Source of the DNA: a virus
Length of the DNA: 64,000 nt
Reading direction: 5' to 3' (one strand)
Virus record (IMG/VR): IMGVR_UViG_3300032334_002567
Location: 124,001-188,000 of that record
Shown: positions 1 to 64,000 of the stretch, in pieces
How positions within the stretch are numbered: the stretch's first letter is position 1
Layout: each line of letters opens with the position of its first letter
Notes under the pieces: model-generated
Told to the model about the DNA's origin: nothing
The model's database searches: none
Seen by the model: the letters and a program-made list of their open reading frames with translations, nothing else
Program-made: the position numbers and the translations under genes

Positions 1-600
1 TAGATCTATTCCTCGAAACATTTTTTTATTTGAATCGTAAACAGCAAAACGCTTTCTTTTTTCTACCTTCTTTTTAAGACTTGCATTGCCCCCATAAAAT
101 TTTTGTGCTCGACGAGCGTTTTCTTTTTGAGTTATATATTCTAAATTTACTATTTTGTTATTGTGTTTAACATGATCTTTATGATCAACTATCAAGCCAC
201 TTGCAACCAATTCTTTAACACCACAATCAGTCGAGTCCCAAATATCCTCTGAAATATATTTGGGACATATATACTTTAAAGGACAAAAAGAGTCCATTAC
301 AAGTCGATTGGCACCTACATTAATTATTTTTCGACCAAAGTCAAAGGCTCTATATCCTTTTTTACTTAGTTTGCCTTTTAGCAACTTTGGGTATTCACAT
401 AAAGTATAAATAGACCCAGCAAATTTTCCGTCTTTTATTTTTGGGGTTTTTTTCCAAAAGCTTCTAACATTTCCAAAATTAGAAACTTGATATCCTTTTA
501 TTTTTTTATCTTCATGATAACAATCAGTCCAAATTTCTATGCCTTTTTCACAATTTGCAATTGCATCCAAATAAAGTTTTTTAGCATTTTCTTTTTTCAT
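1..600 (-). CDS. HNH homing-type endonuclease (NUMOD4-like), partial
   Basis: The reading frame starts at the ATG complementary to 598-600 and stays open to the left edge, so the C-terminus is missing. The visible 200 residues begin with a Lys-rich helix. A NUMOD4-like stretch (IEIWTDCYHEDKKIKGYQVS, then SNFGNVRSF) follows, then an HNH-type core (NRLVMDSFCP, VDHKDHVKHNN, NLEYITQKENARRA). NUMOD4 plus HNH is the usual build of free-standing phage homing endonucleases, which nick DNA and spread into intron-less or rearranged alleles. It is transcribed away from the split dnaE gene that lies about 1 kb to the right. Family call fairly sure; activity inferred. Confidence 0.75.
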   Translation of the reverse strand, partial: MKKENAKKLYLDAIANCEKGIEIWTDCYHEDKKIKGYQVSNFGNVRSFWKKTPKIKDGKFAGSIYTLCEYPKLLKGKLSKKGYRAFDFGRKIINVGANRLVMDSFCPLKYICPKYISEDIWDSTDCGVKELVASGLIVDHKDHVKHNNKIVNLEYITQKENARRAQKFYGGNASLKKKVEKRKRFAVYDSNKKMFRGIDL

Positions 601-704
601 TCCTTAAGATAGTATCACCACACCAAAATCTATTAACGCAACCCTTGCTTGCTTTCTTTTTTTGCTGTACACTACTATTAACCATTAACTTAAGGTAAAA
701 ACTT

Positions 705-1559
705 ATGTCAAATAAAATTTCTTTAGAAAAAGATGTTCATTATAAAGAGTCCGAAGGTTATTTGAAAGTGCCAAAAGTTGGCATAATAAGACAGCCTTAT
801 ATTCAAGCTGGCGAAAACATTTCGGTTAAAAGAATTGGTGAGGAGGAATTTGAGTTTCAAATAGATGGATTAAGACCTTTCATTATAAATCCGCAGACAG
901 ACTTATCTAATTTAAGTGACATAACTATAGAACAACTAGCAGAAGAAATGTATCTTTGTGGAGAGTCTTCTGATGATAACTATAGATTTGCTAAATTTTC
1001 TAAAACTCGTAAGCATTTGAAAAACTATCAAAGACCAAAGATCAATACAAGGAAGGCAAATACTGATTATCATGTTTCCAATCTGACAAGTTTGCTTAGA
1101 TGCAAAAATTGCAAAAAATCTTCAAATGAAGCAACAAAAGATCAGCAAAAGGGTCGCCATGAGATGTTGTCTATTCCGTCTTTAAAGAGTTTTGTTAGTG
1201 AATTTACTCATCCTACTAATTATAAAGGTAAGTCTAAAATACCTAGTTTATTTTATCCGCCTCATGGCTCTTTGTTTGGTATTGGATTCATTTATGATGA
1301 AGACTTTGATGATAGAATATTAGTAGCCGTTACTAAGCTTCTTAGAGCACATTACAAGTCGATTATAGCTGCCAGCGAGCATGAAGGAGTTTTAAAGGTA
1401 TATTCTGTTGTTCCTTTTGCCTTAGATCGTCTAAAATCATGGGAAGATTTAACCAGTGATATGGAACTTAAAGTTTGTGGGGATGCCTGGTATATAGAAC
1501 AGTATGTTGTATGCGGAAATGAATGGGTAGATCCTAACAAACTTATTGACTCTTTGTAG
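705..1559 (+). CDS. hypothetical protein upstream of dnaE
   Basis: 284 residues, not recognised. No signal peptide or membrane segment is visible. A CKNCKK motif near residue 133 could be half of a metal site but has no obvious partner. The C-terminal half is rich in Asp, Val and aromatic residues (FGIGFIYDEDFDDRILVAV), which suggests a compact alpha/beta fold. It ends 9 bases before the dnaE N-terminal gene and is probably co-transcribed with it, so a replication-related role is possible by position only. Confidence 0.7.
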   Translation: MSNKISLEKDVHYKESEGYLKVPKVGIIRQPYIQAGENISVKRIGEEEFEFQIDGLRPFIINPQTDLSNLSDITIEQLAEEMYLCGESSDDNYRFAKFSKTRKHLKNYQRPKINTRKANTDYHVSNLTSLLRCKNCKKSSNEATKDQQKGRHEMLSIPSLKSFVSEFTHPTNYKGKSKIPSLFYPPHGSLFGIGFIYDEDFDDRILVAVTKLLRAHYKSIIAASEHEGVLKVYSVVPFALDRLKSWEDLTSDMELKVCGDAWYIEQYVVCGNEWVDPNKLIDSL

Positions 1560-1568
1560 TATTACAAA

Positions 1569-2975
1569 ATGAAAACCTGCGAAATCGTCGGCTTTGAACA
1601 TCTTCATCTTCATACGGATTTTTCATTATTAGATGGCTTCGGCCTCGTAGAGGAATACGCCCAACGTGCTCCTCAAATTAATCAGAAATTTCTTACTGTG
1701 AGCGATCACGGTATGCTTGGTGCTGTACCAAGACAAATAAAAGCATGTGAAAGAATAAATGAAAAGAAGGGTAAAGATACTCTATCCCCGATCTTTGCCG
1801 CAGAACTGTACATTAACCGCCTTCAACCAGAATCAAACTGTTTAGAAGACGTTCAAAAATTTGTTGCAGATTTAAATGAAGAAGAAAAAAATGAGATTAA
1901 AGCTAGTCCACATCTTTTAGCAATTGCTTACAACGATATTGGCTATAAGAACCTCGTCAGGCTCACTAGCTGGGGATGGACTAAAGGATTCTATAGAAAG
2001 CCAAGAGTCAATTATGAACAGCTTTTAAAGCATAAAGAAGGCTTGTTCTTCACTAGTTGCTGTTACAACAGTGAAGTAGGCAGGGCCTTTGATAAAGGCG
2101 GCGAAGAAGCAGCATATGCCGCTATTGAACGATATATAGAAATGGTTGGTAAAGACCATTATTTCTTGGAATTAATGCTTCTAGACTTTAAGAAGCAAAA
2201 GCCTTATGACGCTTTTATAATTAAAGCCCATGAAAAGTATGGTTTACCATTGATTTTGACTAATGATTGCCATTATTGCAATCAGGAAGACAGTAAGTTC
2301 CAAAGACTTATGTTGATGGTTCAAACAAATAGGACCGTTCAAGAAATACAAAGAGCTATAGCAGCAGATGATACTCAAGACTTTTTTGAGCTTCAGGATG
2401 CTAGCTTGTGGATGAAAAGCGAAGAAGAACTAAATCAAAAGTGGTTAGATCATTATTCTGACACAATACCCTATGAATTGTTCTGTGAAGCTAAGAAGAA
2501 CACTGTAAAGCTTTGTGAAAAAGCCAAAGGCGTTCAGCTAGATAGAAGCTTGAAACTTCCTAATCTTCCAGATGCAGATGAAGTTCTTAAAGACGAAGTT
2601 ATGAAGGGCTTCATTTCTAGAAATCTTCCAAAAACTAAAGAATATTTGGAAAGATTGAAAGAAGAATACTCCCTCATAACAAGGAAAGGCTTTTCTAGTT
2701 ACTTCTTAATACAAAAGAAGATGACAGATGAAGCAAGAAGAGTTTGTGCTAGCTTGTTAGGTTGGGGGGATGGTAGTCAAGCCGTGGGGCCTGGGCGGGG
2801 GAGTGCTGCTGGAGCTTTGACTTGTTATTGTTTAGGAATAACCAACGTAGACCCAGTAGCAGAAGGTCTTCTATTTAGTCGTTTTATGAGTGAGGCAAGA
2901 GGTGGAAGATCTATATCTTTAGAATTTAAGAATATGGATCCTTTGCCTGCTAACGAAGTTTTTGATGGAAACTGA
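1569..2975 (+). CDS. dnaE: DNA polymerase III alpha subunit, N-terminal fragment (PHP domain and start of palm)
   Basis: 468 residues matching the first part of bacterial DnaE. The PHP domain opens at residues 11-19 (HLHLHTDFS). SDHGMLGA and LTNDCHYC carry further metal-site-like residues. The conserved polymerase segment with RLKEEYSLI and SSYFLI lies at about 362-381, and the palm signature GPGRGSAAG at about 407-415. The protein stops about 50 residues later, just where the catalytic PDIDVDF motif should follow. That motif is in a separate gene at 11990-14710. No intein motif is visible at the break. Together the fragments would form a chromosomal-type replicase. The stop codon overlaps the next gene's start. 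Whether the halves associate is inference. Confidence 0.9.
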   Translation: MKTCEIVGFEHLHLHTDFSLLDGFGLVEEYAQRAPQINQKFLTVSDHGMLGAVPRQIKACERINEKKGKDTLSPIFAAELYINRLQPESNCLEDVQKFVADLNEEEKNEIKASPHLLAIAYNDIGYKNLVRLTSWGWTKGFYRKPRVNYEQLLKHKEGLFFTSCCYNSEVGRAFDKGGEEAAYAAIERYIEMVGKDHYFLELMLLDFKKQKPYDAFIIKAHEKYGLPLILTNDCHYCNQEDSKFQRLMLMVQTNRTVQEIQRAIAADDTQDFFELQDASLWMKSEEELNQKWLDHYSDTIPYELFCEAKKNTVKLCEKAKGVQLDRSLKLPNLPDADEVLKDEVMKGFISRNLPKTKEYLERLKEEYSLITRKGFSSYFLIQKKMTDEARRVCASLLGWGDGSQAVGPGRGSAAGALTCYCLGITNVDPVAEGLLFSRFMSEARGGRSISLEFKNMDPLPANEVFDGN

Positions 2976-3690
2976 TAAGATTTATAATGAAAACTGCTTG
3001 GATACTATGTCTAGAATGCCAGATGGCTTCGTAGACTTGTCTTTAACTTCTCCTCCTTACAATATGAACCTAAGGATCAGAAACGGTTCTTATTGTTCTA
3101 GACAAATTATAAAGGAAGAGTTTAGTACAAAGTATTCTGAGTTCTCTGACAATATACCTATAGAAGAGTTTTATTCTAATCATAAAGCTATTTTAGCTGA
3201 GCTTCTTAGGGTTTCTAAAATAGTATTTTATAATATATCAATTGTTACTGGCTCGAAACGTGCTTTTTTTAAAATTATGGGCGACTTTTCTGATAACATA
3301 AAAGATATGATTGTATGGGATAAAGGACATGCTCAGCCAGCAATGAAATATAATGTATTAAATAGGCAGTATGAATTAATTCTAGTTCTAGAGAAGCAGG
3401 AAAGTGCAATATCTAGAATGTTTGATAAGTGCAATTTTGCCAGAGGAACCTTGAATGATATTTGGCTGGTAAAGAAGCCTAAAAAAATATCAAAGGATCA
3501 CGCTGCGATATTTCCCGAAGAATTAGCATCAAAAATAATATCAAACTTTACTGATATTAACGACCTAGTTTATGATCCTTTTATGGGAAGTGGAACTACT
3601 GCGGTTGTGGCTAAAAACTTAAAGAGAAGGTATATCGGTAGCGAGATTAGTGAAAAATATTGTAATATAGCAAACGAAAGATTACTATAA
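2965..3690 (+). CDS. DNA adenine or cytosine-N4 methyltransferase (beta-class order)
   Basis: 241 residues from the ATG at 2965, overlapping the end of the dnaE N-terminal gene. The catalytic motif TSPPYN lies at residues 28-33. The SAM-binding motif comes late in the chain (DPFMGSGTTAVVA, then RRYIGSEIS, at about 203-225). This order is typical of beta-class amino-methyltransferases that make N6-methyladenine or N4-methylcytosine. No cognate restriction enzyme is visible nearby, so it is probably an orphan enzyme protecting phage DNA or marking replication. Target sequence unknown. Confidence 0.88.
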   Translation: METDKIYNENCLDTMSRMPDGFVDLSLTSPPYNMNLRIRNGSYCSRQIIKEEFSTKYSEFSDNIPIEEFYSNHKAILAELLRVSKIVFYNISIVTGSKRAFFKIMGDFSDNIKDMIVWDKGHAQPAMKYNVLNRQYELILVLEKQESAISRMFDKCNFARGTLNDIWLVKKPKKISKDHAAIFPEELASKIISNFTDINDLVYDPFMGSGTTAVVAKNLKRRYIGSEISEKYCNIANERLL

Positions 3691-3696
3691 ACTTTT

Positions 3697-4611
3697 TTAG
3701 TACTTGGGCATAAATGGGTTTCTAGGCATACGGTTTTCGCCACCCATATCTTCGTCTGAATAATCTTCATCGCCCATATCTTCTTCTTCATCGCCCATGT
3801 CTTCGTCGCCCATATCATCTTCTGAAGGTTCTTCGTCGCCCATGTCTTCATCGCCCATATCGTCTTCATCTTCGTCTGAGTAATCTTCATCGCCCATATC
3901 TTCATCGTTAGAGGCTGAGCAACCTTCGCTACCCTCTTCGTCCTCTTCATCGCCGTACTTTTCGCTTTCTTCATCGCTGTCCATACCAATAGGAGAGGCT
4001 ACCATTTCATTTAAAGCCTTGTCTATTTTTCTTGCATAGGATTCATCGCTTTCAATGAGCTTGGCTAAGACCGTAAATGACTCATTGTGGTTTAGCATTT
4101 CTACCAAGAAAGCTTCTAGCATTTTGTTTCTTTTAACATCTCTAACAAAGTTGGTAATGCTCTTTTCGCTGCACTTGCAAGCTTCGATCATATTTCTAGT
4201 TGCTTCTAATGCAAATGACTGACATTCTGAAGATTCATTTTTGATCATATTCTTGGTGAACTCAGCAAGAGAGAGTTTCTTTGTTTGCTTAACCCATTCT
4301 TCTACTGTGGTTTTTGGCCAAGACTTCTTCTCTTCTGGGTCGGCATCGACGTTTGGTTCATATCTTAGATTCTTGTCGCCCTTATAGACCAAGCCAGACT
4401 CATCTTCTTTATTTGGGTCTTTTGCATTGTCTCCACCAACATAAGGAGCGGGTTCCCCTACCGTTCCTTTTCCACCTGCATCTTTTGGCATTTCTGCTTT
4501 GCCTGGCTTTGTAACTCTGTTGCCTTCGTAGTCTGCTACCTTTGCAACCTTAGCCTTGGTTTGTACATTGCCATTTTGATCGATGTATTCTTGGAAAGTC
4601 TTAAACTTCAT
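3697..4611 (-). CDS. acidic repeat protein with capsid-targeting-like N-terminus
   Basis: 304 residues with ribosome binding site GGAG just before the ATG. It starts MKFKTFQEYID, one of twelve proteins here with this kind of N-terminus. The middle (about 100-210) is helical. The last 95 residues are a low-complexity acidic tail built from MGDED and YSDED repeats, ending MPRNPFMPKY. Strongly acidic, proteolytically processed proteins occur in T4 prohead cores, so a scaffold, core or internal capsid protein is plausible; this is inference. It converges on the methyltransferase gene. Confidence 0.8.
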   Translation of the reverse strand: MKFKTFQEYIDQNGNVQTKAKVAKVADYEGNRVTKPGKAEMPKDAGGKGTVGEPAPYVGGDNAKDPNKEDESGLVYKGDKNLRYEPNVDADPEEKKSWPKTTVEEWVKQTKKLSLAEFTKNMIKNESSECQSFALEATRNMIEACKCSEKSITNFVRDVKRNKMLEAFLVEMLNHNESFTVLAKLIESDESYARKIDKALNEMVASPIGMDSDEESEKYGDEEDEEGSEGCSASNDEDMGDEDYSDEDEDDMGDEDMGDEEPSEDDMGDEDMGDEEEDMGDEDYSDEDMGGENRMPRNPFMPKY

Positions 4612-4691
4612 GGGGAGTCTCCTTTTTCTGTATATATTGTGTACTAATTAATTTTTTTAGTTAAAAACGTTTTATTTTGATATATAAAATC

Positions 4692-5186
4692 ATGATATCT
4701 TTTAAAAGCTGGCTATTTGAAAACGATGCAGAGCACACAGAGACTTTAAAAAAAACGGGTTTCTGGGGCAAACAAGGAGCTGGCTGCATTATATTATCAA
4801 AAAGTACAGGTAGAATATTGTTGCCACATAGATCAAACAAAACCCTTGAGCCTAATACTTGGGGAGTTTGGGGTGGTGCTATAGACGGTGCAGAAAACCC
4901 ACAGATAGCAGCAAAAAGAGAGGTTGAAGAAGAGGCAGGATACTCTGGTCATGCCGCTATGGTGCCATTGTCTATTTTTCAGAAAAACGATTTTAAGTAT
5001 CACAACTTCTTAGCGATTGTGGATGAAGAATTCGTTCCACAACTTAACTGGGAAACACAAAACTATGTCTGGACAACTTTAGATGAACTTCCAAGTCCTC
5101 TCCATTTCGGTTTACAGTGGGTTTTATCTAGAGACAAAGGTAAAATTCAGAGTATTATAGATTCATTCAATTTAGTGCCCGCTTAA
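4692..5186 (+). CDS. Nudix hydrolase with capsid-targeting-like N-terminus
   Basis: 164 residues from the ATG at 4692. A complete Nudix box lies at residues 62-84: G-x5-E, then NPQIAAK, then REVEEEAGY. Nudix enzymes cleave a nucleoside diphosphate linked to another moiety, using a metal bound by the Glu residues of the box; the substrate here cannot be told. The first ten residues, MISFKSWLFE, are an extension before the fold and match the tag shared by other proteins in the window. An internal start at the next ATG upstream (4677) is possible but would break that pattern. Confidence 0.88.
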   Translation: MISFKSWLFENDAEHTETLKKTGFWGKQGAGCIILSKSTGRILLPHRSNKTLEPNTWGVWGGAIDGAENPQIAAKREVEEEAGYSGHAAMVPLSIFQKNDFKYHNFLAIVDEEFVPQLNWETQNYVWTTLDELPSPLHFGLQWVLSRDKGKIQSIIDSFNLVPA

Positions 5187-5215
5187 TATTTTATATTTGG
5201 CACTCTATTGGAGGT

Positions 5216-5440
5216 ATGCAAAAATATAATTGTACTATACCTGTAACTGGTGGTCCTATGTGTGGAGAGTCACTAGCCGTAAAAGATGGTAGAATTCCCA
5301 ATCATTTGCCTTTATTCTTTGAAGGCAAATTTTACTCATACAATCTGGTCATAGAGTCCACAGAAGATTGGACTAACATCTATTATCAATATTCTAATGA
5401 AGTTTTAGGAATTAATGTGGATAAAAGAAATCAATTATAA
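5216..5440 (+). CDS. small hypothetical protein
   Basis: 74 residues with a strong ribosome binding site (TTGGAGG) just upstream. It contains a CGESLAVKDGR segment and several aromatic residues (FYSYNLVIE, NIYYQYSNE), and looks like a small beta-rich domain. Not recognised. It converges on and overlaps by 10 bases the membrane-anchored repeat protein on the other strand. Confidence 0.65.
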   Translation: MQKYNCTIPVTGGPMCGESLAVKDGRIPNHLPLFFEGKFYSYNLVIESTEDWTNIYYQYSNEVLGINVDKRNQL

Positions 5441-5676
5441 GTTATTACTTTCATGGAATTAGACTTTACATTTGAGTAATCTGGCCCACCGAATGGGTTA
5501 GATTTTGCATTTGAGTAATCTGGCCCACCGAATGGGTTAGATTTCGCATTTGAGTAATTTGGTCCACCGAATGGATTATTGTTTACATGGTTTTTTGTTG
5601 TAATTTTTTTGCTACACATAACGTAGCTAATTAATATAACAAAAATGATAAGCATTACTATTTTTATTTTTTTCAT
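5431..5676 (-). CDS. membrane-anchored protein with three 13-residue repeats
   Basis: 81 residues. An N-terminal hydrophobic segment (residues 5-21, IKIVMLIIFVILISYVM) is followed by Cys-22 and a Lys-rich stretch. Three near-identical copies of NPFGGPDYSNAKS follow. The segment could be an uncleaved signal anchor, or a lipoprotein signal with Cys-22, although the residues before the Cys are a poor lipobox. The soluble repeats would face the periplasm. Function unknown. Confidence 0.65.
   Translation of the reverse strand: MKKIKIVMLIIFVILISYVMCSKKITTKNHVNNNPFGGPNYSNAKSNPFGGPDYSNAKSNPFGGPDYSNVKSNSMKVITYN
5465..5578. repeat. three tandem 39-bp repeats inside a coding region
   Basis: Three consecutive 39-bp units start at 5465, 5504 and 5543, differing at only a few positions (the last is about 36 bp before diverging). 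They encode the 13-residue repeats of the membrane-anchored protein at 5431-5676. The unit length keeps the reading frame, so copy number can change without breaking the gene. Confidence 0.9.
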
Positions 5677-5708
5677 ATTTTATTTAGTTTGTAGCTTAAA
5701 TAATTATT

Positions 5709-6512
5709 ATGTTTAAATTGTGGCTTGAAAATGAAGAAAGTACTTGCACTTTAAAGATAAGCAAGCCTAATGCTAAAATACCTCATTATAACTTTAATTT
5801 GCCAGCAGGATTTACTTGTCCTTTTGCATCAAAATGTTTATCAAAAGCTGATCCAACAACTGGCAAGTTAACAGATGGACCTAATATAGATTTTAGGTGT
5901 TCTGCCGCTGGAGAAGAAGCTCGTTATCCACCTACAAGAGCACAGAGATGGAGTAACTTTGAAGCCTTGAAAGCTATAGGTTTAGACAATGTACCCAAAA
6001 TGGCAGATGCTATTGTACAGGCAATAAACCATAACTTACCAAGAAGTCATCGTACATTCAGGCTACATGCTAGTGGTGACTTCTTTAATAAGAACTATTT
6101 AAAAGCTTGGATAGAAGTTGCTCGTAGAATGCCAGATATTACTTTTTATACCTATACAAAGAGTATACCTTATATTTTAGAAAATCTACCATTACCGAAT
6201 AATTTTCTTGTGACTGTTTCCAAAGGTGGACAACAAGATGCTTTAATTGATAGGAATGGACTCAAATTTTCTGTAGTTGTTTTTAGTGAAGAAGAAGCGG
6301 CAAACTATGTTTGGCATGATAAGAGCGGCAAACAGCATGTAGGATTAGAAATTGATCATGACGATAGCCATGCTTGGAAAGATGACAAACCTTTTGCTCT
6401 ATTAATTCATGGAACACAACCAGCCGGTTCGCCCGCTTCTAAGGCTAAATCTGCACTTGCTGGAAAGGGTTCCTACGGAAAATCTAGCAATAATAGTAGT
6501 AAAACTACATAA
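5709..6512 (+). CDS. GP88-like phage protein with capsid-targeting-like N-terminus
   Basis: 267 residues. After a tag-like start (MFKLWLENEE) the body resembles the mycobacteriophage gene product 88 family: NLPAGFTCPFASKC, later RLHASGDFFNKNYLKAW and DITFYTYTKS. The Cys residues near 37-43 and 62 could bind metal. In this family the conserved SGDF motif and Cys residues recur, but the biochemical role is unknown to me. A Ser/Lys/Ala-rich tail ends the protein. It overlaps by 8 bases the convergent gene on the minus strand. Confidence 0.75.
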   Translation: MFKLWLENEESTCTLKISKPNAKIPHYNFNLPAGFTCPFASKCLSKADPTTGKLTDGPNIDFRCSAAGEEARYPPTRAQRWSNFEALKAIGLDNVPKMADAIVQAINHNLPRSHRTFRLHASGDFFNKNYLKAWIEVARRMPDITFYTYTKSIPYILENLPLPNNFLVTVSKGGQQDALIDRNGLKFSVVVFSEEEAANYVWHDKSGKQHVGLEIDHDDSHAWKDDKPFALLIHGTQPAGSPASKAKSALAGKGSYGKSSNNSSKTT

Positions 6513-6996
6513 CTACTGTTTTAGGTTTGCTATTTTGAATTGCTGCCATAATATTTTGAGATTTGGTTGTCAAAATCTGGTTTGCAACTTGCTGTGAGAA
6601 GCCAGGTGAAATTGAATTCTGATTAACAGCATTCGTTGATTGTTGAGATATGTTTTCTTTTTCTTCTTCGCTCAAGTATTGCAATGTTTGATCTGAAACA
6701 TCAAAGTATGACATTACCGTTCTGTCTACTAAAGAAGGATCTCTATTTTGCGCTTTAGAAAGCATATTTTTTTTCGCCATTTCTGCCGCTTGTTTGATTG
6801 ATGATCTGCCAAACCATGCTTTTTTTGCTTGTGACGCACCCCTCAATAGTGCTGAGCCTAAAGTAAAGGCTGTGCTCATCCCAGAGGCATCAAGAGCAAG
6901 TTGACCAGCAGCACCAGCAATGGTTTTTACTGCACCCTGAGCGTCTTTTCTATATTGTAAAATATTAGACTCTATATATTCAGCAAAACTTTTCAT
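6505..6996 (-). CDS. tagged Ala/Gln-rich protein, possible internal or membrane-active virion protein
   Basis: 163 residues from the ATG complementary to 6994-6996. It starts MKSFAEYIESN, matching the shared N-terminal signature. The frame extends further upstream, but only through the tmRNA promoter and 5' end, so I chose the internal start. A Gly/Ala-rich stretch (AGAAGQLALDASGMSTAFTL, about 28-47) may be an amphipathic or membrane-inserting segment, followed by a basic region and a Gln/Asn-rich tail. No known family recognised. Confidence 0.7.
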   Translation of the reverse strand: MKSFAEYIESNILQYRKDAQGAVKTIAGAAGQLALDASGMSTAFTLGSALLRGASQAKKAWFGRSSIKQAAEMAKKNMLSKAQNRDPSLVDRTVMSYFDVSDQTLQYLSEEEKENISQQSTNAVNQNSISPGFSQQVANQILTTKSQNIMAAIQNSKPKTVVM

Positions 6997-7054
6997 ATTC
7001 GTATTTATCCTTGGTTGGATAAAAATTGGCTGGAAAGACACCGCAAATTTAAAC

Positions 7055-7082
7055 TTTACAAGTGATTTTTTTGTGCTATACT
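7055..7082 (+). promoter_or_regulatory. sigma70-type promoter of the tmRNA gene
   Basis: TTTACA at 7055-7060 and TATACT at 7077-7082 are separated by 16 bases ending in TGTGC, giving an extended -10. The mature tmRNA 5' end at 7095 lies 13 bases beyond the -10 box, which leaves a short leader for RNase P removal. The same layout recurs upstream of at least five other genes in the window. Confidence 0.8.
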
Positions 7083-7094
7083 CATTTATTGTTA

Positions 7095-7447
7095 GGGGTC
7101 GCACTGGTATCGACGTAGTACAAGGAGATATTGGTGGCACGCCGAGGTTGATCGAAAGGCCTCGTAAAAATTCGATCACGTCTTAACTGACGAAGTTTCT
7201 TACGCAATGGCTGCCTGAGAAGGCAACCACAAACTTAGGAAGCCACGCAAGAAGCGTCCAAAAGTTTGTCGCAAAATCTTGCTGGTTTCAATTGGTCAAC
7301 TTAGTTGAAACGAGATTAATAGGTTGAAAAGATTCTTAGACTTTTGTTCGTTGTAGTCGAAAGAATCTTATGAACAACGAAACAAGCGTGTAGAGGCCAT
7401 ATTGAGTTTGCTTACGGACAGGGGTTCGACTCCCCTCGACTCCACTA
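7095..7447 (+). ncRNA. ssrA: transfer-messenger RNA (tmRNA)
   Basis: 353 bases. The 5' end GGGGTCG pairs with CGACTCC near the 3' end, including the G-U pair at position 3 that specifies alanine charging. The T-arm reads GGGTTCGACTCCC. After the 5' tRNA half, CCGAGG/CCTCG plus TGATCGAA/TTCGATCA form a clear PK1 pseudoknot. The tag frame follows: ACT GAC GAA GTT TCT TAC GCA ATG GCT GCC TGA at 7186-7218, giving TDEVSYAMAA, compared with ANDENYALAA in E. coli. The codon aligned with the usual GCA resume codon is TTA (7183). The encoded 3' end is ACTA, not ACCA, so CCA must be repaired or added. It would rescue stalled ribosomes and tag their products. Confidence 0.95.
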
Positions 7448-7482
7448 AAAGGAGGACTACGAAAGTGGTCCTCCTTTTTTTT
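7448..7482 (+). terminator. Rho-independent terminator after tmRNA
   Basis: A GC-rich stem (AGGAGGACTAC / GTGGTCCTCCT) with a GAAA loop, followed by eight T residues. It directly follows the tmRNA 3' end. Confidence 0.93.
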
Positions 7483-7515
7483 CCATTTACTTCTCAATAT
7501 ACCCCTTTATTTTCA

Positions 7516-7528
7516 TATATAATATAGG
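7516..7528 (+). promoter_or_regulatory. TATATAAT box, candidate late promoter
   Basis: TATATAATATAGG at 7516-7528 is repeated identically at 9961-9973. It has no convincing -35 partner and lies 38 bases upstream of the ATG of a virion-like gene. The leader then holds a small hairpin (GTGCA/TGCAC). The single AT-rich box recalls T4 late promoters. Assignment to a phage sigma factor is inference. Confidence 0.5.
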
Positions 7529-7566
7529 TGCAATGAATGCACTGCTTTTTAAAAAGGAGTTTAATT

Positions 7567-8208
7567 ATGGCAGCTACAACAACAGAAGGAACCGGTGCCG
7601 GTTCAGCAGGTAAATATAATCCATTAATCATTAATGGAAAAGTTAAGGATGTAAACGTTTCTCGTAATGCTCTAGATATGTATAGAGGTTATTTGAGTGT
7701 CGATGGTCTTGATCTAATGAATCCTATTGCTACTATTACAGGTGATTTGGATGTTACGGGCGACATTGAAGCCACAGGTTATGTTCGTGGGCACTTAGCA
7801 GGTCAATTGTTAAATACTGCTTTCTGGACATTCGATAATGGTGTTATAGTATGCTCAAACACTTCTTTTACAGATGTTGCTAGCGTATCATACACACCAG
7901 TATCAGCAACATCAAAGTTGTTAATTGAATATCATGCTATGTATACTGTTAGTGGTAGTTTGGGAGACAGCTTTAGATCAAGACTAACACTTGATGGAAA
8001 TCAACTTACTTGGAGGGACCAAGCATTCTATAATGGTGCAGGCGGCGGAACTAGAAGCGGTGTTTTATTCCCAATTTCTATGGTTTATACAAACAGCAAT
8101 GTTGCTCTCAAGACTATAAGAGCACAGGCTGCAAGAGTTAGTGCTGATGATAGCGTATCTCTTGATACAACATCTGCTTACTTAAGAATATCTGAATATG
8201 CTCGCTAA
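7567..8208 (+). CDS. fibre or head-decoration-like virion protein
   Basis: 213 residues from the ATG at 7567, placed behind AAGGAG. It opens with a Thr/Gly-rich segment, followed by a beta-rich part (ITGDLDVTGDIEATGYV) typical of phage fibre shafts. The second half (FTDVASVSYTPVSATSKLLI, then SRLTLDGNQLTWRD) looks like the globular receptor-type beta domain found in many tail-fibre and structural proteins. It stands alone between a candidate late promoter and a strong terminator, which fits a highly expressed structural gene. Confidence 0.7.
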   Translation: MAATTTEGTGAGSAGKYNPLIINGKVKDVNVSRNALDMYRGYLSVDGLDLMNPIATITGDLDVTGDIEATGYVRGHLAGQLLNTAFWTFDNGVIVCSNTSFTDVASVSYTPVSATSKLLIEYHAMYTVSGSLGDSFRSRLTLDGNQLTWRDQAFYNGAGGGTRSGVLFPISMVYTNSNVALKTIRAQAARVSADDSVSLDTTSAYLRISEYAR

Positions 8209-8232
8209 AAAATCTTAGTTTTTAAGAATTTT

Positions 8233-8265
8233 AAACACCCGGCCCAAAAGGTCGGGTGTTTTTTT
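8233..8265 (+). terminator. Rho-independent terminator
   Basis: Stem CACCCGGCC / GGTCGGGTG with an AAA-rich loop, followed by seven T residues. It lies 25 bases after the virion-like gene. Confidence 0.92.
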
Positions 8266-8316
8266 GTAGCTGATCTTAAAAGTGTAAAGTATTTACTATT
8301 AATATTTTGTAAATAA

Positions 8317-8388
8317 TGCGAGGTAGCATAACGGTAATGCAGCAAACTGTTAATTTGTAAAATGTCAGTTCGACTCTGACCTTCGCAG
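8317..8388 (+). tRNA. tRNA-Asn (anticodon GTT)
   Basis: A 72-base cloverleaf. Acceptor TGCGAGG pairs with CTTCGCA. The D-arm is GTAGCATAACGGTAATGC. The anticodon stem GCAAA/TTTGT encloses loop CTGTTAA with anticodon GTT. The T-arm is GTCAG TTCGACT CTGAC. CCA is not encoded. Confidence 0.93.
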
Positions 8389-8435
8389 TAATTTTTTAAA
8401 TATTGGCACGAATTAATATAATATGGAAGGACACG

Positions 8436-9011
8436 ATGCGACATAGCTCTTTGGAAAAAGCATATAAAGACATACAAACAACCAGTTTAGATTCAACGCC
8501 GATTGTCAGCAATATTTACGGCGTTGAAGTGCGAAGACCAACAGTTCATAACGATCACCGTGGTCGGTTATTTGAAGTCTTTCCTGGCACCAACACCACA
8601 GATATTTTTTGGGATAAACCTGTAGTCTATTGTTACATGTTTAGTATTCGGGCAAACCAAATTAAAGGATGGGGTTTACACGAGCATAAAGATGACCGCT
8701 ACACTTTAATCAAAGGAGAAGTACTTAATGTGCTTTTTGATGCTCGTCCTGATTCGCCCACCTACTTAAAGACACAAAATGTATACCTCAGCGAACAGGG
8801 AAACCGTTCGTTAAAAATACCAACAGGAGTTTGGCATTGTAATATAAATATTTCTGATACCGAAACCCTGTTGGTGAACCATCCTACCGAAGTTTACAAA
8901 CATGAGGCGCCAGATAGATTGCTATTACCTTGGAATTCACCTGAAATACCAGTTGATTTAAAAAAATATTTTCCTATCCAACAAATGCAGCATGAACAAT
9001 GTTCGTGTTAA
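8436..9011 (+). CDS. dTDP-4-dehydrorhamnose 3,5-epimerase-like cupin
   Basis: 191 residues from the ATG at 8436 behind GGAAGG. Features match the RmlC family: DHRGRLFEVF near residue 45, a cupin core with GWGLHEHKDDRYTLIKGEVL, PTGVWHCNI, and the C-terminal NHPTEVYKHEAPDRLLLPW. RmlC enzymes epimerise a dTDP-4-keto-6-deoxyhexose. With the adjacent glycosyltransferase it may help decorate virion or host glycans. The exact sugar is uncertain. Confidence 0.82.
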   Translation: MRHSSLEKAYKDIQTTSLDSTPIVSNIYGVEVRRPTVHNDHRGRLFEVFPGTNTTDIFWDKPVVYCYMFSIRANQIKGWGLHEHKDDRYTLIKGEVLNVLFDARPDSPTYLKTQNVYLSEQGNRSLKIPTGVWHCNINISDTETLLVNHPTEVYKHEAPDRLLLPWNSPEIPVDLKKYFPIQQMQHEQCSC

Positions 9012-9022
9012 AGAGAATAAGC

Positions 9023-9712
9023 ATGGTAATTGCATCTATATTAATTCCGACTCATAACCATGGTGAACTCATCAATTTCGCTGTACAGTCAGTTCTAGAA
9101 CAAACTGTACAAGACTTTGAATTGTTTATTATTGGGGACGGTCCAACAAAAGAAACACGTGTCGCTGCTCAAGCTCTGGTAAACGATAAGGTTAAATACG
9201 AAGAATTTCCTAAAGCAGGACGAACCGGCGAACCACATCGTCATCATGTAATAACAAAAAAAACGACGGGCAAATATATTTTCTATTTAAGCGATGATGA
9301 TATTTGGACCAAACGACACCTTGAAACAATGCTACAAGCTCTTCAGTCGGGAAACTTTTGTCACTCAAAATATATTGAAGTCATGGGAAAACCTCGCCAT
9401 GAACACTTGTTACCAAATGACAAGAAGCTGTTAATTAAACAAAATTTCAACTTCATTCCACTTTCTTGTGGTGCACATAGTAGAGGTTTATACGCTAAAC
9501 TTAAAGAAGGATGGACTGAGACACCAGAAAAATACCATACCGATCATTATATGTGGAAAAAACTGGTTTCTCACCCTGATTGCCTTTCGACAAGTTCAAA
9601 ACATACAACTGTTATAAATTTTCCTAGCAAAAACAGGATGAATGAGAGTATTGATTCACGCAAGCAAGAGATAGAAAAGTGGTTAGCAGAAAATACCCAA
9701 ACAATTGCGTGA
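9023..9712 (+). CDS. family 2 glycosyltransferase
   Basis: 229 residues from the ATG at 9023, just after the epimerase gene. The GT-A nucleotide-sugar fold shows as SILIPTHNHGELINFAVQSV at the N-terminus, FELFIIGDGPTKET, and the metal-binding DxD-like YLSDDDIW near residue 90. This family transfers a sugar from a nucleotide donor; acceptor and donor are unknown. No membrane segment is visible, so it should act in the cytoplasm. Confidence 0.85.
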   Translation: MVIASILIPTHNHGELINFAVQSVLEQTVQDFELFIIGDGPTKETRVAAQALVNDKVKYEEFPKAGRTGEPHRHHVITKKTTGKYIFYLSDDDIWTKRHLETMLQALQSGNFCHSKYIEVMGKPRHEHLLPNDKKLLIKQNFNFIPLSCGAHSRGLYAKLKEGWTETPEKYHTDHYMWKKLVSHPDCLSTSSKHTTVINFPSKNRMNESIDSRKQEIEKWLAENTQTIA

Positions 9713-9794
9713 AATGCTCATCAATTTGCTATTATTGGCATTGATTTTTTAATTTTATTTCATTAGAATATATCGTTCGGAGGCTGACGCAAGT

Positions 9795-9865
9795 GCGGAA
9801 ATAGTTTAATGGTAGAACTACCGTCTCCAAAGCGGTTGGTGAGGGTTCGATTCCTTCTTTCCGTG
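9795..9865 (+). tRNA. tRNA-Trp (anticodon CCA)
   Basis: A 71-base cloverleaf. Acceptor GCGGAAA pairs with TTTCCGT (first pair G-U). The anticodon stem ACCGT/GCGGT encloses loop CTCCAAA with anticodon CCA. The T-arm is GAGGG TTCGATT CCTTC. CCA is not encoded. Confidence 0.92.
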
Positions 9866-9960
9866 CTTTTGGTGATTTTCCTGAGCGGTCAAAAATCACT
9901 CACTACTTTTAAAACACAGGTTAAAAGGAGAAAAAGAAAAAACAAAAAAGTTTTAATCTC

Positions 9961-9973
9961 TATATAATATAGG
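9961..9973 (+). promoter_or_regulatory. TATATAAT box, candidate late promoter (second copy)
   Basis: TATATAATATAGG is identical to the 13-mer at 7516-7528, at a similar distance (24 bases) from the ribosome binding site and ATG of the next gene. No -35 element is evident. Confidence 0.5.
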
Positions 9974-9997
9974 TTCTTTTACATGGAGGTTTAGATC

Positions 9998-10192
9998 ATG
10001 ATTCACAGATTTTTTTTAGTGCTTGCTAGAACAATAGATCACAGGGTGGGAAAAACAGATTCAGATAAGCCAGACATACCTGTTTTAACAATGCAAGAGG
10101 CATTGATATCTTTTTTCATTAAGTTTTTTATTGTTTTAGTTAATCTTATTACTTGTAGCTTTGTAATAGCAAATATCATACGTCACTGGTAA
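9998..10192 (+). CDS. small membrane protein
   Basis: 64 residues behind TGGAGG. The C-terminal half is strongly hydrophobic (ALISFFIKFFIVLVNLITCS, then FVIANIIRHW), giving one long or two short membrane segments. The N-terminal half is charged. Unknown family; it could be an inner-membrane superinfection or lysis-timing factor, but nothing in the sequence proves this. Confidence 0.65.
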   Translation: MIHRFFLVLARTIDHRVGKTDSDKPDIPVLTMQEALISFFIKFFIVLVNLITCSFVIANIIRHW

Positions 10193-10922
10193 GATATTTA
10201 ATTAATTCTTCTCTTGATTTGATGCCTTTATATTTTAATTCTGGCTCTTTCATTTTCATCAAGGAGGAGCACAGAGATTTTTTCTTTATATCTTTTTCGT
10301 CTATAAGGTATTGTCTTAATATGAATAAGCAAAAATGTTGCTCTGGAAAAGCCACCGTTACTTGACGTTCTATTTTAACAAAGACACATGGGTTTGATGC
10401 ATCAAATTCTTTTGTTTTAAACCTAGGATGAAAATTGTATTTTTTTTCGTGTACTATGCTCCATACAAATCTTTCAAAAATTCCTTTGTATATCATTGCT
10501 TCCACAACTTTTCTACTATTGTGTAGGCTCATGGGAACAGGAGCGTGTATTTCATCAAAGTTTTTACCAACTTTTTCTGATGGTAGCCAACCACTTGGAA
10601 AGCAAACATGTGCACTCGCCATCCAATCTTTTTCGCCATCTAGCCTGTGTATAATTAGATCTTCGTCTATTTCTTTTGCTAGGCTCAGATAATCCGCAGA
10701 CTTAGTTTCTACTGGGTAGTTTAGCTTTATAAAATTAAAGCAAGTATCGTATATTTCTTTTGTGACATTAGATTCAAAAAAATATTCTTGATTGTTAAGA
10801 GCTTCTTTTTTTTCTTTATGCAGCTCAAAGCAGTCAGATTTATTTTTTTCAAATATTTCTTCTGTTTTAATTTTTTTTAGATCTGGAAGTGTGCTGAATC
10901 CATGTTCATAAGCATGATACAT
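10176..10922 (-). CDS. hypothetical protein, operon partner of a prolyl-hydroxylase-like enzyme
   Basis: 248 residues on the minus strand, starting one base after the upstream oxygenase gene ends. It has a charged N-terminus (KIKTEEIFEKNKSDCFELHK) and a central segment with HRLDGEKDWMASAHVCFPSG and DEIHAPVPMS. The latter resembles the heme-dependent oxidative N-demethylase-like family sometimes annotated DUF3445, with conserved H and D residues. I am not sure of that match. A metal- or heme-using oxidase next to a 2OG oxygenase would make sense. Confidence 0.65.
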   Translation of the reverse strand: MYHAYEHGFSTLPDLKKIKTEEIFEKNKSDCFELHKEKKEALNNQEYFFESNVTKEIYDTCFNFIKLNYPVETKSADYLSLAKEIDEDLIIHRLDGEKDWMASAHVCFPSGWLPSEKVGKNFDEIHAPVPMSLHNSRKVVEAMIYKGIFERFVWSIVHEKKYNFHPRFKTKEFDASNPCVFVKIERQVTVAFPEQHFCLFILRQYLIDEKDIKKKSLCSSLMKMKEPELKYKGIKSREELIKYLTSDV

Positions 10923-10923
10923 G

Positions 10924-11742
10924 TCAACTTACTCCGATTTGCCTGTACCATTTTGTTAGTATCCACTTTTCTCCCTCTATCACGGGATCGCCGGAGTGTA
11001 GTGTTGCTTCGTCTAATTCGCCCTTTGAGTTGCAATATTCAAAATAAATAGCGGAGCCTTTCTTTGGATAGAAGGTGGAGCCTACTCTTGGGAAAGAAGT
11101 TGTACCACCAGACTCTAGATCTGTTAAATAAACAATTAAGGTTGCAACTCTGTTTCTTTTATCTTTTTTGAGCACAGGGTCATGGAAGTAATCAGTGTGT
11201 GGTTTATATTCTTGTCCTGTTTGATAACGAAGTATTTGTAGCGGCTCAGTATCTTCTGGTTTATAATCTATAATTTCACATAATCTATCGTCTATTTGTC
11301 TTAAAAATTCACTTTCATTTCTATCGAAGTGTGTGCTTGAGCTTGTTCTAAATTCTGATACGTCTGGTTCGCCTTGTTGGTTAAATACTTTTGATTGTTG
11401 AACTTTATTTGCTGATATTTTTATTAATTCGTCGCATTGTCTGGTTGTTAGTACATCTTCTAAATAGCATATAAATGGTTTATTCATTTTGGAGACGATC
11501 CTGATTTCTCCATCTTTCAGTTTGACGAAGTTCTTAGACACATCTAATCTTGGTTTTTCATTTTCAAATGAATCATAGGTTACAACATCTTTTAAAAGTC
11601 TAGAGGCAGTATCTTTATCTAAGCCAGCATTCGTCATTGCAGTGACAACATTGCCCACATGCTCTCTGATCCACTGCATCCATTTTAGCTTTGCTTCTAA
11701 TTGTTCTTTTGGTTCCATTTTATTCTCCATTTTATTCTCCAT
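10924..11742 (-). CDS. prolyl 4-hydroxylase-like 2-oxoglutarate/Fe(II) dioxygenase
   Basis: 272 residues. The C-terminal half carries the double-stranded beta-helix motifs of P4H-type enzymes: EYKPHTDYFHD supplies the HxD iron ligands, RVATLIVYLTDLESGGTTSF is the family core, and ATLHSGDPVIEGEKWILTKW holds the distal His and the 2OG-binding Lys. Such enzymes hydroxylate protein side chains using oxygen and 2OG. The start is odd: ATGGAGAATAAA is repeated, so each copy gives an ATG and a GGAG-like site for the next ATG. Confidence 0.88.
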   Translation of the reverse strand: MENKMENKMEPKEQLEAKLKWMQWIREHVGNVVTAMTNAGLDKDTASRLLKDVVTYDSFENEKPRLDVSKNFVKLKDGEIRIVSKMNKPFICYLEDVLTTRQCDELIKISANKVQQSKVFNQQGEPDVSEFRTSSSTHFDRNESEFLRQIDDRLCEIIDYKPEDTEPLQILRYQTGQEYKPHTDYFHDPVLKKDKRNRVATLIVYLTDLESGGTTSFPRVGSTFYPKKGSAIYFEYCNSKGELDEATLHSGDPVIEGEKWILTKWYRQIGVS

Positions 11743-11802
11743 TTGCTATATTATAGCAACTTTTGTTCTACAATAAAATAGCGAGATATACGTAAATACT
11801 AC

Positions 11803-11934
11803 ATGGAACCAGATCTATCTAAAAAAGATTATATTGCTATGATAATTTTATCAATAGTTATTAGCTCAATTGTGACGTTTATTCCATTTATTGTTCGTAT
11901 TTTGATCAATAAAATTTTTGATTTTCTTTTTTGA
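11803..11934 (+). CDS. putative small membrane peptide
   Basis: 43 residues: a short acidic/basic start (MEPDLSKKDY), then a membrane segment (IAMIILSIVISSIVTFIPFI) and a hydrophobic basic tail. No good ribosome binding site precedes it, so translation is uncertain. It lies in the gap before the C-terminal dnaE gene. Confidence 0.35.
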   Translation: MEPDLSKKDYIAMIILSIVISSIVTFIPFIVRILINKIFDFLF

Positions 11935-11989
11935 TATTGCTGTTTTAACTTCTCAAGATATAATGCAAGAAAATTATATCTGGTGAAAT

Positions 11990-14710
11990 ATGCAATTGTC
12001 TGATATTTGCATCCAAAAATTGTCTGAGAAAAAACTAAATGATTTTGAACATAAAAAGCGTTTAAAGTGGGAGCTAGAAGAAGTCGCAGCAAAAGATAAA
12101 GAATCTTATTTCCTTAATCTTTACAAAAATAAAACCAGATATTCAAAGAATCAAAATAATCTTCTAATTTGCTGGTTGCTAGGAATAGCACCAGATTTTG
12201 ATATAAAGAATGATCCAAATTGTTTTTATGGTGAATATCCTGATATTGATGTAGATTTTATTCCTCAAATAAGAAATTACATAAAAGAAGATTGGGCTCC
12301 CAAGTTTTTTGGTGAAGAATACGTATGCAATATAGGAAATTATACTACTTTTGGCATTAAGTCTGCACTTATAGACATGGCTAGAGTCCACGGAGAAAGC
12401 AGAGAAGAAGTTTTGGGTTTAACCAAAAACCTTGATGCAAAGGATGACGAAGGTAAGGCGATGACTTGGGACGCAGCGATGAAGCTGTATCCTGAATTGA
12501 AAAAATATTGTGAAACTCATCCAGAAATCGCTGAGTCTGCTAAGAAATTATTAAATAGAAATCGTGGAATGGGCGTTCACGCCGGAGGTTTGATTATATC
12601 AAAAACTCCACTTCCTGATTTGGTTCCTCTTGTAAAAAGGAAAGACAATCCACAGGCTTCATCTTGGGTAGAAGGATTGCATGGGCAAGATTTACAGCCC
12701 GTAGGCCTTGTTAAGTTTGATTTACTTGTTGTATCTAACTTGTTGCAGATTGCCAAGTGTTGCGAGTTGGTCAAGAAGAGGCATAAAGTAAATAACATAT
12801 GTGCCTTAGAAGGACAATCAGATTGGAGTGACGTTGAAGCTTGGCGTAATGATTCTTTAGCTTTAGAAATGGCAAACTCTGGCGATCTTAAGGGGATATT
12901 CCAGTTTGATAGTGAAACTGTACGCAGCATGTGTCGTTCTGGTGGTGTGGATAGGTTTGAAGATCTTGTAGCTTATACAAGCTTAAATAGACCTGGCCCA
13001 CTGAACATGAAGATGCAAGAAAGATACATTGAACGCAAAAGAGGAAGAGAAAACTTTTTCCTGCATCCAATACTTCAGCCAATCTTAGGTAAGACTTATG
13101 GCGTTATTCTCTATCAAGAACAGGTAATGAGAATATTAAATGCTGTTGGTGAAATACCCTTGAAAGATTGTGAGTTGGTTCGTAAAGCTATTTCCAAAAA
13201 GAAGATTGAAAGCTTTATCAAATATAAAGAAATATTCATAATTAATGGTCAAAAGAATCTAGAGGTTAGCGAGAAAGAAATAGAACATCTTTGGAACCAA
13301 ATTGAAGCTTTTGCTGAATATGGATTTAACTTAAGCCATGCCGTTGCTTATACATACATTTCTGCTTATTTACTTTACCTAAAATCTCATTATCCGCATG
13401 AGTTCTATACAAGCATATTAAGTTGTGAGAATTTAAGCGACAAGATAAAAGATTATAAGATGGAAGCTAAAATTCATGGTGTTAATGTGGTTAGAGTTGA
13501 CGTCAATAATTCTAGAGTAGACTTTGATCTTCAAGGTGATGAAATATATTTTGGTCTTTCAAATGTAAAGGGGATTGGCGAGGGTCCTTCTCAAAGGATA
13601 GTTGACCAACAGCCTTATAAAAACTTTGAAGATTTTCTCGACAGATTCGGCACAGACGCCAGCGTTCTTAAGCCTTTGATTGGATTGAGATGTTTCCAAG
13701 AAAGAGATCCCATAACTCTTTGGAAGTTCTCTGAAGTTTATAAAAACTTTGTAAAGAAGAACGAAGACAAGAAAAAAAGATTTTTGCTTTCTTTGGAAAG
13801 GTATGAGAGTGAGTTTAAGGATTTATTCCCAGATGAAACTATGTCTTTGGCTGAGGTAGAAGAGGCGATTGGTTCTGGCCATTGGTCAAGATATGACGTT
13901 GATGAAGAGCGTTATGTTGAAACAAATACAGAATGCTCTGCTGATGAAGAAGGAGCAGTTTCAAAAACAGTTAACGGCACAGTTGAATTAGATTGTGGAC
14001 TTACGATAGAAAAAGAAGTTATTAAGTACTACAAAAAGACGAAGATTAAAAAGTCTTTTAATAAGCTGAATGAGCTTAAAAAGCTTATCCAAAAAAGAAA
14101 AAGAACTATAGAGAAGCACAAAAAGGTAGAAGGCGACAAGCCAACTTTGAATAACTTTAATCCTCATGAACAGTTCGTGAATGAGGATTTAGAGTTAGAA
14201 CTGCAAGATATTATTGCCTGTGAAAATAAGTATTACGGTTTTTCATGGATACATCCCTTAGAAAATAGTCCAGATTATAGTGGTAATTTGACTTTTGATA
14301 ACCTTAGAAATTCTACGGATGTATCAGTTGGCCCAGTTGAAATTCGTGTAATAAAAGCGAATAAAACAAAAAGCAAAAAAGGCACTGTATACTTCCAAGT
14401 GTCAGCTGAAGACGTCACGGGCCAAGAAAACAAGATAATAGCTTGGCAGGATGATTGGGATCGTTGGTCTGAAGAATTGTCACAGGATAACTTACTTAGG
14501 ATACGGCTTCAGCCACCTTCTAATGGCTTTTCTACTTTTACTTTAGAAAGTAACAGGGGGAGTGCTAAGTGGAAAAACATTAAGAAGTATGAAGACAAAA
14601 AAGATGACATAAGAGTTGTTGTTTTGAGAAAAGGCGAGACTCAAAATAAGATTGTCTCTGATGTTGATTTGATTGAACAGTTTGAAGAATGTATTATGGA
14701 GAAAAAATGA
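11990..14710 (+). CDS. dnaE: DNA polymerase III alpha subunit, C-terminal fragment (catalytic palm to OB fold)
   Basis: 906 residues. The catalytic aspartates are in PDIDVDF at 84-90. GVHAGGLIIS, FQFDSETVRSMCRSGG, LNRPGPLNMKMQERY, VILYQEQVM and AEYGFNLSHAVAY follow, as in complete DnaE palm and finger regions. A HhH-type segment (GLSNVKGIGEG) and an OB-like domain (GTVYFQVSAEDVTG) come after. PHP and the GPGRGSAAG motif are absent and sit in the gene at 1569-2975. Residues 24-90 (RLKWELEE, ESYFL, CWLLGI) look like a second, degraded copy of the region that ends the N-terminal fragment. An Asp/Glu/Lys-rich insert lies at about 590-740. Confidence 0.92.
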   Translation: MQLSDICIQKLSEKKLNDFEHKKRLKWELEEVAAKDKESYFLNLYKNKTRYSKNQNNLLICWLLGIAPDFDIKNDPNCFYGEYPDIDVDFIPQIRNYIKEDWAPKFFGEEYVCNIGNYTTFGIKSALIDMARVHGESREEVLGLTKNLDAKDDEGKAMTWDAAMKLYPELKKYCETHPEIAESAKKLLNRNRGMGVHAGGLIISKTPLPDLVPLVKRKDNPQASSWVEGLHGQDLQPVGLVKFDLLVVSNLLQIAKCCELVKKRHKVNNICALEGQSDWSDVEAWRNDSLALEMANSGDLKGIFQFDSETVRSMCRSGGVDRFEDLVAYTSLNRPGPLNMKMQERYIERKRGRENFFLHPILQPILGKTYGVILYQEQVMRILNAVGEIPLKDCELVRKAISKKKIESFIKYKEIFIINGQKNLEVSEKEIEHLWNQIEAFAEYGFNLSHAVAYTYISAYLLYLKSHYPHEFYTSILSCENLSDKIKDYKMEAKIHGVNVVRVDVNNSRVDFDLQGDEIYFGLSNVKGIGEGPSQRIVDQQPYKNFEDFLDRFGTDASVLKPLIGLRCFQERDPITLWKFSEVYKNFVKKNEDKKKRFLLSLERYESEFKDLFPDETMSLAEVEEAIGSGHWSRYDVDEERYVETNTECSADEEGAVSKTVNGTVELDCGLTIEKEVIKYYKKTKIKKSFNKLNELKKLIQKRKRTIEKHKKVEGDKPTLNNFNPHEQFVNEDLELELQDIIACENKYYGFSWIHPLENSPDYSGNLTFDNLRNSTDVSVGPVEIRVIKANKTKSKKGTVYFQVSAEDVTGQENKIIAWQDDWDRWSEELSQDNLLRIRLQPPSNGFSTFTLESNRGSAKWKNIKKYEDKKDDIRVVVLRKGETQNKIVSDVDLIEQFEECIMEKK

Positions 14711-15201
14711 ACGAAAGTAATGAATTAATAATTGATCAAACAAATTTTGATCAATACTTTAGAGATTGTAGACTCAGTCGTCCTTCTCGTGGCGACGTTA
14801 TGGCTAGGTTTACAGCCATGGCTGATTTTGTAGATGGTCGAATGAAGAAAGATATAATAGATCTTCTTTTTTATAAGCGAGATAAGGTCAATGCCGCTGT
14901 GCAGGTTATGATAAAGTTGGGTGGTGCTACTGAAAGAGAAGCTCTTAGAATTTGTAAAGAGATTTGTTTAGACCTTGCAAATGGAATGAATCCTGAAGAA
15001 GTTGAAACTAAGACTTATACATATCAAATGGAGATCTTTTATTACACAAAAAAGGAGTATGTGCCAATAAATGATCCGCATTGGTCGATAATTAGCATAG
15101 CTAATTTGGACGAGTTTTTAGACAAGTCCGGCCAAAGGCTAAGAATGGAATCAAAGCTTAAGATAGATGATAAAGGAGAAGATGAGGAGAAAATTCGGTG
15201 A
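14707..15201 (+). CDS. hypothetical protein translationally coupled to dnaE
   Basis: 164 residues. The ATG at 14707 overlaps the dnaE stop (ATGA), so translation is probably coupled. It is helical, with GDVMARFTAMADFVDGRMKK near the start and a charged C-terminus (KLKIDDKGEDEEKIR). Not recognised. Coupling suggests a polymerase-associated or replication role, as inference only. Confidence 0.75.
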   Translation: MNESNELIIDQTNFDQYFRDCRLSRPSRGDVMARFTAMADFVDGRMKKDIIDLLFYKRDKVNAAVQVMIKLGGATEREALRICKEICLDLANGMNPEEVETKTYTYQMEIFYYTKKEYVPINDPHWSIISIANLDEFLDKSGQRLRMESKLKIDDKGEDEEKIR

Positions 15202-15742
15202 AACTTTACACATAAGCACACCCTATCGACCGGAGACAGGAAGCTTCGCAAAACATAAGACTTTTAATGGCGAAAAATACAAAGTACTACAATGGCATTA
15301 TTGTCGTGATATTTTTCACCCACAACTCTATAATTTAGATTTATTTTTCTTTTCTCATTATTCCAATAGGGGTCACTGTGTTGCGGCTTTTATGGAAAAG
15401 ATAGAAAAGAAGTTGGATGTAGATATACCGTCAGAGTTTGGTCCCACGCAAAAAAATTCAATAATGTGGATAAGACCTTCAAGGTGGTGGACCATTAGAT
15501 CTATGCGTAGATCTTTATTTACAATACTTTTAAGAAGTGCAAATAATTTTTCACCATCAAAAAATAACTTTAAGGAAGCTCTTTTAAGTGATCCTTACGC
15601 CATGGCCACTAGCTATGCTATAAACCGCTTTTTAAAGGGCTTTACGTTTTATACTGGTAAGAAAAAAGGATGGCTAGATCAGTTTTATGAAACAAAAATT
15701 GATAAAAAGACAATAGATTCTTTGTTGGTCGAGCCTATATAG
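15182..15742 (+). CDS. hypothetical protein, paralogue of the protein at 40679
   Basis: 186 residues from the ATG at 15182 behind AAAGGAG, overlapping the previous gene by 20 bases. The central block MWIRPSRWWTIRSMRRSLFT plus ILLRSANNF is closely matched by LWVQPSKFWKKCRIKRSLLT plus ILLRSGANY in the protein at 40679-41323. A later shared block is AINRFLKGFTFYTGK against AIMRFMFGFTEFVGK. The Trp- and Arg-rich core suggests a nucleic-acid-binding or structural role, but no family is recognised. Confidence 0.75.
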   Translation: MRRKFGETLHISTPYRPETGSFAKHKTFNGEKYKVLQWHYCRDIFHPQLYNLDLFFFSHYSNRGHCVAAFMEKIEKKLDVDIPSEFGPTQKNSIMWIRPSRWWTIRSMRRSLFTILLRSANNFSPSKNNFKEALLSDPYAMATSYAINRFLKGFTFYTGKKKGWLDQFYETKIDKKTIDSLLVEPI

Positions 15743-15765
15743 TTTAACAGCAGTGGAGGTAAATT

Positions 15766-16302
15766 ATGGGTGATATGCAATCTGATTTAAATAAATACGC
15801 AAAAATTTGGGATGATGCTCTACAAAAAGGTATTTTTGATGACATGCCCAAGGACGATCCATCTAAGAATTCCACTGATTTCTTCGGTCAGTATCTTACT
15901 GGTGAGTACGATATGGATAAACCTTTAAATGAGGTGGATACAAAATATTGGGCAATTCTTTCAAGAAGAGCCGATCCCTTATTCGTTGAAGGTAAAAAGG
16001 AAGAAGATGAGGCTAAGGCAAACACAGCCGCATTGGCCAACGTACACAATCCAATACACCCAAATACTGCGGGCAAAGATCAAGAATCACCAAAAAGTTT
16101 TGTATTAGATGATGAGGATATAAATAAGCTTGAAGAATTAAAAAATAAACTTCATAATCTTGAAAACGATCTCAATTCATTAAAGGCAAAAAGTCCCGAG
16201 AAGTCTGAAGCCACCACTCAGTCAAAAATAGATTCTCTTAAAAAACAAATTGATGATTTGAGTGACTCTTTGACCGGCAATCGCTTTACAAGAGGCGGCT
16301 GA
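15766..16302 (+). CDS. hypothetical coiled-coil protein
   Basis: 178 residues behind GGAGG. The N-terminal half is acidic, with KYAKIWDDALQKG and DFFGQYLTGEYD. The C-terminal half (about 120-170) shows heptad-like Leu spacing (INKLEELKNKLHNLENDLNS), indicating a coiled coil, and ends with RFTRGG. It may be a virion assembly or scaffold protein. Function unknown. Confidence 0.72.
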   Translation: MGDMQSDLNKYAKIWDDALQKGIFDDMPKDDPSKNSTDFFGQYLTGEYDMDKPLNEVDTKYWAILSRRADPLFVEGKKEEDEAKANTAALANVHNPIHPNTAGKDQESPKSFVLDDEDINKLEELKNKLHNLENDLNSLKAKSPEKSEATTQSKIDSLKKQIDDLSDSLTGNRFTRGG

Positions 16303-16333
16303 TTCTATAGAATATTGTCAACGGAACGTAAAG

Positions 16334-16759
16334 ATGAACAATAAAAGGCTGTTCGATCTTATAGTTCTAGGCTTATGGTTATTAATGGCTTCAGTTTTTT
16401 ATGTTCAAAATGGAATAAGAACGCAAGACAGAATACCCATACCAGAAAAATCATCTTTCGTATTGCAGCCCAACAAAGAATTAGAGATCAAAAAAATATC
16501 TGTTATAACTGGTGATCTTTTTGAGCTTACTCTTAAGGATCAAAGCTCCAGTAGAATTTTTGCCAAACTTCCTATTGATGCTGCCGATAATTCAAAGGGA
16601 AGAGTCGTCAAAATTCTTAGAGAGGTTGTCTCACCAAGAGTTTTTTTGGTTGAAAAAAAGCAAGATGGTAAGTGGATCGCAAATATTTTTTTTCTTTTAG
16701 AAAATCAAGAATCGAACCTAGTTAATTGGTTAGAACAAAACAATTTGGTATCTGAATGA
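16334..16759 (+). CDS. membrane-anchored protein with a nuclease-like OB domain (degenerate SNase-like)
   Basis: 141 residues. A membrane segment is at about 8-24 (LIVLGLWLLMASVFYVQ). The rest reads like a worn-down staphylococcal-nuclease OB fold: ISVITGDLFELTLKD, SRIFAKLPIDAADN, VFLVEKKQDGKWIANIFF, NLVNWLEQNNLV. The catalytic Arg/Glu pattern of true SNases is not clear, so activity is doubtful. It overlaps the next gene (DHH phosphoesterase) by ATGAG and is probably co-translated. Confidence 0.7.
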   Translation: MNNKRLFDLIVLGLWLLMASVFYVQNGIRTQDRIPIPEKSSFVLQPNKELEIKKISVITGDLFELTLKDQSSSRIFAKLPIDAADNSKGRVVKILREVVSPRVFLVEKKQDGKWIANIFFLLENQESNLVNWLEQNNLVSE

Positions 16760-17883
16760 GAGCTGAAGAACTGATGGAAATTGAAAAAAAAAGACAAAGT
16801 AGAAGAATAAAAGAAACAACAGTTTCAAGGTGTCAAAAGTTTTTGAATGATAAGATACAAAAAGCTATTTGTGAAAAAGGTCTCGCTAGGATTGCAATAT
16901 TTACGCACCCATCGCCAGACCCAGACGCCGTTGGAAGTCAAATGGCATTGGCATGGATGCTGAGGAAAGCCTATGAAAATATAGAGGTAGATTGTTTTTA
17001 TGATGGATGCATATCACATCCACAGAACCAAAGGATGGTCAACCTCTTAGACCCAGACTTAAAACTTTGCTCAGATTGCCACGTAGAGCAGTATGACATT
17101 AAAATTTCTGTTGACGTTATTCCCTCTCATGCTTTTTGTCCAAGTAATACTTCTTTTGATTTGGTAATAGATCATCACAAAGAGCCTCCGAATGGAACCT
17201 TCAAGGGCTTATACCTTAATTTGAAAGCGGGTAGTTCTTGTGCCACTGTCTACCAGCTTATTAAACAGCATGGGGTAGTTTTTGAAGAAGATAACGATAA
17301 TGATTCAAAGGTTGCTACCGCTTTGTTAGTGGGGATCATAACAGACACTGAGTATCAAACTTCAGACGATACAACAGAGATAGAACATAGAACTTACGCA
17401 GAAATTTTCAATTTTAGAAACCCCACTGCCTTAAAGCAAATAACTAAATATAAGCAACCAAGGGACTGGGTTCAAGCAAAAGCAAGTGTTGCAGAAAAAG
17501 CTAATGACAGAATAAAAGATGGTGTTTTAATTCATGGTATAGGCTTGATAACTATTAACAATAGAGACTTAATATCTGCGGTTGCCGATGAGATGTTATC
17601 TTGGGAAAACGTTGAGACTTCTGTTGCTTTTGCGATAGTTGATGGCTCTAGAGTAGAGGGATCTATTAGAAGCACAAACGCTGCTCTTGCTGTTCCTGCC
17701 CTGTGTAAAGAACTTGGTGGACAATATGGTGGTGGTGGTGGCAAGCTAGGAAAGGGTGCCTATCATTTTAATCTCGGCAGTCTTTCTTTGGAGAGTGATG
17801 TAGAAGAATCCTCTAAAGAAAAGTTATGGGAATGCATTAATGATAGAGAATTAAAGAGACTTTTTAGGATTATTAAGAAATAA
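16756..17883 (+). CDS. DHH/DHHA1 family phosphoesterase (NrnA/oligoribonuclease-like)
   Basis: 375 residues. Motif I HPSPDPDAVGS is at 51-61. A DVIPSH segment and LVIDHHKE (DHH, about 138) supply the Mn-binding residues. The DHHA1 substrate domain shows as VEGSIRSTNAA and a Gly-rich QYGGGGGKLGKGAYHF loop. The family cleaves very short RNAs (nanoRNA), pAp, or linear and cyclic dinucleotides. Here it may recycle nucleotides or remove signalling nucleotides; the substrate cannot be told from sequence. Confidence 0.88.
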   Translation: MRAEELMEIEKKRQSRRIKETTVSRCQKFLNDKIQKAICEKGLARIAIFTHPSPDPDAVGSQMALAWMLRKAYENIEVDCFYDGCISHPQNQRMVNLLDPDLKLCSDCHVEQYDIKISVDVIPSHAFCPSNTSFDLVIDHHKEPPNGTFKGLYLNLKAGSSCATVYQLIKQHGVVFEEDNDNDSKVATALLVGIITDTEYQTSDDTTEIEHRTYAEIFNFRNPTALKQITKYKQPRDWVQAKASVAEKANDRIKDGVLIHGIGLITINNRDLISAVADEMLSWENVETSVAFAIVDGSRVEGSIRSTNAALAVPALCKELGGQYGGGGGKLGKGAYHFNLGSLSLESDVEESSKEKLWECINDRELKRLFRIIKK

Positions 17884-17907
17884 TCAATTTTTTACTATTA
17901 TGTTTTT

Positions 17908-18090
17908 GTGGAAAAGTCTTTTGTTTTAAAATGTTTATCTTGTAAATGGTTCAAAAGAACCAACGGTCGATCTGAAGATTTGACCGATTTAAGGGAGATC
18001 AAGAGGTGTGCCAAGTGTGGTAGGCCAAGGGAATTCTCTTGTCCTAAATGTGGCAAACCCATAAAAATGCTTCGTGAGATTAAAAAATGA
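17908..18090 (+). CDS. small zinc-ribbon protein
   Basis: 60 residues from a GTG start. It has three Cys pairs: CLSC, CAKC and CPKC. The last two could form one zinc ribbon, with the first pair extending it. It is basic at the end (KMLREIKK). The stop overlaps the next gene's ATG. Probably a nucleic-acid or protein interaction module; family not identified. Confidence 0.68.
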   Translation: MEKSFVLKCLSCKWFKRTNGRSEDLTDLREIKRCAKCGRPREFSCPKCGKPIKMLREIKK

Positions 18091-19229
18091 ACTCAGTAGT
18101 GGATTTTTTAAAAAGAACATCTGAGAGGAACGGATTTAGCAGGGATCGTTTTGAAGAGAGAAAGATACCTACTGACTTTTCTAACGTTTGTATTTTACCT
18201 TTTTTTGGGGATATTAGGTCTACTTGTATACTTTCTAGCTTTATACTTCATAGATACCGACAAGAAGTTAAATCATCAAGATATTTTATTTTAGCTTCTT
18301 GGCCAGGATTTCAAGGTTTGTTTCCTTATGTAGATGAATATTGGTCTATAACTGATAATGCACATATTAAAAGCTTCTACGAAAAATCAGAAGGTTTTTT
18401 AAATAAGTCTGATTTAAATACTGTCTATACAAGGAATTTAAATGAATTTTTTAGGGATGTAATAAATGTCACAGACTTATCTGCCTATTATGATGATGGG
18501 CTTACATCTAAATTTTTTGATAAGTTCAAAGACGTTAAAAGATTCCTTCCTTTTATATCTTCTTCTGCAAACTTGAGTAGAGATTTTAACAAAGATTTGG
18601 CTAGTATGCCGGGTTTTAAAGTTTTTGTCACGCCTTCGGTCTTCATTAAAACTTGGAATAATGGTCGATCTAAGAACATTAAAACAAATATAGATTTTTG
18701 GAAAAATTTAGTTGATTATCTATTAGAGAAAAACCACACCCCAGTAATCTGGAATAACTATTTAACTCATGATTTATCACAAGAAAAGTACATAGGAAAA
18801 TGTCTTTTTTTGAATGAGATCGACATTTCACGGGTTTTATCAGCAATGAGAGCAACAGGCTTTGTATTAGACGTTTTCAATAATGTTTCTAAGTTGTCAC
18901 TTCTGGCTAGGTGTCCTTATTTGTGTGTAGATGAAAGATCTAGATATTCCAATCAAAAAGAATACGAAATAGATGATTTGTTTCCGTATATCCCAAAAAA
19001 TTATATTTATACATTTTCTACTATACTAAATGAGGGTACGAAGAACTCTTGGAATAATGATATTTTTAATTCTATCGGAAATAGAATAGAAGAAATTATT
19101 CCAGTCTTAGATAGAGACAAGTGGCCTTCTACCGGTGAATCTTTTGATAATGTTTCTTATAAGGACAGCGTCAGAAAGATAAAATCAAAAAAAATGGGAA
19201 CTAAGTTTATTCAAGTAATTAGGGATTAA
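18087..19229 (+). CDS. putative GT-B type glycosyltransferase or hypothetical protein
   Basis: 380 residues, starting inside the previous stop codon. The opening CILPFFGDIRSTCILSSFIL, a second-half start resembling the donor domain (VFVTPSVFIKTWNNGRSK), and ISRVLSAMRATGFVLDVFNN with DERSR recall heptosyltransferase-like GT-B enzymes, in which the second domain binds the sugar nucleotide. The match is weak, and a phage protein of unknown function is an equal possibility. Confidence 0.6.
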   Translation: MNSVVDFLKRTSERNGFSRDRFEERKIPTDFSNVCILPFFGDIRSTCILSSFILHRYRQEVKSSRYFILASWPGFQGLFPYVDEYWSITDNAHIKSFYEKSEGFLNKSDLNTVYTRNLNEFFRDVINVTDLSAYYDDGLTSKFFDKFKDVKRFLPFISSSANLSRDFNKDLASMPGFKVFVTPSVFIKTWNNGRSKNIKTNIDFWKNLVDYLLEKNHTPVIWNNYLTHDLSQEKYIGKCLFLNEIDISRVLSAMRATGFVLDVFNNVSKLSLLARCPYLCVDERSRYSNQKEYEIDDLFPYIPKNYIYTFSTILNEGTKNSWNNDIFNSIGNRIEEIIPVLDRDKWPSTGESFDNVSYKDSVRKIKSKKMGTKFIQVIRD

Positions 19230-19230
19230 A

Positions 19231-19479
19231 ATGGTAAAAGTCTTCCAAAAAAACCTCTCGCCAAATGCAAGTATGGCAGAAAAAGAAATAGCCTTTAAAA
19301 AAATGTTTTCTATATTTAAAAAGGCAGTAGTAGATTCAGGAATTCTACAAGAATATAAAAAGAGGGAATTCTACGAAAGTCCGGGCGAAAAAAGAAGAAG
19401 AAAGAAAAAAGAGTCAAAAAATCAACTGCTAAAGGCTAAACTAAGAGAAAATTTTCCAGAAAGATACGGTGATGCATGA
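19231..19479 (+). CDS. rpsU: ribosomal protein bS21
   Basis: 82 residues. The core FKKAVVDSGILQEYKKREFY followed by ESPGEKRRRKKKES matches bacterial bS21 (FKRSCEKAGVL...RREFYEKP...). The N-terminus has about ten extra residues and the C-terminus keeps the basic tail. bS21 sits on the 30S platform near the anti-Shine-Dalgarno region and promotes initiation. A phage copy can exchange into host ribosomes and bias initiation. It lies directly before a ribbon-helix-helix gene (overlap of 4) and near peptide deformylase. Confidence 0.92.
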   Translation: MVKVFQKNLSPNASMAEKEIAFKKMFSIFKKAVVDSGILQEYKKREFYESPGEKRRRKKKESKNQLLKAKLRENFPERYGDA

Positions 19480-19745
19480 GTGCAAATAAAATATTAAGTT
19501 TATCTATAGATACTGAATTTCAAGAGAGAGTAAAAAAAGAAGCCAAAAGAAAGAATGTGTCTGTTTCCAAATTAATCAGAGATATAGTTGAAAAAAGTTT
19601 GCCCACAGACGCAGAAGATGGCCCCGTACATGACACGGTTATTTTGAGAATTCCAAATGAAATGAAAGAGAGCAGGGAAAAGCTTGAATCTTGGTTAAAA
19701 CCAAGATTTGATAGTATAATAAAAAATCTTACTAGCTCTGTTTGA
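19476..19745 (+). CDS. ribbon-helix-helix DNA-binding protein
   Basis: 89 residues. Residues 5-40 fit the CopG/Arc fold: a strand (KILSLSIDTEFQERV) then two helices (KKEAKRKNVSVSKLIRDIVE). Such proteins bind operator DNA as dimers. A second strand-like segment (DTVILRIPNEMKESREKLES) may be another RHH unit or an oligomerisation arm. It is likely a local transcription regulator. The start overlaps the bS21 stop. Confidence 0.78.
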   Translation: MSANKILSLSIDTEFQERVKKEAKRKNVSVSKLIRDIVEKSLPTDAEDGPVHDTVILRIPNEMKESREKLESWLKPRFDSIIKNLTSSV

Positions 19746-19804
19746 TATTGTTTTTCTTTTTTTCTTTTATATGATAGCAGAAACAGAAATGGTTTCTTTG
19801 TCAT

Positions 19805-20293
19805 ATGCAAAATAAATATTCTATAATATCGATAAAAGAAGCACCAAAATCAGTTTCAACTCCTACTAAAGATCTTGTTCTTCTTTTTAAGACATGCAAT
19901 CAAATGGAGAAGCTGTGCAGAGAGAATGGTGGAGTTGGTCTACATGCCATACAAGTTGGCCTTCCTTGGGACCTATTCATTATTAATAGAAATGAAAATT
20001 ATGAGTTTTATTTTGATTGTTCTTATGAAGGCATAGGGAATACTTCTATAGCGATAGAAGGATGCCTTTCTATAAAAGATGAAACACATTTAAAACTTAG
20101 AAGATTTCAAGTTGCAAGATACTCAGAGGTGCTAGTAAAAGGCTTTAGGCTTTTATTTAGTGATGTTATAAAGTCCGAACCTTTTCAGTCTGTAGAAAAG
20201 GGTACTCAAGCAGTAATATTCCAGCATGAGATAGATCATTCTTCGGGAATTTCAATTGCGGATTTTGGAAAAGAAATTCAACTTATTACTTAG
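19805..20293 (+). CDS. def: peptide deformylase
   Basis: 162 residues. All three family motifs are present: GVGLHAIQ (43-50, for GxGxAAxQ), EGCLS (85-89, with the metal-binding Cys) and QHEIDH (140-145, two His ligands and the catalytic Glu). The enzyme removes the formyl group from nascent N-terminal Met, using Fe or Zn. Several marine phages carry one. Here it clusters with bS21, consistent with serving phage translation. Confidence 0.93.
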   Translation: MQNKYSIISIKEAPKSVSTPTKDLVLLFKTCNQMEKLCRENGGVGLHAIQVGLPWDLFIINRNENYEFYFDCSYEGIGNTSIAIEGCLSIKDETHLKLRRFQVARYSEVLVKGFRLLFSDVIKSEPFQSVEKGTQAVIFQHEIDHSSGISIADFGKEIQLIT

Positions 20294-20299
20294 GAGATT

Positions 20300-20584
20300 A
20301 TGCAAATGTTGAGTGCAAAACATCTTAAAGACGTTTGTTTGGTTGGAAGCAATTCAAGCGAAAAATGCAGGTATTTAGCAGAAGATGAAACTGAAACTTC
20401 AAAGTATTATTGTCTAAAGAAGTCTTCTAGGGCGAAAGATGTTGACATAGAATTAGAAGATTTTATAAACGAAATGAGAAAAAGAGGAAAAGATCCTTCT
20501 AAAGAAAACGTTCCTATGGGCAACAACTGTTCCGGCTATCCTATTCTTCGTCATAAAGAGCAAGGTTACGATAAAAAAAGTTAA
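20300..20584 (+). CDS. small hypothetical Cys-containing protein
   Basis: 94 residues behind TAGGAG, following peptide deformylase by 6 bases. It has four scattered Cys residues (DVCLVG, EKCRYL, KYYCLKK, GNNCSG). The pattern could form a small metal- or disulfide-stabilised fold. No family recognised. It converges on the lipoprotein gene. Confidence 0.68.
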   Translation: MQMLSAKHLKDVCLVGSNSSEKCRYLAEDETETSKYYCLKKSSRAKDVDIELEDFINEMRKRGKDPSKENVPMGNNCSGYPILRHKEQGYDKKS

Positions 20585-21076
20585 TTATTCTAGATTTGAT
20601 TCAAGAGTACCAAGCACTTGTTTTGCAATTCCTTTTTTTGCTGCTTCACGTAATATCCGATCATTTATTTCTGCGTCGTTGATATTCGTCACTTCTTTTG
20701 CAAGTATTGATATTGTTTTTTCTTTTTCTGCAATTTTATTTCTATGCCATAGAATCATTGCAATCGTAGCTATTGCGAATACAAGCATTAGGGCTCCATC
20801 TCCTTGTAGTATTTGTACCCCACTATTTTCATTGTCTGAAAGTTTTGAGCTTATGTTTATTAGTCCATTTTGTACTTCTTTTAATTGACTTCCAAGTATG
20901 TCTGTGTTTTGCTTTAATTTTCCAATCTCTGCAATTATCCCATTTTGATTAGACTTTATTTCTTCTATTTTGCCATTAGGGTTGTTGATTCTCTGTTGGC
21001 TTCTAGGGCTGAAGTTGGAACAACCGGAAATCATTAGTACAAGACAAAATATTGTTAATATCTTTATGGTTTTCAT
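20585..21076 (-). CDS. lipoprotein with coiled coil and internal membrane segment, possible spanin
   Basis: 163 residues from the ATG complementary to 21074-21076, behind GAGG. The lipoprotein signal ends LVLMISGC (Cys about 19). A Gln/Asn-rich, coiled-coil-like stretch follows to about 95. Then come a membrane segment (GALMLVFAIATIAMILW, about 105-121) and a charged 40-residue tail. A lipid anchor plus a membrane span recalls unimolecular spanins, which fuse inner and outer membranes during lysis, but the long cytoplasmic tail is atypical. No endolysin or holin was seen next to it. Confidence 0.7.
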   Translation of the reverse strand: MKTIKILTIFCLVLMISGCSNFSPRSQQRINNPNGKIEEIKSNQNGIIAEIGKLKQNTDILGSQLKEVQNGLINISSKLSDNENSGVQILQGDGALMLVFAIATIAMILWHRNKIAEKEKTISILAKEVTNINDAEINDRILREAAKKGIAKQVLGTLESNLE

Positions 21077-21096
21077 TTTTACCTCTATGGTATGTA

Positions 21097-21125
21097 TTGA
21101 CAAACAGTAAAAATTATTGTATAAA
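21097..21125 (+). promoter_or_regulatory. sigma70-type promoter
   Basis: TTGACA at 21097-21102 and TATAAA at 21120-21125 with a 17-base spacer, 34 bases upstream of the ATG at 21160. It sits in the gap between divergent genes. Confidence 0.65.
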
Positions 21126-21159
21126 GATATTCTTATTTGGTTGATAACTTGGAGGCTTT

Positions 21160-21600
21160 ATGAGCTCTTTAATGGAAATTAGTTGTGATTTTGATGATTA
21201 TGAAGAAGAATCAGAATATTCTCAAGAACAAGAAAAAGAGATGCTTTTTTTTGCAACAGCTTTTTACGGTGATGCAAAATACCTAGCAAAACAGTACATT
21301 GCCCAGTTTTTTCAAGATAAAAGACTGTTTTGTGGCGGTAAAATTCCTAGTAAACTTCTTTTAGAAGATAATAATATTTCAATAGTACTAGATTATGATA
21401 TAATAAATAGTGTAAAAAGAGCTTATAATAGTTTAAAGGACCATTCTGTTTCTTCGGAGTCTTTGGGAGAGGTTACGGGTGATATACGTTTGGTAAGTGG
21501 CATACTAGGGGATCTTGCCAAGTCTAATGTGCCACAGCAATTCGCAGGGGGAATGATGCTCCTTTATTTAAAATTGGTTGAGGGAATTAATATTGGTTAG
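21160..21600 (+). CDS. hypothetical acidic helical protein
   Basis: 146 residues behind TTGGAGG. The N-terminus is very acidic (DFDDYEEESEYSQEQEKE), followed by a predicted helical domain (KYLAKQYIAQFFQ; PQQFAGGMMLLYLKLVEG). Not recognised. It starts a short operon with the next two or three genes and is served by the promoter at 21097-21125. Confidence 0.7.
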   Translation: MSSLMEISCDFDDYEEESEYSQEQEKEMLFFATAFYGDAKYLAKQYIAQFFQDKRLFCGGKIPSKLLLEDNNISIVLDYDIINSVKRAYNSLKDHSVSSESLGEVTGDIRLVSGILGDLAKSNVPQQFAGGMMLLYLKLVEGINIG

Positions 21601-21895
21601 TAAAAAGGATTTGGACTTCTTATCGAGAGAATTTGAGAACTTTGAAGTTCCAAAAGAAAAAAGATTTTTATTAAAATACTTTAAACAAGAAGTACAGCAG
21701 GCTTTTCTGCGGTACTATTTGGTTTTTGGTAGTTATAATAATTTCGTTGACCATACTGGATTTTATTGTCAAGAAAGGTGGTTGAAGGTTCTACATAAGA
21801 AGCTTGTCGAACTTGAAAGGGTGCACAAACTCTTTAAGTCTAACATAGATTTAGAGTCATTATTACTTGTAGAATCAGGAAATTATAAACTTTAA
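21593..21895 (+). CDS. small hypothetical protein
   Basis: 100 residues if it starts at the TTG at 21593, which is preceded by GAGGGA at normal spacing inside the end of the previous gene. It is helical, aromatic and basic (KRFLLKYFKQEVQQAFLRYY). Unknown function; translation is probably coupled to the upstream gene. Confidence 0.62.
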   Translation: MVSKKDLDFLSREFENFEVPKEKRFLLKYFKQEVQQAFLRYYLVFGSYNNFVDHTGFYCQERWLKVLHKKLVELERVHKLFKSNIDLESLLLVESGNYKL

Positions 21896-21904
21896 GGAGG
21901 CCAT

Positions 21905-22270
21905 ATGGATCCAATATTTGAATCAAAATCTTCTGTGCCGAATCACCAAATAGATGCTTGGCTCGCAGCGGTTGATAAGCTCCACAAAGCAGTTGCTGAA
22001 CTACAGGCTGCTAAGGAGAAAGCCAAGAGAAAGTTAGGAACTAAAATATCTGTTCCTTCCAAAAGAAAAGAAGAAAATATGCCGCAGGATAAGAATAAGG
22101 AGAACAAGGGTAAAGATAAAGAAAAACCCGATACAGATGATTCTGAAATTGAAAAGTCATCAAAGCCTTCCAAGACTAAGAAGAAACCAGTTGAAAAAAT
22201 AGAAAAAGCAGAAAAGAAGCCCTCAACAAGGGGCAGGAAACCTAAAGTAAACAAAGAAGAAGAGGTTTAG
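21905..22270 (+). CDS. Lys/Glu-rich protein with AT-hook-like tail
   Basis: 121 residues behind AAGGAGG. The first 40 residues form a helix (DAWLAAVDKLHKAVAELQAA). The rest is a low-complexity Lys/Pro/Ser/Glu tail ending TRGRKPKVNKEEE. The RGRKP motif resembles an AT-hook, and the tail recalls histone H1-like proteins. It may bind the minor groove of AT-rich DNA and help compact phage or host DNA; this is inference. Confidence 0.72.
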   Translation: MDPIFESKSSVPNHQIDAWLAAVDKLHKAVAELQAAKEKAKRKLGTKISVPSKRKEENMPQDKNKENKGKDKEKPDTDDSEIEKSSKPSKTKKKPVEKIEKAEKKPSTRGRKPKVNKEEEV

Positions 22271-22276
22271 TTGAAC

Positions 22277-22480
22277 ATGAGCGAATATACAATTTCTTCA
22301 ATTATTAGTCGTGTCTACGGTGAATTTAAAAGCATCATAGATAAAGAAAAGAATACACCAATTGATAGCTCTAATAGTTTGTATCCTTATAGTGTAACCA
22401 CGACTACGACCACAACGTATTATACAAAGTCAAAAAAACGTGATCCCGCAAGAAGGCATAATAAAAATTATCTATCTTAA
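22277..22480 (+). CDS. small hypothetical protein
   Basis: 67 residues from the ATG at 22277. A poly-Thr stretch (SVTTTTTTTYYTKSKKRD) precedes a basic end. An alternative TTG start lies two codons upstream. Not recognised. Confidence 0.55.
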   Translation: MSEYTISSIISRVYGEFKSIIDKEKNTPIDSSNSLYPYSVTTTTTTTYYTKSKKRDPARRHNKNYLS

Positions 22481-22492
22481 AGTTTTTGTTAT

Positions 22493-22912
22493 ATGACAAA
22501 ACAAAGTTCTGAAGATAAAATTGTTCGTGGAGTTAAGAACTCTTTTGTTTTTGAGGTGTCTCAAGAACGTACTGGTATTATTTTAGTGGTCGCCAATAGG
22601 AATGAATCTTACAATAAAACAACTAAAATAAGTTGCTACCAAGGATGTGCTTTAGGGGGGTATGCATACGATACACAGTCTGATTGCTATATAATTAGTT
22701 GTGCTGACTATATTTATTTGGGAGATATACCCTTTTCTTTAAAAATGTTCGTAGAAGAAGATACAAATTGGAGCTGTAGGGTGCCTGTTCCTTCTTCAAA
22801 GATTAAAAAGTATCTTTCAAATTCTCAAAAAAGAGATGTAAAAACTTTTGTTAGTAAGTTTGACAATGAAGATTATCGTTTTTACTATATACAAGTTATT
22901 AATCCTAATTAG
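22493..22912 (+). CDS. hypothetical protein
   Basis: 139 residues. It looks beta-rich with several Cys residues (ISCYQGCALGGYAYDTQSDC) and a basic C-terminal part (PSSKIKKYLSNSQKRD). No signal peptide. It lies just before a virion-like gene, and its own role is unknown. Confidence 0.68.
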   Translation: MTKQSSEDKIVRGVKNSFVFEVSQERTGIILVVANRNESYNKTTKISCYQGCALGGYAYDTQSDCYIISCADYIYLGDIPFSLKMFVEEDTNWSCRVPVPSSKIKKYLSNSQKRDVKTFVSKFDNEDYRFYYIQVINPN

Positions 22913-22949
22913 CTGCCTATTTTTATTCACTTTACGCATAAATACAATC

Positions 22950-23657
22950 ATGGGATGCAACAACACAAATATCAATAATAGCGGGTATATTCCAAATTCA
23001 GGCTACAATTGCGTTGATGAATATGGTTGCTCGGCTGCTTGTCCAGATTTTTCAATACGCAGGAATGACACCAAGCCAGATTTCAGGCTCCAAATGCAAG
23101 ATTGTGATGGTCCTATGGACTTAACAGATCTTGTTCTGGAAAGCAGTATGTGGGCAAGGGGTAAATTAAAGTCTACGATTGAGGACGACTCTACTCAAAT
23201 ATCTTTTGCAGACAATGTTGGATTTTACCAAGTTGCTATTAATGACGTAATTATAATGGACAGACCAAGAAGCCCAGAGAAAATGTTGGTAACTGGAATA
23301 GATGAAGTTTCTAAAATTATAACGGTAGAAAGAGCCCACGACAGCACTGATGCTCAACCTTGGAAAAAAGGTTCTCCTTTAAGAATAATTAAATTTTTGA
23401 ATGCTGATGCACAAACTGAAATGCTTTATGAGGATGTAACGGAGCTTGACGGCACAGTAAACCAGAATGTTTTAATTGAAAGTTACTTTGTTTATAACTG
23501 GGACATTGCTGACACCTTACTTCCGGGTTGCTATTACTTTGAATTTAAGTTAATAAAGTTAAATGAATCTTCTGAAGTCGAATGGATGAGAAGATTTCCA
23601 ACAGACCGAGAAGGTTTTTTAATAAAGATAAATGACACAATTCCTAGCGAAGCTTAG
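22950..23657 (+). CDS. baseplate or tail structural protein (BppU N-domain-like)
   Basis: 235 residues from the ATG at 22950, with a CATAAATACA box 12-19 bases upstream and no clear Shine-Dalgarno. After a Cys/Asn-rich start, IRRNDTKPDFRLQMQDCDG and PMDLTDLVLESSMWARGK match the beta-sandwich domain found at the N-terminus of many baseplate upper and tail proteins. A CYYFEFKL segment follows, then the closing RFPTDREGFLIKI typical of that fold. It probably forms part of the tail or baseplate. The start extends into a longer frame, but the initial hydrophobic stretch looks spurious. Confidence 0.72.
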   Translation: MGCNNTNINNSGYIPNSGYNCVDEYGCSAACPDFSIRRNDTKPDFRLQMQDCDGPMDLTDLVLESSMWARGKLKSTIEDDSTQISFADNVGFYQVAINDVIIMDRPRSPEKMLVTGIDEVSKIITVERAHDSTDAQPWKKGSPLRIIKFLNADAQTEMLYEDVTELDGTVNQNVLIESYFVYNWDIADTLLPGCYYFEFKLIKLNESSEVEWMRRFPTDREGFLIKINDTIPSEA

Positions 23658-23670
23658 GTTGGAGACATAG

Positions 23671-25278
23671 ATGCCGTCAGTTGCCGAATTTCTGATTGAA
23701 AGACTGGGTAACTTTGGTGTAAAGCACATATTCGGAGTTCCCGGAGATTATCTAGTGGACTTCATCAATAGTGCAAATCAAAGCGAAAAAGTTGTTTTTG
23801 TAAACAATACTGATGAGAATCATTCTGGATTTGCAGCGGATGCTTATGCAAGAGCACATGGTATAGGTTGTGTTTGTGCCACCTACAGTGTTGGAGCATT
23901 AAAATTATGTAATGCCGTGGCAGGAGCATACGCAGAGAAGTCCCCAATAATAGTTATAAGTGGTTCTCCTGGAATTAAAGAGCGTAACGAGGACTTTCTT
24001 TTGCATCATGTTGTTGAAAGCTTTGATAATCAACAAAAAATATTTAAACATATTACATGCCATAGTGTTGTTCTAGACGATGCCACTACGGCTGGCTGGA
24101 AGATTGATAATGCCTTAGAAATTATAAAACAAAATAAGCAACCAATTTATATTGAGTTACCCAGAGACATTGCAACACAGCCGATTAAATATGATGTCTA
24201 CAGACAAGGCACACCAGAAAGCCAAAAGAGCGATGAAGATTCCCTGAAAGATTCTATACAAGAAACCGCTGAGTGGTTGGTTTTATCAAAGAATCCTGTG
24301 ATTATGGTTGGGGTTCAAATCACTAGATTTGGCTTAAATGAACAGCTAATTAGGTTTGCAGAAAAACATAATATTCCGATGGTCACGACACTTTTGAGTA
24401 AGTCATCTGTGAATGAAGACCATCCTCTTTTTGCCGGTGTTTATTGCGGAAATCAAACTAGCCAAGATCATGTTAGAAATATTGTAGACGGATCAGACTG
24501 TCTACTAATATTGGGTGAAATGCTTACTGATATGATTGCTGGGTTCGAAACGCCAAAGTTTACTAAAAAACAAATTATATTTTGCTCAACAGAAGGGTTA
24601 AAAATTAAGAATCATGTTTTTAAAGACGTAAAATTTTTAGATTTCTGTAGAGGGTTTTTTAAGTTAGAGCTTGGCAAAAAAGAAGCCCCATGCATAAAAA
24701 AACCAGAAATTCTAGAATTTGTTCCTTCTAACAATACGATAACTGTTGAAAGATTCTTTCAAAAAATAAACAGTATTTTAAATGAAAAAGTTGCTGTTGT
24801 AGCTGATATAGGTGAATGTCTATTAGGTGCATCTAGTTTGAAAGTTTGTCAACATCATTTTATAAGCCCTGCTTTTTATTGCAGTATGGGCTTAGCGATT
24901 CCCGGAGCACTTGGGCTTCAATTGGCAAAGCCCAATATTCGTCCCATAGTTTTAGTTGGTGACGGAGCTTTCCAGATGTCGCTATCAGAATTAAGTACAA
25001 TACTCCAACATAAATTAAATCCGATTGTATTTGTTTTAAATAATAAAGGATATGCAACAGAAAAATTACTTGAAAAAAATATTTCTATAAGAGACTGGAA
25101 TTACCATAAAGTATTTGATATGATGGTTGGTGGTTTTGGATATAAAGCAGTAACAGAAGAAGAACTAGAAAGTTCTATAAAATTGGCTTTAAATTCAGTT
25201 GAACTTTCTGTTATTAATGTATGTCTAGAAACCGGTTCTTCTTTACTAAAAGGTATCAATAGTTCTCCAAAGGCATAA
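23671..25278 (+). CDS. thiamine-diphosphate 2-oxoacid decarboxylase (pyruvate/indolepyruvate decarboxylase type)
   Basis: 535 residues, the usual length of this family. The cofactor-activating Glu is at about 49 (DENHSGFAADAYARA). The PDC-type His pair is at 112-113 (LLHHVVES), which argues against acetolactate synthase. The ThDP/Mg motif starts at about 430 (GDGAFQM) and ends NNKGYATEKLLE near 457. Non-oxidative decarboxylation of pyruvate or an aryl-pyruvate would give CO2 and an aldehyde. The next operon genes are IF-3, an unknown, and an aldehyde dehydrogenase able to oxidise that aldehyde. Substrate undetermined. Confidence 0.92.
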   Translation: MPSVAEFLIERLGNFGVKHIFGVPGDYLVDFINSANQSEKVVFVNNTDENHSGFAADAYARAHGIGCVCATYSVGALKLCNAVAGAYAEKSPIIVISGSPGIKERNEDFLLHHVVESFDNQQKIFKHITCHSVVLDDATTAGWKIDNALEIIKQNKQPIYIELPRDIATQPIKYDVYRQGTPESQKSDEDSLKDSIQETAEWLVLSKNPVIMVGVQITRFGLNEQLIRFAEKHNIPMVTTLLSKSSVNEDHPLFAGVYCGNQTSQDHVRNIVDGSDCLLILGEMLTDMIAGFETPKFTKKQIIFCSTEGLKIKNHVFKDVKFLDFCRGFFKLELGKKEAPCIKKPEILEFVPSNNTITVERFFQKINSILNEKVAVVADIGECLLGASSLKVCQHHFISPAFYCSMGLAIPGALGLQLAKPNIRPIVLVGDGAFQMSLSELSTILQHKLNPIVFVLNNKGYATEKLLEKNISIRDWNYHKVFDMMVGGFGYKAVTEEELESSIKLALNSVELSVINVCLETGSSLLKGINSSPKA

Positions 25279-25284
25279 AAAATA

Positions 25285-25815
25285 ATGTCGATAGATCCAG
25301 AAGATTTTAGAATTAATTGGAAGATTAAATCTTTTCAAGTTCGTGTTGTCATGGATGACAAACAACTTGGTGTAATGAATACAGATAAGGCAAGAAGGAT
25401 TGCCGAAGAAGCTGGGCTCGACTTGGTTGAAGTCGCCCCAGCAGCAAAGCCACCTGTTTGTAAAATAATTGATTATGGACGCTTTAAATACGAACAACAA
25501 CTTAAGAAAAAAGAGCAGGCTAAAAAACAAAAAGAATCTAAGGTTCAAATAAAGGAATTAAGATTAAGGCCTACTATAGCTGACAACGATATAGCCGTTA
25601 AAATTTCACAAGCCAAGGATTTTTTGGAAGACAGGATGAAAGTTCAGTTTAATCTGATGTTTAAGGGTCAAAGAGAACTGATACATAAAGAAAAAGGTTT
25701 TACAGTTATAAATCATATTATTTCAAGTTTATCTGAGGTTTCTCTTTTAGATAGGCCTCCAAAGCTTGATGGAAATAAAATAATTTGTTGTTTAAGTCCT
25801 AAAGTATCATCATGA
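25285..25815 (+). CDS. infC: translation initiation factor IF-3
   Basis: 176 residues, full length. The N-domain shows FQVRVVMDDKQLGVM and IAEEAGLDLVEVAPAAKPPV, then CKIIDYGRFKYEQQLKKKEQ leading into the Lys-rich linker. The C-domain shows KELRLRPTIADNDIAVKISQ and FKGQRELIHKEKGF. IF-3 keeps 30S subunits free and checks start-codon pairing. The start lies 6 bases after the decarboxylase stop. A phage copy could shift host ribosomes toward phage messages, along with bS21. Confidence 0.95.
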   Translation: MSIDPEDFRINWKIKSFQVRVVMDDKQLGVMNTDKARRIAEEAGLDLVEVAPAAKPPVCKIIDYGRFKYEQQLKKKEQAKKQKESKVQIKELRLRPTIADNDIAVKISQAKDFLEDRMKVQFNLMFKGQRELIHKEKGFTVINHIISSLSEVSLLDRPPKLDGNKIICCLSPKVSS

Positions 25816-26822
25816 AGTTCAAAAGTAGTGTTCCAAAAACTCAAGAAGTTTGTTTTTCTCTTTTGAGTAAGTCTGACAAAGGAATATACATTTCTGGACG
25901 CAGAGATATATTGGCCTCATTGTCGCTAAAAAAAGTAAGACAATTACTTAAAGAATTTACTGATACTGTATTTGAAGGTAAAGTAGATGAGACTCATCCT
26001 GATATTTTAGAGATTTTTTATTCTTTGATAGAAGGAAATTTCTCAGAAGAGAAGATAATTTCTTCAATTTCTAAAGTAACTTCTTTTTCTTCTTTTAAAA
26101 CAAGGCTTATAAAAAACAAATCACTTAGAGAAGAAATAAGATCTTTAAAAAATGTTCAAAATATTGATCTATATTCTTTCTGCAAAAATCTACAAAGTAA
26201 TTGGGAGTCATCTCCTGATTCTTTTGATAAATTTATGAGGTTTGATGAGTCTTACAAAAATGATATTAAGCTGGCGAATAAGAAGGCAAAAAGATACGAA
26301 GAAATAGGGTGCATGTTTCTAGCAGATGAAGTTAAGAATTCTATTGGTCTTATAGAAGAGACAAACAAGTTGTATTACGGTTTTCACCCTATCAGTATAC
26401 TTTCAACTTCAACTATTTTAGCTAAGATAATGGGGTTTCACATATCAGAAAACTTGATTGTAGGGCATATTGCTCCGTACGGTGAGGTTCTTTATGAGCC
26501 AAGAGTTTACCCTCTTCGTGCTTTTTTTGATATAGCTTCTAAAAGAACAAAGAAGGCATTAAAGATTTTAGAAAAATTTCCACAAGCAAACGAAAAACCC
26601 ATATTCGACAATTTTTGTGTGGTTGTGCCAAGTATACAGATAATACAACAAAGTGATGAGAACTATTGTTTCTTGGACTGTGAAAATATTTTCCAAACTT
26701 ACAAATCAAAGCATGAAGCATTGAATGCTTTCGACCGTAGCTTAATTAGAAACAAACTCATTCATGCCGTATTGCTCGGTGAAAAAGACGAAAAATGTTA
26801 TTTTTTGAACTTTTTTGATTGA
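25812..26822 (+). CDS. hypothetical protein
   Basis: 336 residues, starting within the IF-3 stop codon. The first half is helical and basic. The second half has VGHIAPYGEVLYEPRVYPLR and a beta-rich end (NYCFLDCENIF; YFLNFF). No known motif is recognised. Tight coupling between IF-3 and the aldehyde dehydrogenase makes it part of the same operon. Confidence 0.72.
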   Translation: MKFKSSVPKTQEVCFSLLSKSDKGIYISGRRDILASLSLKKVRQLLKEFTDTVFEGKVDETHPDILEIFYSLIEGNFSEEKIISSISKVTSFSSFKTRLIKNKSLREEIRSLKNVQNIDLYSFCKNLQSNWESSPDSFDKFMRFDESYKNDIKLANKKAKRYEEIGCMFLADEVKNSIGLIEETNKLYYGFHPISILSTSTILAKIMGFHISENLIVGHIAPYGEVLYEPRVYPLRAFFDIASKRTKKALKILEKFPQANEKPIFDNFCVVVPSIQIIQQSDENYCFLDCENIFQTYKSKHEALNAFDRSLIRNKLIHAVLLGEKDEKCYFLNFFD

Positions 26823-26850
26823 TTGCATAAAATATTTAAATGGAGGCTTT

Positions 26851-28335
26851 GTGGAAAAGTATATTGGCAAAAACTTTGTAGATGGTAGTTGGATAGCACA
26901 AAGAGAAGACTTTTTGAGTTACAATCCATCCACAGAAGAAATTATTGGCGGATTTCCTCAGACTAATTCTGAAGAGATAACTCATTCCTTGAAAGTAGCC
27001 AGAAAAGGTTTTGATGTTTGGCGAAAGATTTCAAAAGTAAAAAGAGCAGATTACTTTTGGTCCCTTTGCAAAATTCTAGAGCAGAGAGTTGGCGACGTAG
27101 CTAAAGCAATTTCTTTGGAAACTGGTAAAAACCTTAATGAAAGTAAGGCCGAAGTTATTGAGGCTTTACATATGGCTCAGTATTGTTTTGGAAAAGGGAG
27201 AGAAACTTCTGGAGATATTGTTCCCTCTGAAATTGCAGAAAAAGATTGTTATATTGTTCGAAAACCTAAGGGTGTAGTTGCAATAATAGCACCATGGAAT
27301 TTTCCCTTTGCTATTGGTGGTTTTTGGTGTGCTGGCCCTTCTCTTATTGAAGGAAATACCGTTGTTTTTAAGCCTAGTGAATTAACACCCATGGTCGGAC
27401 AGATAACCGCAGAACTTTTTGATCAAGCGGGATTTCCCAAAGGCGTATTTAACTTAATTCATGGAGATGGTGAGGTTGGGGCCAAAATAGTCAATAGCGA
27501 TTTAGTGGATCATATATGCTTTACAGGCAGTGCAGAAGTAGGCAGGTCAATAAGAGTTGCTTGTGCAAATAGTTGGCACAAAACATGTAGTTGTGAAATG
27601 GGCAGTAAGTCTGCTGTGGTTGTTTTAAACGACGCAGATATTGACTTAGCTGTTTCCGCTTGCATAAATAGTGCTTTTAAACTAAGCGGACAGAGATGTG
27701 TTTCGGCTGGAAGACTATTGATACAAAGAGATATTCTTCCTGAATTTAAGCAAAGATTTTTAAGTGAATTACATTTATCTGGCTATGGCGATCCTTTTAA
27801 TATGGATAAGTCTAAAAATTATTCTGTTTATTTTGGTCCTCTAATTAGTAAAGATCAAAAAGAAAGGGTATCTTGTTTTAATCAAAAGGCGAGAGAAGAT
27901 AAAGATGTGACCATACTTTACGACATAATCAGCCCAGAGCCTAAGGGAAATTACTTAGCACCTTTTGTTTACCAGTGTGAGTGGGGCGATAAAGAATTTC
28001 TAAAAAATGAGGTATTTGGGCCACATCTAGCAATTATACCTTTTGATACGGTAGAACAAGCAATTGAGATTTATAATGATACCGAGTATGGTTTATCTTT
28101 GGGGTTGATAACTAATGACTTTAAAAAAGCACGACAGTTTAGAGACAACTGTGACTTTGGTTTGGGCTATTGGAACGGAGGCAGTATTGCGGCAGAGTCA
28201 CACCTTCCTTTTGGCGGCGTCAAAAAATCTGGCAATGGCAGCCCTTCTGCTGCTGGTTTATTTGATGGTGTTGTTCACAAGGTTACATGGACTGTTAACC
28301 ATGGAGCCTTATCATTTCCACAGGGCTTAAAATAA
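26851..28335 (+). CDS. NAD(P)-dependent aldehyde dehydrogenase
   Basis: 494 residues from the GTG at 26851, placed behind GGAGG. Family signatures include APWNFPFAIGG, VVFKPSELTP, HICFTGSAEVGR, the general-base Glu (CEMGSKSAVVV, about 249) and the nucleophile Cys (SGQRCVSAGR, about 283). EVFGPHLAIIPF and LPFGGVKKSGNG close the domain. It is closest in feel to the succinylglutamate-semialdehyde/AstD branch. It would oxidise an aldehyde to the acid and reduce NAD(P). Its position two genes after the decarboxylase suggests a two-step path. Confidence 0.93.
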   Translation: MEKYIGKNFVDGSWIAQREDFLSYNPSTEEIIGGFPQTNSEEITHSLKVARKGFDVWRKISKVKRADYFWSLCKILEQRVGDVAKAISLETGKNLNESKAEVIEALHMAQYCFGKGRETSGDIVPSEIAEKDCYIVRKPKGVVAIIAPWNFPFAIGGFWCAGPSLIEGNTVVFKPSELTPMVGQITAELFDQAGFPKGVFNLIHGDGEVGAKIVNSDLVDHICFTGSAEVGRSIRVACANSWHKTCSCEMGSKSAVVVLNDADIDLAVSACINSAFKLSGQRCVSAGRLLIQRDILPEFKQRFLSELHLSGYGDPFNMDKSKNYSVYFGPLISKDQKERVSCFNQKAREDKDVTILYDIISPEPKGNYLAPFVYQCEWGDKEFLKNEVFGPHLAIIPFDTVEQAIEIYNDTEYGLSLGLITNDFKKARQFRDNCDFGLGYWNGGSIAAESHLPFGGVKKSGNGSPSAAGLFDGVVHKVTWTVNHGALSFPQGLK

Positions 28336-28344
28336 GGAGTTAAT

Positions 28345-28755
28345 ATGAGCACCCCAGAAACCTTAATTCTTTCAAGACAGGAATTAATTGATTTTGCTAA
28401 AGAAATATATTCTGATTCGTGTGCAGGTTACATGGATTTAAAAGATACAACGTGTCAGAGTAAAGTCGATAAATTATTTGACCAAAAAAAGTCTTTTATA
28501 AAAAGAGATTATCAACAATCTCAATTTAATTGGGAGACCGGAGGCAACAATTCTATGTATAATACAGTCACATTTAGCACAAGCCACTATGGACTGGATA
28601 TGTCGGGCTATACCTTGGACACGTCTAATTTGAGCGTAATCGTACCAAACGATCTACAGCTAGTTCCTAGTACTGTTTTGGCTAATGAAACTAATATTAC
28701 AAATTTTTTAAACCCACACTCTATTGAGGGTGAAGATTCAAACACTAGTTTTTAA
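28345..28755 (+). CDS. hypothetical protein
   Basis: 136 residues behind AAGGAG. It is helical at first (SRQELIDFAKEIYSDSCAG), with two Cys residues (SCAG, TTCQ), then an Asn/Ser/Thr-rich C-terminal half. Unknown. It lies between the aldehyde dehydrogenase and the chaperonin genes in one operon. Confidence 0.7.
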   Translation: MSTPETLILSRQELIDFAKEIYSDSCAGYMDLKDTTCQSKVDKLFDQKKSFIKRDYQQSQFNWETGGNNSMYNTVTFSTSHYGLDMSGYTLDTSNLSVIVPNDLQLVPSTVLANETNITNFLNPHSIEGEDSNTSF

Positions 28756-28763
28756 GGAAAAAA

Positions 28764-29159
28764 ATGAATAAGATATTAAACTCAGATGGTTCACCAATGC
28801 TTACCCCTATTCCAAAGATTTCAGCTGTAAAGCCAGCGGGTTCACAGGTTCTAGTGGAGATTTTAACTGCACAAGAATTGATGGGAACAACTTTAACATT
28901 AGCAGAGAACACAGACCTAAAGGTACCTTTGCAGGGTTATATTAGAGGCGTTGGCCCATCCTTTAATCAAGATGCTTGGGGTTTTAACTTAGGTGATAGA
29001 GTGCTCATCTCTGGTGGTGGTGTTCTAGCTCCAAACTATGACGATACTCATAGAGATCGATTTTTTATGGAGCCACACGCTATAAAGAGTGTATTAATCG
29101 AAGAAAGTGACCCAGTCGAGGAAGTTGATCAATCAGGCAGCTATAATGAATCCCTATAA
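28764..29159 (+). CDS. GroES-like co-chaperonin
   Basis: 131 residues. After about 20 residues, the beta-barrel pattern of GroES appears: PAGSQVLVEILTAQELMGTT (with the mobile-loop region), LQGYIRGVGPSF, then FNLGDRVLISGGG. Co-chaperonins cap the host GroEL ring; T4 gp31 does so to fold the capsid protein. A phage copy next to DnaJ suggests folding support for virion proteins. The stop overlaps the dnaJ start by 14 bases. Confidence 0.85.
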   Translation: MNKILNSDGSPMLTPIPKISAVKPAGSQVLVEILTAQELMGTTLTLAENTDLKVPLQGYIRGVGPSFNQDAWGFNLGDRVLISGGGVLAPNYDDTHRDRFFMEPHAIKSVLIEESDPVEEVDQSGSYNESL

Positions 29160-30165
29160 TGCATTAGGAGTAGAATCTAATTCTACCCTTGATGATATAA
29201 AAAAAGCTTATAGAGACTTAGTTAAGAAGTATCATCCTGATTTAAATCCTGATGATATTGAGTCGGCTAAGAGATTTAAAGAGATTCAACATGCCTATGA
29301 AATCTTGACAGGTCAATCTAGGAGAACAAACACAGAAAGGTCAAGTCCTAAGCATAATCCTTTTGATTTTGACTTTTCTGCTGATTTGTTTGGCTCTAGT
29401 ACATTCAAGGGCAAAAACGTTATTGTAAGGTTAGAGATTGATTTATTAGAATCTATCAGTGGTTGTAAGAAATTTGTAAAAGCAAAAAAAAGAAAAAGGT
29501 GCGACGATTGCGATGGACAAGGTTGCACAGATTTTTTGATTTGCGAGCAATGCTCTGGTAATGGTTTTATACAAGCTCCTAGTGTTCCGTTCACTATAAA
29601 ACAGTCTTGTCCAAATTGTGCTGGCTTAGGCAAGATAAAATTAAAAAAATGTGACAAGTGTGCAGCAACAGGTTTTTCTTCTTATGAAGAAAAGGATATA
29701 GAAGTAGAAATACCATCAGGCATACAAAACAATGCTCAGCTTAGTTTTGCTGGTGATGGAGAAGAGTCTGTTAGGGGTGGCAGGCAAGGCGATTTAATAA
29801 TTATAGTTAAGGTTAAAGATGATCCTTTATTTAAAAGAGAAGGATCTAATTTACATATAGAGGTTCCAGTTTCATATACCCAGCTTGCACTTGGTTGTGA
29901 ACTGCTTGTACCCTCTATATTTAAAGAAAGATTAATTGTTAAAATTCCTCAAGGATGTCAGCCGCAAACAAAATTTAAGGTTAAGGGAAAAGGTGTATTA
30001 ACTAAAGCTCATATAGGTGATATGATAGTGTCTTTAAAGCTCGAAATACCAAGACAGACCGACGATGAGTATAAGTCTACTTTAAAGGAACTTTCTGCTT
30101 TTGAACAAAAAAATGTTACACCACAAAGGCAAAATTGGCTTAATAATTTGGAAACTCAACAGTAA
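29146..30165 (+). CDS. dnaJ: DnaJ (Hsp40) co-chaperone
   Basis: 339 residues from the ATG at 29146. The J-domain has HPD at 30-32 (VKKYHPDLNPDD). A shortened linker follows, then the four-repeat zinc domain (CDDCDGQGC, CEQCSGNGF, CPNCAGLGK, CDKCAATGF) and the C-terminal substrate domains (IEVEIPSGIQ; DLIIIVKVKDDP; VKIPQGCQP). It would deliver clients to host DnaK and stimulate its ATPase. It overlaps the GroES gene and shares its operon. Confidence 0.95.
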   Translation: MNPYNALGVESNSTLDDIKKAYRDLVKKYHPDLNPDDIESAKRFKEIQHAYEILTGQSRRTNTERSSPKHNPFDFDFSADLFGSSTFKGKNVIVRLEIDLLESISGCKKFVKAKKRKRCDDCDGQGCTDFLICEQCSGNGFIQAPSVPFTIKQSCPNCAGLGKIKLKKCDKCAATGFSSYEEKDIEVEIPSGIQNNAQLSFAGDGEESVRGGRQGDLIIIVKVKDDPLFKREGSNLHIEVPVSYTQLALGCELLVPSIFKERLIVKIPQGCQPQTKFKVKGKGVLTKAHIGDMIVSLKLEIPRQTDDEYKSTLKELSAFEQKNVTPQRQNWLNNLETQQ

Positions 30166-30186
30166 ATAAAATTAATAGGAGGGAAC

Positions 30187-30384
30187 ATGAACAATAATAA
30201 ATTAGTTTACTTATTTGTGGCGTTAACGGTCTTACTTTTAGTTTTTGGCATTGGGACCAAGGTTTTTGTTGATAAAGTAGCCGATAGAGTTATCTACAAG
30301 CTTCAAAAGGACTATTCTCCCTCTCCATATGGCCCCGGAATAGACCCGGACAAAATAGATTTGGATAAAGTTAAGTCTAAATAA
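30187..30384 (+). CDS. small single-span membrane protein
   Basis: 65 residues behind AGGAGGG. The membrane segment is at about 7-28 (VYLFVALTVLLLVFGIGTKV). The rest is charged and Pro-rich (SPYGPGIDPDKIDLDK). Unknown. It is last in the chaperone operon, followed by a terminator. Confidence 0.68.
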   Translation: MNNNKLVYLFVALTVLLLVFGIGTKVFVDKVADRVIYKLQKDYSPSPYGPGIDPDKIDLDKVKSK

Positions 30385-30724
30385 CCTTGCACATGGTTAT
30401 TTTAGAGGGATAAATTGAACTATCCTGTGGTAGCCTTTGCATCTTCCAAATCAAAGTTTTACCAATAACAGGCACCCCAGATATCCTCTTAAATTCGTCA
30501 TATGTAAAAAATAGTTTAGATCCATCTTTTAGTTGAATATAGATAGGATTTACTTTATCCATCACCGTCATAATTATTGATTTTCTTTCAACGGACGGTA
30601 ACTCCAAATCAGTCTGAGGCAGAATAAAATCTTTGACCCAATCGAAATTTTCAGGAACATATAAATTGCCGTGTTTTTCAATTGTTTCTTGAAATTCTAT
30701 GTATTTTTTGAACTGATTTTTCAT
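30377..30724 (-). CDS. hypothetical protein
   Basis: 115 residues. It starts MKNQFKKYIEFQETIEKHG, loosely like the tagged proteins but without a clear cleavage-type site. It contains YIQLKDGSKLFFTYDEFKRI, a small beta-barrel-like stretch, and KTLIWKMQRLP. No family recognised. Confidence 0.65.
   Translation of the reverse strand: MKNQFKKYIEFQETIEKHGNLYVPENFDWVKDFILPQTDLELPSVERKSIIMTVMDKVNPIYIQLKDGSKLFFTYDEFKRISGVPVIGKTLIWKMQRLPQDSSIYPSKITMCKVI
30379..30403. terminator. bidirectional terminator
   Basis: The hairpin AAATAACC / GGTTATTTT encloses an 8-base loop and has A/T runs on both sides. It spans the stop codons of two convergent genes, so it can end transcription in both directions. Confidence 0.72.
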
Positions 30725-30779
30725 GTTATTACTACTTTAACTTCGTAAGAATATTTATTATCAAGGGTCTTATATTTAA

Positions 30780-31106
30780 ATGAATAATTACAAAATTTTA
30801 TCTTATACAACCATATTTCCAATGATAATTTCTTTTAAAGAGGTTAAAGAAGACCAAGATGTGAACGAGGATACAGAATCAACGCCAGTTAGCACAAGTG
30901 TAAAGGTAGACTACTTTAATAGAAAAGTTCATTTCGATGAGCAGGAAAAATTATCTGAGTTTGGTTTTGACCTAGAGTTACTTGAGAGTAACATTCTTGA
31001 CTCTCTTGTGCCCCAAAATATAGAAAATCCAGAAATACCAAAAGAAATACTTGACAGGATTTCGCAGGTTAAGAGTGGAAATTATGAATCGTTTAGCAAA
31101 ATTTAG
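30780..31106 (+). CDS. hypothetical acidic protein
   Basis: 108 residues. Acidic, with no membrane segment (ISFKEVKEDQDVNEDTESTP). No ribosome binding site is obvious before the ATG. Not recognised. It opens a run of three small genes. Confidence 0.62.
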   Translation: MNNYKILSYTTIFPMIISFKEVKEDQDVNEDTESTPVSTSVKVDYFNRKVHFDEQEKLSEFGFDLELLESNILDSLVPQNIENPEIPKEILDRISQVKSGNYESFSKI

Positions 31107-31114
31107 GAGGAAAA

Positions 31115-31471
31115 ATGACAGTAGGTAATCCAGAGGGATACAAATTTAAAATTAGTGTGGGCAATGAAGAATCTAAGACCCCCTGTGACTTTAGTAACTT
31201 AACTCTGCATAAATTAATTAAATGGATTGACCAACAATCAGTTTCCAAGCAAGTAAAAGAAGAACTGAAAAAGAGTGCATCTAGATTCCCGCATCAGGCC
31301 CTTCCAAAATGGAGAGCTGGCTACCTAAAACATCTTTCTAAAGCACAAGCTAAAGTTAGAGAAAAAAACGGGAGAATTGTTGACCGTGTTGTAGAAGAGT
31401 TGGGTTCCGATGATGCTTCTTCAAGAGGCATTTCAATTGCGGATGTCGAAATACAGGAGGAATTTGAATGA
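31115..31471 (+). CDS. hypothetical protein
   Basis: 118 residues behind AGGAGG. Helical and basic in the middle (KKSASRFPHQALPKWRAGYL), then an acidic end. Unknown function. Its stop overlaps the next ATG. Confidence 0.68.
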   Translation: MTVGNPEGYKFKISVGNEESKTPCDFSNLTLHKLIKWIDQQSVSKQVKEELKKSASRFPHQALPKWRAGYLKHLSKAQAKVREKNGRIVDRVVEELGSDDASSRGISIADVEIQEEFE

Positions 31472-31677
31472 AGATTTTTGCTATTATTTCTGTAGCAAGG
31501 CAGGTAGACGGTGAATATTGCGTAGTTAAGGTAGAAAAAGGCTTTAAAACAGGAACCTTGGCAGAACAATATGCAAAAAGTTTAGTTTCCAAATATGCAG
31601 AAAATATTCAAACTCCAACCGGATTAATTGAGTGCGTTTGTGAAAGAGGAATATTTGAGATTGATATTGACGAGTGA
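31468..31677 (+). CDS. small hypothetical protein
   Basis: 69 residues, ATGA-coupled to the previous gene. A compact alpha/beta pattern is visible (MKIFAIISVARQ, YCVVKVEKGF, AEQYAKSLVSKY). Not recognised. Confidence 0.65.
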   Translation: MKIFAIISVARQVDGEYCVVKVEKGFKTGTLAEQYAKSLVSKYAENIQTPTGLIECVCERGIFEIDIDE

Positions 31678-31720
31678 CTTTAATAAGTTTATATTTTAAC
31701 GAACCAAAAGGAGAATCATC

Positions 31721-32452
31721 ATGGCCGAAATGCCCCACAACCCTTTAGAAGGCGAAAGACCAGAGCTAAGCGTAAAGTTGCATGACACAACTGATGAACA
31801 TTTGTCAATTGTTGTAGTGCATAAAGACAGACCAGAATATCTGAATATTTGTCTTCAGTCTATTGCTGTGACATCTTTTAACAACAACTATGAAATTATA
31901 GTCGTAGATAATAACAGCGGCAAAGAATCACAAGACTTCTTGAGCGAGATAGAAGGTGAAGTAAAAGTTGTAAGAAGCGATAAAAATTTGTACTGGGCCG
32001 CTGCTTGCAACAAAGGAGCAGCAGCAGCAGATAAAAATTCAAAATACATAGTTTTTTTGCATTGCGATGTTGTTGTTCTGAATCCAGCTTGGATAGATTT
32101 ATTGATAAATGTTTCCGAGGGTCAACAATCTGGCATGGTGGGTGTAGAAAGTCAATCTTATATGGTTGGCACACAAAGAATGGAATTTTTACAAGACTAC
32201 ACTTTGCTCTTTACTAGAGAAGCTTGGAGCAACATCGGACCATGGCCAGAAGAATTACCTCAAATTGGTGGCTCTTTCATATTAACAGTAAGGGCACAGT
32301 CTGCAGGCTATAAGCCTCAGATTATGAAGAATCCAATAGTTCACCACTACAAGGTGTTCAGTTTGGAGACAAGTGAATTTGAAAGAATGACTGAACAAGC
32401 TATGGTAACAATTCCAAAGTTAATGACAGACTTACAGTCTAGGCCTGTTTAA
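31721..32452 (+). CDS. family 2 glycosyltransferase
   Basis: 243 residues behind AAAGGAG. After a short N-terminal extension, the GT-A core reads SIVVVHKDRPEYLNICLQSI and YEIIVVDNNSGKES, with IVFLHCDVVVLNPAWID near residue 110 in the DxD position. A lower-domain MVGVESQSYMVGT segment follows. It is a soluble sugar transferase, with donor and acceptor unknown. Confidence 0.87.
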   Translation: MAEMPHNPLEGERPELSVKLHDTTDEHLSIVVVHKDRPEYLNICLQSIAVTSFNNNYEIIVVDNNSGKESQDFLSEIEGEVKVVRSDKNLYWAAACNKGAAAADKNSKYIVFLHCDVVVLNPAWIDLLINVSEGQQSGMVGVESQSYMVGTQRMEFLQDYTLLFTREAWSNIGPWPEELPQIGGSFILTVRAQSAGYKPQIMKNPIVHHYKVFSLETSEFERMTEQAMVTIPKLMTDLQSRPV

Positions 32453-32466
32453 TTGGAGAAAAAACA

Positions 32467-32832
32467 ATGCCATATATTAGCAAAGAAAACAGGCAAGAGC
32501 TGGATGAGGCAATAGAGTCTCTTCGTTGGGCAATTGTTAGACTGATTGCCCCAAAAGATCGTGACTATAAGATTTTTGACATATCTTCTCATAATCTTCT
32601 AGACTCTGCTGGTAATTTAAACTATGTGATAACAAGACTCTGCGCAGGTCTAATTTGTGAACCTAGTTATTCTAAGATAGCAATTATAACTGGTGTGCTT
32701 GAAAACGTTAAACAAGAGCTTTATAGGCGTGGTGCTTCTGAGTACGAGGATCTCAAGTCTAAGGAAAATGGCGACATACCAGAGTACGTTTATATGTCCA
32801 AACTTATAAAAAATTCCTCTAATTCAATTTAA
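32467..32832 (+). CDS. hypothetical protein
   Basis: 121 residues behind TTGGAG. Predicted helical throughout (NRQELDEAIESLRWAIVRLI). It resembles small hypothetical proteins common in large phages, but no function is known to me. It converges on the metalloprotease gene and overlaps it by 9 bases. Confidence 0.7.
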   Translation: MPYISKENRQELDEAIESLRWAIVRLIAPKDRDYKIFDISSHNLLDSAGNLNYVITRLCAGLICEPSYSKIAIITGVLENVKQELYRRGASEYEDLKSKENGDIPEYVYMSKLIKNSSNSI

Positions 32833-33267
32833 TTTCTTTATAAAGTTCATCCATGCTTCATGATCGTGGATTCTAGGACAATGGTCTCCAGAGTAGTAGC
32901 AAGCATACGCCATGCAAAAAAGTTCTTCAGGTGGTTGATCTTGTTTTTTTTCTTCTGTGGAATCTAGCACTTTTTTCCATGATTTTCTCATGTTTTCATC
33001 GATAAGATGCTCCCACACTAAGTGTGCTATTTCATGTAATGTTGTGAATTTTCTAGAATAGTTCCAAGGTGCGGCTACTACTATTTTGTCTTTATGTATA
33101 TAACCGATATGTTGTTCATCACCTTTTAAAGTATTGTTTGGCGTATAAGTAAACTTGTACTTATGCAACATCCTTTTGTGATTTTTTGGAAGATTTGCTA
33201 TAAGAACTTTTACGTTCCTCTCTTCCTCAGATTCGGTCTCTTCTAAAAATTTTTTAAAACTTTCCAT
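32824..33267 (-). CDS. zinc metalloprotease-like protein with capsid-targeting-like N-terminus
   Basis: 147 residues. The start MESFKKFLEETES fits the shared signature. A zincin motif HEIAH lies at 78-82 (KFTTLHEIAHLVWEHL). The third ligand may be in CMAYACYYSGDH or the following His-rich end (CPRIHDHEAWM). It resembles ImmA/IrrE or minigluzincin-type peptidases. If packaged, it could be injected and cut a host protein; that is inference. Confidence 0.78.
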   Translation of the reverse strand: MESFKKFLEETESEEERNVKVLIANLPKNHKRMLHKYKFTYTPNNTLKGDEQHIGYIHKDKIVVAAPWNYSRKFTTLHEIAHLVWEHLIDENMRKSWKKVLDSTEEKKQDQPPEELFCMAYACYYSGDHCPRIHDHEAWMNFIKKLN

Positions 33268-33314
33268 TCTTTATTTATATTTGCTACAATGAAAATTTAA
33301 AATAATTTAGCTAT

Positions 33315-33320
33315 TATAAT
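33315..33320 (+). promoter_or_regulatory. -10 box upstream of a candidate non-coding RNA
   Basis: TATAAT at 33315-33320. A weak TTTAAA lies 15 bases upstream at 33294-33299. It would start a transcript at about 33327, in a region without a gene that ends in a strong terminator. Confidence 0.55.
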
Positions 33321-33326
33321 TTGTTC

Positions 33327-33660
33327 ACGGCCCTAAAGGGAGGCTTCGAAGGCCTTAATTTCGATAGCTGATTGCTTCGGCTATAAAACCTTTGCAACGA
33401 ATTAATCCTACGACAAAGGAATGGAAATCTATGGTTCCACCAGTTCATAGACGCTGTTGTGCTGCGCAAGCATAAAAAAGTGACGAAATCTCTTTAAAAA
33501 AACGGAAAGCCCAAAAGAGCAGACAATCTTTTAACCGTGATTCAAAAAAGGATAATTTCGTAAGTTTCATGATTTATCTTGAAACTTAGTTTTTAAAAAA
33601 GCCAAGTTTGCGAATCTACTTCTTTTTAAAGACCCAATATCTAATATTGGGTCTTTTTTT
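33327..33660 (+). ncRNA. candidate structured non-coding RNA of unknown class
   Basis: About 330 bases with no convincing protein frame on either strand, bounded by a promoter-like TATAAT and a terminator (AGACCCAATAT/ATATTGGGTCT plus T-run). Many helices can be drawn: AAGGCC with GGCCC, CCTTTG/CAAAGG, CTATG/CATAG, TGCT-GCGC-AGCA, a long-range ACGAAAT/ATTTCGT, and AAGTTTCA/TTGAAACTT. It lacks the conserved P4 sequence of RNase P RNA and has no tmRNA ends, SRP or 6S hallmarks that I can see. It may be a new phage RNA. Confidence 0.6.
33629..33660 (+). terminator. Rho-independent terminator of the candidate RNA
   Basis: Stem AGACCCAATAT/ATATTGGGTCT with a 3-base loop and seven following T residues. 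Confidence 0.9.
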
Positions 33661-33710
33661 GTTCCTTTTCTGTGTAAATATAGATAGGCTCTCAATAAAG
33701 GACAAAATGT

Positions 33711-34586
33711 ATGAATTTCAAAGACTGGATTTTACTAGAAGACAGCAAGTCTTTAGCTAAAGCTTACGTAGATTTATTGAAAGATGTCCCGCAGGATCCA
33801 ACCCATCATCCAGAGGGCAACGCTTTAGTACACATACAATTGGTAAGAAAAGCAGTGCCCAAAGCAATTGCTACGTTAAAAGTTCTAAAAAATAGAGAGC
33901 CATTCACACATATTCTTTCCGATATAAGTTTTGATGTCACACCTTTAGAGAAACAAATTCTTTATTTGGCTGCTTGGCTTCATGACATAGGTAAATCAAC
34001 TGCTACTACAGTTGGAGGCATTAATTTTAATTATCTCCGTCAAATGGATGTTATGTACCAAATGGATAGTGGGAAAATAAAATCAATTGGGCATGATGAG
34101 CCAAGGCACTATATGCCACAAATTAATAGGTTGAAGGACTTAGCGCCTGAATCAACCAAAGACCTATACATTAAGAATAAGGATCTTATAAATTTTTTAA
34201 TTGACCACCATATGGATTTGATGAATTCTGATGGTTTTTCTAATGCATTCGTTAAAGAACATTTTGTTGATGGCAAGGTAATTAATAGTCAAAAAATTAA
34301 ATTGTTATTGATCCTAATGTGGTCTGACAAGATGGGAAGAACTGAGGAGACAATACCGAAATCAATTAGAAACAATGAAGAAAGATTGGTTGCGTCATCA
34401 AATAGGTCTGTTGAACAAAGAAAAAAAGCCGAACTCGAACAGCAGAAGGCCAAGGCAAAAGATTTCAGCTCACCAGAACAAATGATCGATATGTTAACAA
34501 GAAGAGGCTTAACGCCACAGCAAATACAAATTGCTGTTCAGAATAAATTTCCAGGTTATCAACAAATTACTAAAGGAACAGAATGA
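33711..34586 (+). CDS. HD-domain hydrolase with capsid-targeting-like N-terminus
   Basis: 291 residues behind AAAGGA. It starts MNFKDWILLEDSK, matching the shared tag. HD-domain motifs are present: HPEGNALVHIQLV (first His), LAAWLHDIGKS (HD pair at about 92-93), FLIDHHMDLM and LMWSDKMGR. HD enzymes are metal-dependent phosphohydrolases or phosphodiesterases acting on nucleotides or RNA ends. The C-terminus is Gln/Lys-rich, with a short UBA-like helix set. It is ATGA-coupled to the PhoH gene. Confidence 0.85.
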   Translation: MNFKDWILLEDSKSLAKAYVDLLKDVPQDPTHHPEGNALVHIQLVRKAVPKAIATLKVLKNREPFTHILSDISFDVTPLEKQILYLAAWLHDIGKSTATTVGGINFNYLRQMDVMYQMDSGKIKSIGHDEPRHYMPQINRLKDLAPESTKDLYIKNKDLINFLIDHHMDLMNSDGFSNAFVKEHFVDGKVINSQKIKLLLILMWSDKMGRTEETIPKSIRNNEERLVASSNRSVEQRKKAELEQQKAKAKDFSSPEQMIDMLTRRGLTPQQIQIAVQNKFPGYQQITKGTE

Positions 34587-35287
34587 GAAAAAAGCAAAGA
34601 CACAATAGATCTAAACAAAGAACTGAGGTTAAGCAAGAGCAGCCTCTAAAAAAGCAGCCACAGACTTTCCATTTTGAATTTTTTAACCAAGCACAAAAAC
34701 TTGCTTGGAGTATGTTTGATCAATACGATGTACTTTTTTTATTGGGCCCAGCTGGGGTTGGCAAGACTCAACTGGCCTGTGCATTCAGTATAAGTGAGGT
34801 TCTTGCTAAGAAAAAAGAAAGAATAATTTTGACTAGGCCGATAGTAGAAGCAGGGGAATCTTTGGGTTATCTTCCTGGTTCTTTTGAGGAAAAAGTAAGT
34901 CCTTACATGATGCCTATGTACGACTGTATAGACAGGTGTTTGGGAAAAGATGGTCCACAAAGAGAAATTATAAATAAATCAATTGAAGTTGCACCACTGG
35001 CTTACCTCAGAGGAAGAACTTTTCACAATTCTATTTGTATATTTGATGAGGCGCAAAATGCAACTTTATCACAAATTAAACTCTTTATAACCAGATTTGG
35101 CAAGAACAGTAAGGTAATTATTACTGGGGATCCCAACCAAAGTGATATTCCTGAGAGGCAACAAGGATTAATGCATGTGGTCAAAAAGCTAGAGACTTTA
35201 AATGGAGTTGGAGTCGTTTACTTTAAATCTAGTTCAATAGTTAGACATCCTTTAATAGCTTCTATTTTGGAAAAGCTAGAAGGGTAA
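34583..35287 (+). CDS. phoH: PhoH-like ATPase
   Basis: 234 residues. Walker A GPAGVGKT is at 55-62 and Walker B is ICIFDEAQNAT. Family blocks include ILTRPIVEAGESLGYLPG, AYLRGRTFHNS and KVIITGDPNQSDIP. The N-terminal 30 residues are a basic extension. PhoH proteins are RNA-linked ATPases or helicases widespread in phages. ATGA overlap couples it to the HD hydrolase, suggesting a shared RNA-processing role. Confidence 0.93.
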   Translation: MRKKQRHNRSKQRTEVKQEQPLKKQPQTFHFEFFNQAQKLAWSMFDQYDVLFLLGPAGVGKTQLACAFSISEVLAKKKERIILTRPIVEAGESLGYLPGSFEEKVSPYMMPMYDCIDRCLGKDGPQREIINKSIEVAPLAYLRGRTFHNSICIFDEAQNATLSQIKLFITRFGKNSKVIITGDPNQSDIPERQQGLMHVVKKLETLNGVGVVYFKSSSIVRHPLIASILEKLEG

Positions 35288-35288
35288 A

Positions 35289-37088
35289 ATGTCTAGTAGT
35301 CTTGTAACAGAATTAGATGATTTGATATTATTTGACTCGCCTTCAGTTAGCGGTCAAATAATATTGAATGAACCTGTCTACTTACAAGACCCAATTACAT
35401 TAGAAACAACGGAGTTTCTTCTCACAGAAACAGGCGAAATAATTGCTGGAGTAGAAGATAACATTCTGCTCACTGCTACAAGTAGTTCTGAAGCTTTTGG
35501 CAATCTTGTAGTGCAATCCAATACAGCTCTTGTTTACTTAGAAGGAGTGCCTTCTCAACAAAGTTTTGGATCACAAAAACTCAAAACAAGTGTTTCTTTA
35601 AGCGGCATAGAATCTGGAGAAGCTCTTGGAGATGTTGTAGTTAATTACATATCTTTTGAGCAAGATATTTTATGGAATGTTTCTGCAAATGTTCTGATAT
35701 CATCAAACTTTAATTGGAATGTTGGTCAAGGAGTTCTGAGATGGTATAGAGTACAAGGTTGTTGCAAGTGGCCAACCGCAATTGGATCAGGCTCTTTGTC
35801 TGAGCCTTTTCCTGGTGGTTGTGATATTATAGGTCTTCAGACAGATGACCAAAAATGTGTAGGAGGACTGGGAAAGCAGCAATTTATACAAAACATACTT
35901 GCAAGAAGCCTTAGTGAAGTTTGTGTGATCTTAAAAGAAAGCGGAATGAAGTGGCAAATTTGTAGTATTAAGGTCTTTAGCAAGCCCGCAGATCCAACAC
36001 TCGTCACCGATGAATGCAATACGCTCACATCGGTGCCTTTTGCAGACTTGCCAGAATGTATTGAGATTGCTCTTAAGGATGACTTATTGGTTAAAACCAA
36101 AATGGGCGTTTCAATATATGAATCCACGGCAGGTCAAATTTATCAATACGTTGGTGGTTTAGATGAACTTGGAGAACTACAGGTTTCTGACACTGTTGGT
36201 GGTGAAGCTGTAATAAATACAGATTTTGAAATACCAAGTAAGGCAGAATATCACTATATTGCTATTTCAAACATGGAGTTTGGACTAGCAGGACTAAACG
36301 CACAAGAATATATTGAAGATCAAATTATATCAGCATCTATAAGATCTGTAAATACAACAGGTGGATCTGCTGCGGTGACTTCTGATTGGTCTAGAGATTT
36401 GTCGGTATCTATGTATTCAAAGGTCACAGTCGAAAAATTAGATGCCATACTATCTTCTAAATCACTTCCTGAGCTTGTGCCTGTCACACCCACAGTTAGA
36501 ACATTCTGTGGTTCTTGCACGGCTATGCCTTCAATACTTTATACTTATCACAACTTGTCCGATATAGGTGTTTTATCTACCTTCTTAGTTGGAAATAAGC
36601 TAACTCTGCCTACTTATTTGACAATGCACTATAGTAAGAACTTATCCTCATGGTCCGCTAATCAGCATTTAGTGGGTCTTGGAATGGTCAATAAAGAAAG
36701 ATGGAACATCGTTTTAACTTGGTCTTGCACAAATAAGGAAGCTGACTTCGTTACAAATCCATTTTGGAAATTTGCCTTGCTCTTATCGAAGACTGATCTT
36801 GTTACCGGGGTGACTTTGGATTCAAGAATTTGTATCACTTTTTCTTCTTCTATATTATGTGAAAAAATTAATAATATGAGTATAGATTTTCCATTCACTT
36901 TAAACACAGTTACCAAGAATGTATTTGATAAATTTAAGAGTGTTTCTAGTGAGATAATTCTATATGATGAAATTGGTTTATTTAAACCTTCTAAATGGCG
37001 AGCAAAGCCAAGTCTTAAGTTTAGGCTCTCTAAAAATTCAAATCTAACTGCTACCAATAGAAAAGATATTTCTTCTATTTTTGGATAG
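35289..37088 (+). CDS. large beta-rich virion-like protein
   Basis: 599 residues. The N-terminus is rich in Leu/Glu/Thr (FDSPSVSGQIILNEPVYLQD), with short repeats of the type SEAFGNLVVQS and GEALGDVVVNY. A Gly/Cys-rich middle (VQGCCKWPTAIGSG; GGCDIIGLQTDD) and a long beta-rich rest follow. No catalytic motif is seen. Size and composition suit a tail, fibre or baseplate protein, but no family is recognised. Confidence 0.68.
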   Translation: MSSSLVTELDDLILFDSPSVSGQIILNEPVYLQDPITLETTEFLLTETGEIIAGVEDNILLTATSSSEAFGNLVVQSNTALVYLEGVPSQQSFGSQKLKTSVSLSGIESGEALGDVVVNYISFEQDILWNVSANVLISSNFNWNVGQGVLRWYRVQGCCKWPTAIGSGSLSEPFPGGCDIIGLQTDDQKCVGGLGKQQFIQNILARSLSEVCVILKESGMKWQICSIKVFSKPADPTLVTDECNTLTSVPFADLPECIEIALKDDLLVKTKMGVSIYESTAGQIYQYVGGLDELGELQVSDTVGGEAVINTDFEIPSKAEYHYIAISNMEFGLAGLNAQEYIEDQIISASIRSVNTTGGSAAVTSDWSRDLSVSMYSKVTVEKLDAILSSKSLPELVPVTPTVRTFCGSCTAMPSILYTYHNLSDIGVLSTFLVGNKLTLPTYLTMHYSKNLSSWSANQHLVGLGMVNKERWNIVLTWSCTNKEADFVTNPFWKFALLLSKTDLVTGVTLDSRICITFSSSILCEKINNMSIDFPFTLNTVTKNVFDKFKSVSSEIILYDEIGLFKPSKWRAKPSLKFRLSKNSNLTATNRKDISSIFG

Positions 37089-37117
37089 TTTTTAATAGTT
37101 CTTTTCTATAATAGAAT

Positions 37118-37402
37118 ATGGAAACCCAGCTTGATAAAAACATGAATATTATTTACATTTTATTTGCTTCAAATTTAGTTTTAATTATAATTAATCTAGT
37201 TCTTACTTTTTACATGGGCGCATTTTTAGTTAGATTCCGAAGGGATTTAACTGAATTAATCTCTAGTTTATTAGAAATCAACATAGAACCTCCAGATCAG
37301 AAACAACCAGTTGAAGAATACCCTAAAACTTGGGATCAGAAGTACGAAGAAGAAATACAAGAAGCGTCTCGTCGGTTGGCACAGCAACAAGGCGATTTTT
37401 AA
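37118..37402 (+). CDS. small membrane-anchored protein
   Basis: 94 residues. An N-terminal membrane segment (MNIIYILFASNLVLIIINLV, then LTFYMGAFLV) is followed by a charged cytoplasmic helix (RRDLTELISSLLEI) and an acidic tail. It overlaps the amidoligase gene by one base. Unknown. Confidence 0.66.
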   Translation: METQLDKNMNIIYILFASNLVLIIINLVLTFYMGAFLVRFRRDLTELISSLLEINIEPPDQKQPVEEYPKTWDQKYEEEIQEASRRLAQQQGDF

Positions 37403-38346
37403 TGAATGAAAAAGTTAATGTAGCTTACAAAAAATTTGATATTGAAAGAAATTTTGGCGTAGAGTTAGAAATGGGTAGTTTTATTCCCAAGAATAAAATA
37501 AAAAATTTGATTAAGGTAGCTTCAAAAGTTCCCGTTGAGGTTACAAAATATCAATTAAGCTCAAACAATAATTTTTGGCATGTCAAAGATGATGCTACTT
37601 GCGGCATTCTAGGTAGGAGAGGTCCCAAGGGAGTAGAGGTTGCATCTTATGTTGCCCAAGGTAGCAAGGACATCAATCACATAGCAGGTATAGCTAGTTT
37701 TTTATACGATGCTGGATGTAGGTCAAATCAAAATTGTGGCACACACATTCATGCTGATGTTAAAGATCTAGATATAAAAGCCATTGGCACAATATTATCT
37801 TATTGGCTTAAGATTGAGACTTGGATAGAAAATTCACTACCCAGCTCCAGAATAAATAATAAATACTGTAGAAGATTGTCAGGCACTATAGGCCTTGATC
37901 GTGATAAAAAAAGAAAACCAGAAGATGTTTTTTCTTTTCTTGCACCATCCAATTTGAATGTTTATGAGAACGAAGAGAGAAGGGTCTCTTTGAATTTAGT
38001 AAATTATATGCGTTCTATAGTCGGCATTGCAAAAAGAAAAACTATAGAACTTAGATATCCTGAAGGCACACTAGATTCAAGGGACATAAAATCATGGATC
38101 TATTTATTTTTAACTTTTATAGAAAACTGTAAAGATAAAGATATTCCTGACAATTTATTGGATTGTGAGTCAATTGATGAGGTTCTTTGTTTTTTAGGCT
38201 TAGGCCATACCCCAGAAACTTTTTTTATTTTTTCAAGTGATTTACATGATACAAGAATTTGGTTCTTACAGAGATTAATCAGATATGGAGGTAAAAAACA
38301 CAAGGAACAAGCAGAAAAAAAGCTTGAATTTTTAACAAAAAATTAG
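37402..38346 (+). CDS. putative amidoligase (glutamine-synthetase-like fold)
   Basis: 314 residues from the ATG at 37402. The phage amidoligase-2 pattern is visible: NFGVELEMGSF at the start, FWHVKDDATCG, GVEVASYVAQG, the His-rich NQNCGTHIHADVKDL and the later KRKTIELRYPEGTLDSRD. These enzymes are thought to use ATP to join amino groups to carboxylates, for example in cell wall or tail peptides. No gamma-glutamyl cyclotransferase partner is next to it, although such pairs are common. Substrate unknown. Confidence 0.82.
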   Translation: MNEKVNVAYKKFDIERNFGVELEMGSFIPKNKIKNLIKVASKVPVEVTKYQLSSNNNFWHVKDDATCGILGRRGPKGVEVASYVAQGSKDINHIAGIASFLYDAGCRSNQNCGTHIHADVKDLDIKAIGTILSYWLKIETWIENSLPSSRINNKYCRRLSGTIGLDRDKKRKPEDVFSFLAPSNLNVYENEERRVSLNLVNYMRSIVGIAKRKTIELRYPEGTLDSRDIKSWIYLFLTFIENCKDKDIPDNLLDCESIDEVLCFLGLGHTPETFFIFSSDLHDTRIWFLQRLIRYGGKKHKEQAEKKLEFLTKN

Positions 38347-38411
38347 AGTTTAAAACGATAAATACATTAACTAAATTTTAACTATTTAACTAACTATAAG
38401 GAATTTTAACT

Positions 38412-38702
38412 ATGACTGAAGAACTTAAAAAACAACTAATTTTATCTAATCTAGAATTTGCAAATAGAGTAGCATTGAGTAAAAAGAGATTTTTATCGCA
38501 TATACATTATGAGGATCTTCAATCCGCTGCTTATTTTGGATTAGTGCAAGCAGCAAATAAATATGACTTTAAAAAAAATGACTGTTTTCAGGCGTTCGCA
38601 TTCTGTAGAATAAAGGGTGCAGTGCAAGATTACTTACGAGAAATCAATTGGGGCTCTAGAAGAAATCCTATACACATGGAAAGCTTGCAAAACTTAATTT
38701 GA
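38412..38702 (+). CDS. sigma-70-like factor consisting of region 2 only
   Basis: 96 residues. The order and residues follow sigma region 2 of the FliA/WhiG group: LILSNLEFANRVA, HYEDLQSAAYFGLVQAANKY (2.1-2.2) and FQAFAFCRIKGAVQDYLREI (2.3-2.4). The protein stops right after INWGSRRNP, so regions 3 and 4 are absent. A minimal sigma can direct polymerase to promoters with only a -10 box, as T4 gp55 does for late promoters. TATATAAT boxes in this window are candidate targets; that link is inference. Confidence 0.8.
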   Translation: MTEELKKQLILSNLEFANRVALSKKRFLSHIHYEDLQSAAYFGLVQAANKYDFKKNDCFQAFAFCRIKGAVQDYLREINWGSRRNPIHMESLQNLI

Positions 38703-38709
38703 GGATATT

Positions 38710-39624
38710 ATGTTCAAAATTACATTTTTAATATTTTGTTTTATTGTCAGTTCTTCTTTTTTATTTGCTGACGATTTGATATTTCCAGCAGATGTTCCTG
38801 TAACGACTGCGGAAACTTCTGATCCTGAATTACGTTCTTTAGAGTGGAATAGATACGTCAATAAAAACTTTGTAATTTTGAGCATAGATGACTCTCAAGG
38901 CCTCTGGCTTTGTAAAAATGTACCAAATTTGAATGAATGGTGCGTTTCAAGATGGGGATTCACACCAAAAAAATTATCAAAAGAATGCAGGATATTTTGT
39001 GTCCCAAACAATTCTCTTCTTAAAAAGTTATTTGGTTTAGATTCGCCAAAGGTAGAAATAAGAAAAGACAAAGATGGCAAGACGGAGATAATGGCCATGT
39101 GGTTTGTTTTAGATGAAACACGAACCACTCCTTTTTTGCCGCAGTCTCTTACGAGGGTGGGTTTTTCTGATTTTTCAGAGCAGAGTAGCTATGTCATACC
39201 TTTCTGGTTTTTAAGATCAGCGGAACTTATAAATTCTTCCTCTAAAAGCAGTTTTAAAAATGCAGCAGAAGTTTTTGAAAAGAATGAATATAAAAATGTT
39301 TCGCTTCTTAGTTGCAAAGAATTACTTAGCACCGATATTAAAGGGTATCAAGCTATGCCGAGCAGCAAGAAAGATTGTTTTGATTCACAATCTATTGTTC
39401 TTTGCATGATGCTGAGAAAAGAATTTGGTGAATCTAAACTTCACTATTTTTTAAGTCTTTTGCAAAGTAAAGATCTCTCTTTAGCTCTAAAGGATTCTTA
39501 TGGCTATGAAAATTTAGAAGATTTTGAAAAAAAGTACTTAATGTATTATAGAGATTTTTCAAAAGACTTATTTCAAGATAAAGTTCCCAATTCATATTTC
39601 GAAGTTAAAAGTGTCAAGAATTAA
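38710..39624 (+). CDS. exported protein, degenerate gluzincin (peptidase MA)-like
   Basis: 304 residues. A clear signal peptide ends near FLFADD (residues 1-20: MFKITFLIFCFIVSSSFLFA). The C-terminal part (QSIVLCMMLRKEFGESKLHY; SYGYENLEDFEKKYLMYYRD) is like the helical end of peptidase MA gluzincins. The HExxH site expected earlier is replaced (FLRSAELINSS). It may therefore be an inactive periplasmic binding version. It overlaps nothing and has a weak ribosome binding site (GAGG). Confidence 0.68.
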   Translation: MFKITFLIFCFIVSSSFLFADDLIFPADVPVTTAETSDPELRSLEWNRYVNKNFVILSIDDSQGLWLCKNVPNLNEWCVSRWGFTPKKLSKECRIFCVPNNSLLKKLFGLDSPKVEIRKDKDGKTEIMAMWFVLDETRTTPFLPQSLTRVGFSDFSEQSSYVIPFWFLRSAELINSSSKSSFKNAAEVFEKNEYKNVSLLSCKELLSTDIKGYQAMPSSKKDCFDSQSIVLCMMLRKEFGESKLHYFLSLLQSKDLSLALKDSYGYENLEDFEKKYLMYYRDFSKDLFQDKVPNSYFEVKSVKN

Positions 39625-39635
39625 AAGGAGATTTT

Positions 39636-39887
39636 ATGTTTCACTTATTGGGTTGGATAATATTTGGTTTAATAGTTGGTTTAGTAGCAAAATACACACA
39701 TCCCGGCGAAGAATCACTTGGTTTTGCATCGACGCTCTTAGTTGGCATTGCTGGTTCTTTTTTAGGTGGATTTATAAACTATTTATTGTCGAGTGGAGAT
39801 GTCGTAAGACCGGCTGGTTTTTTGATGTCAATTATTGGTGGGGTGATTTTTTGTGCCCTATGGCGTTATTATAAATTACATAACTAA
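39636..39887 (+). CDS. GlsB/YeaQ/YmgE-family small membrane protein
   Basis: 83 residues behind AAAGGAG. Three membrane segments carry the family pattern: LLGWIIFGLIVGLVAKYTHP, ASTLLVGIAGSFLGGFINYL and GFLMSIIGGVIFCALWRYYK. This transglycosylase-associated family is induced by stress in bacteria; its function is unclear. In a phage it may stabilise the inner membrane or affect lysis timing. Confidence 0.88.
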   Translation: MFHLLGWIIFGLIVGLVAKYTHPGEESLGFASTLLVGIAGSFLGGFINYLLSSGDVVRPAGFLMSIIGGVIFCALWRYYKLHN

Positions 39888-39889
39888 AA

Positions 39890-40108
39890 ATGATATCAAA
39901 AAGTATAGTTAAAAGTTTAAAGGAAAGATATTATACACTTCATCCTTTAATTTTCCATAGATCTGTCGAGAGAGCAAAAAATGATGTTGAACTATTTGAC
40001 ATACTTGATTGCGTCCCGAGACTTTTTCCTATAGTTTGGTGTGATACCGAAAGAAAATGGGTAACATCACAGGACATCTACCAAACAGAACAAGAATTTT
40101 CTAAATGA
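39890..40108 (+). CDS. small hypothetical protein
   Basis: 72 residues, coupled to the next gene by ATGA. Helical start (SKSIVKSLKERYYTLHPLIF), then DCVPRLFPIVWCDTERKWV. Not recognised. Confidence 0.62.
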   Translation: MISKSIVKSLKERYYTLHPLIFHRSVERAKNDVELFDILDCVPRLFPIVWCDTERKWVTSQDIYQTEQEFSK

Positions 40109-40674
40109 ATATTATAGATGAGTATCTACTTAGACATGGATTGTCTTTTCCTATTGTTCGTCATTCTGATGGAGTAGTTATTTTGAGAGAGTTGGGAACT
40201 CAAAAGCTTTTTGTCCTTTCAACAAAATGGATTACAAATAACCACCATCCGGGTCATCATTTAATTGAATTGAGACATACTTCTTGCTCTGCTTCTAAGC
40301 AAAGTTTATCAAATCTTTTTGAGTGTCGATTTTCTTATGAAAAAAATTGGTCTGAATATGAGGATTTCTTTTTTAGCTGGACAAGAAATATGAACTTCAC
40401 TCCAGTCTTAGAAAGAAAAAACGTTATTATTTCTGCGTGGGAAATTTTTGTTTGTTGTTATGAGTTTTGGTTTTTAAATGGTTCTGATTTTTTCAAAAAA
40501 AAACTATTTGACACCCTAGACCCAGAACAAAGTTTAGAAGATAGGTTTTTTTCTTGCGAATATTTTTTTAATCAAAAAGAGTTCAAAGCTTCTGAGCTTT
40601 CAAAAATTTGGGAAGACAAATTTCTGAGTGAAACAAATAATTATTTAGATTGGTTTAAGTCCTTGAATAAGTAG
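40105..40674 (+). CDS. hypothetical protein
   Basis: 189 residues, rich in Phe, Trp and Ser/Cys (FFFSWTRNMNF; EIFVCCYEFWFL). No recognised domain. It is part of the tight run 39890-42656 and sits next to the paralogue of the 15182 protein, which suggests a related role. Confidence 0.68.
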   Translation: MNIIDEYLLRHGLSFPIVRHSDGVVILRELGTQKLFVLSTKWITNNHHPGHHLIELRHTSCSASKQSLSNLFECRFSYEKNWSEYEDFFFSWTRNMNFTPVLERKNVIISAWEIFVCCYEFWFLNGSDFFKKKLFDTLDPEQSLEDRFFSCEYFFNQKEFKASELSKIWEDKFLSETNNYLDWFKSLNK

Positions 40675-40678
40675 AATT

Positions 40679-41323
40679 ATGAAATCTAGTTCCATAAAAG
40701 AGCTAAAACAATATTATGGTGTGCCACCCATCGGCAGCTTTGCTTTAGAGGCAGAGTTTCCGTCACTCGTAAAATGGGATCATTGTCGGGAGCAGTTTGC
40801 TGTAAAGTTCACAGAAAAATTAAAAGGATTCTTTTTCTCTCATGCGGCAAATAAGGGCGAATCTGTCTGTGAATTTTTTCACACCTTTGAAGATATTGTT
40901 TTTGATGTTTATGAAAAGAAAAGAAAAAAAACACAATTTATCAAAACAAATAATCCAAGTGTTTTATGGGTTCAACCTTCAAAGTTTTGGAAAAAATGTA
41001 GAATTAAACGTTCTTTGTTGACAATACTTCTAAGGTCTGGTGCCAACTATTGCATAGATAAAAAGAACTTTGATGATTGTTTATTTTTTAGTGACTACAA
41101 AGAAAATCAGTATATTAGGAATACAAAAAATGCTATAATGCGTTTTATGTTTGGTTTTACTGAGTTTGTTGGTAAAATGCCTGTTACGAGTGTTTCTATA
41201 GAAAAACATGGTTGGTTCGAAGAATTTAAAAATTGTGACCAAAAAAAAGTTTGTGAGTTGTTGCGTTTTCCTGAAAAAGAGCCAAAGCAGAAAATTTTTG
41301 GGGTAAATTGTTTGTGGAACTAA
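40679..41323 (+). CDS. hypothetical protein, paralogue of the protein at 15182
   Basis: 214 residues. Shared core with the 15182 protein: LWVQPSKFWKKCRIKRSLLT, ILLRSGANY, AIMRFMFGFTEFVGK, then HGWFEEF against KGWLDQF. The N-terminal 80 residues differ more (FFFSHAANKGESVCEFFHTF against FFFSHYSNRGHCVAAFMEKI is still alignable). Two diverged copies imply a useful phage-specific fold. Function unknown. Confidence 0.72.
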   Translation: MKSSSIKELKQYYGVPPIGSFALEAEFPSLVKWDHCREQFAVKFTEKLKGFFFSHAANKGESVCEFFHTFEDIVFDVYEKKRKKTQFIKTNNPSVLWVQPSKFWKKCRIKRSLLTILLRSGANYCIDKKNFDDCLFFSDYKENQYIRNTKNAIMRFMFGFTEFVGKMPVTSVSIEKHGWFEEFKNCDQKKVCELLRFPEKEPKQKIFGVNCLWN

Positions 41324-41613
41324 AATCTTTTGACGAATCATCTTTTTTGACAGATCAAGAAGGCGGTATCTTGGTTTTGCTGCAATTTTGGTCATCTTGG
41401 TGTGGCCCATGTTTTGATGTAAAACATTTAGAAGAGTTTCAAGAAGAGAACCCTTCAATAAAGGTGTACAGGGTCAACACAGAAGAGAACCAAACCTTTT
41501 GTAAAAGTTATTCTATAGTTGTTCTTCCAACTTATCTTTTCTTGAAGAACTCTAAAGAATTAGCTAGATTTGTTGGACTTCAAACAAAGGATTCTCTAAA
41601 GGGTGCATTGTAA
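41314..41613 (+). CDS. thioredoxin-like protein
   Basis: 99 residues if it starts at the GTG at 41314 (a TTG two codons upstream is the alternative), overlapping the previous gene. It has the thioredoxin fold with active site WCGPC (SSWCGPCFDVKHLEEF) and the cis-Pro loop (VVLPTYLFLK). It should be a cytoplasmic dithiol-disulfide reductase. Phage thioredoxins can serve ribonucleotide reductase or act as polymerase processivity partners. Confidence 0.9.
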   Translation: MELKSFDESSFLTDQEGGILVLLQFWSSWCGPCFDVKHLEEFQEENPSIKVYRVNTEENQTFCKSYSIVVLPTYLFLKNSKELARFVGLQTKDSLKGAL

Positions 41614-42656
41614 TGAAACGTGTTTTGCTCACAGGTGCTAGTGGTTTTATAGGTGCACATTGTGTTAAATACTTTTTAGAAAAAACAGATTGGTTTATTG
41701 TCGCATTAGATTCATTTCGACATAAAGGCACCTACTCAAGGCTTAACGAATTAGATATAGATCCAAATCGCTTTTTGCTAATTAAGCATGACTTGTCTGT
41801 GCCCATTGACGAAGTTTTAGAGAACAGAATTCTAAGCAGAACAATAGACCAAAGAGGTTATCTAAGACAACAAAGAATCGATTATATAATTAATATGGCT
41901 TCTGATTCTGCCGTTGAACGTTCTATAACAAATCCAAAAGATTGCTGGACAAATAATTGCGAAATAGCAATTAACATGCTTGAATTAGCAAGAAAAATAA
42001 AACCAAGTATATTTTTTCAAGTATCTACGGATGAAGTTTATGGCGATTGCCCCGATAGCTATTCTCATCCTGAGTGGGACGTTATAGTTCCATCGAATCC
42101 TTACGCTGCTTCAAAAGCCGCTCAAGAAGCACTTGCTATATCTTATTGGAGAACTTATGACGTTCCTGTTGTGTTGACAAATTGCATGAACACTATTGGT
42201 GTATGGCAAGATAAAGAAAAGTTTCTTCCTAAGATTATTTGGAAAATTGCAACGAACCAAGAGTTGGAAATTTACGCTGATAATGTGGGAAACGGCCAAT
42301 ACAAAATTGGTAGTCGATTTTACCTCCATGCTGAAAATCATGCGGACATCTTTATTTGGCTGGCAAATAGAGCTATTTCAAAATATGAAAATGGTGACAC
42401 CCTCCCAGATAGATACAACGTGGTGGGAGATATTGAGCTCAATAATTTGGAATTAGCTTTTTTGGTTTCAAAAATCATGGATAAGCCCTTGAAATACCGT
42501 TTAACCCCCTCAGAGTCCGTTAGAAGAGGCTATGATAGAAGATATGCCCTAGATGGGTCAAAGTTAAAAAAGGCTGGTTGGGAGCCTCCCATAGAGTTCC
42601 AAGAAGGTCTTGAGAAGATAGTTTCTTGGACATTGCAAAATTCTTGGTGGGTTTGA
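41613..42656 (+). CDS. NAD-dependent nucleotide-sugar epimerase/dehydratase (RmlB-like)
   Basis: 347 residues, overlapping the thioredoxin stop. The extended SDR motifs are present: TGASGFIG at 7-14, NMASDSAVERSI, FQVSTDEVYGD, and the catalytic YxxxK in NPYAASKAAQEA. The TDEVYGD block favours dTDP-glucose 4,6-dehydratase or a related UDP-sugar enzyme. It could supply a keto-deoxysugar to the RmlC-like epimerase and glycosyltransferases elsewhere in the window. Confidence 0.9.
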   Translation: MKRVLLTGASGFIGAHCVKYFLEKTDWFIVALDSFRHKGTYSRLNELDIDPNRFLLIKHDLSVPIDEVLENRILSRTIDQRGYLRQQRIDYIINMASDSAVERSITNPKDCWTNNCEIAINMLELARKIKPSIFFQVSTDEVYGDCPDSYSHPEWDVIVPSNPYAASKAAQEALAISYWRTYDVPVVLTNCMNTIGVWQDKEKFLPKIIWKIATNQELEIYADNVGNGQYKIGSRFYLHAENHADIFIWLANRAISKYENGDTLPDRYNVVGDIELNNLELAFLVSKIMDKPLKYRLTPSESVRRGYDRRYALDGSKLKKAGWEPPIEFQEGLEKIVSWTLQNSWWV

Positions 42657-42684
42657 TTTACAATCCAGCTTTTTAGGCTATACT
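42657..42684 (+). promoter_or_regulatory. sigma70-type promoter
   Basis: TTTACA at 42657-42662 and TATACT at 42679-42684 with a 16-base spacer. The leader is about 13 bases with AAAGG before the ATG at 42698. Nearly the same layout as the tmRNA promoter. Confidence 0.75.
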
Positions 42685-42697
42685 CAGAAAGGCACCC

Positions 42698-43438
42698 ATG
42701 TGGCACTTTACATCAGATTGGCACCTAAACCACCATAACATTCTAAAATACTGCGATAGACCCTTTCTGAACAAAGAAGAGCAAGAGTTATTGGATCTTT
42801 CTAAAAGTGGCTCTTTGCCAATAAAAAGTATAGAAATAAGCCAAGAATCTGTTCAAAGAATGAATCAATGTATTATTGATTCCACTAACTCTGTGGTTTC
42901 TGAGGACGATAGCCTAGTTATTTTGGGCGACTTTTGCTGGACATCTACCCCTAGAGATCAAGTAGCACATTTTATTGACTCATTGAGATGCAAAAATATT
43001 TACTTAATTTGGGGAAATCACGACAATAGACAAATCCTACAGCCTTTTTTTAAGGCAACATACGACCAGTATGTTTTTTATGTAGAAAAACAACATATTT
43101 TTGTTAGCCACTATCCTTGTAGGTCTTGGTATTTGTCTAACTATGGAAGCTGGATGCTATATGGTCATGTTCACAATAATTTTTGGCACCAAGACAACCA
43201 CCGACCAACAGATTTGCAAAAAGAGTCTTTAAAAGTTAGTTTGAAGGAACACTTCAACTTAGATCCAGACCAGTTTGATTTTGAAAATTTTGCTAATTCT
43301 ACAATTTCTTTATTCAACAAAAATTTACGGACTCTAGATGTGGGCGTAGATAATGTTCGTGAAAATGTACCTTTTGGTACACCTTGGAGTTTAAACGATA
43401 TTCGTTTTTATATGGAAAATAAGGAACTTAATAAATGA
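42698..43438 (+). CDS. calcineurin-like metallophosphoesterase
   Basis: 246 residues. The metal-ligand motifs are in order: FTSDWHLNHHN (DxH), LVILGDFCW (GD), YLIWGNHDN (GNHD), VSHYP and YGHVHNN (GHxH). It is a soluble, dinuclear-metal phosphoesterase of the type often found in phages next to ligases and kinases. The substrate could be nucleic-acid ends or a nucleotide. It is ATGA-coupled to the DNA ligase gene. Confidence 0.9.
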   Translation: MWHFTSDWHLNHHNILKYCDRPFLNKEEQELLDLSKSGSLPIKSIEISQESVQRMNQCIIDSTNSVVSEDDSLVILGDFCWTSTPRDQVAHFIDSLRCKNIYLIWGNHDNRQILQPFFKATYDQYVFYVEKQHIFVSHYPCRSWYLSNYGSWMLYGHVHNNFWHQDNHRPTDLQKESLKVSLKEHFNLDPDQFDFENFANSTISLFNKNLRTLDVGVDNVRENVPFGTPWSLNDIRFYMENKELNK

Positions 43439-44580
43439 AAACCTACCCAGTTCTGTATACAAAAGATACAATTGGTAATGTCCGTGTTTGGTACATGGAA
43501 CAGGAAAACAACAAGCATAGAACAGTTTCTGGACTTTTAGACGGTGAACGAGTAACATCTGAGTGGACGATTACTGAGGCCAAGAACTTTGGCAAGAAAA
43601 ACGCTACGACTGCTGTTGAGCAGGCTAGTGCGGAAATCGACTCCAGATACAAGAAGCAGAGAAAAACGGGTTATTTTGATGACATTGGAGACGTTGGATC
43701 TACTTCTTACGTGGAGCCAATGCTTGCCAAGCTATATAAAGACTATGCTCACAAAATCGACCTTTCAGGTGGAGAGTGGCTTCTTCAATGTAAATTCAAT
43801 GGGATGCGTTGTGTGGCTACCAAAGATGGTCTTTTTACACGCAAGGGTGAAAAGTACCTAAGTGTCCCACATGTTGAGGATTCTCTAAAGCCATTTTTTA
43901 AGAAGCATCCCAATGCTGTTCTTGACGGCGAATTGTTCAATAACGAACTGCGACAGCAACTTAACGAGATAAGCAAGTTAATCCGAAAAACAGTTCATAT
44001 TTCTAAAGAAGATTTAGAGCGTAGTGAAGAGCTGGTTAGATATTATATCTATGACGGTTATGGTTTTGGCCTCAAAACCAATCCCATGAGCCAGAATGAA
44101 CCATACAAGTCTAGAAAAGAATGGATTGATAATCAAGTTATTGGCGAGTATGATTATGCGGTTCATGTCACAGACATCAATATTCTTAGTCAAATCAATC
44201 TAGACGAGGCTTACCAATCTTTGATAGATGATGGACAAGAGGGTGGAATACTTCGTCACAAGAACATGAAATATGAAAACAAAAGAAGCAAGCATTTGCT
44301 AAAGGTTAAGCCTGAGGATGATGACGAAGGTGAGATCGTTGAAATAACGGAAGGTGCCGGTAATTGGCGAGGAACTGGCAAAATTATTACGTTGAATTGG
44401 AATGGTAAAATCTTTGATGCTACTTTTAAGGGTACTTTTGAACAAGCCACTGAATTCTTGAATAAAAAGAAAAAATGGATTGGAAAGAAAGTAACTTTCC
44501 TCTACAATGGACTCACAGGGTTAGGCACACCAAATTATGCCCGTGTAGACATAAACAACTGTCTTAAAGGTGATAGATAG
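43435..44580 (+). CDS. ATP-dependent DNA ligase
   Basis: 381 residues. An N-terminal WGR-like domain (about 1-80: NVRVWYMEQENNKHRTVSG, later KKQRKTGY) precedes the catalytic core. The adenylated Lys is at about 120 (CKFNGMR, a KxxGxR variant), followed by VLDGELF (about 164), DGQEGGILRHKN (motif IV) and LLKVKP (motif V). An OB-like end with GTGKIITLNWNGKIFDATF follows. It seals nicks during replication. Translationally coupled to the phosphoesterase. Confidence 0.93.
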   Translation: MKTYPVLYTKDTIGNVRVWYMEQENNKHRTVSGLLDGERVTSEWTITEAKNFGKKNATTAVEQASAEIDSRYKKQRKTGYFDDIGDVGSTSYVEPMLAKLYKDYAHKIDLSGGEWLLQCKFNGMRCVATKDGLFTRKGEKYLSVPHVEDSLKPFFKKHPNAVLDGELFNNELRQQLNEISKLIRKTVHISKEDLERSEELVRYYIYDGYGFGLKTNPMSQNEPYKSRKEWIDNQVIGEYDYAVHVTDINILSQINLDEAYQSLIDDGQEGGILRHKNMKYENKRSKHLLKVKPEDDDEGEIVEITEGAGNWRGTGKIITLNWNGKIFDATFKGTFEQATEFLNKKKKWIGKKVTFLYNGLTGLGTPNYARVDINNCLKGDR

Positions 44581-44691
44581 TGATTTTTGAAATTCGAAAG
44601 GAGAGTTGAGTGTACTAAAACCTTACGGTTATTGGTTAGATGGTTGGTTGTAGTTTTTATTTTTAAACCTTGGAAAATTTGGAGTAATAAG

Positions 44692-45096
44692 ATGTATTTT
44701 GAGAGAAAGCCTATTGTTGATAAGAAGCCCGCAACCCCCTTTGACATCGATCTCAGATGCAATATCAACATTGAAACTCATGTTGCAATGAGGCTTGGAG
44801 AGTTGATCTTGGTTTCTGGAACTGAGGATAAACAACTTTTGGCTTTAGGACATAGGTTGTCTAAGTCAATGTCTCATCTTGTGGACCAGCTTGATGACCG
44901 ACAGTGGCACAAGGTGAAAGAATATATCATGGAACAAACTTTTGAGGATGATAACGAAGAGCCTCAAAGTGATTCTAGGCCCAATGACTTTTATTCTACG
45001 AGGGCCAGAAGAGTAGTTGAAGAAGCTAACGTTCCTATCAACTCCATGAAAAATTTTGTGAGGGCTAAGGTCACTCATGACAAAATGAGTAAATGA
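44692..45096 (+). CDS. hypothetical protein
   Basis: 134 residues from the ATG at 44692, preceded by TTGGAG. A longer frame starts upstream, but its extra residues are untypical. The N-terminus is PFDIDLRCNINIETHVAM, then a helical middle (SKSMSHLVDQLDDRQWHKVK) and a C-terminal part that may bind nucleic acid (STRARRVVEEANVP). It follows the ligase gene and ends before a terminator. Confidence 0.68.
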   Translation: MYFERKPIVDKKPATPFDIDLRCNINIETHVAMRLGELILVSGTEDKQLLALGHRLSKSMSHLVDQLDDRQWHKVKEYIMEQTFEDDNEEPQSDSRPNDFYSTRARRVVEEANVPINSMKNFVRAKVTHDKMSK

Positions 45097-45125
45097 GTTT
45101 CTTTTTTTATTTAAAATCAAAACGA

Positions 45126-45156
45126 AAAACCCCTGCCAAAAGCGGGGGTTTTTTGT
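45126..45156 (+). terminator. Rho-independent terminator
   Basis: AAAACCCC / GGGGGTTTT stem with TGCCAAAAGC loop, followed by a T-run. It lies 30 bases after the gene ending at 45096. Confidence 0.92.
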
Positions 45157-45209
45157 TTGACAGCATAAGCTTGTTTTGTTAAGATATACTTTTATCTTGG
45201 AGGATATTT

Positions 45210-45482
45210 ATGTCTTTTCGTTTAAGTGAAAAAGTTACTTTAAACGAAGGGGATAAGGTACGGATTTCATCTGGACCTTATTATATTTCATCTTCTGGTG
45301 CAAAGATAACTATGGGGGAAAAGGGCGTAGGTACTTTCGTATCCGTCACAGAAGATAGAACGGCGATATATGTAAAATTTAAAAACGAAACGCCCAAATA
45401 TGTCTACATAGGCCCAGAAAAAGTAGCTTCTAATACTGGAACTATTATGAGGCCACACAAAGTCACAAAAGTAAGGAGATAA
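45210..45482 (+). CDS. small beta-rich hypothetical protein
   Basis: 90 residues behind TTGGAGG. Resembles a small SH3/KOW-like barrel (EGDKVRISSGPYYISSSGAK; GVGTFVSVTEDRTAIYVKFK). The gene is followed by the alpha-CTD-like gene after one base. Function unknown. Confidence 0.68.
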   Translation: MSFRLSEKVTLNEGDKVRISSGPYYISSSGAKITMGEKGVGTFVSVTEDRTAIYVKFKNETPKYVYIGPEKVASNTGTIMRPHKVTKVRR

Positions 45483-45483
45483 A

Positions 45484-45747
45484 GTGATAAACAACGATTT
45501 GACAAAAAAGGCGATTAAAGAAAACATCCCTATAGCTGAATTAGAGTATCTTGGTCTTCCTTTAAGGGTAATTAATGCCTTGGAAGATTCTAAGCACAAC
45601 TTAATTTATATAAAGGACTTAGTTTCTTTAAATGAGAAACAGATTTCTTCAATAGAGAACTTGGGTTCTTCTGGGGTGAAACAAATTGTTGCTGCTTTAG
45701 AAAAGTTAGGTGATTTGGATAAAGAAATAGCAAGATGGCACAGATAA
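45484..45747 (+). CDS. RNA polymerase alpha-CTD-like protein
   Basis: 87 residues from a GTG start. The second half follows the alpha C-terminal domain pattern: PIAELEYLGLPLRVINALED, YIKDLVSLNEKQISSIENLG, SSGVKQIVAALEKLG. This corresponds to the helix-hairpin-helix that binds UP-element DNA and activators. The protein lacks the N-terminal dimerisation domain. It might compete for UP elements or recruit factors. A related HhH protein is the alternative. Confidence 0.68.
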   Translation: MINNDLTKKAIKENIPIAELEYLGLPLRVINALEDSKHNLIYIKDLVSLNEKQISSIENLGSSGVKQIVAALEKLGDLDKEIARWHR

Positions 45748-45774
45748 ATTTTAGTAATTTTTATTTTGATGCTA

Positions 45775-45802
45775 TTGATTTTTGAAAATATCGTGCTATC
45801 AT
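45775..45802 (+). promoter_or_regulatory. sigma70-type extended -10 promoter
   Basis: TTGATT at 45775-45780 and TATCAT at 45797-45802, 16-base spacer ending in TCGTGC. It faces the exported Cys-rich protein gene at 45874. Confidence 0.72.
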
Positions 45803-45873
45803 AATAACGGCAGTCATAAGTTTGGTTGCTGTTTCGGTCGGTCGGTTTGTTACCTTTTGAAAGGAGTTTAGAA

Positions 45874-46395
45874 ATGAGATTTTTAAACGTTGTTTTTTTC
45901 TTTGTTGCAGTTTGTCCCATTTTTGTTTTTGGGGCAGATCAACAGTCACCTACTCTTGCTGATAACACGGTCAGTATCTTATCTTCTAAGGAAGCACAGG
46001 CCACGGCCCCAGCATCCTCGACTTATGACTCTGCCGTGATTACTTCGACTGCTGCGATTGTTTCACCCACTTGCAGTGGTCCCAACTGTGGTTGCAATAG
46101 CTGCGGCAACGAGCCCAAGGTTACCTATAGGCACAAGAGAAACATTGCACCTAACGCTGTGCCGGATACGGCAACGCTATGTGTGTGCAAGAGAGACCCT
46201 TGCACTTGCAGCAAGGTCGCTACGGAGCTTAATGTTCCCATCTGTGTTCCTCCTTGCGCTTGCAAGGACACCACCACCGTTAGCCGAGATGGCAACAGAG
46301 TTGTCAAGGACTACGGTCGGTATGAGGTTGTTGTCACCAATAGAAAGAGTGGCAACATCGATGTTAAGTACAGAAAGCGTCTCTTGAATCGCTAA
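45874..46395 (+). CDS. exported Cys-rich protein
   Basis: 173 residues from the ATG at 45874 behind AAAGGAG. A signal peptide (MRFLNVVFFFVAVCPIFVFG) ends near the GAD site. The mature part is Thr/Ala/Ser-rich, then has two Cys clusters: CSGPNCGCNSCGNE and CVCKRDPCTCSK, plus CVPPCACKD. The C-terminus is basic (VVVTNRKSGNIDVKYRKRLL). It would be secreted to the periplasm, and the Cys-rich blocks may bind metal or form disulfides. A phage-coded exported protein of this kind is unusual. Confidence 0.75.
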   Translation: MRFLNVVFFFVAVCPIFVFGADQQSPTLADNTVSILSSKEAQATAPASSTYDSAVITSTAAIVSPTCSGPNCGCNSCGNEPKVTYRHKRNIAPNAVPDTATLCVCKRDPCTCSKVATELNVPICVPPCACKDTTTVSRDGNRVVKDYGRYEVVVTNRKSGNIDVKYRKRLLNR

Positions 46396-46402
46396 TACTT
46401 TT

Positions 46403-46462
46403 AGACCAAAAAGAATCGGCCACCAAATAAAATAAATAAGTTTGGTGGCCGATTCTTGGTCT
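46403..46462. repeat. long perfect inverted repeat (hairpin)
   Basis: AAGAATCGGCCACCAAA at 46411-46427 pairs perfectly with TTTGGTGGCCGATTCTT at 46441-46457. It is extended by AGACC/GGTCT after a short bulge. The loop is 13 bases. It lies just after the exported protein stop. With no strong T-run it may be a terminator-like or mRNA-stabilising hairpin. Confidence 0.8.
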
Positions 46463-46475
46463 TTGGTGTATAAAA

Positions 46476-46721
46476 ATGAACGTTTGGCTTAAATTTGGTC
46501 GCGCAAGAAAGATCGCAAAAGAGTTACAGTATAAATATTTTAATCTAGACTATTACTGTCAAGATGAAGAGCTTCTTGAGTTTAAAATACTAGAGGATTT
46601 ATGGTCTCATCCACTTTATACCAATGATATGCTTCTTAATATAGTCTGGGACGAGTATGATAGGCTTTTGTGGCTACAAGTCGGGTTAAATGGCATAGAC
46701 GCAGGATTAGTACCCAGATAG
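46476..46721 (+). CDS. small hypothetical protein
   Basis: 81 residues. Starts MNVWLKFGRARKIAKEL, with a Leu/Trp-rich helical body (EYDRLLWLQVGLNGIDAGLV). Not recognised, and it lacks the tag-type Glu that the other short-tagged proteins have. A weak ribosome binding site. Confidence 0.6.
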   Translation: MNVWLKFGRARKIAKELQYKYFNLDYYCQDEELLEFKILEDLWSHPLYTNDMLLNIVWDEYDRLLWLQVGLNGIDAGLVPR

Positions 46722-46756
46722 CAAAATTTGAAATTAGCAAAATCTTTTTAGGTCTC

Positions 46757-46784
46757 TTTACAAGTCAAAACCTAGTGCTATACT
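46757..46784 (+). promoter_or_regulatory. sigma70-type extended -10 promoter of a structured leader RNA
   Basis: TTTACA at 46757-46762 and TATACT at 46779-46784, 16-base spacer ending in TAGTGC. It drives the structured region 46791-46930 and the gene at 46947. Confidence 0.75.
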
Positions 46785-46790
46785 AATTTT

Positions 46791-46930
46791 TGTAGGAAGT
46801 ATTAAGAAGGTGCCGAAAGGCACTGGCAACCGAGCAAAAGCCACGGTGCCACCAGCTATCTTTGCTGGGATACGCACAGGAGTGTTTCCTGTGAAAAAGC
46901 GGATTATCCGCCTTCTTGATCTCCCTTTAA
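46791..46930 (+). ncRNA. candidate structured leader or small RNA (multi-branch fold)
   Basis: Within about 110 bases five perfect or near-perfect hairpins can be drawn inside an outer GAAGG/CCTTC helix (46806-46810 / 46911-46915). They are GTGCC-GAAA-GGCAC, GGCA-A-CCG/CGGTGCC (loop AGCAAAAGCCA), CCAGC/GCTGG, CACAGGA/TCCTGTG and GCGGA/TCCGC. It sits between a strong promoter and the start of a small gene, as a riboswitch or a stable small RNA would. I compared it in memory with common riboswitch cores and found no match. Confidence 0.65.
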
Positions 46931-46946
46931 CAGAGAGAGAGTAACC

Positions 46947-47153
46947 ATGTTTTTTAGTGCTGCTGTTTTACAAGGACTCAACGATCTTAGGAATAAGAAC
47001 CCTAAGATTGTAGAGGTAACCAAAGAAGAGCTAATTGCTTCTATGAAAAGGCAAGGCTCTGCTGATTGGGAAATAAATATGACTTTGTCTTTCTTGAAAG
47101 GAGGTGCTGCATTAGGCGGTTCCAATGGAGAAAGAATTGTCTTAAAAGAGTAA
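46947..47153 (+). CDS. small hypothetical protein downstream of structured leader
   Basis: 68 residues. The ribosome binding site is weak (GAGAGAG). It is helical (VEVTKEELIASMKRQGSADW), with a Gly-rich part (FLKGGAALGGSNGER). Its expression may be controlled by the folded RNA directly upstream. Confidence 0.65.
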   Translation: MFFSAAVLQGLNDLRNKNPKIVEVTKEELIASMKRQGSADWEINMTLSFLKGGAALGGSNGERIVLKE

Positions 47154-47167
47154 GATAAAAAGATGAT

Positions 47168-47200
47168 AAACCGGGAGAGGACAACCAACTCTCCCGGTTT
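47168..47200. terminator. terminator-like hairpin
   Basis: A perfect 12-bp stem AAACCGGGAGAG / CTCTCCCGGTTT with a 9-base loop, 15 bases after the small gene. It has no long T-run afterwards, so efficiency is uncertain. Confidence 0.7.
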
Positions 47201-47238
47201 ATAAAACCATATGACGCTAACAAGATATCAACAGAAGT

Positions 47239-47285
47239 ACCGAGTGAACCAAAAGCAAAGATTTAACATCACCACCGAGTGAACC
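47239..47285. repeat. pair of 12-bp direct repeats
   Basis: ACCGAGTGAACC occurs at 47239-47250 and 47274-47285, 35 bases apart. The second copy ends 6 bases before the ATG at 47292, which otherwise lacks a ribosome binding site. The pair may bind a regulator or be a translation signal. Confidence 0.6.
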
Positions 47286-47291
47286 ATAAAA

Positions 47292-47600
47292 ATGTTTGAA
47301 CTAGAAAATTTAAAAAAACAGTTGTGCGAAAATTGTTGGTTTGATGCCTGGCTAGTTTTATGTTTTCGTCAAAACGCTAGAACACAAGAAGAACAAATTG
47401 AGATAGCAAAAGAAATGTTGTCCCCGAGTACAAAGTATTGGCTACCCAGAACTATTGCAGGGTTTATGATTTGGAGTATGAAAGCTTATGAAGCAAAAGC
47501 TACTGACTGGTTAAGGTGTCATTTAAGTGAAACAGATTTATCGGCAGAAGAATATCAAAAGCTTAACGAAAATTACAAAAAAAACACTGTTACTTTGTAA
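47292..47600 (+). CDS. hypothetical protein
   Basis: 102 residues. Helical, Trp- and Cys-containing (KQLCENCWFDAWLVLCFRQN), with AGFMIWSMKAYEAKATDW. The ATG follows a direct repeat and not a normal ribosome binding site. Not recognised. Confidence 0.62.
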   Translation: MFELENLKKQLCENCWFDAWLVLCFRQNARTQEEQIEIAKEMLSPSTKYWLPRTIAGFMIWSMKAYEAKATDWLRCHLSETDLSAEEYQKLNENYKKNTVTL

Positions 47601-47615
47601 AAAAATCAACTACAC

Positions 47616-47643
47616 TTTACAAACTGTTTTGTTGTGGTACAAT
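47616..47643 (+). promoter_or_regulatory. sigma70-type promoter
   Basis: TTTACA at 47616-47621 and TACAAT at 47638-47643, 16-base spacer. It drives the gene at 47662, whose ribosome binding site (TTGGAGG) overlaps the start of the transcript. Confidence 0.7.
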
Positions 47644-47661
47644 TATTTTGGAGGCACAAAC

Positions 47662-47913
47662 ATGCAAGCGTCGAGATACTTTTTTGTTTTTGAATACGGA
47701 TTCGGTAGTTTTGGAGCAGCAGCAGATACCGTACAAGAAGCTAGAGAAGTTTTTCGCAAACGTATGAATGGAGAACTGGAATTATCATGTGGATTTCCAA
47801 AAGAAGAAAACTGGAAAAAACTAGCTAGACAGCAAAGACATCTTGAGAGATTCAAAAATTCTGGTTTAGATATTGACTTAATTGAACCTGCGGTTTATTC
47901 TGAACAAAAATAA
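47662..47913 (+). CDS. small hypothetical protein
   Basis: 83 residues from the ATG at 47662. FVFEYGFGSFGAAADTVQEA then a basic helix (REVFRKRMNGELELSCGF). A longer upstream frame exists, but the promoter and ribosome binding site favour this start. Not recognised. Confidence 0.65.
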   Translation: MQASRYFFVFEYGFGSFGAAADTVQEAREVFRKRMNGELELSCGFPKEENWKKLARQQRHLERFKNSGLDIDLIEPAVYSEQK

Positions 47914-47972
47914 CAGGAGATAATTATGTCTTGGCCTTGAGCAAAAGACTTTAGCGGGTTAATTATAATATC

Positions 47973-48182
47973 TTGGGCTGGCATTACTCTGAGAACTTTA
48001 GAATAAGTTGTAGTGTTTCCAAAACCCCGTTTGAGTCAAGCGGACCCTTTTGCGAATGTACCTGCCATTTGTGTATGAGGGTGAATCTTCTTTTATATTC
48101 TGGCTACCGAAAGGGTTCAGAAATAATGGATGGTTTCTTGGCTTCGGTAAGTAGATACCGTGATTGGGGACTTAACAAATAG
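47973..48182 (+). CDS. uncertain small Cys-rich protein
   Basis: 69 residues if started at the TTG at 47973. It contains GPFCECTCHLCMR, a possible metal site. No good ribosome binding site precedes it. In contrast, CAGGAG directly precedes an ATG at 47926 that runs only four codons (MSWP). The coding potential of this 300-base stretch is unclear. Confidence 0.35.
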   Translation: MGWHYSENFRISCSVSKTPFESSGPFCECTCHLCMRVNLLLYSGYRKGSEIMDGFLASVSRYRDWGLNK

Positions 48183-48221
48183 CCTAAATAAAAAATAGGG
48201 CGAATAGAGTTAAGCGAGACC

Positions 48222-48509
48222 ATGAACTGCGACTCATCAAAAGAATTGCTGGATCAATACATTCGTAGAGTTGCCTATGGAAACTCTATAAAAAATTTTG
48301 ATTCAAAGGGCTTACACGCTGGTAATTCTTTTTATGTTTATTGTGTCCATTGTGGAATCCCGACAGAGGCCTTTCCTGAGAAGCCTCTGGTCGAGACAAA
48401 TTCCATTTGTTCTCAATGCAACTTTTTGTTAAAACAATCACTGTTGGAAATAGCAAAAAATGCCGCCAATAAATTTTTTGGAAATGAACCAAAAAACACA
48501 ACCAGATGA
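48222..48509 (+). CDS. small zinc-ribbon-like protein
   Basis: 95 residues. A likely zinc ribbon: YCVHCGIPTEAFP and SICSQCNFLL. It starts MNCDSSKELLDQYIRRVAYG. Its end overlaps the next gene. Function unknown. Confidence 0.68.
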   Translation: MNCDSSKELLDQYIRRVAYGNSIKNFDSKGLHAGNSFYVYCVHCGIPTEAFPEKPLVETNSICSQCNFLLKQSLLEIAKNAANKFFGNEPKNTTR

Positions 48510-48693
48510 AGTCGTTAAAGTTTCTACAAATCTTTTGTCTGTTTTGATTGTTGTTTTAGTTTTAGCTTTTCCTAATTCTTACTTATGGAAAAAACTTTTA
48601 GTCCCCGTATTCAACCTACCCAGCCTATCTTATTGGCAGATGGTTGGTTTTGAAATTTTTGTTTTTTTATTCTCTAGAATTGCGAGGCTTTAG
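48484..48693 (+). CDS. small membrane protein
   Basis: 69 residues from the ATG at 48484. Two hydrophobic segments (LLSVLIVVLVLAFPNSYLW and YWQMVGFEIFVFLFSRI). Unknown. The frame continues upstream to 48460, overlapping the previous gene. Confidence 0.6.
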   Translation: MNQKTQPDEVVKVSTNLLSVLIVVLVLAFPNSYLWKKLLVPVFNLPSLSYWQMVGFEIFVFLFSRIARL

Positions 48694-48722
48694 TTGACAA
48701 TGGAAAGTTTTTTTGGTAAACT
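48694..48722 (+). promoter_or_regulatory. sigma70-type promoter
   Basis: TTGACA at 48694-48699 and TAAACT at 48717-48722 with a 17-base spacer, starting right after the previous stop codon. It argues that the DUF2934 gene starts at 48769, not at the earlier TTG within the promoter. Confidence 0.65.
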
Positions 48723-48768
48723 GAATCCCTTCCAATGGTCTTTTAATAACAACAAGGAAAGTTCAACA

Positions 48769-48960
48769 ATGAATAATCAGACTGTTTCTTTAGAAATGCC
48801 AACATCTTGTGGTGGAATTAGAAATATTGAAGAAAATATTTGTGAAAAGAACCAAGAAGAAAAAATTAGAGAACTTGCTTATTATCTTTGGGAAGAAGCA
48901 GGTCGTCCCGACTGTGATGGATCTTCTTTTTGGATAGAAGCTGAAAAACAATTTTCTTGA
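48769..48960 (+). CDS. DUF2934 family protein
   Basis: 63 residues from the ATG at 48769 behind AAGGAAAG. The C-terminal 30 residues match DUF2934: IRELAYYLWEEAGRPDCDGS then FWIEAEKQF. This short helical family is common in Gram-negative bacteria but has no known function. It stands between its own promoter and a strong terminator. Confidence 0.8.
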   Translation: MNNQTVSLEMPTSCGGIRNIEENICEKNQEEKIRELAYYLWEEAGRPDCDGSSFWIEAEKQFS

Positions 48961-48963
48961 TTT

Positions 48964-49007
48964 AAAAAGGCCAGACTCTTTTCGTATAGAAGAGTCTGGC
49001 CTTTTTT
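48964..49007 (+). terminator. Rho-independent terminator
   Basis: A long stem AAGGCCAGACTCTT / AAGAGTCTGGCCTT, short loop, then a T-run. It follows the DUF2934 stop immediately. Confidence 0.95.
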
Positions 49008-49094
49008 ATGTTTAGGCCAATAGGGGCAGTTTGTGCATTTGCATCCACAACAAACTCCTCTTTCGATAAGAAATTTTTTACTTAAAGGCTCCAT

Positions 49095-50222
49095 ATGGAT
49101 TTTTCTCCTAGAGTAGATTCGTCGTTTAGACCCTACGCTGCCAAAACTGCTGATCATACAACTTATTTTAATTACTTCTATTATTATTTATATAAATTCT
49201 CTCAACAACCTAATTATTATTCAAATACATCTTTAATAAGTACTTCTATCCTTGATAAACTTATAGGCATTGGTGCAAAACAAATATTTAAATACACTTC
49301 TGATAAACTTGATAAGGGTGAGCTTTCCTTTGGAACAGAAGCAAACGATTCAGAGGTAGCTTTTGAGTTTGAGGATGCAGTAATTTGTGTTTTAAAGCAA
49401 CCAAGACTGTCTAGTTTTTCTCGTGCTTATGGGGAAACATATCAGGATTGTCCTGATGATGGCAACTATTGCAGAGTTTTTTATTCACAAGAAGAAACTC
49501 TTTTTAAAATAAAGTCTCTATTTGATTACGTAAAAGAAAAAAACACTAAAAGCATTCACCTTATGTGTAAGGTGGAAGGTGTGCTAGATGTCCAAAGGTT
49601 TGATATTGTCTTGCCAACTGAAGATGATTTAGACATAGAACTTAATTATGGCGAGGAGCTTGCAGGCAAGGAAGCAAAAATAATAGACATATTAGAAAAA
49701 AAGAAATCTGGTTTGATTTTATTTTCTGGAAAGCCTGGAACAGGAAAAAGCACATTTATTAAATATCTTTCTTCTAAGGTAGACAGAAAGATTATTTATC
49801 TTCCTTCTGCATTCACTGAAGAAATAACCAGCCCTTCTTTTCTAAGCTTTATGACAGACTATAAAGATTCTATATTTCTTTTGGAAGACGCAGAGAAAGT
49901 TTTAAAAAGCAGAGAAGAACAAGAAAATTCAGCAATTTCAAACATATTAAATATCACAGATGGTTTGTTGGGCGATTGTCTTAATATATTCGTTATAGCA
50001 ACCTTTAATACATCTAGAGATAAAATAGATTCTGCTTTGCTTAGAAAAGGTCGTTTAATGCTAGAACACGAATTCAAGGAACTGCCAGCAGATAATTGTA
50101 ATAAAATATTTGAAAAAATAAATTCGGATAGAAAAACTGATATTCCCTTAACGCTTGCAGATATTTATAATGCAGAAGACAATTATAAGAAAGAAATTGA
50201 TAAGAAAAAAATAGGATTTTAG
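49095..50222 (+). CDS. AAA ATPase (BCS1-like)
   Basis: 375 residues. Walker A GKPGTGKST is at about 212-220 (LILFSGKPGTGKSTFIKYLS), Walker B is SIFLLEDAE at about 257, a sensor-like FVIATFNTS follows, and then SALLRKGRLMLEHEF with the Arg residues. This is the arrangement of BCS1-type AAA proteins. The 200-residue N-terminal part is unlike known domains. A second one is at 55512-56690. It may remodel or unfold protein complexes. Confidence 0.87.
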   Translation: MDFSPRVDSSFRPYAAKTADHTTYFNYFYYYLYKFSQQPNYYSNTSLISTSILDKLIGIGAKQIFKYTSDKLDKGELSFGTEANDSEVAFEFEDAVICVLKQPRLSSFSRAYGETYQDCPDDGNYCRVFYSQEETLFKIKSLFDYVKEKNTKSIHLMCKVEGVLDVQRFDIVLPTEDDLDIELNYGEELAGKEAKIIDILEKKKSGLILFSGKPGTGKSTFIKYLSSKVDRKIIYLPSAFTEEITSPSFLSFMTDYKDSIFLLEDAEKVLKSREEQENSAISNILNITDGLLGDCLNIFVIATFNTSRDKIDSALLRKGRLMLEHEFKELPADNCNKIFEKINSDRKTDIPLTLADIYNAEDNYKKEIDKKKIGF

Positions 50223-50233
50223 GAGCAAATAAA

Positions 50234-51316
50234 ATGGAACTTAAAGTCTGGCAGATGCACTCAAATTGTGCAAGAATAGAAAAAGCAGAGAAAACTTGCC
50301 TTGGCCTCGCCAACAAAGACGGTGTTAAATGGTGTGGCCCGTATTCCTCTGTAAATAAGTTGGGGTTTTGGCTTTACCCTCCCGTCAGTTTTGAATTTAC
50401 TTATTCTAACGGTAAGATTGAATACAAAGTCTTAGAAGATTACAGCGGTGAAGACGGCAAAAGAGTTGTTGACTTAATGAGTCAACCCGGAAAAGAAAAT
50501 CTCAGACACGAAACAGATAAGCTTTTTTGGTGTGCCGATGGTAGGACTAAGTTTACATGGGGAACCGTAGAACCCAACGTAATACAAATATGGACAGGAT
50601 TAATATTCCAGACTCCAAAAAATATTTGTTTACACATAAGAGAACCAATTAATTTTCCAAGACGTGATTTTCATGTTATGGAAGGTCTTTTGGAAACAGA
50701 TTGGATGCAATATGATATTTGGGTTAACATTATTGTTGACGCAGAAAACAAAAAAGTTGTTGTTAAAAAAGATGTTCCTCTGGCACATTTAACACTAGTA
50801 GATCGAGCTTTAATAGAAGATAACTGGACGATCTGCCCAGAGATGATTAATAGAGATTCAAAGGAAGCCGATGAGGTTTTTACCTATTGGATAGATTATA
50901 ATAAGAAGAAGTTTGAAAGCGGTGGCAAACAACTACTAACGCCAGATGGTTCTTACATGAAAGATTCTACTACTTTCTTCAAGGAACGGTCTAAAGCTTT
51001 AGGTATAGGGCGAAATTCAATGTTTAATGATGCAGATGAATCTATAAGAAAAATTGTTGAAGGCCAAGATGCAGCACAACAAGAGGCCATCAAGAAGTGC
51101 CCATATGCAGCTATGTTTGGTTCTGTTAAACCACAGAACAATATTGAGGAAACAAAACCATCCTTGCCTAAAAGTGTTCTGTATGAAGGTGCAATGGTTA
51201 AAGAAAAGGAACCTACTAAAAAAGAAGAATGCAAGGTTTTAAGCAAAATCTGTAGAAAAATCCATAAGCCACTAAAGAGAGCCTTGGTTGGCAAGATGTT
51301 TAGAAAGAATAATTAA
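50234..51316 (+). CDS. hypothetical protein (DUF6065-like)
   Basis: 360 residues behind TAGGAGC. The N-terminal 200 residues resemble a conserved phage and bacterial family of unknown function: WCGPYSSVNKLGFWLYPPVS, KFTWGTVEPNVIQIWTGLIF and RDFHVMEGLLETDWM. The C-terminal third is helical and basic (CRKIHKPLKRALVGKMFRKN). It is directly followed by the next gene with an overlapping start. Family name uncertain. Confidence 0.68.
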   Translation: MELKVWQMHSNCARIEKAEKTCLGLANKDGVKWCGPYSSVNKLGFWLYPPVSFEFTYSNGKIEYKVLEDYSGEDGKRVVDLMSQPGKENLRHETDKLFWCADGRTKFTWGTVEPNVIQIWTGLIFQTPKNICLHIREPINFPRRDFHVMEGLLETDWMQYDIWVNIIVDAENKKVVVKKDVPLAHLTLVDRALIEDNWTICPEMINRDSKEADEVFTYWIDYNKKKFESGGKQLLTPDGSYMKDSTTFFKERSKALGIGRNSMFNDADESIRKIVEGQDAAQQEAIKKCPYAAMFGSVKPQNNIEETKPSLPKSVLYEGAMVKEKEPTKKEECKVLSKICRKIHKPLKRALVGKMFRKNN

Positions 51317-51723
51317 TGTCTGATCTTGGGCCAATGGGTAGATACTACAAGTTAATTCGGCAATGTGGATGCGGCAGTGGACTAGTATCTAGCTGGTATA
51401 AAGACCCCAAGAATGTTGACGTTAAAGCCTGTGATGGATGTAAGCCTAAGTTACTTTATAGTATTTTCGATGAAAGATATATGGACTTGTTCGAAGGATG
51501 GCTTTTAAGTTTGTTTTGTGAAAAAGCAGAAGATGGCTATGAGTGGGTTTGGCAAGATTTACTAAAAGAAAAGGGATGTGAACAAGTTATGGGTGTAGAG
51601 CAAGCTAAAAAAAAGCAATCACAAAATCAGATTTTAATTTCTTGTCCTCATAATAAAGAATATTATATTTTAGTTCCAAAAGAGTATGCGGAATCGGTTT
51701 TGGAAAATGGAAGAATGGTTTAA
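51316..51723 (+). CDS. hypothetical protein with Cys-rich N-terminus
   Basis: 135 residues, overlapping the previous stop. Early Cys residues (RQCGCGSGLVSSWYK; KACDGCKPKLLY) could form a zinc site. Trp-rich middle (YEWVWQDLLKEKG). Co-transcribed with the preceding gene. Not recognised. Confidence 0.67.
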   Translation: MSDLGPMGRYYKLIRQCGCGSGLVSSWYKDPKNVDVKACDGCKPKLLYSIFDERYMDLFEGWLLSLFCEKAEDGYEWVWQDLLKEKGCEQVMGVEQAKKKQSQNQILISCPHNKEYYILVPKEYAESVLENGRMV

Positions 51724-51727
51724 GAGT

Positions 51728-52012
51728 TTACTTGGCAAACCATATTGTATATTTTATTTCGTCTTTATTTTCGCTGAATGTCCATAAAAACTTTTCACAT
51801 TCGCTAATATGAGATGAAAAGTTTAATACGAATAATGTGGTATCATCACTTATAGCATCTTTTCTATTAACCTCTCTATTATTTTTAATTAATTCAATAT
51901 TAGCTTTTTTATAATTCATATTATGACTGGTTCTATTTTCTCCAAATTCATATAAAAAATATATGTTTAGTAGTAAACTTAATAAGCACAATATTGGGTA
52001 GATTTTTTTCAT
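51728..52012 (-). CDS. small membrane-anchored protein
   Basis: 94 residues. One membrane segment near the N-terminus (MKKIYPILCLLSLLLNIYFL) followed by a soluble, charged domain. It may be a signal-anchor protein facing the periplasm. Unknown. Confidence 0.62.
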   Translation of the reverse strand: MKKIYPILCLLSLLLNIYFLYEFGENRTSHNMNYKKANIELIKNNREVNRKDAISDDTTLFVLNFSSHISECEKFLWTFSENKDEIKYTIWFAK

Positions 52013-52021
52013 TTATTTTTC

Positions 52022-52456
52022 CTATACATTCTTTATATTCCAAATGCCGCCTTCACCTTCATCCGGCACAAAATCTTTATGCTTTGTATAAGTTGGTTTG
52101 CCGGGGATGTGTGTAATTTTCCATGGTGCTCCTTCTCCATTATTTGCTGCAAAATTGCTGTTCTTTTTTAGGTGGCTTGGTTTTCCTTTTATGTGTGTTA
52201 TATCCCATAGTCCACCATCTCCACTGTTCATCTTTTCGTTGCTTTCACCAGGAATGTGTGTAATGTCAAATTGACCACCATCTTTTCCTTTGTAGATTCG
52301 GTCGTCAATTGATAAGTAAAAGATTGCGTCTGCACTTCTTGTGGTGTACCACTGAGGTGGGTACAGACCTATACCCCCATAACTAAGAGGATATAGACCA
52401 GTTTTAGATCCAGGATTGCTTCCTTCATTTAATAACCAGTTTTTAAAGTTTAACAT
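52022..52456 (-). CDS. tagged protein with four ITHI-type repeats
   Basis: 144 residues. The start MLNFKNWLLNEGS fits the shared N-terminal signature, with LNE followed by Gly as in T4-type processing sites. About 26-30-residue repeats follow: DGGQFDITHIPGE, DGGLWDITHIKGKPS, EGAPWKITHIPGKPT and EGGIWNIKNV. The recurring GG-x-W/F-x-IT-HI-x-GK pattern suggests a small repeat-built beta structure. Function unknown. Confidence 0.75.
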   Translation of the reverse strand: MLNFKNWLLNEGSNPGSKTGLYPLSYGGIGLYPPQWYTTRSADAIFYLSIDDRIYKGKDGGQFDITHIPGESNEKMNSGDGGLWDITHIKGKPSHLKKNSNFAANNGEGAPWKITHIPGKPTYTKHKDFVPDEGEGGIWNIKNV

Positions 52457-52478
52457 TGTTTTGACTCACTTTAATGTA

Positions 52479-52490
52479 TATATAATTAAA
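52479..52490. promoter_or_regulatory. TATATAATTAAA box between divergent tagged genes
   Basis: TATATAATTAAA at 52479-52490 lies in the 47-base gap between two divergent genes that both carry the N-terminal signature. The same 12-mer is at 53477-53488 before another tagged gene. It is a candidate late promoter with a -10-type box only. Confidence 0.5.
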
Positions 52491-52503
52491 AGAAAGGAAA
52501 ATT

Positions 52504-52866
52504 ATGAATGAATGGCTTAAATTATCTGGAATAAATGAATCCATAGAATCTGATTTCGTAACATTTGCAGGCAAGAGATATCAAGGAGCAGAAAAGATAG
52601 TAAATATGGCTGACAAAAAAGGTGGCCCAGCCCTTTTAACTAGAGATCATTTTTCTGTAAAATTGCCATATTATGAAAAGGCAAAAGAAGGTAAATTTGA
52701 TAGAGTAGAAATGAAAAAGGAATATCAAGAATTATGTACACGTCTACACTCAAAAATGAACTCGATAGAAAAAGTAAATCAGATAGAGTTTCAAAAGTTA
52801 TTGGGGAGAATAGAGGTAGTAGGGGAGCTTCTGATAAAGACGCAGGATCTCCAAGGAGCAGGATGA
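52504..52866 (+). CDS. tagged hypothetical protein
   Basis: 120 residues behind AAAGGA. Starts MNEWLKLSGINES, with INE followed by Ser as a possible processing site. The body has FVTFAGKRYQGAEKIV, a helical part (LCTRLHSKMNSIEKVNQIEF) and LGRIEVVGELL. Not recognised. Its stop overlaps the HNH gene start. Confidence 0.72.
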   Translation: MNEWLKLSGINESIESDFVTFAGKRYQGAEKIVNMADKKGGPALLTRDHFSVKLPYYEKAKEGKFDRVEMKKEYQELCTRLHSKMNSIEKVNQIEFQKLLGRIEVVGELLIKTQDLQGAG

Positions 52867-53462
52867 TACAAAACAGGAGAGTTTTAGTATTAAATAAATC
52901 TTGGCTTGCAATAGGCACAACTACTTTAGAAAATGCAATAATAAAACTAACATCTCCTTACAAAGATGGATTTCCAAAAGCAAAAATCGTTGATTGTTTA
53001 AATGATTTTAAGTCTTTCGATTGGTCTGATTGGACAAAAATGCAACCTTCTCATGACGAAGAGGGCATAAGAACCGTAAATTCTATACTAAGGATACCAG
53101 AAGTAATTCAGTTTACTCGTTATGATAAAGTTCCACAAAAAGAAATTCATTATAATAGAAGAACGATATTTTTGAGGGACGAAAACCAGTGCCAATACTG
53201 TATGTCTAAAGAAGATTTATCATTAGATCATGTTCTCCCAAGGTGCCAAGGCGGGTTAACAAATTGGGAAAATGTTGTAGTAGCTTGTGTAAAATGCAAC
53301 CTAAAAAAGGCTGGAAGAACCCCACAACAAGCTGGAATGAAACTTCTTAAAAAGCCTGTTAAGCCTAAATGTAATTTTTTTATTGGGGATCAGAGGGTCA
53401 GGTCTTGGAGCCAATTTATAGGAGAAGCTTACTGGCTAACAGAGCTAGAGCACGACAAATAA
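52863..53462 (+). CDS. HNH endonuclease
   Basis: 199 residues from the ATG at 52863, overlapping the previous stop. The core contains CQYCMSKEDLSLDHVLPRCQ then GGLTNWENVVVACVKCNLKK, a classic Cys-pair HNH with the catalytic His in LDHVLP. The N-terminal domain (VLVLNKSWLAIGTTTLENAI) is that of the bacterial HNH family that acts on dsDNA. It may be a homing enzyme or take part in packaging or host DNA cleavage. It is free-standing here. Confidence 0.88.
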   Translation: MIQNRRVLVLNKSWLAIGTTTLENAIIKLTSPYKDGFPKAKIVDCLNDFKSFDWSDWTKMQPSHDEEGIRTVNSILRIPEVIQFTRYDKVPQKEIHYNRRTIFLRDENQCQYCMSKEDLSLDHVLPRCQGGLTNWENVVVACVKCNLKKAGRTPQQAGMKLLKKPVKPKCNFFIGDQRVRSWSQFIGEAYWLTELEHDK

Positions 53463-53476
53463 TTAGTATCGTTAAT

Positions 53477-53488
53477 ATATAATTAAAG
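53477..53488 (+). promoter_or_regulatory. TATATAATTAAA box (second copy)
   Basis: Identical to the 12-mer at 52479-52490, placed 14 bases before the ribosome binding site and ATG (53503) of a tagged gene. Candidate late promoter. Confidence 0.5.
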
Positions 53489-53502
53489 TTTGGGAGGAAT
53501 AT

Positions 53503-54168
53503 ATGAATTTTAGTGAATGGTTAATGAACGAAGAAAAAGATGCTTGTTATTATAAAGTAAAAGCTACAGCATCTGTGTGGCCCTCTGCCTATGCTAGCGG
53601 ACGGGTTGTCCAATGTAGGAAAAAAGGTGCCAAAAATTATGGTAACTCCAAAAAGAAAAAACATAAAAAGAAAAAACACATGCAAGAAGAGGGTGTGCAA
53701 ATAGACGAAGTTCTAGCAAATAAGCAGCAATACGACGATGCAGCAAGTGCCCTTAATGCTTTAATGTATCAAGACATGGACGTAGCCAATATGTCAGGCC
53801 CAGAGATCATCAATGCTTTAGCTGCCATGAGAAAATATCCACCAGAAGGCGTGAAACCCAGCACATTTGCTGGAAGGATAAAGGCTGTCGCAAGTGGCAG
53901 TGTGGACAAAAAAGATTTTCGGGAAGGAACATTTGATCTTGAAAAAGAAAAAGGCCTTCATGGTTGGTTTTCTAGAAATAAAGGCAAAGGATGGATCGAT
54001 TGCAAGGCTAGCACTAAGACTAAAAAGGTTCCATGTGGTAGAAGTAAAGCAGGAAAAGGAGCAGAAAGAAAGTATCCTGCTTGTAGGCCAACTTTTTCGG
54101 CCTGCAATGCCACTGGTAAAAGGAGGAAAAAAAGTTCAAAACCTGTATCTTGGAAGAAAGAAGAATAA
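53503..54168 (+). CDS. DUF5872-like protein with capsid-targeting-like N-terminus
   Basis: 221 residues behind GGGAGG. Starts MNFSEWLMNEEKD. Two conserved patterns known from cyanophage and jumbo-phage proteins follow: CYYKVKATASVWPSAYASGR, then a very basic stretch (about 45-65), and a C-terminal LHGWFSRNKGKGWIDCKAST and CGRSKAGKGAERKYPACRPT. The basic character (Lys about 20%) suits nucleic-acid binding inside a capsid. Function unproven. Confidence 0.8.
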   Translation: MNFSEWLMNEEKDACYYKVKATASVWPSAYASGRVVQCRKKGAKNYGNSKKKKHKKKKHMQEEGVQIDEVLANKQQYDDAASALNALMYQDMDVANMSGPEIINALAAMRKYPPEGVKPSTFAGRIKAVASGSVDKKDFREGTFDLEKEKGLHGWFSRNKGKGWIDCKASTKTKKVPCGRSKAGKGAERKYPACRPTFSACNATGKRRKKSSKPVSWKKEE

Positions 54169-54420
54169 ATGCCTCTAACTCCTCCAATTTATACTTTTGT
54201 AGTTAATAACATTGATTACACAGAAATATATTCTAGGCCTATGACGGAGAACATAGAAAATGTAATCTTAAATTTAAACAATCAGGCTGTTTATGTTCCT
54301 TATATAAATAAGCCTTTAAAAAATGGCGATATTTTCACATTAAACGGAAAAAAAGCGGAACATGTGTACAATATATACATTGGAAAAAGCCCAAAGATTC
54401 TAGAGCTTTTGGAAGGATAA
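54169..54420 (+). CDS. small hypothetical protein
   Basis: 83 residues, starting right after the previous stop. Beta-rich with NNIDYTEIYSRPMTENIENV and IYIGKSPKILELLEG. Not recognised. It lies between two tagged genes. Confidence 0.66.
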   Translation: MPLTPPIYTFVVNNIDYTEIYSRPMTENIENVILNLNNQAVYVPYINKPLKNGDIFTLNGKKAEHVYNIYIGKSPKILELLEG

Positions 54421-54422
54421 AT

Positions 54423-54662
54423 ATGAAGTTTTCATTATGGTTGGAAAGAAGAGAAAAAAGAAATCAAAAATCAGCAACTAAACAACCAAGAATTAAGAGT
54501 AACCAAGAGCTTGCCTTAAGAACAAGTAAATCACGTATACACGACATGGCCGGTCAAGGTGATTCAAAAACATATGGACGTTCTGGAAGCTCAGATTCAA
54601 ATATTTATAAAGGTTCAAGATCTAAAAAGAATAGGGACGCAATCAGATCTTTTGATCACTGA
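54423..54662 (+). CDS. tagged basic protein
   Basis: 79 residues. Starts MKFSLWLERREKR, with the shared signature. The rest is basic, Ser/Lys/Arg-rich and probably disordered (QKSATKQPRIKSNQELALRT; YKGSRSKKNRDAIRSFDH). A DNA-condensing internal protein is plausible. Inference. Confidence 0.7.
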   Translation: MKFSLWLERREKRNQKSATKQPRIKSNQELALRTSKSRIHDMAGQGDSKTYGRSGSSDSNIYKGSRSKKNRDAIRSFDH

Positions 54663-54665
54663 TAA

Positions 54666-55397
54666 TTAGCCCAAATTTGCCTTAGCATCTATCACAGCTT
54701 TATATATTCTTTGATACATTTTACGCTTTTGTTGCGATGATCCGTGTGCGAAGTATATGTGATAATACTTCCAGTACTCGGGATCACCAATAACTCCGTA
54801 AATTTTTTCGGCTTTAGATTTCTCAGGATTAGATATAAATCTTAATGTGTCATCTAACTGTTTTTTTAATATCGGTTCTTTATCAGTACCTTTTAGTCTA
54901 TCCGCAGCAGTTGTTATTGAGTAGGCTAGCTGTCCTGTATATGCATCGAATTCGAATGGATGAGTGTAGTAATCGATTCCACCTTTGTTATCGTAGTTTT
55001 TGACGTTTTTAAAAGTATTAAAGTTACTCATTTTTGGGTCCATAGAGTGTATTAATTCATGGGCTACTACTCTTTCAATCCACCTAGGAGTTAGTTCTTC
55101 TTCTTCAACATGAGCAACATTGATTTGTATGCCGTATCCTATTCTAAATGACCCATTATTGTTTTCATAGCTATTGTTTACAACGTGTATGTTTATTTCA
55201 CGTTGCCTATCTTTAAAGTATGGATCGTTATACTTTATTATTGCTACATCAAAAACCTCTCCCTCGGGCTCTTTTTTAATAGCTTTTGCTGTTTGATAAA
55301 TTTTGTCGATAGACGATTTAATTTGGGACACGATTTCATCGGTTAACCGTATACCTTTACTCTCAGATATTTGAAACCATTCTTTAAATTTAATCAT
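54666..55397 (-). CDS. zinc metalloprotease-like protein with capsid-targeting-like N-terminus
   Basis: 243 residues from the ATG complementary to 55395-55397. Starts MIKFKEWFQISESKG, in which ISE followed by Ser fits a processing site. The HELIH motif is at 113-117 (RVVAHELIHSMDPK). Upstream blocks EINIHVVNNS and GYGIQINVAH fit the peptidase fold, and FEFDAYTGQLAYS may supply the third ligand. The frame continues beyond this start, but without a ribosome binding site. Confidence 0.8.
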   Translation of the reverse strand: MIKFKEWFQISESKGIRLTDEIVSQIKSSIDKIYQTAKAIKKEPEGEVFDVAIIKYNDPYFKDRQREINIHVVNNSYENNNGSFRIGYGIQINVAHVEEEELTPRWIERVVAHELIHSMDPKMSNFNTFKNVKNYDNKGGIDYYTHPFEFDAYTGQLAYSITTAADRLKGTDKEPILKKQLDDTLRFISNPEKSKAEKIYGVIGDPEYWKYYHIYFAHGSSQQKRKMYQRIYKAVIDAKANLG

Positions 55398-55511
55398 ATT
55401 GCTTCCATTTAAACTATTTCTAAATATATATGTAATTTCTTTTCGGTATTGACTAAATCGAACCCCAGAACTAAATTGCTTTTTTTGGTGACCCCTCAAT
55501 AAGAAGATTTT

Positions 55512-56690
55512 ATGTGGTCAACGGTTTTTACTCTTCTTGCATCTTTTGTAGGGATTTGGGCTGTTTTTAAGTATGTTCTATTGATAGAAACCCGAATAGA
55601 CACTAATACTTTTAAAACTCTGTACGAGCTTTGTAAAGAAGAGAAAAAGATAATTATTCACGAAGAATTTGTAACTGAAAACCGTCATCCCGTTATTTTT
55701 TCTGCTTTTTGTTTTTTTAATGGTTCTCCTTGGTTTTACATAGATCGAACAGAAAGATTGATGCAAGCAGGATATCACGGCAAAGACCATTTGACTTTTA
55801 TTTTTTGTTTTCGTTGGCAATATTCTAAATTAAAAAAGTATCTACATGGCAGAATAAAAGAAATGCAGTTTTATACTTTGGGAGTTCCTGTAGAACTTAT
55901 GCTACCCTACGGTGCTGATAAAATCGGTTCTTTAAAGAAGACTTTTCCAGCTCCTATTGTTGATGATTCTCTTTGGGTTGATTTTGATAGAGAGGTTGAA
56001 GAGGTATCTCAACTTAAAAGATCAACCACTAGTGCCCTTTTTTATGGGCCACCTGGAAACGGGAAAACTTCATTTATAAAGTATCTTTCTACAAAGCACA
56101 AATTGCCCATAATGATCTTTACGCTAGATCCTGATTGGAACAATCAGGATTTGCTTCTTATGTTTTCGCAGATTCCAAAAAAGTGCATAGTTTTATTTGA
56201 AGACTTTGATAATTATTTTCATGGAAGAAAATGTATAATGGGTGGTGAAGGAAACCGTACAATCAAATTTACTTATGACATAATCTTGAACGGATTAGAT
56301 GGAGTTTATACCACTTATGAAAACGTAGTTTTTATAATGACTGTAAACGACATTTCAAAAGTAGATTCAGCCTTGAGAAACAGACCTTCCAGATTTAAGT
56401 ACACAAGGTGCTTTTCAAACCCAAATTTATCTATAAGAAAAAAGATTTTAGTTCAAGACTGGGCGGAAAAATCTGATGGCTTGAATCTAGATCAAATCTT
56501 TAGACTCAAAGAGTATTTTGAACAAGGTAATGACTTCGAAGAGGCAATAGCTAGATTAGAGAAAAACTTCAGTCACTCGGATATAGAATTTGCTGCATTT
56601 GAAAGGTTTAAAGAAAGACAAGAACTAAGTATACAAGGAGGTGCACAGGATGATTGGAATCACGCAATAAATCATCTTAGATCAAAGTAA
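55512..56690 (+). CDS. membrane-anchored BCS1-like AAA ATPase
   Basis: 392 residues. A hydrophobic N-terminus (VFTLLASFVGIWAVFKYVLL, about 4-23) anchors it. The N-terminal domain has FNGSPWFYIDRTERLMQAGY, close to the BCS1 N-domain. Walker A is GPPGNGKTS at about 178 and Walker B is CIVLFEDFD at about 227. IMTVNDISKVDSALRNRPSR gives sensor and Arg finger. It is a paralogue of the 49095 protein (GKTSFIKYLS against GKSTFIKYLS). Confidence 0.9.
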   Translation: MWSTVFTLLASFVGIWAVFKYVLLIETRIDTNTFKTLYELCKEEKKIIIHEEFVTENRHPVIFSAFCFFNGSPWFYIDRTERLMQAGYHGKDHLTFIFCFRWQYSKLKKYLHGRIKEMQFYTLGVPVELMLPYGADKIGSLKKTFPAPIVDDSLWVDFDREVEEVSQLKRSTTSALFYGPPGNGKTSFIKYLSTKHKLPIMIFTLDPDWNNQDLLLMFSQIPKKCIVLFEDFDNYFHGRKCIMGGEGNRTIKFTYDIILNGLDGVYTTYENVVFIMTVNDISKVDSALRNRPSRFKYTRCFSNPNLSIRKKILVQDWAEKSDGLNLDQIFRLKEYFEQGNDFEEAIARLEKNFSHSDIEFAAFERFKERQELSIQGGAQDDWNHAINHLRSK

Positions 56691-57594
56691 AGTCTATAAA
56701 CTGTATTTCTAATATTTCTCTTGGAAACAACTCACCAGAAGCTAATTTTGGTTCGTCGCTATTTCTCCAATTGGATTTTATTCTTCGAAGTACTTCTGGG
56801 GTGTGGGTGAAGAACAACTCTACTGGTTGAGTTACCACACTTTCTTTGAGTATTGTAAACCCTGCATCTTTGATGAATCTTTTATATGTTTTGATTGGGT
56901 TTATTATTCTTAAAATTTCTGGAGGTTCTAGCCCCATTGCATACAGCTCATCTTTTGTAAAAACTAAATGTAGATAGGCTTTATTTAATTGTTTATAAAG
57001 ATGTGATCCATGGCGACTTGTCCAAGGGTGTATTCTTAGAAAAACTTGCCCATCGATAGGCTTTTTGACTTCTTGGATCATTTGTAGTGTAGAAGCTGGA
57101 TCTTTGCAGTGATCAAGCACATCGTTTATTAAAATAATATCATATGGTCCTTTTCTTCTAACATCTTCCCATTCTGTCGTGAATTTTAATTCATCGTGTG
57201 GGTCAAGAGCTGCCCAGTCTTGGTTTTTTATATCATATCCAACAACATTTTTAGATTCATATAGAGTGGCAGCAACGTATGGAACGTGGCCTTCTCCACA
57301 TCCAAAGTCCAAGAATGATTTTTCTTTTAGATCCATTGCTATGAAGTCTTGAACAATGCCAGCGGCTCTTGACATTTTTTCTTCTTCTATATCGTTGCAT
57401 ATTAGTTCTGGCGGCACCGCCTCAGGCCAAACATCTGATTTAGCCAACATCCTTAGTTCTGTTATTTCTGATAGCCTGTCCCTTTCACCTTTTTGAAAAG
57501 GTACAATTTTATTCTCTTCTTCTAGAAGAGTTTTCAGAAAACTACTAATGTGATCTAATGCTCTTATGTACTCTTTAATGCTTTTTTGATTCAT
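56677..57594 (-). CDS. SAM-dependent class I methyltransferase
   Basis: 305 residues. SAM-binding motif FLDFGCGEGHVPYVA near residue 95, then VVGYDIKNQD and YDIILINDVLDHCKDP, all typical of class I methyltransferases. No sugar- or DNA-target signature. It could methylate a small molecule, a sugar or a protein. It converges on the AAA gene and overlaps it by 14 bases. Confidence 0.85.
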   Translation of the reverse strand: MNQKSIKEYIRALDHISSFLKTLLEEENKIVPFQKGERDRLSEITELRMLAKSDVWPEAVPPELICNDIEEEKMSRAAGIVQDFIAMDLKEKSFLDFGCGEGHVPYVAATLYESKNVVGYDIKNQDWAALDPHDELKFTTEWEDVRRKGPYDIILINDVLDHCKDPASTLQMIQEVKKPIDGQVFLRIHPWTSRHGSHLYKQLNKAYLHLVFTKDELYAMGLEPPEILRIINPIKTYKRFIKDAGFTILKESVVTQPVELFFTHTPEVLRRIKSNWRNSDEPKLASGELFPREILEIQFIDFTLI

Positions 57595-57658
57595 TTTTCT
57601 TTCCCATATAACTCTAATATATAACAGTCATTTTCTTTTAAATTTAGTAGGAGCCTTG

Positions 57659-58459
57659 ATGGCGGAAGAAAACAAAATAATGATCAATAGGACAATAAGG
57701 ACCGAGTTATTCGCCAAAAAAGAGGTCGAAATAATAATTCCTTTTTATGGAAAGCACTCGTTTGTAAGCAATTTAGTTCAGGACATTTTTAATACCGTTT
57801 ATTCTAATAGGTACCTTGTTACTTTGGTTGATGACGGTTCTTCCAACAACGAATTTCACACACAAATACAAAAATCTAAGGTTCCTGGCTTACGGTGCTT
57901 AAGACAAAGACAAAATAAAGGTTTTGGATCCTCAATAAACTTTGCTTTGTCAAATCCTTGGATATTTGAAAATAATTCAACAAAAGAAATACCATATGTT
58001 TTATTAATGCACTCTGACGTTTCGCTGGATAGCAAAGATTGGCTTTTAAATTTAGGCAATTTTTTGGAGTCGTTCAAAAAAGATAATGTGAAAATGGTTT
58101 CCCCAAAAACAGATAATCCAGTAGTAGATTTCGATGTCTTAAAAAGCAAAAGGTCTTTTAGTGGAGAAAATTACATTTTAAAAAATGAGTTTTTGCCTCT
58201 TTACTGTGCACTTGCTCACAGAGATCTATTTAAACATGTTGGTTTATTTAAAGAATACCCTTATGCTGGTTGCGAAGCAGAAGAGTTTGCCAAGAGAATG
58301 AATTCTAAAGGTTTTAAGCAAGGAGTTTGTGGTTCTAGCTGGGTTTCTCACATCGGCAGAGGCACACTACAACAATTTGATAAGAATAGAAAAGTCAAGG
58401 AAATATTGCGAAAAGCTAGAGAACAACATGACAAAGATATGCAGAAAACTAATATATAA
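57659..58459 (+). CDS. family 2 glycosyltransferase
   Basis: 266 residues from the ATG at 57659 behind TAGGAG. The GT-A motifs are EVEIIIPFYGKHSFVSNLVQ, VTLVDDGSSNNE and YVLLMHSDVSLDSKDWL (DxD-like at about 118). It ends with GVCGSSWVSHIGRGTLQQFD. It transfers a sugar; donor and acceptor unknown. Possible partner of the RmlB/RmlC-like enzymes. Confidence 0.88.
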   Translation: MAEENKIMINRTIRTELFAKKEVEIIIPFYGKHSFVSNLVQDIFNTVYSNRYLVTLVDDGSSNNEFHTQIQKSKVPGLRCLRQRQNKGFGSSINFALSNPWIFENNSTKEIPYVLLMHSDVSLDSKDWLLNLGNFLESFKKDNVKMVSPKTDNPVVDFDVLKSKRSFSGENYILKNEFLPLYCALAHRDLFKHVGLFKEYPYAGCEAEEFAKRMNSKGFKQGVCGSSWVSHIGRGTLQQFDKNRKVKEILRKAREQHDKDMQKTNI

Positions 58460-58504
58460 TTATGTTGGAGTATAGCTTCAAACATTTATTAAGGAGGATA
58501 TCTC

Positions 58505-58660
58505 ATGAGATGCTTAAAACCAAATGGAACCTACACAACTGCTTCTTGGAAATACTTTTATCCACGTTGCAGCAGAATTGCTCAGGCTCTTGGAATTTGC
58601 AACGGCAAGGCCGGAGCTTGGGTCGCAGCTGTAACAGTCTGTGGCCAAAGATTATTCTAA
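58505..58660 (+). CDS. small Cys/aromatic protein
   Basis: 51 residues: MRCLKPNGTYTTASWKYFYP, then RCSRIAQALGICNGKAGAWV and AAVTVCGQRLF. A strong AAGGAGG is positioned before the ATG. The frame differs from the longer open frame in this region, but its start and the flanking terminator support it. Four Cys residues are spaced as for metal or disulfide. Not recognised. Confidence 0.62.
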   Translation: MRCLKPNGTYTTASWKYFYPRCSRIAQALGICNGKAGAWVAAVTVCGQRLF

Positions 58661-58686
58661 GTTGAAATAAAACTATTCGTAAATAA

Positions 58687-58717
58687 AACCACTGGGGGAA
58701 ACCTCAGTGGTTTTTTT
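58687..58717 (+). terminator. Rho-independent terminator
   Basis: AACCACTG-GGGGAAACCT-CAGTGGTT stem-loop followed by T residues, 27 bases after the small gene. Confidence 0.92.
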
Positions 58718-58720
58718 GTC

Positions 58721-58748
58721 TTGATTTTTCTTGTGAATGTGTTATCAT
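58721..58748 (+). promoter_or_regulatory. sigma70-type promoter of csrA
   Basis: TTGATT at 58721-58726 and TATCAT at 58743-58748 with a 16-base spacer, immediately after the terminator. The csrA ATG is 41 bases downstream of the -10 box. Confidence 0.75.
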
Positions 58749-58788
58749 TCCTTGGGTTTGTTTTTTTCCATCGAAAAAGGAATTTCTG

Positions 58789-58980
58789 ATGTTAGTTTTA
58801 AGCAGGAAAAAGGATGAAAGTGTTGTTATTGGCGACAATGTCAGAATTTTTATCGTAGACATTAGGGGTGACACCGTTAGATTAGGCATAGAAGCTCCAG
58901 ATCGCATACCAGTGCATAGGAGCGAAGTTTATGAAGCAATAAAGGAAGCTGAAAGAAAAAAGAGCTATGAAAGAACCTGA
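58789..58980 (+). CDS. csrA: carbon storage regulator CsrA
   Basis: 63 residues, full length. Starts [20 protein letters not shown] and keeps the key RNA-binding residues: Leu-4, Arg-6, Val-42 and Arg-44 ([11 protein letters not shown]). CsrA dimers bind GGA motifs near ribosome binding sites and repress or stabilise messages for carbon use, motility and biofilm. A phage copy could reset host carbon flow. It has its own promoter and overlaps the SprT-like gene by 14 bases. Confidence 0.95.
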
Positions 58981-59602
58981 TTTATTGGTTCAAATAGAAA
59001 ACTTATTTTCTTCAATCAATAAATCTTTTTTCTCAGGAAGAATCCAAAAGGTTCCTCTTTGTATTCTTCCACAAGAAAATTTTTTATTTTCTTGGAAAGA
59101 TAATCATTTAAGGCTAGGTTCTGGTGCAAGGTACACTACTAAAGAAGATTTTTTTATTAGTATGTGCCATGAAATGATTCATATTTTTAACCATCAACAA
59201 AGAATCGTTGATGTTGGAAGAAATTTTTATCATAAAAACGCTTTTGCTGACTGTGCTTTGAGTATCGGCTTCATTGTTGTTAAACACAAGGCACAAGGAT
59301 GGTCTGTTCTCAGCACAGAAGTTCCTAGGAACGCCTTACTCCCGCAGTTTATCAGAATTCCATTCACAGAAAATAATTCTAAAATTCTTTGTGAATTAAA
59401 TGCTTTTCAATGGGAAAAAATAGACAGAGGCACCTTAGTCTCAAATTCAAAAAATAAAAAAGCATTTTTTCTAAAATACGAATGTGATTGCCCAAGTCCC
59501 TACAACTCGGTTAGATGTGGAAGGGGCATTAAAAGTTCTAATCCTCTCCGTGCTAAATGCTTGGTCTGTGGGAGCATTTTTAAAATTTGCGATAGCAATT
59601 AG
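58967..59602 (+). CDS. SprT-like zinc metalloprotease
   Basis: 211 residues. The catalytic HEMIH is at 68-72 ([13 protein letters not shown]). Preceding [12 protein letters not shown] matches the SprT-like fold, and the C-terminus carries a zinc ribbon ([13 protein letters not shown], then [11 protein letters not shown]). SprT-like (Spartan-type) proteases cut DNA-bound proteins. It is one of three HExxH proteins here and is co-translated with CsrA. Confidence 0.87.
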
Positions 59603-59674
59603 AATCTGGGCTGTTTGGGGTTTATGCGGCAGATTAGAGGCAAAAAATCTCAGTATTTTTCGGGAAAAATGGAC

Positions 59675-59702
59675 TTAACAAGCTAAAAATCTGTGCTATC
59701 AT
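59675..59702 (+). promoter_or_regulatory. sigma70-type extended -10 promoter
   Basis: TTAACA at 59675-59680 and TATCAT at 59697-59702, 16-base spacer ending in TGTGC. It drives the nucleotidyltransferase gene at 59774. Confidence 0.75.
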
Positions 59703-59706
59703 ATTC

Positions 59707-59763
59707 CCCCAGCCAACCAAAGGATTTCAAGGTGGTAGGCTACCTTAAACTGGGGAGGGAGGG
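59707..59763 (+). promoter_or_regulatory. structured mRNA leader with sequestered-type Shine-Dalgarno
   Basis: CCCCAG at 59707-59712 can pair with CTGGGG at 59750-59755. A second hairpin (AAGGT/ACCTT) lies inside. The outer helix abuts GGAGGGAGGG, the ribosome binding region of the next gene, so folding could tune its translation. GGA motifs in this leader also make it a possible CsrA target. Confidence 0.45.
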
Positions 59764-59773
59764 TTAAATCACT

Positions 59774-60409
59774 ATGAAGATTATTTTCCCGCCCAGACCC
59801 AAAGGCAAAATGCTTCCTACGGATCTTCGTTACTATGAAGAAACTGGAGATTGGGTAGCACAAAGAAAGTTTAGGGGCAGCAGAATAGTTCTGCATATTT
59901 CTTGCAATAAAGAAGTTACTGTTGGGACTAGACACGGCACTGCTTTTTCAAAATTCCAGTTTGAAAGCAAAAGGCGGGATGAGCTATTAGATAGCTTGAA
60001 TCTTGAGCAAAACAAAGAATATTGGCTTGATGGTGAATTAATGAACAAAGACATTAATGCCACCAATGAAATAATTTTCTTTGATGTGTTGCAAGCTGGC
60101 AGATACTTGTTTTTTAAGCCAACGCAAGTTGAGCGACTTGAAATTTTGAATTCAATTTGTGGAAGCCCCACAAAAAAGAGTAGGTCAGGAATCGCATTAG
60201 AGATATCGCCATCTCACTGGATGGCTGAAACTTTCTATGACAACTTTTCTTCTAGATTTGATGAATCTTTAGACAACCCACAGCTAGAAGGATTATTGTT
60301 AAGAAAAAAGAATGTCGGTATTGAGAGTTTGGGTGAAAAGGAGTATGAAACAACCAACTTGATACGCTGCCGCAAACCCTTTTCAAAAACCAAGGGATAC
60401 GAATTTTGA
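59774..60409 (+). CDS. minimal ATP-dependent polynucleotide ligase-like nucleotidyltransferase
   Basis: 211 residues. Nucleotidyltransferase motifs: Lys-32 in RKFRGSR (motif I), YWLDGELM (motif IIIa), LEGLLLRKKN (motif IV) and LIRCRKPF (motif V). No OB domain, so it is a stand-alone adenylation domain. It could join DNA or RNA nicks or cap RNA ends. It is the second ligase in this window, the other being at 43435-44580. Confidence 0.85.
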   Translation: MKIIFPPRPKGKMLPTDLRYYEETGDWVAQRKFRGSRIVLHISCNKEVTVGTRHGTAFSKFQFESKRRDELLDSLNLEQNKEYWLDGELMNKDINATNEIIFFDVLQAGRYLFFKPTQVERLEILNSICGSPTKKSRSGIALEISPSHWMAETFYDNFSSRFDESLDNPQLEGLLLRKKNVGIESLGEKEYETTNLIRCRKPFSKTKGYEF

Positions 60410-60451
60410 TTTTTTGATTTCTTCAACCTTTACAGAAAAAAGGACTTTTCG

Positions 60452-61984
60452 ATGAAAAAGGCAAATTCTTTCGGTTTAATTGACGGTATTGAACATCTCC
60501 ACGGTTCCCTCTTCAAAGTTAAATTTTCAAAAATTATAACCACCGACAAAGTGGAAGAATCTTCGGATTATGTATTTTCTAACCCAAGACTTTTAACGCA
60601 GAACGGCACCGAAACCCTTACAGATAGGTCTTTGTCTGCGGACCTAAGGGAAAACATTAAGCACAGAACGCTTTTGAATCCCTTGATTTGCCGTTGGGTT
60701 GGCGATAGTGAAAATGCACACCCCCAGCTTGTTGGTGGTGATCGTAGGTATAGAGCCTTGGACTATCTCATCTCTAAAAAAGAGATGGTAATTGATCCAA
60801 GAGAAAGCAAATTTGGAGAAACTACTTCTGAAAGAGAAATGGTTTCTGCTGACATTGCATACGAATACGTTGTCTGCCAGATATTTAGCTGTGCAAGCGA
60901 TCTTGAAGCTGCAACGCTCGCATGGGCAGAAAATAAGAATCGCATCAACCTGACGGACGGTCATGAAGTGGCTGCTGTGCGGGAATTCCGTTTGTATGGA
61001 GCCAGTGACGATCAGATTCTTGAAATCCTGCAAAGAGATTCAAAATGGCTTCATGAAACAGATGAACTTCTTGAAAAAATTGACGAAGATACGTTGTCTC
61101 AGCTTTGTGAAGACAAAATCAAGAGAAGCGTAGCCTCCCAACTTTTAAAGATTGACGATCTTGAAAAGAGATCGGAAGTTTTAAGTGCTGCTATTGTCAA
61201 TGCACAGGAAAGCCATAAGGCTAAAACCTCAAAGTTGGACAAACAGCTAGACGCAATTAAAAATAAAAGAGGTAGGGCTGAGACAAAAAAAGTTATTGCA
61301 GAAAGTAATAACGATGAAACCTTGCTTCGACAGTCAAAGAAGGTCATTGACAGGACTGAAGAACGAGAAAAAGAGATTCAGAATAAGAAATCGAAGACAA
61401 AGCCAATCGCTTCTTCCAAAAATTTGAAGCAAGCTATGGCCGAAGTTGGTGTTGAAGAAAATTCAAACGCCAGAGCCGGTATCAAGAGTATTAAGAAAGT
61501 TTTGGCCACTATCCAGTCAATTATCGATAAGGATGGTGTTGTTGATATTCTTGGTGAAGACGTCTCTTTTCAGCTTGATCCAGTTTACTTGGAATTATTG
61601 AAGCTTGTTTTAGAAAACCATGCGCTCAAAGATTCTGATAGTCTAAAGGATACTCTGGATCAGTGGCGGGAAGAATTTCCAGAAGCTGTTGATGCCCATA
61701 GTGCTGTTGTAGAGCAAGAAATTGTAATTGTAGATGAGGATGAGGATGAGGATGAGGATGAGGATGAGGATGAGGATGAGGATGAGGATGAGGATGAGGA
61801 TGAGGATGAGGATGAGGATGAGGATGAGGATGTAGAAGACGAAGACGAAGACGAAGACGAAGACGAAGACGAAGACGAAGACGAAGACGAAGAACTGATC
61901 AGCAGCGAATCAGACGATGAATTTTATGATGATTCTTCTGAAGAGCTTGAAAGCCTTGTACAAGATGAAGAAGACGAGGACTAA
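60452..61984 (+). CDS. ParB-like protein with a long Asp/Glu tail
   Basis: 510 residues. A ParB/Srx-like N-domain shows LLNPLICRWV and the CTPase/nuclease-type QLVGGDRRYRALDYL near residue 100. Next comes a helical region (HEVAAVREFRLYGASDDQIL), possibly HTH. A Lys/Glu coiled coil lies at about 250-340, then the C-terminal (DE)n run of about 60 residues. ParB-like phage proteins act in partition, in transcription control or as nucleases. The acid tail may mimic DNA or bind basic partners. Exact role unclear. Confidence 0.8.
   Translation: MKKANSFGLIDGIEHLHGSLFKVKFSKIITTDKVEESSDYVFSNPRLLTQNGTETLTDRSLSADLRENIKHRTLLNPLICRWVGDSENAHPQLVGGDRRYRALDYLISKKEMVIDPRESKFGETTSEREMVSADIAYEYVVCQIFSCASDLEAATLAWAENKNRINLTDGHEVAAVREFRLYGASDDQILEILQRDSKWLHETDELLEKIDEDTLSQLCEDKIKRSVASQLLKIDDLEKRSEVLSAAIVNAQESHKAKTSKLDKQLDAIKNKRGRAETKKVIAESNNDETLLRQSKKVIDRTEEREKEIQNKKSKTKPIASSKNLKQAMAEVGVEENSNARAGIKSIKKVLATIQSIIDKDGVVDILGEDVSFQLDPVYLELLKLVLENHALKDSDSLKDTLDQWREEFPEAVDAHSAVVEQEIVIVDEDEDEDEDEDEDEDEDEDEDEDEDEDEDEDEDVEDEDEDEDEDEDEDEDEDEELISSESDDEFYDDSSEELESLVQDEEDED
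61733..61888. repeat. two hexanucleotide arrays encoding Asp-Glu
   Basis: About 16 copies of GATGAG (61733-61828), a short break, then about 9 copies of GAAGAC (to about 61888). Both arrays encode alternating Asp and Glu but with different codons, so they expanded separately. Arrays of this kind change length by slippage and alter the acidic tail without a frameshift. Confidence 0.92.
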
Positions 61985-61986
61985 AG

Positions 61987-62580
61987 GTGTTTGAGCCCAA
62001 AATTATTGATGACGTTTTGTCTTCTGAGGAATTAGAATTAATTTCTCTGTTTCTATCCAACTTAGGCCACTGGTCCCAGTCGAATGGGGGTGGCCTAAGT
62101 TGGCAGGGAAGGATCATTCATGACTACAACGTATTCGAAGTAAACAATCAGTTGGGTCTTTTGTTGGCAAGTTTTAGAAATAGATTCCAGAAAGCTATTT
62201 CTGAAGCATACCAACTCAAGGACTTGATTTATCCTGATACATTTGAAATTGTTCGTTGGGATGTTGGGTCTGAACAATCGCCTCATTGGGATGATATGGT
62301 CGGGACTACCGCATCGGAGGAACACCTTCAATGGTGCAAGCACAGGGCTTATGGCTCTGTGCTTTATTTAAACGACGATTATACAGGTGGAGAAACTTAT
62401 TATTCAAATTATGATTTCCAAATAACACCAAAAGCTGGTCGTTTGGCTGTGCATCCGGGTGATAAGAACCATGCACACGGAGTTCGTAAGGTATTAGGAA
62501 AAACTAGATATACTATTGCATCTTTTTGGACTTTCGATAAAAATTTTGAAGATATATGGATTCCAAATATAAATTCTTGA
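61987..62580 (+). CDS. 2-oxoglutarate/Fe(II) dioxygenase
   Basis: 197 residues from a GTG start just after the previous stop. The iron ligands are in QSPHWDDM (HxD) and KNHAHGVRKV (distal His), and the 2OG-binding Arg is in GKTRYTIASFW. The family core YGSVLYLNDDYTGGETYYS is clear. Enzymes of this type hydroxylate proteins or small molecules. It is distinct from the P4H-like enzyme at 10924-11742. Confidence 0.88.
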   Translation: MFEPKIIDDVLSSEELELISLFLSNLGHWSQSNGGGLSWQGRIIHDYNVFEVNNQLGLLLASFRNRFQKAISEAYQLKDLIYPDTFEIVRWDVGSEQSPHWDDMVGTTASEEHLQWCKHRAYGSVLYLNDDYTGGETYYSNYDFQITPKAGRLAVHPGDKNHAHGVRKVLGKTRYTIASFWTFDKNFEDIWIPNINS

Positions 62581-62638
62581 CTATTTGCTGCCATTTATTT
62601 ATTTTTCATTTTATTTAATATATATCTGCGGAGGGATC

Positions 62639-62911
62639 ATGAAAACATTTAGAGAATGGCAATTAAAAACAAACGAATCTGCGGATTATTCCGATTTGTT
62701 TGATGCCGTCACCAAAGAAGGTGCGAAGCAGCAAATAAGCCAGATACTAGATGAGCACCCAGAATTGGTGGATGGAATAAAGAATTTTAAGCAGAATGAA
62801 CCAGAAAAGTTCAAAAGAAGTATTAGTAATTTTAACAATAATAGCGTTGATTTAAATCTTTTGATTAAATTATCGAAGGGTAAGTTTCTCGGCTATTACG
62901 ATTGGATGTAA
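62639..62911 (+). CDS. tagged small helical protein
   Basis: 90 residues from the ATG at 62639 behind GGAGGG. Starts MKTFREWQLKTNES, one of the best matches to a T4-type capsid-targeting sequence. The rest is helical and charged (EGAKQQISQILDEHPELVDG). Not recognised beyond that. An AT-rich AATATATATC box lies before the ribosome binding site. Confidence 0.7.
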   Translation: MKTFREWQLKTNESADYSDLFDAVTKEGAKQQISQILDEHPELVDGIKNFKQNEPEKFKRSISNFNNNSVDLNLLIKLSKGKFLGYYDWM

Positions 62912-62914
62912 AGT

Positions 62915-63199
62915 GTGATAGGTGTTTGCCCTAGTTGTGGTTACAAACTAAACAACAAACTAAATGATGGTTTGTCAAATTGCATCAATTGCAATTGTGT
63001 CTTTAGTTCCACCGTTTTTAATGAGCTTTTAGCTGCCGCATGGCAGATAAGAAAAAACAATCTAACCATTGAGCAGGCACAAGAACAGATTAAAATAGAT
63101 AAAGACTTTATTGTTTTTGCTTTTTGCTTTGCTTCTCTTTTTGAATATTCGCATGATGAGTTTCTTTCTTTATTAAAAAAACTTGGTATCAAAAATTGA
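62915..63199 (+). CDS. small zinc-ribbon protein
   Basis: 94 residues from a GTG. N-terminal zinc ribbon: CPSCGYKL and CINCNCVF. A helical end follows (LAAAWQIRKNNLTIEQAQEQ). It resembles small phage zinc proteins of unknown role. It is followed by the promoter for the prs-like gene, which overlaps its last codons. Confidence 0.7.
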   Translation: MIGVCPSCGYKLNNKLNDGLSNCINCNCVFSSTVFNELLAAAWQIRKNNLTIEQAQEQIKIDKDFIVFAFCFASLFEYSHDEFLSLLKKLGIKN

Positions 63200-63224
63200 T
63201 CGACTAGTTTGTTTCTGCTAAAAT
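63196..63224 (+). promoter_or_regulatory. sigma70-type extended -10 promoter of the prs-like gene
   Basis: TTGATC at 63196-63201 and TAAAAT at 63219-63224 with a 17-base spacer ending in TCTGC. The gene start is 27 bases downstream of the -10 box. Confidence 0.6.
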
Positions 63225-63250
63225 CTTCCTCGCAACCCGAGGACGCAGAA

Positions 63251-64000
63251 ATGAATGGAATAAGAATTTTTGGTCTAGGATCAAGCCTCAAATATGCAGA
63301 TAAAATTTCTGGTATTCTCGGTGTAAAAAGAACTCCACATATTGAACAATTTCACGATGACGATGAACCTTACGTTTTATCTCAGGAAAACGTAAGAGGT
63401 TGTGACGTTTTTATTGTTTCTAGTCTGCACTCATGCAATGAGGAAAGACTAGCAGACAAATTTTTAAAATTAATCTTATTTGCACGTTCTTTAAGAGATG
63501 CATCTGCAAAAAGAATAACTTTGGTGGTTCCTTATTTTGCTTTTCAAAGACAAGATAGAAAAACAGAAAGCAGAGCACCCGTATACACAAAGTATATTCC
63601 TGAAATAGTAGAAGGATTGCTAAGGCCAGATGATAGAATTTTAACTATGGATGCACACAATTTAAGTGCATACCAGAGCGGCCTCAGGATGATGTTGGAT
63701 CATCTAGAGGCAAAACCACTAATAGCAGACTGGTTTAGTCGTTCTGTTAATAGACTTTGGCCCGATCTAAATTTAGATAATTTGTGTTTTGCCTCCCCAG
63801 ATGAAGGTGGAGTTAAGCGAATAGGCTATTATCGGAAAAAAGTTCAATCAATAATGGGAATTTCAATTTCCACTGCATCTGTCTACAAAACGCACGAAGG
63901 AAGAGACATACATGCCCACGGAGTCATGGGCAACGTTGAAGGAAAAGATATTTTTCTTGGTGACGACATGATTTCTTCCGGTACCACCCTTGTAAAGGCT
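63251..64000 (+). CDS. ribose-phosphate pyrophosphokinase-like protein, partial
   Basis: 250 residues visible, running off the right edge. PRPP synthetase signatures: a phosphate-site PYFAFQRQDRKTESRAP, the MDAHN segment and the PRPP loop DDMISSGTTLV. Such enzymes make PRPP from ribose 5-phosphate and ATP. In several phages a prs-like gene sits beside a nicotinamide phosphoribosyltransferase, and some make ADP-ribose pyrophosphate for NAD rebuilding. The next gene lies outside the window, so the pathway is open. Confidence 0.87.
   Translation, partial: MNGIRIFGLGSSLKYADKISGILGVKRTPHIEQFHDDDEPYVLSQENVRGCDVFIVSSLHSCNEERLADKFLKLILFARSLRDASAKRITLVVPYFAFQRQDRKTESRAPVYTKYIPEIVEGLLRPDDRILTMDAHNLSAYQSGLRMMLDHLEAKPLIADWFSRSVNRLWPDLNLDNLCFASPDEGGVKRIGYYRKKVQSIMGISISTASVYKTHEGRDIHAHGVMGNVEGKDIFLGDDMISSGTTLVKA

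Follow-up and report, generated by a model that had tools for sequence, protein, structure and literature searches.

A non-coding gap in a giant phage, at window positions 33325-33660 (+), encodes an RNA of about 336 nt with a conserved fold, conserved loop motifs and no coding content. Here the window is the whole stretch of 64,000 nucleotides that was analysed, taken from a virus record of 381,443 bases. Homologues were found in five other metagenomic phage lineages (L025, L028, L068, L077/L078 and L064); because these preserve the shape of the fold and not its exact sequence, and because no catalogued family accounts for it, we conclude that this is a real and previously undescribed RNA. 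The earlier note on this DNA had suggested a free-standing phage RNA of unclassified kind, and the homologues, the compensatory changes in helices, the -10 element and the terminator all speak for that reading. The explanation that we favour, and hold to be probable, is a free-standing, phage-encoded structured RNA from a hitherto undescribed family, acting in trans, driven by a host promoter and binding a partner through its conserved 5′ core.

Boundaries and coding potential of the RNA gene

The RNA gene consists of two domains followed by a terminator. A putative -10 promoter element, TATAAT, was located at 33315-33320 (+), where it matches the consensus at six of six positions and ends 4 nt 5′ of the first paired base; the earlier note had seen it at the start of the RNA, and it lies just outside the start given there. 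Only 0.3% of nearby windows contain a match of equal quality, -10-like hexamers occur at the equivalent place in the homologues, and no clear -35 element was detected upstream. The strong terminator noticed at the 3′ end corresponds to a predicted intrinsic terminator at 33628-33660 (+), a 13-bp stem followed by U7. Most carriers have a clear equivalent; those of L068 and L064 are weaker. Both signals are assigned by their agreement with consensus and should be read as candidates.

The open reading frames within the gene are small and mechanical (at most 51 aa) and no frame is common to the homologues, in agreement with the earlier reading that neither strand holds a protein gene. Protein-level similarity among the homologues is scattered across all six frames and is interrupted by stops. 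Similarity distributed in this manner provides no coding signal, and the hypothesis of a hidden protein was rejected on this basis.

Homologues at the same locus in six lineages

Two genes served as synteny anchors. Upstream and divergent lies the gene for an HExxH metallopeptidase-like protein without a Pfam match (32824-33267, −), and downstream, beyond the gene for an HD-type protein (33711-34586, +; Pfam HD at E=0.005 only), lies phoH (34583-35287, +; E=8e-67); these are the neighbours that had been described as a protease and an HD hydrolase with PhoH next. Homologues were sought by combining synteny (location between the peptidase gene and phoH) with a covariance model, an approach by sequence and gene order that the earlier note had proposed and that yielded the five further phage lineages. 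A search with PhoH gathered relatives, among them L025 and L028, in which the peptidase-phoH gap contains the same short blocks, and a peptidase alignment provided 33 loci, among them L068 and L077/L078 with these blocks. All homologues reside in viral contigs, measure 216-479 nt and, together with the window, represent six independent lineages.

The covariance model R1 describes a 66-nt block composed of hairpin L, ACGGAAAGCC and hairpin 3. It matches the window at 33476-33541 with 60.9 bits, as it must by construction, and it also found L064, which was outside its training set, with 30.4 bits (E=3e-6) and the same synteny; in this lineage a protein gene is inserted before the RNA, which is still located between the peptidase gene and phoH. 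When R1 was run over 40 whole relative records, matches at E<1e-6 were obtained only in the named carriers; in its own genome the RNA gene is single-copy. Model R2, built on the 5′ block, detected no further homologue and recovered neither L064 nor L077. A BLASTN search of the RNA against 50,697 phage records returned short chance matches only (including one to GBSV1), and when viral and genome contigs were scanned for sequence patterns, inspection left the already known loci as the sole genuine matches.

Architecture of the RNA

The homologues have in common a 5′ domain closed by one helix, within which small hairpins alternate with the near-invariant motifs GACGAAA, ACGGAAAGCC and the hairpin loop GCAGCAA. 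The closing helix, P1, is formed by UCACGG (33325-33330, +) and CCGUGA (33535-33540, +), both of which are recovered by RNAalifold. All six pairs are kept in five lineages, with variants such as UCAUGG/CUGUGA in L068 and ACAAAC/GUUUGU in L077, and P1 has no confident placement in L064. The 5′ strand of P1 is followed in order by hairpin 1, hairpin 2, an insert, hairpin L, the linker ACGGAAAGCC and hairpin 3. Hairpin 1 (33331-33340, +) pairs CCC/GGG in the window, GCC/GGC in L068 and GUC/GAC in L077. Hairpin 2 (33346-33364, +), supported by model R2, is a UCGA-loop hairpin with GCCUUAA-UCGA and has a loop of the GCCUUAA type; its stem is CCGAU/AUCGG or UCGAU/AUCGA in homologues. The variable insert (33365-33476, +) is little alignable and its length differs widely among homologues. 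Hairpin L (33477-33495, +), part of R1, pairs AAAG/CUUU in the window and GGU/ACC in relatives around the conserved loop GACGAAA. The near-invariant linker ACGGAAAGCCC (33502-33512, +; alignments A3 and A6) leads into hairpin 3 (33513-33532, +), which reads AAAAGA-GCAGACAA-UCUUUU and carries the loop GCAGCAA in most relatives. A kissing interaction between GAUUGC of hairpin 2 and GCAAUC of hairpin 3 was considered, these strands being complementary in L025, L028 and L068 and nearly so in L064; since the pair never covaries and is absent from both the window and L077, kissing is not claimed.

The 3′ domain (33539-33616, +) is variable among relatives. Its closing stem, proposed from the sequence, would pair GAUUC (33539-33543) with GAAUC (33612-33616), and corresponding stems may form between GAAUCU and AGAUUUC in L028 and between UUUGAAU and AUUCAAA in L068; the proposed strands pair at 4/5 to 7/9 positions. 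Within the domain, AACCCAAGCUGG is common to L025 and L028.

Covariation and fold stability

The evidence for structure was strongest in comparisons between lineages. When hairpin 3 was aligned across seven sequences, 95.2% of cells were paired versus 77.2% in shuffles (0/500 as high), two-sided changes were observed in five of the six pairs (reached by 4/500 shuffles), and the covariation score was 0.825 versus 0.402 for shuffles (0/500 reaching it). Controls in which the partner strand was slid were 38-64% paired. In this alignment the window sits one base out of register, which biases the result against the structure. The five helices of the 5′ domain, analysed in four sequences, were 89.2% paired, versus 35-55% for slid versions, and the strands of hairpin L paired 3/3 with their own partners in six lineages, compared with 10/54 when strands were swapped between them. 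P1 and hairpin L show coordinated change across lineages. RNAalifold, run unguided, returned P1, hairpin 1, hairpin L and hairpin 3, and gave a different hairpin 2. A lack of covariation among homologues, which the earlier note had named as a refuting outcome, was not observed: the conserved helices carry compensatory changes, with statistics that are limited by there being only six independent lineages.

In contrast to the alignments, the predicted stability of the fold carries little weight. The window has a z-score of −4.15 with the terminator and −1.8 without it, and the homologues score −0.6, 0.0, −0.2 and −1.9. The apparent stability is mostly that of the terminator and, given the drop in z upon its removal, stability alone is no proof of an RNA; the real evidence is comparative, namely the homologues and their covariation. 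The earlier note had also pointed out a long-range pair, ACGAAAT/ATTTCGT. It exists as letters (33483-33489 with 33556-33562), but a match of equal length arises in 34% of shuffles and the homologues do not conserve the pair; ACGAAA instead belongs to the loop of hairpin L.

A possible leader of the phoH operon, and a locus of variable content

The main rival to a free-standing RNA is that the RNA forms a long leader, a riboswitch or attenuator, controlling the phoH operon in cis; the 5′ domain would sense a signal and the terminator would decide read-through. Like such leaders, the RNA is structured and has an intrinsic terminator at its end, with an operon beyond. Each of the six lineages has it upstream of and co-directional with the phoH operon, and the terminator lies between the RNA and the next gene, 50-100 nt ahead of the start codon. 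Unlike them, it matches no aptamer family. Alternative (antiterminator) pairing with the terminator arms did not exceed chance in five of six sequences, and in the sixth, L068, there is a 9-nt match that is reached by 1% of shuffles. The gene immediately downstream encodes an HD-type protein, a putative C39-like peptidase or PhoH, and this variation counts against a leader bound to one gene. Moreover, phoH is retained in relatives without the RNA, and TATAAATA-like sites, of the kind found in T4 late promoters, precede many genes by eye, including the peptidase gene (window 33268-33290) and phoH in relatives; they show a modest enrichment over the window (11 versus 4 of 72 ORFs). We regard the leader as unlikely, and yet as deserving of serious attention, since the RNA always has the same place and orientation with respect to phoH.

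Comparison of the peptidase-phoH gap among relatives showed that its contents differ. The gap holds the RNA alone in L025, L068 and L077, the RNA with an ORF that we read as a C39-like peptidase in L028, a protein gene followed by the RNA in L064, and the RNA with the HD gene in the window, the only carrier in which HD follows the RNA. It holds HD alone in L050 and protein genes only in L053, L055, L060, L061, L065, L080 and LR756511, and is next to empty in L026, L029, L031, L054 and L074-L076. LR756511 (595 kb) is the nearest named phage record and shows the same peptidase-phoH neighbourhood with protein genes between and no RNA. Most relatives that keep the peptidase-phoH pair are without the RNA. 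This makes the locus a hotspot of insertion and the RNA an accessory gene, present in only some relatives.

In L032/L072, L079, L093 and L095, other long structured-looking stretches lie upstream of phoH, each with a TATAAT and, in L079, L093 and L095, with an evident terminator. R1 does not match the RNAs of L072, L079, L093 or L095 and the start points were chosen by eye, so these loci are not counted as members. It is conceivable, although we incline against it, that they do belong to the family, which would then be a fast-evolving RNA at a fixed locus, absent from databases, recurrent in a large clade of giant phages and acting in trans on the host. As a separate observation at this locus, phoH of L068 (880-2646, −) carries an in-frame insertion that interrupts the Walker A region and gives a 588-aa ORF; the insertion ends in ...VTHN, with S at the junction, and reads like an intein.

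Comparison with known RNA classes

Rfam covariance models, a search likewise proposed in the earlier note, were applied to 33250-33720 and gave no family at the gathering threshold, in line with its by-eye judgement that the RNA resembles none of RNase P RNA, tmRNA, SRP RNA and 6S RNA. At E<=10 this stretch had chance matches below threshold, most of them to the terminator, and nothing else, and the other carriers gave none at E<=1. That the RNA belongs to a known class (RNase P RNA, tmRNA, group I intron, GOLLD or ROOL) and has diverged so far as to lie below Rfam's reach is in our judgement improbable. This reading is suggested by GGAAAGUCCGG in L077, which to the eye resembles conserved region I in RNase P RNA, and by a stretch GACAAUC that is presumably reminiscent of group I introns. 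However, the 5′ end of the RNA pairs with the middle and not with the 3′ end, unlike RNase P RNA and tmRNA, so that the two ends do not together build a P4 core; the RNA sits between whole genes, with no interrupted gene such as an intron would need; and neither Rfam nor ARAGORN finds a tmRNA at the RNA gene, the phage having a separate one at 7095-7447 (Rfam RF00023, 133.7 bits; missed by ARAGORN). On the Rfam results, RNase P RNA, tmRNA and group I intron were each rejected, as was membership of GOLLD and ROOL.

ROOL and GOLLD are phage RNAs of unknown function that are often found beside tRNA islands, and GOLLD, whose members often exceed 800 nt, combines a conserved 3′ region with one variable domain (PMC12286853). 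ROOL resembles the RNA described here in being free-standing, structured, phage-encoded and without an assigned function, and GOLLD in being phage-encoded with one conserved and one variable domain; as with both, the RNA lies in viral DNA (a virus record of 381 kb). It differs from them in several respects: at 336 nt it is smaller, its conserved part is 5′ and not 3′ as in GOLLD, and no tRNA island adjoins it, the window's tRNAs (8317 and 9795) and the tmRNA (7095) being more than 23 kb away. The ROOL, GOLLD and OLE models gave no match at E<=10 (33250-33720) or at E<=1 (other carriers). A homo-oligomeric cage is a further mark of ROOL and GOLLD. The kinship to large ornate phage RNAs suggested by the earlier note holds as a loose analogy and not as membership. 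Phages also encode other RNAs outside the mRNA and tRNA classes, such as the small stable RNAs C and D of T4 and the pRNA of phi29; compared through Rfam only, these differ from the present RNA in location and architecture.

It might also be supposed that the conserved entity is a DNA element (an origin, packaging or recombination site) whose inverted repeats mimic RNA helices. Such repeats have functions in DNA no less than in RNA, and insertions have a hotspot at this locus. We find this quite improbable. Helices are maintained by G-U pairs on the + strand (for example in hairpin 3 of L064, and as U-G and G-U in P1 of L068), which would be A-C mismatches on the other strand and favour RNA over DNA; in addition, the -10 element and terminator share one orientation, and the element is absent from most relatives. 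The weak z-scores without the terminator might point to a remnant, or to structure arising by chance near a long but ordinary terminator region. This is very improbable and already disfavoured, as R1 detected a homologue outside its training set in the syntenic position and the two-sided changes in hairpin 3 exceed both controls.

Proposed activity of the free-standing RNA

Under the favoured explanation, host RNA polymerase with its housekeeping sigma factor would transcribe the RNA from the TATAAT, and the intrinsic terminator would release a discrete transcript of about 336 nt. Comparison of the homologues shows that the 5′ part is a multibranched domain, closed by P1 and displaying hairpins 1, 2, L and 3 together with near-invariant unpaired motifs; the 3′ domain and the variable insert are likely to be peripheral. 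The RNA may then act in trans, forming an RNA-protein particle or a folded scaffold, with the invariant motifs GACGAAA, ACGGAAAGCC, GCAGCAA and GCCUUAA as the candidate surface that a partner from host or phage would contact. It would be an accessory gene at the hotspot between the peptidase gene and phoH.

Within the literature covered, no earlier description of this RNA family was found, and we class the RNA as a new family within a known kind, the large structured phage RNAs. To our knowledge such RNAs are few and none has an established function. The RNA belongs to a family that is now defined, its conserved core has named motifs and its locus is fixed, and related giant phages with and without it make up a natural series; these provide clear targets for pull-down and deletion, given a culturable carrier. 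Synteny coupled with a small covariance model can detect phage RNAs that are missed by Rfam and BLAST.

Other features of the window

Three further features were recorded elsewhere in the window. A SAM-I/IV riboswitch match at 46794-46909 scores 52.2 bits, above threshold, and precedes a small ORF with its start at 46947. Genes for an aldehyde dehydrogenase, a GroES-like protein (recognized by eye, with no Pfam match) and DnaJ stand in a row at 26815-30165. An amidoligase-family gene is located at 37402-38346 (PF12224, E=7e-22).
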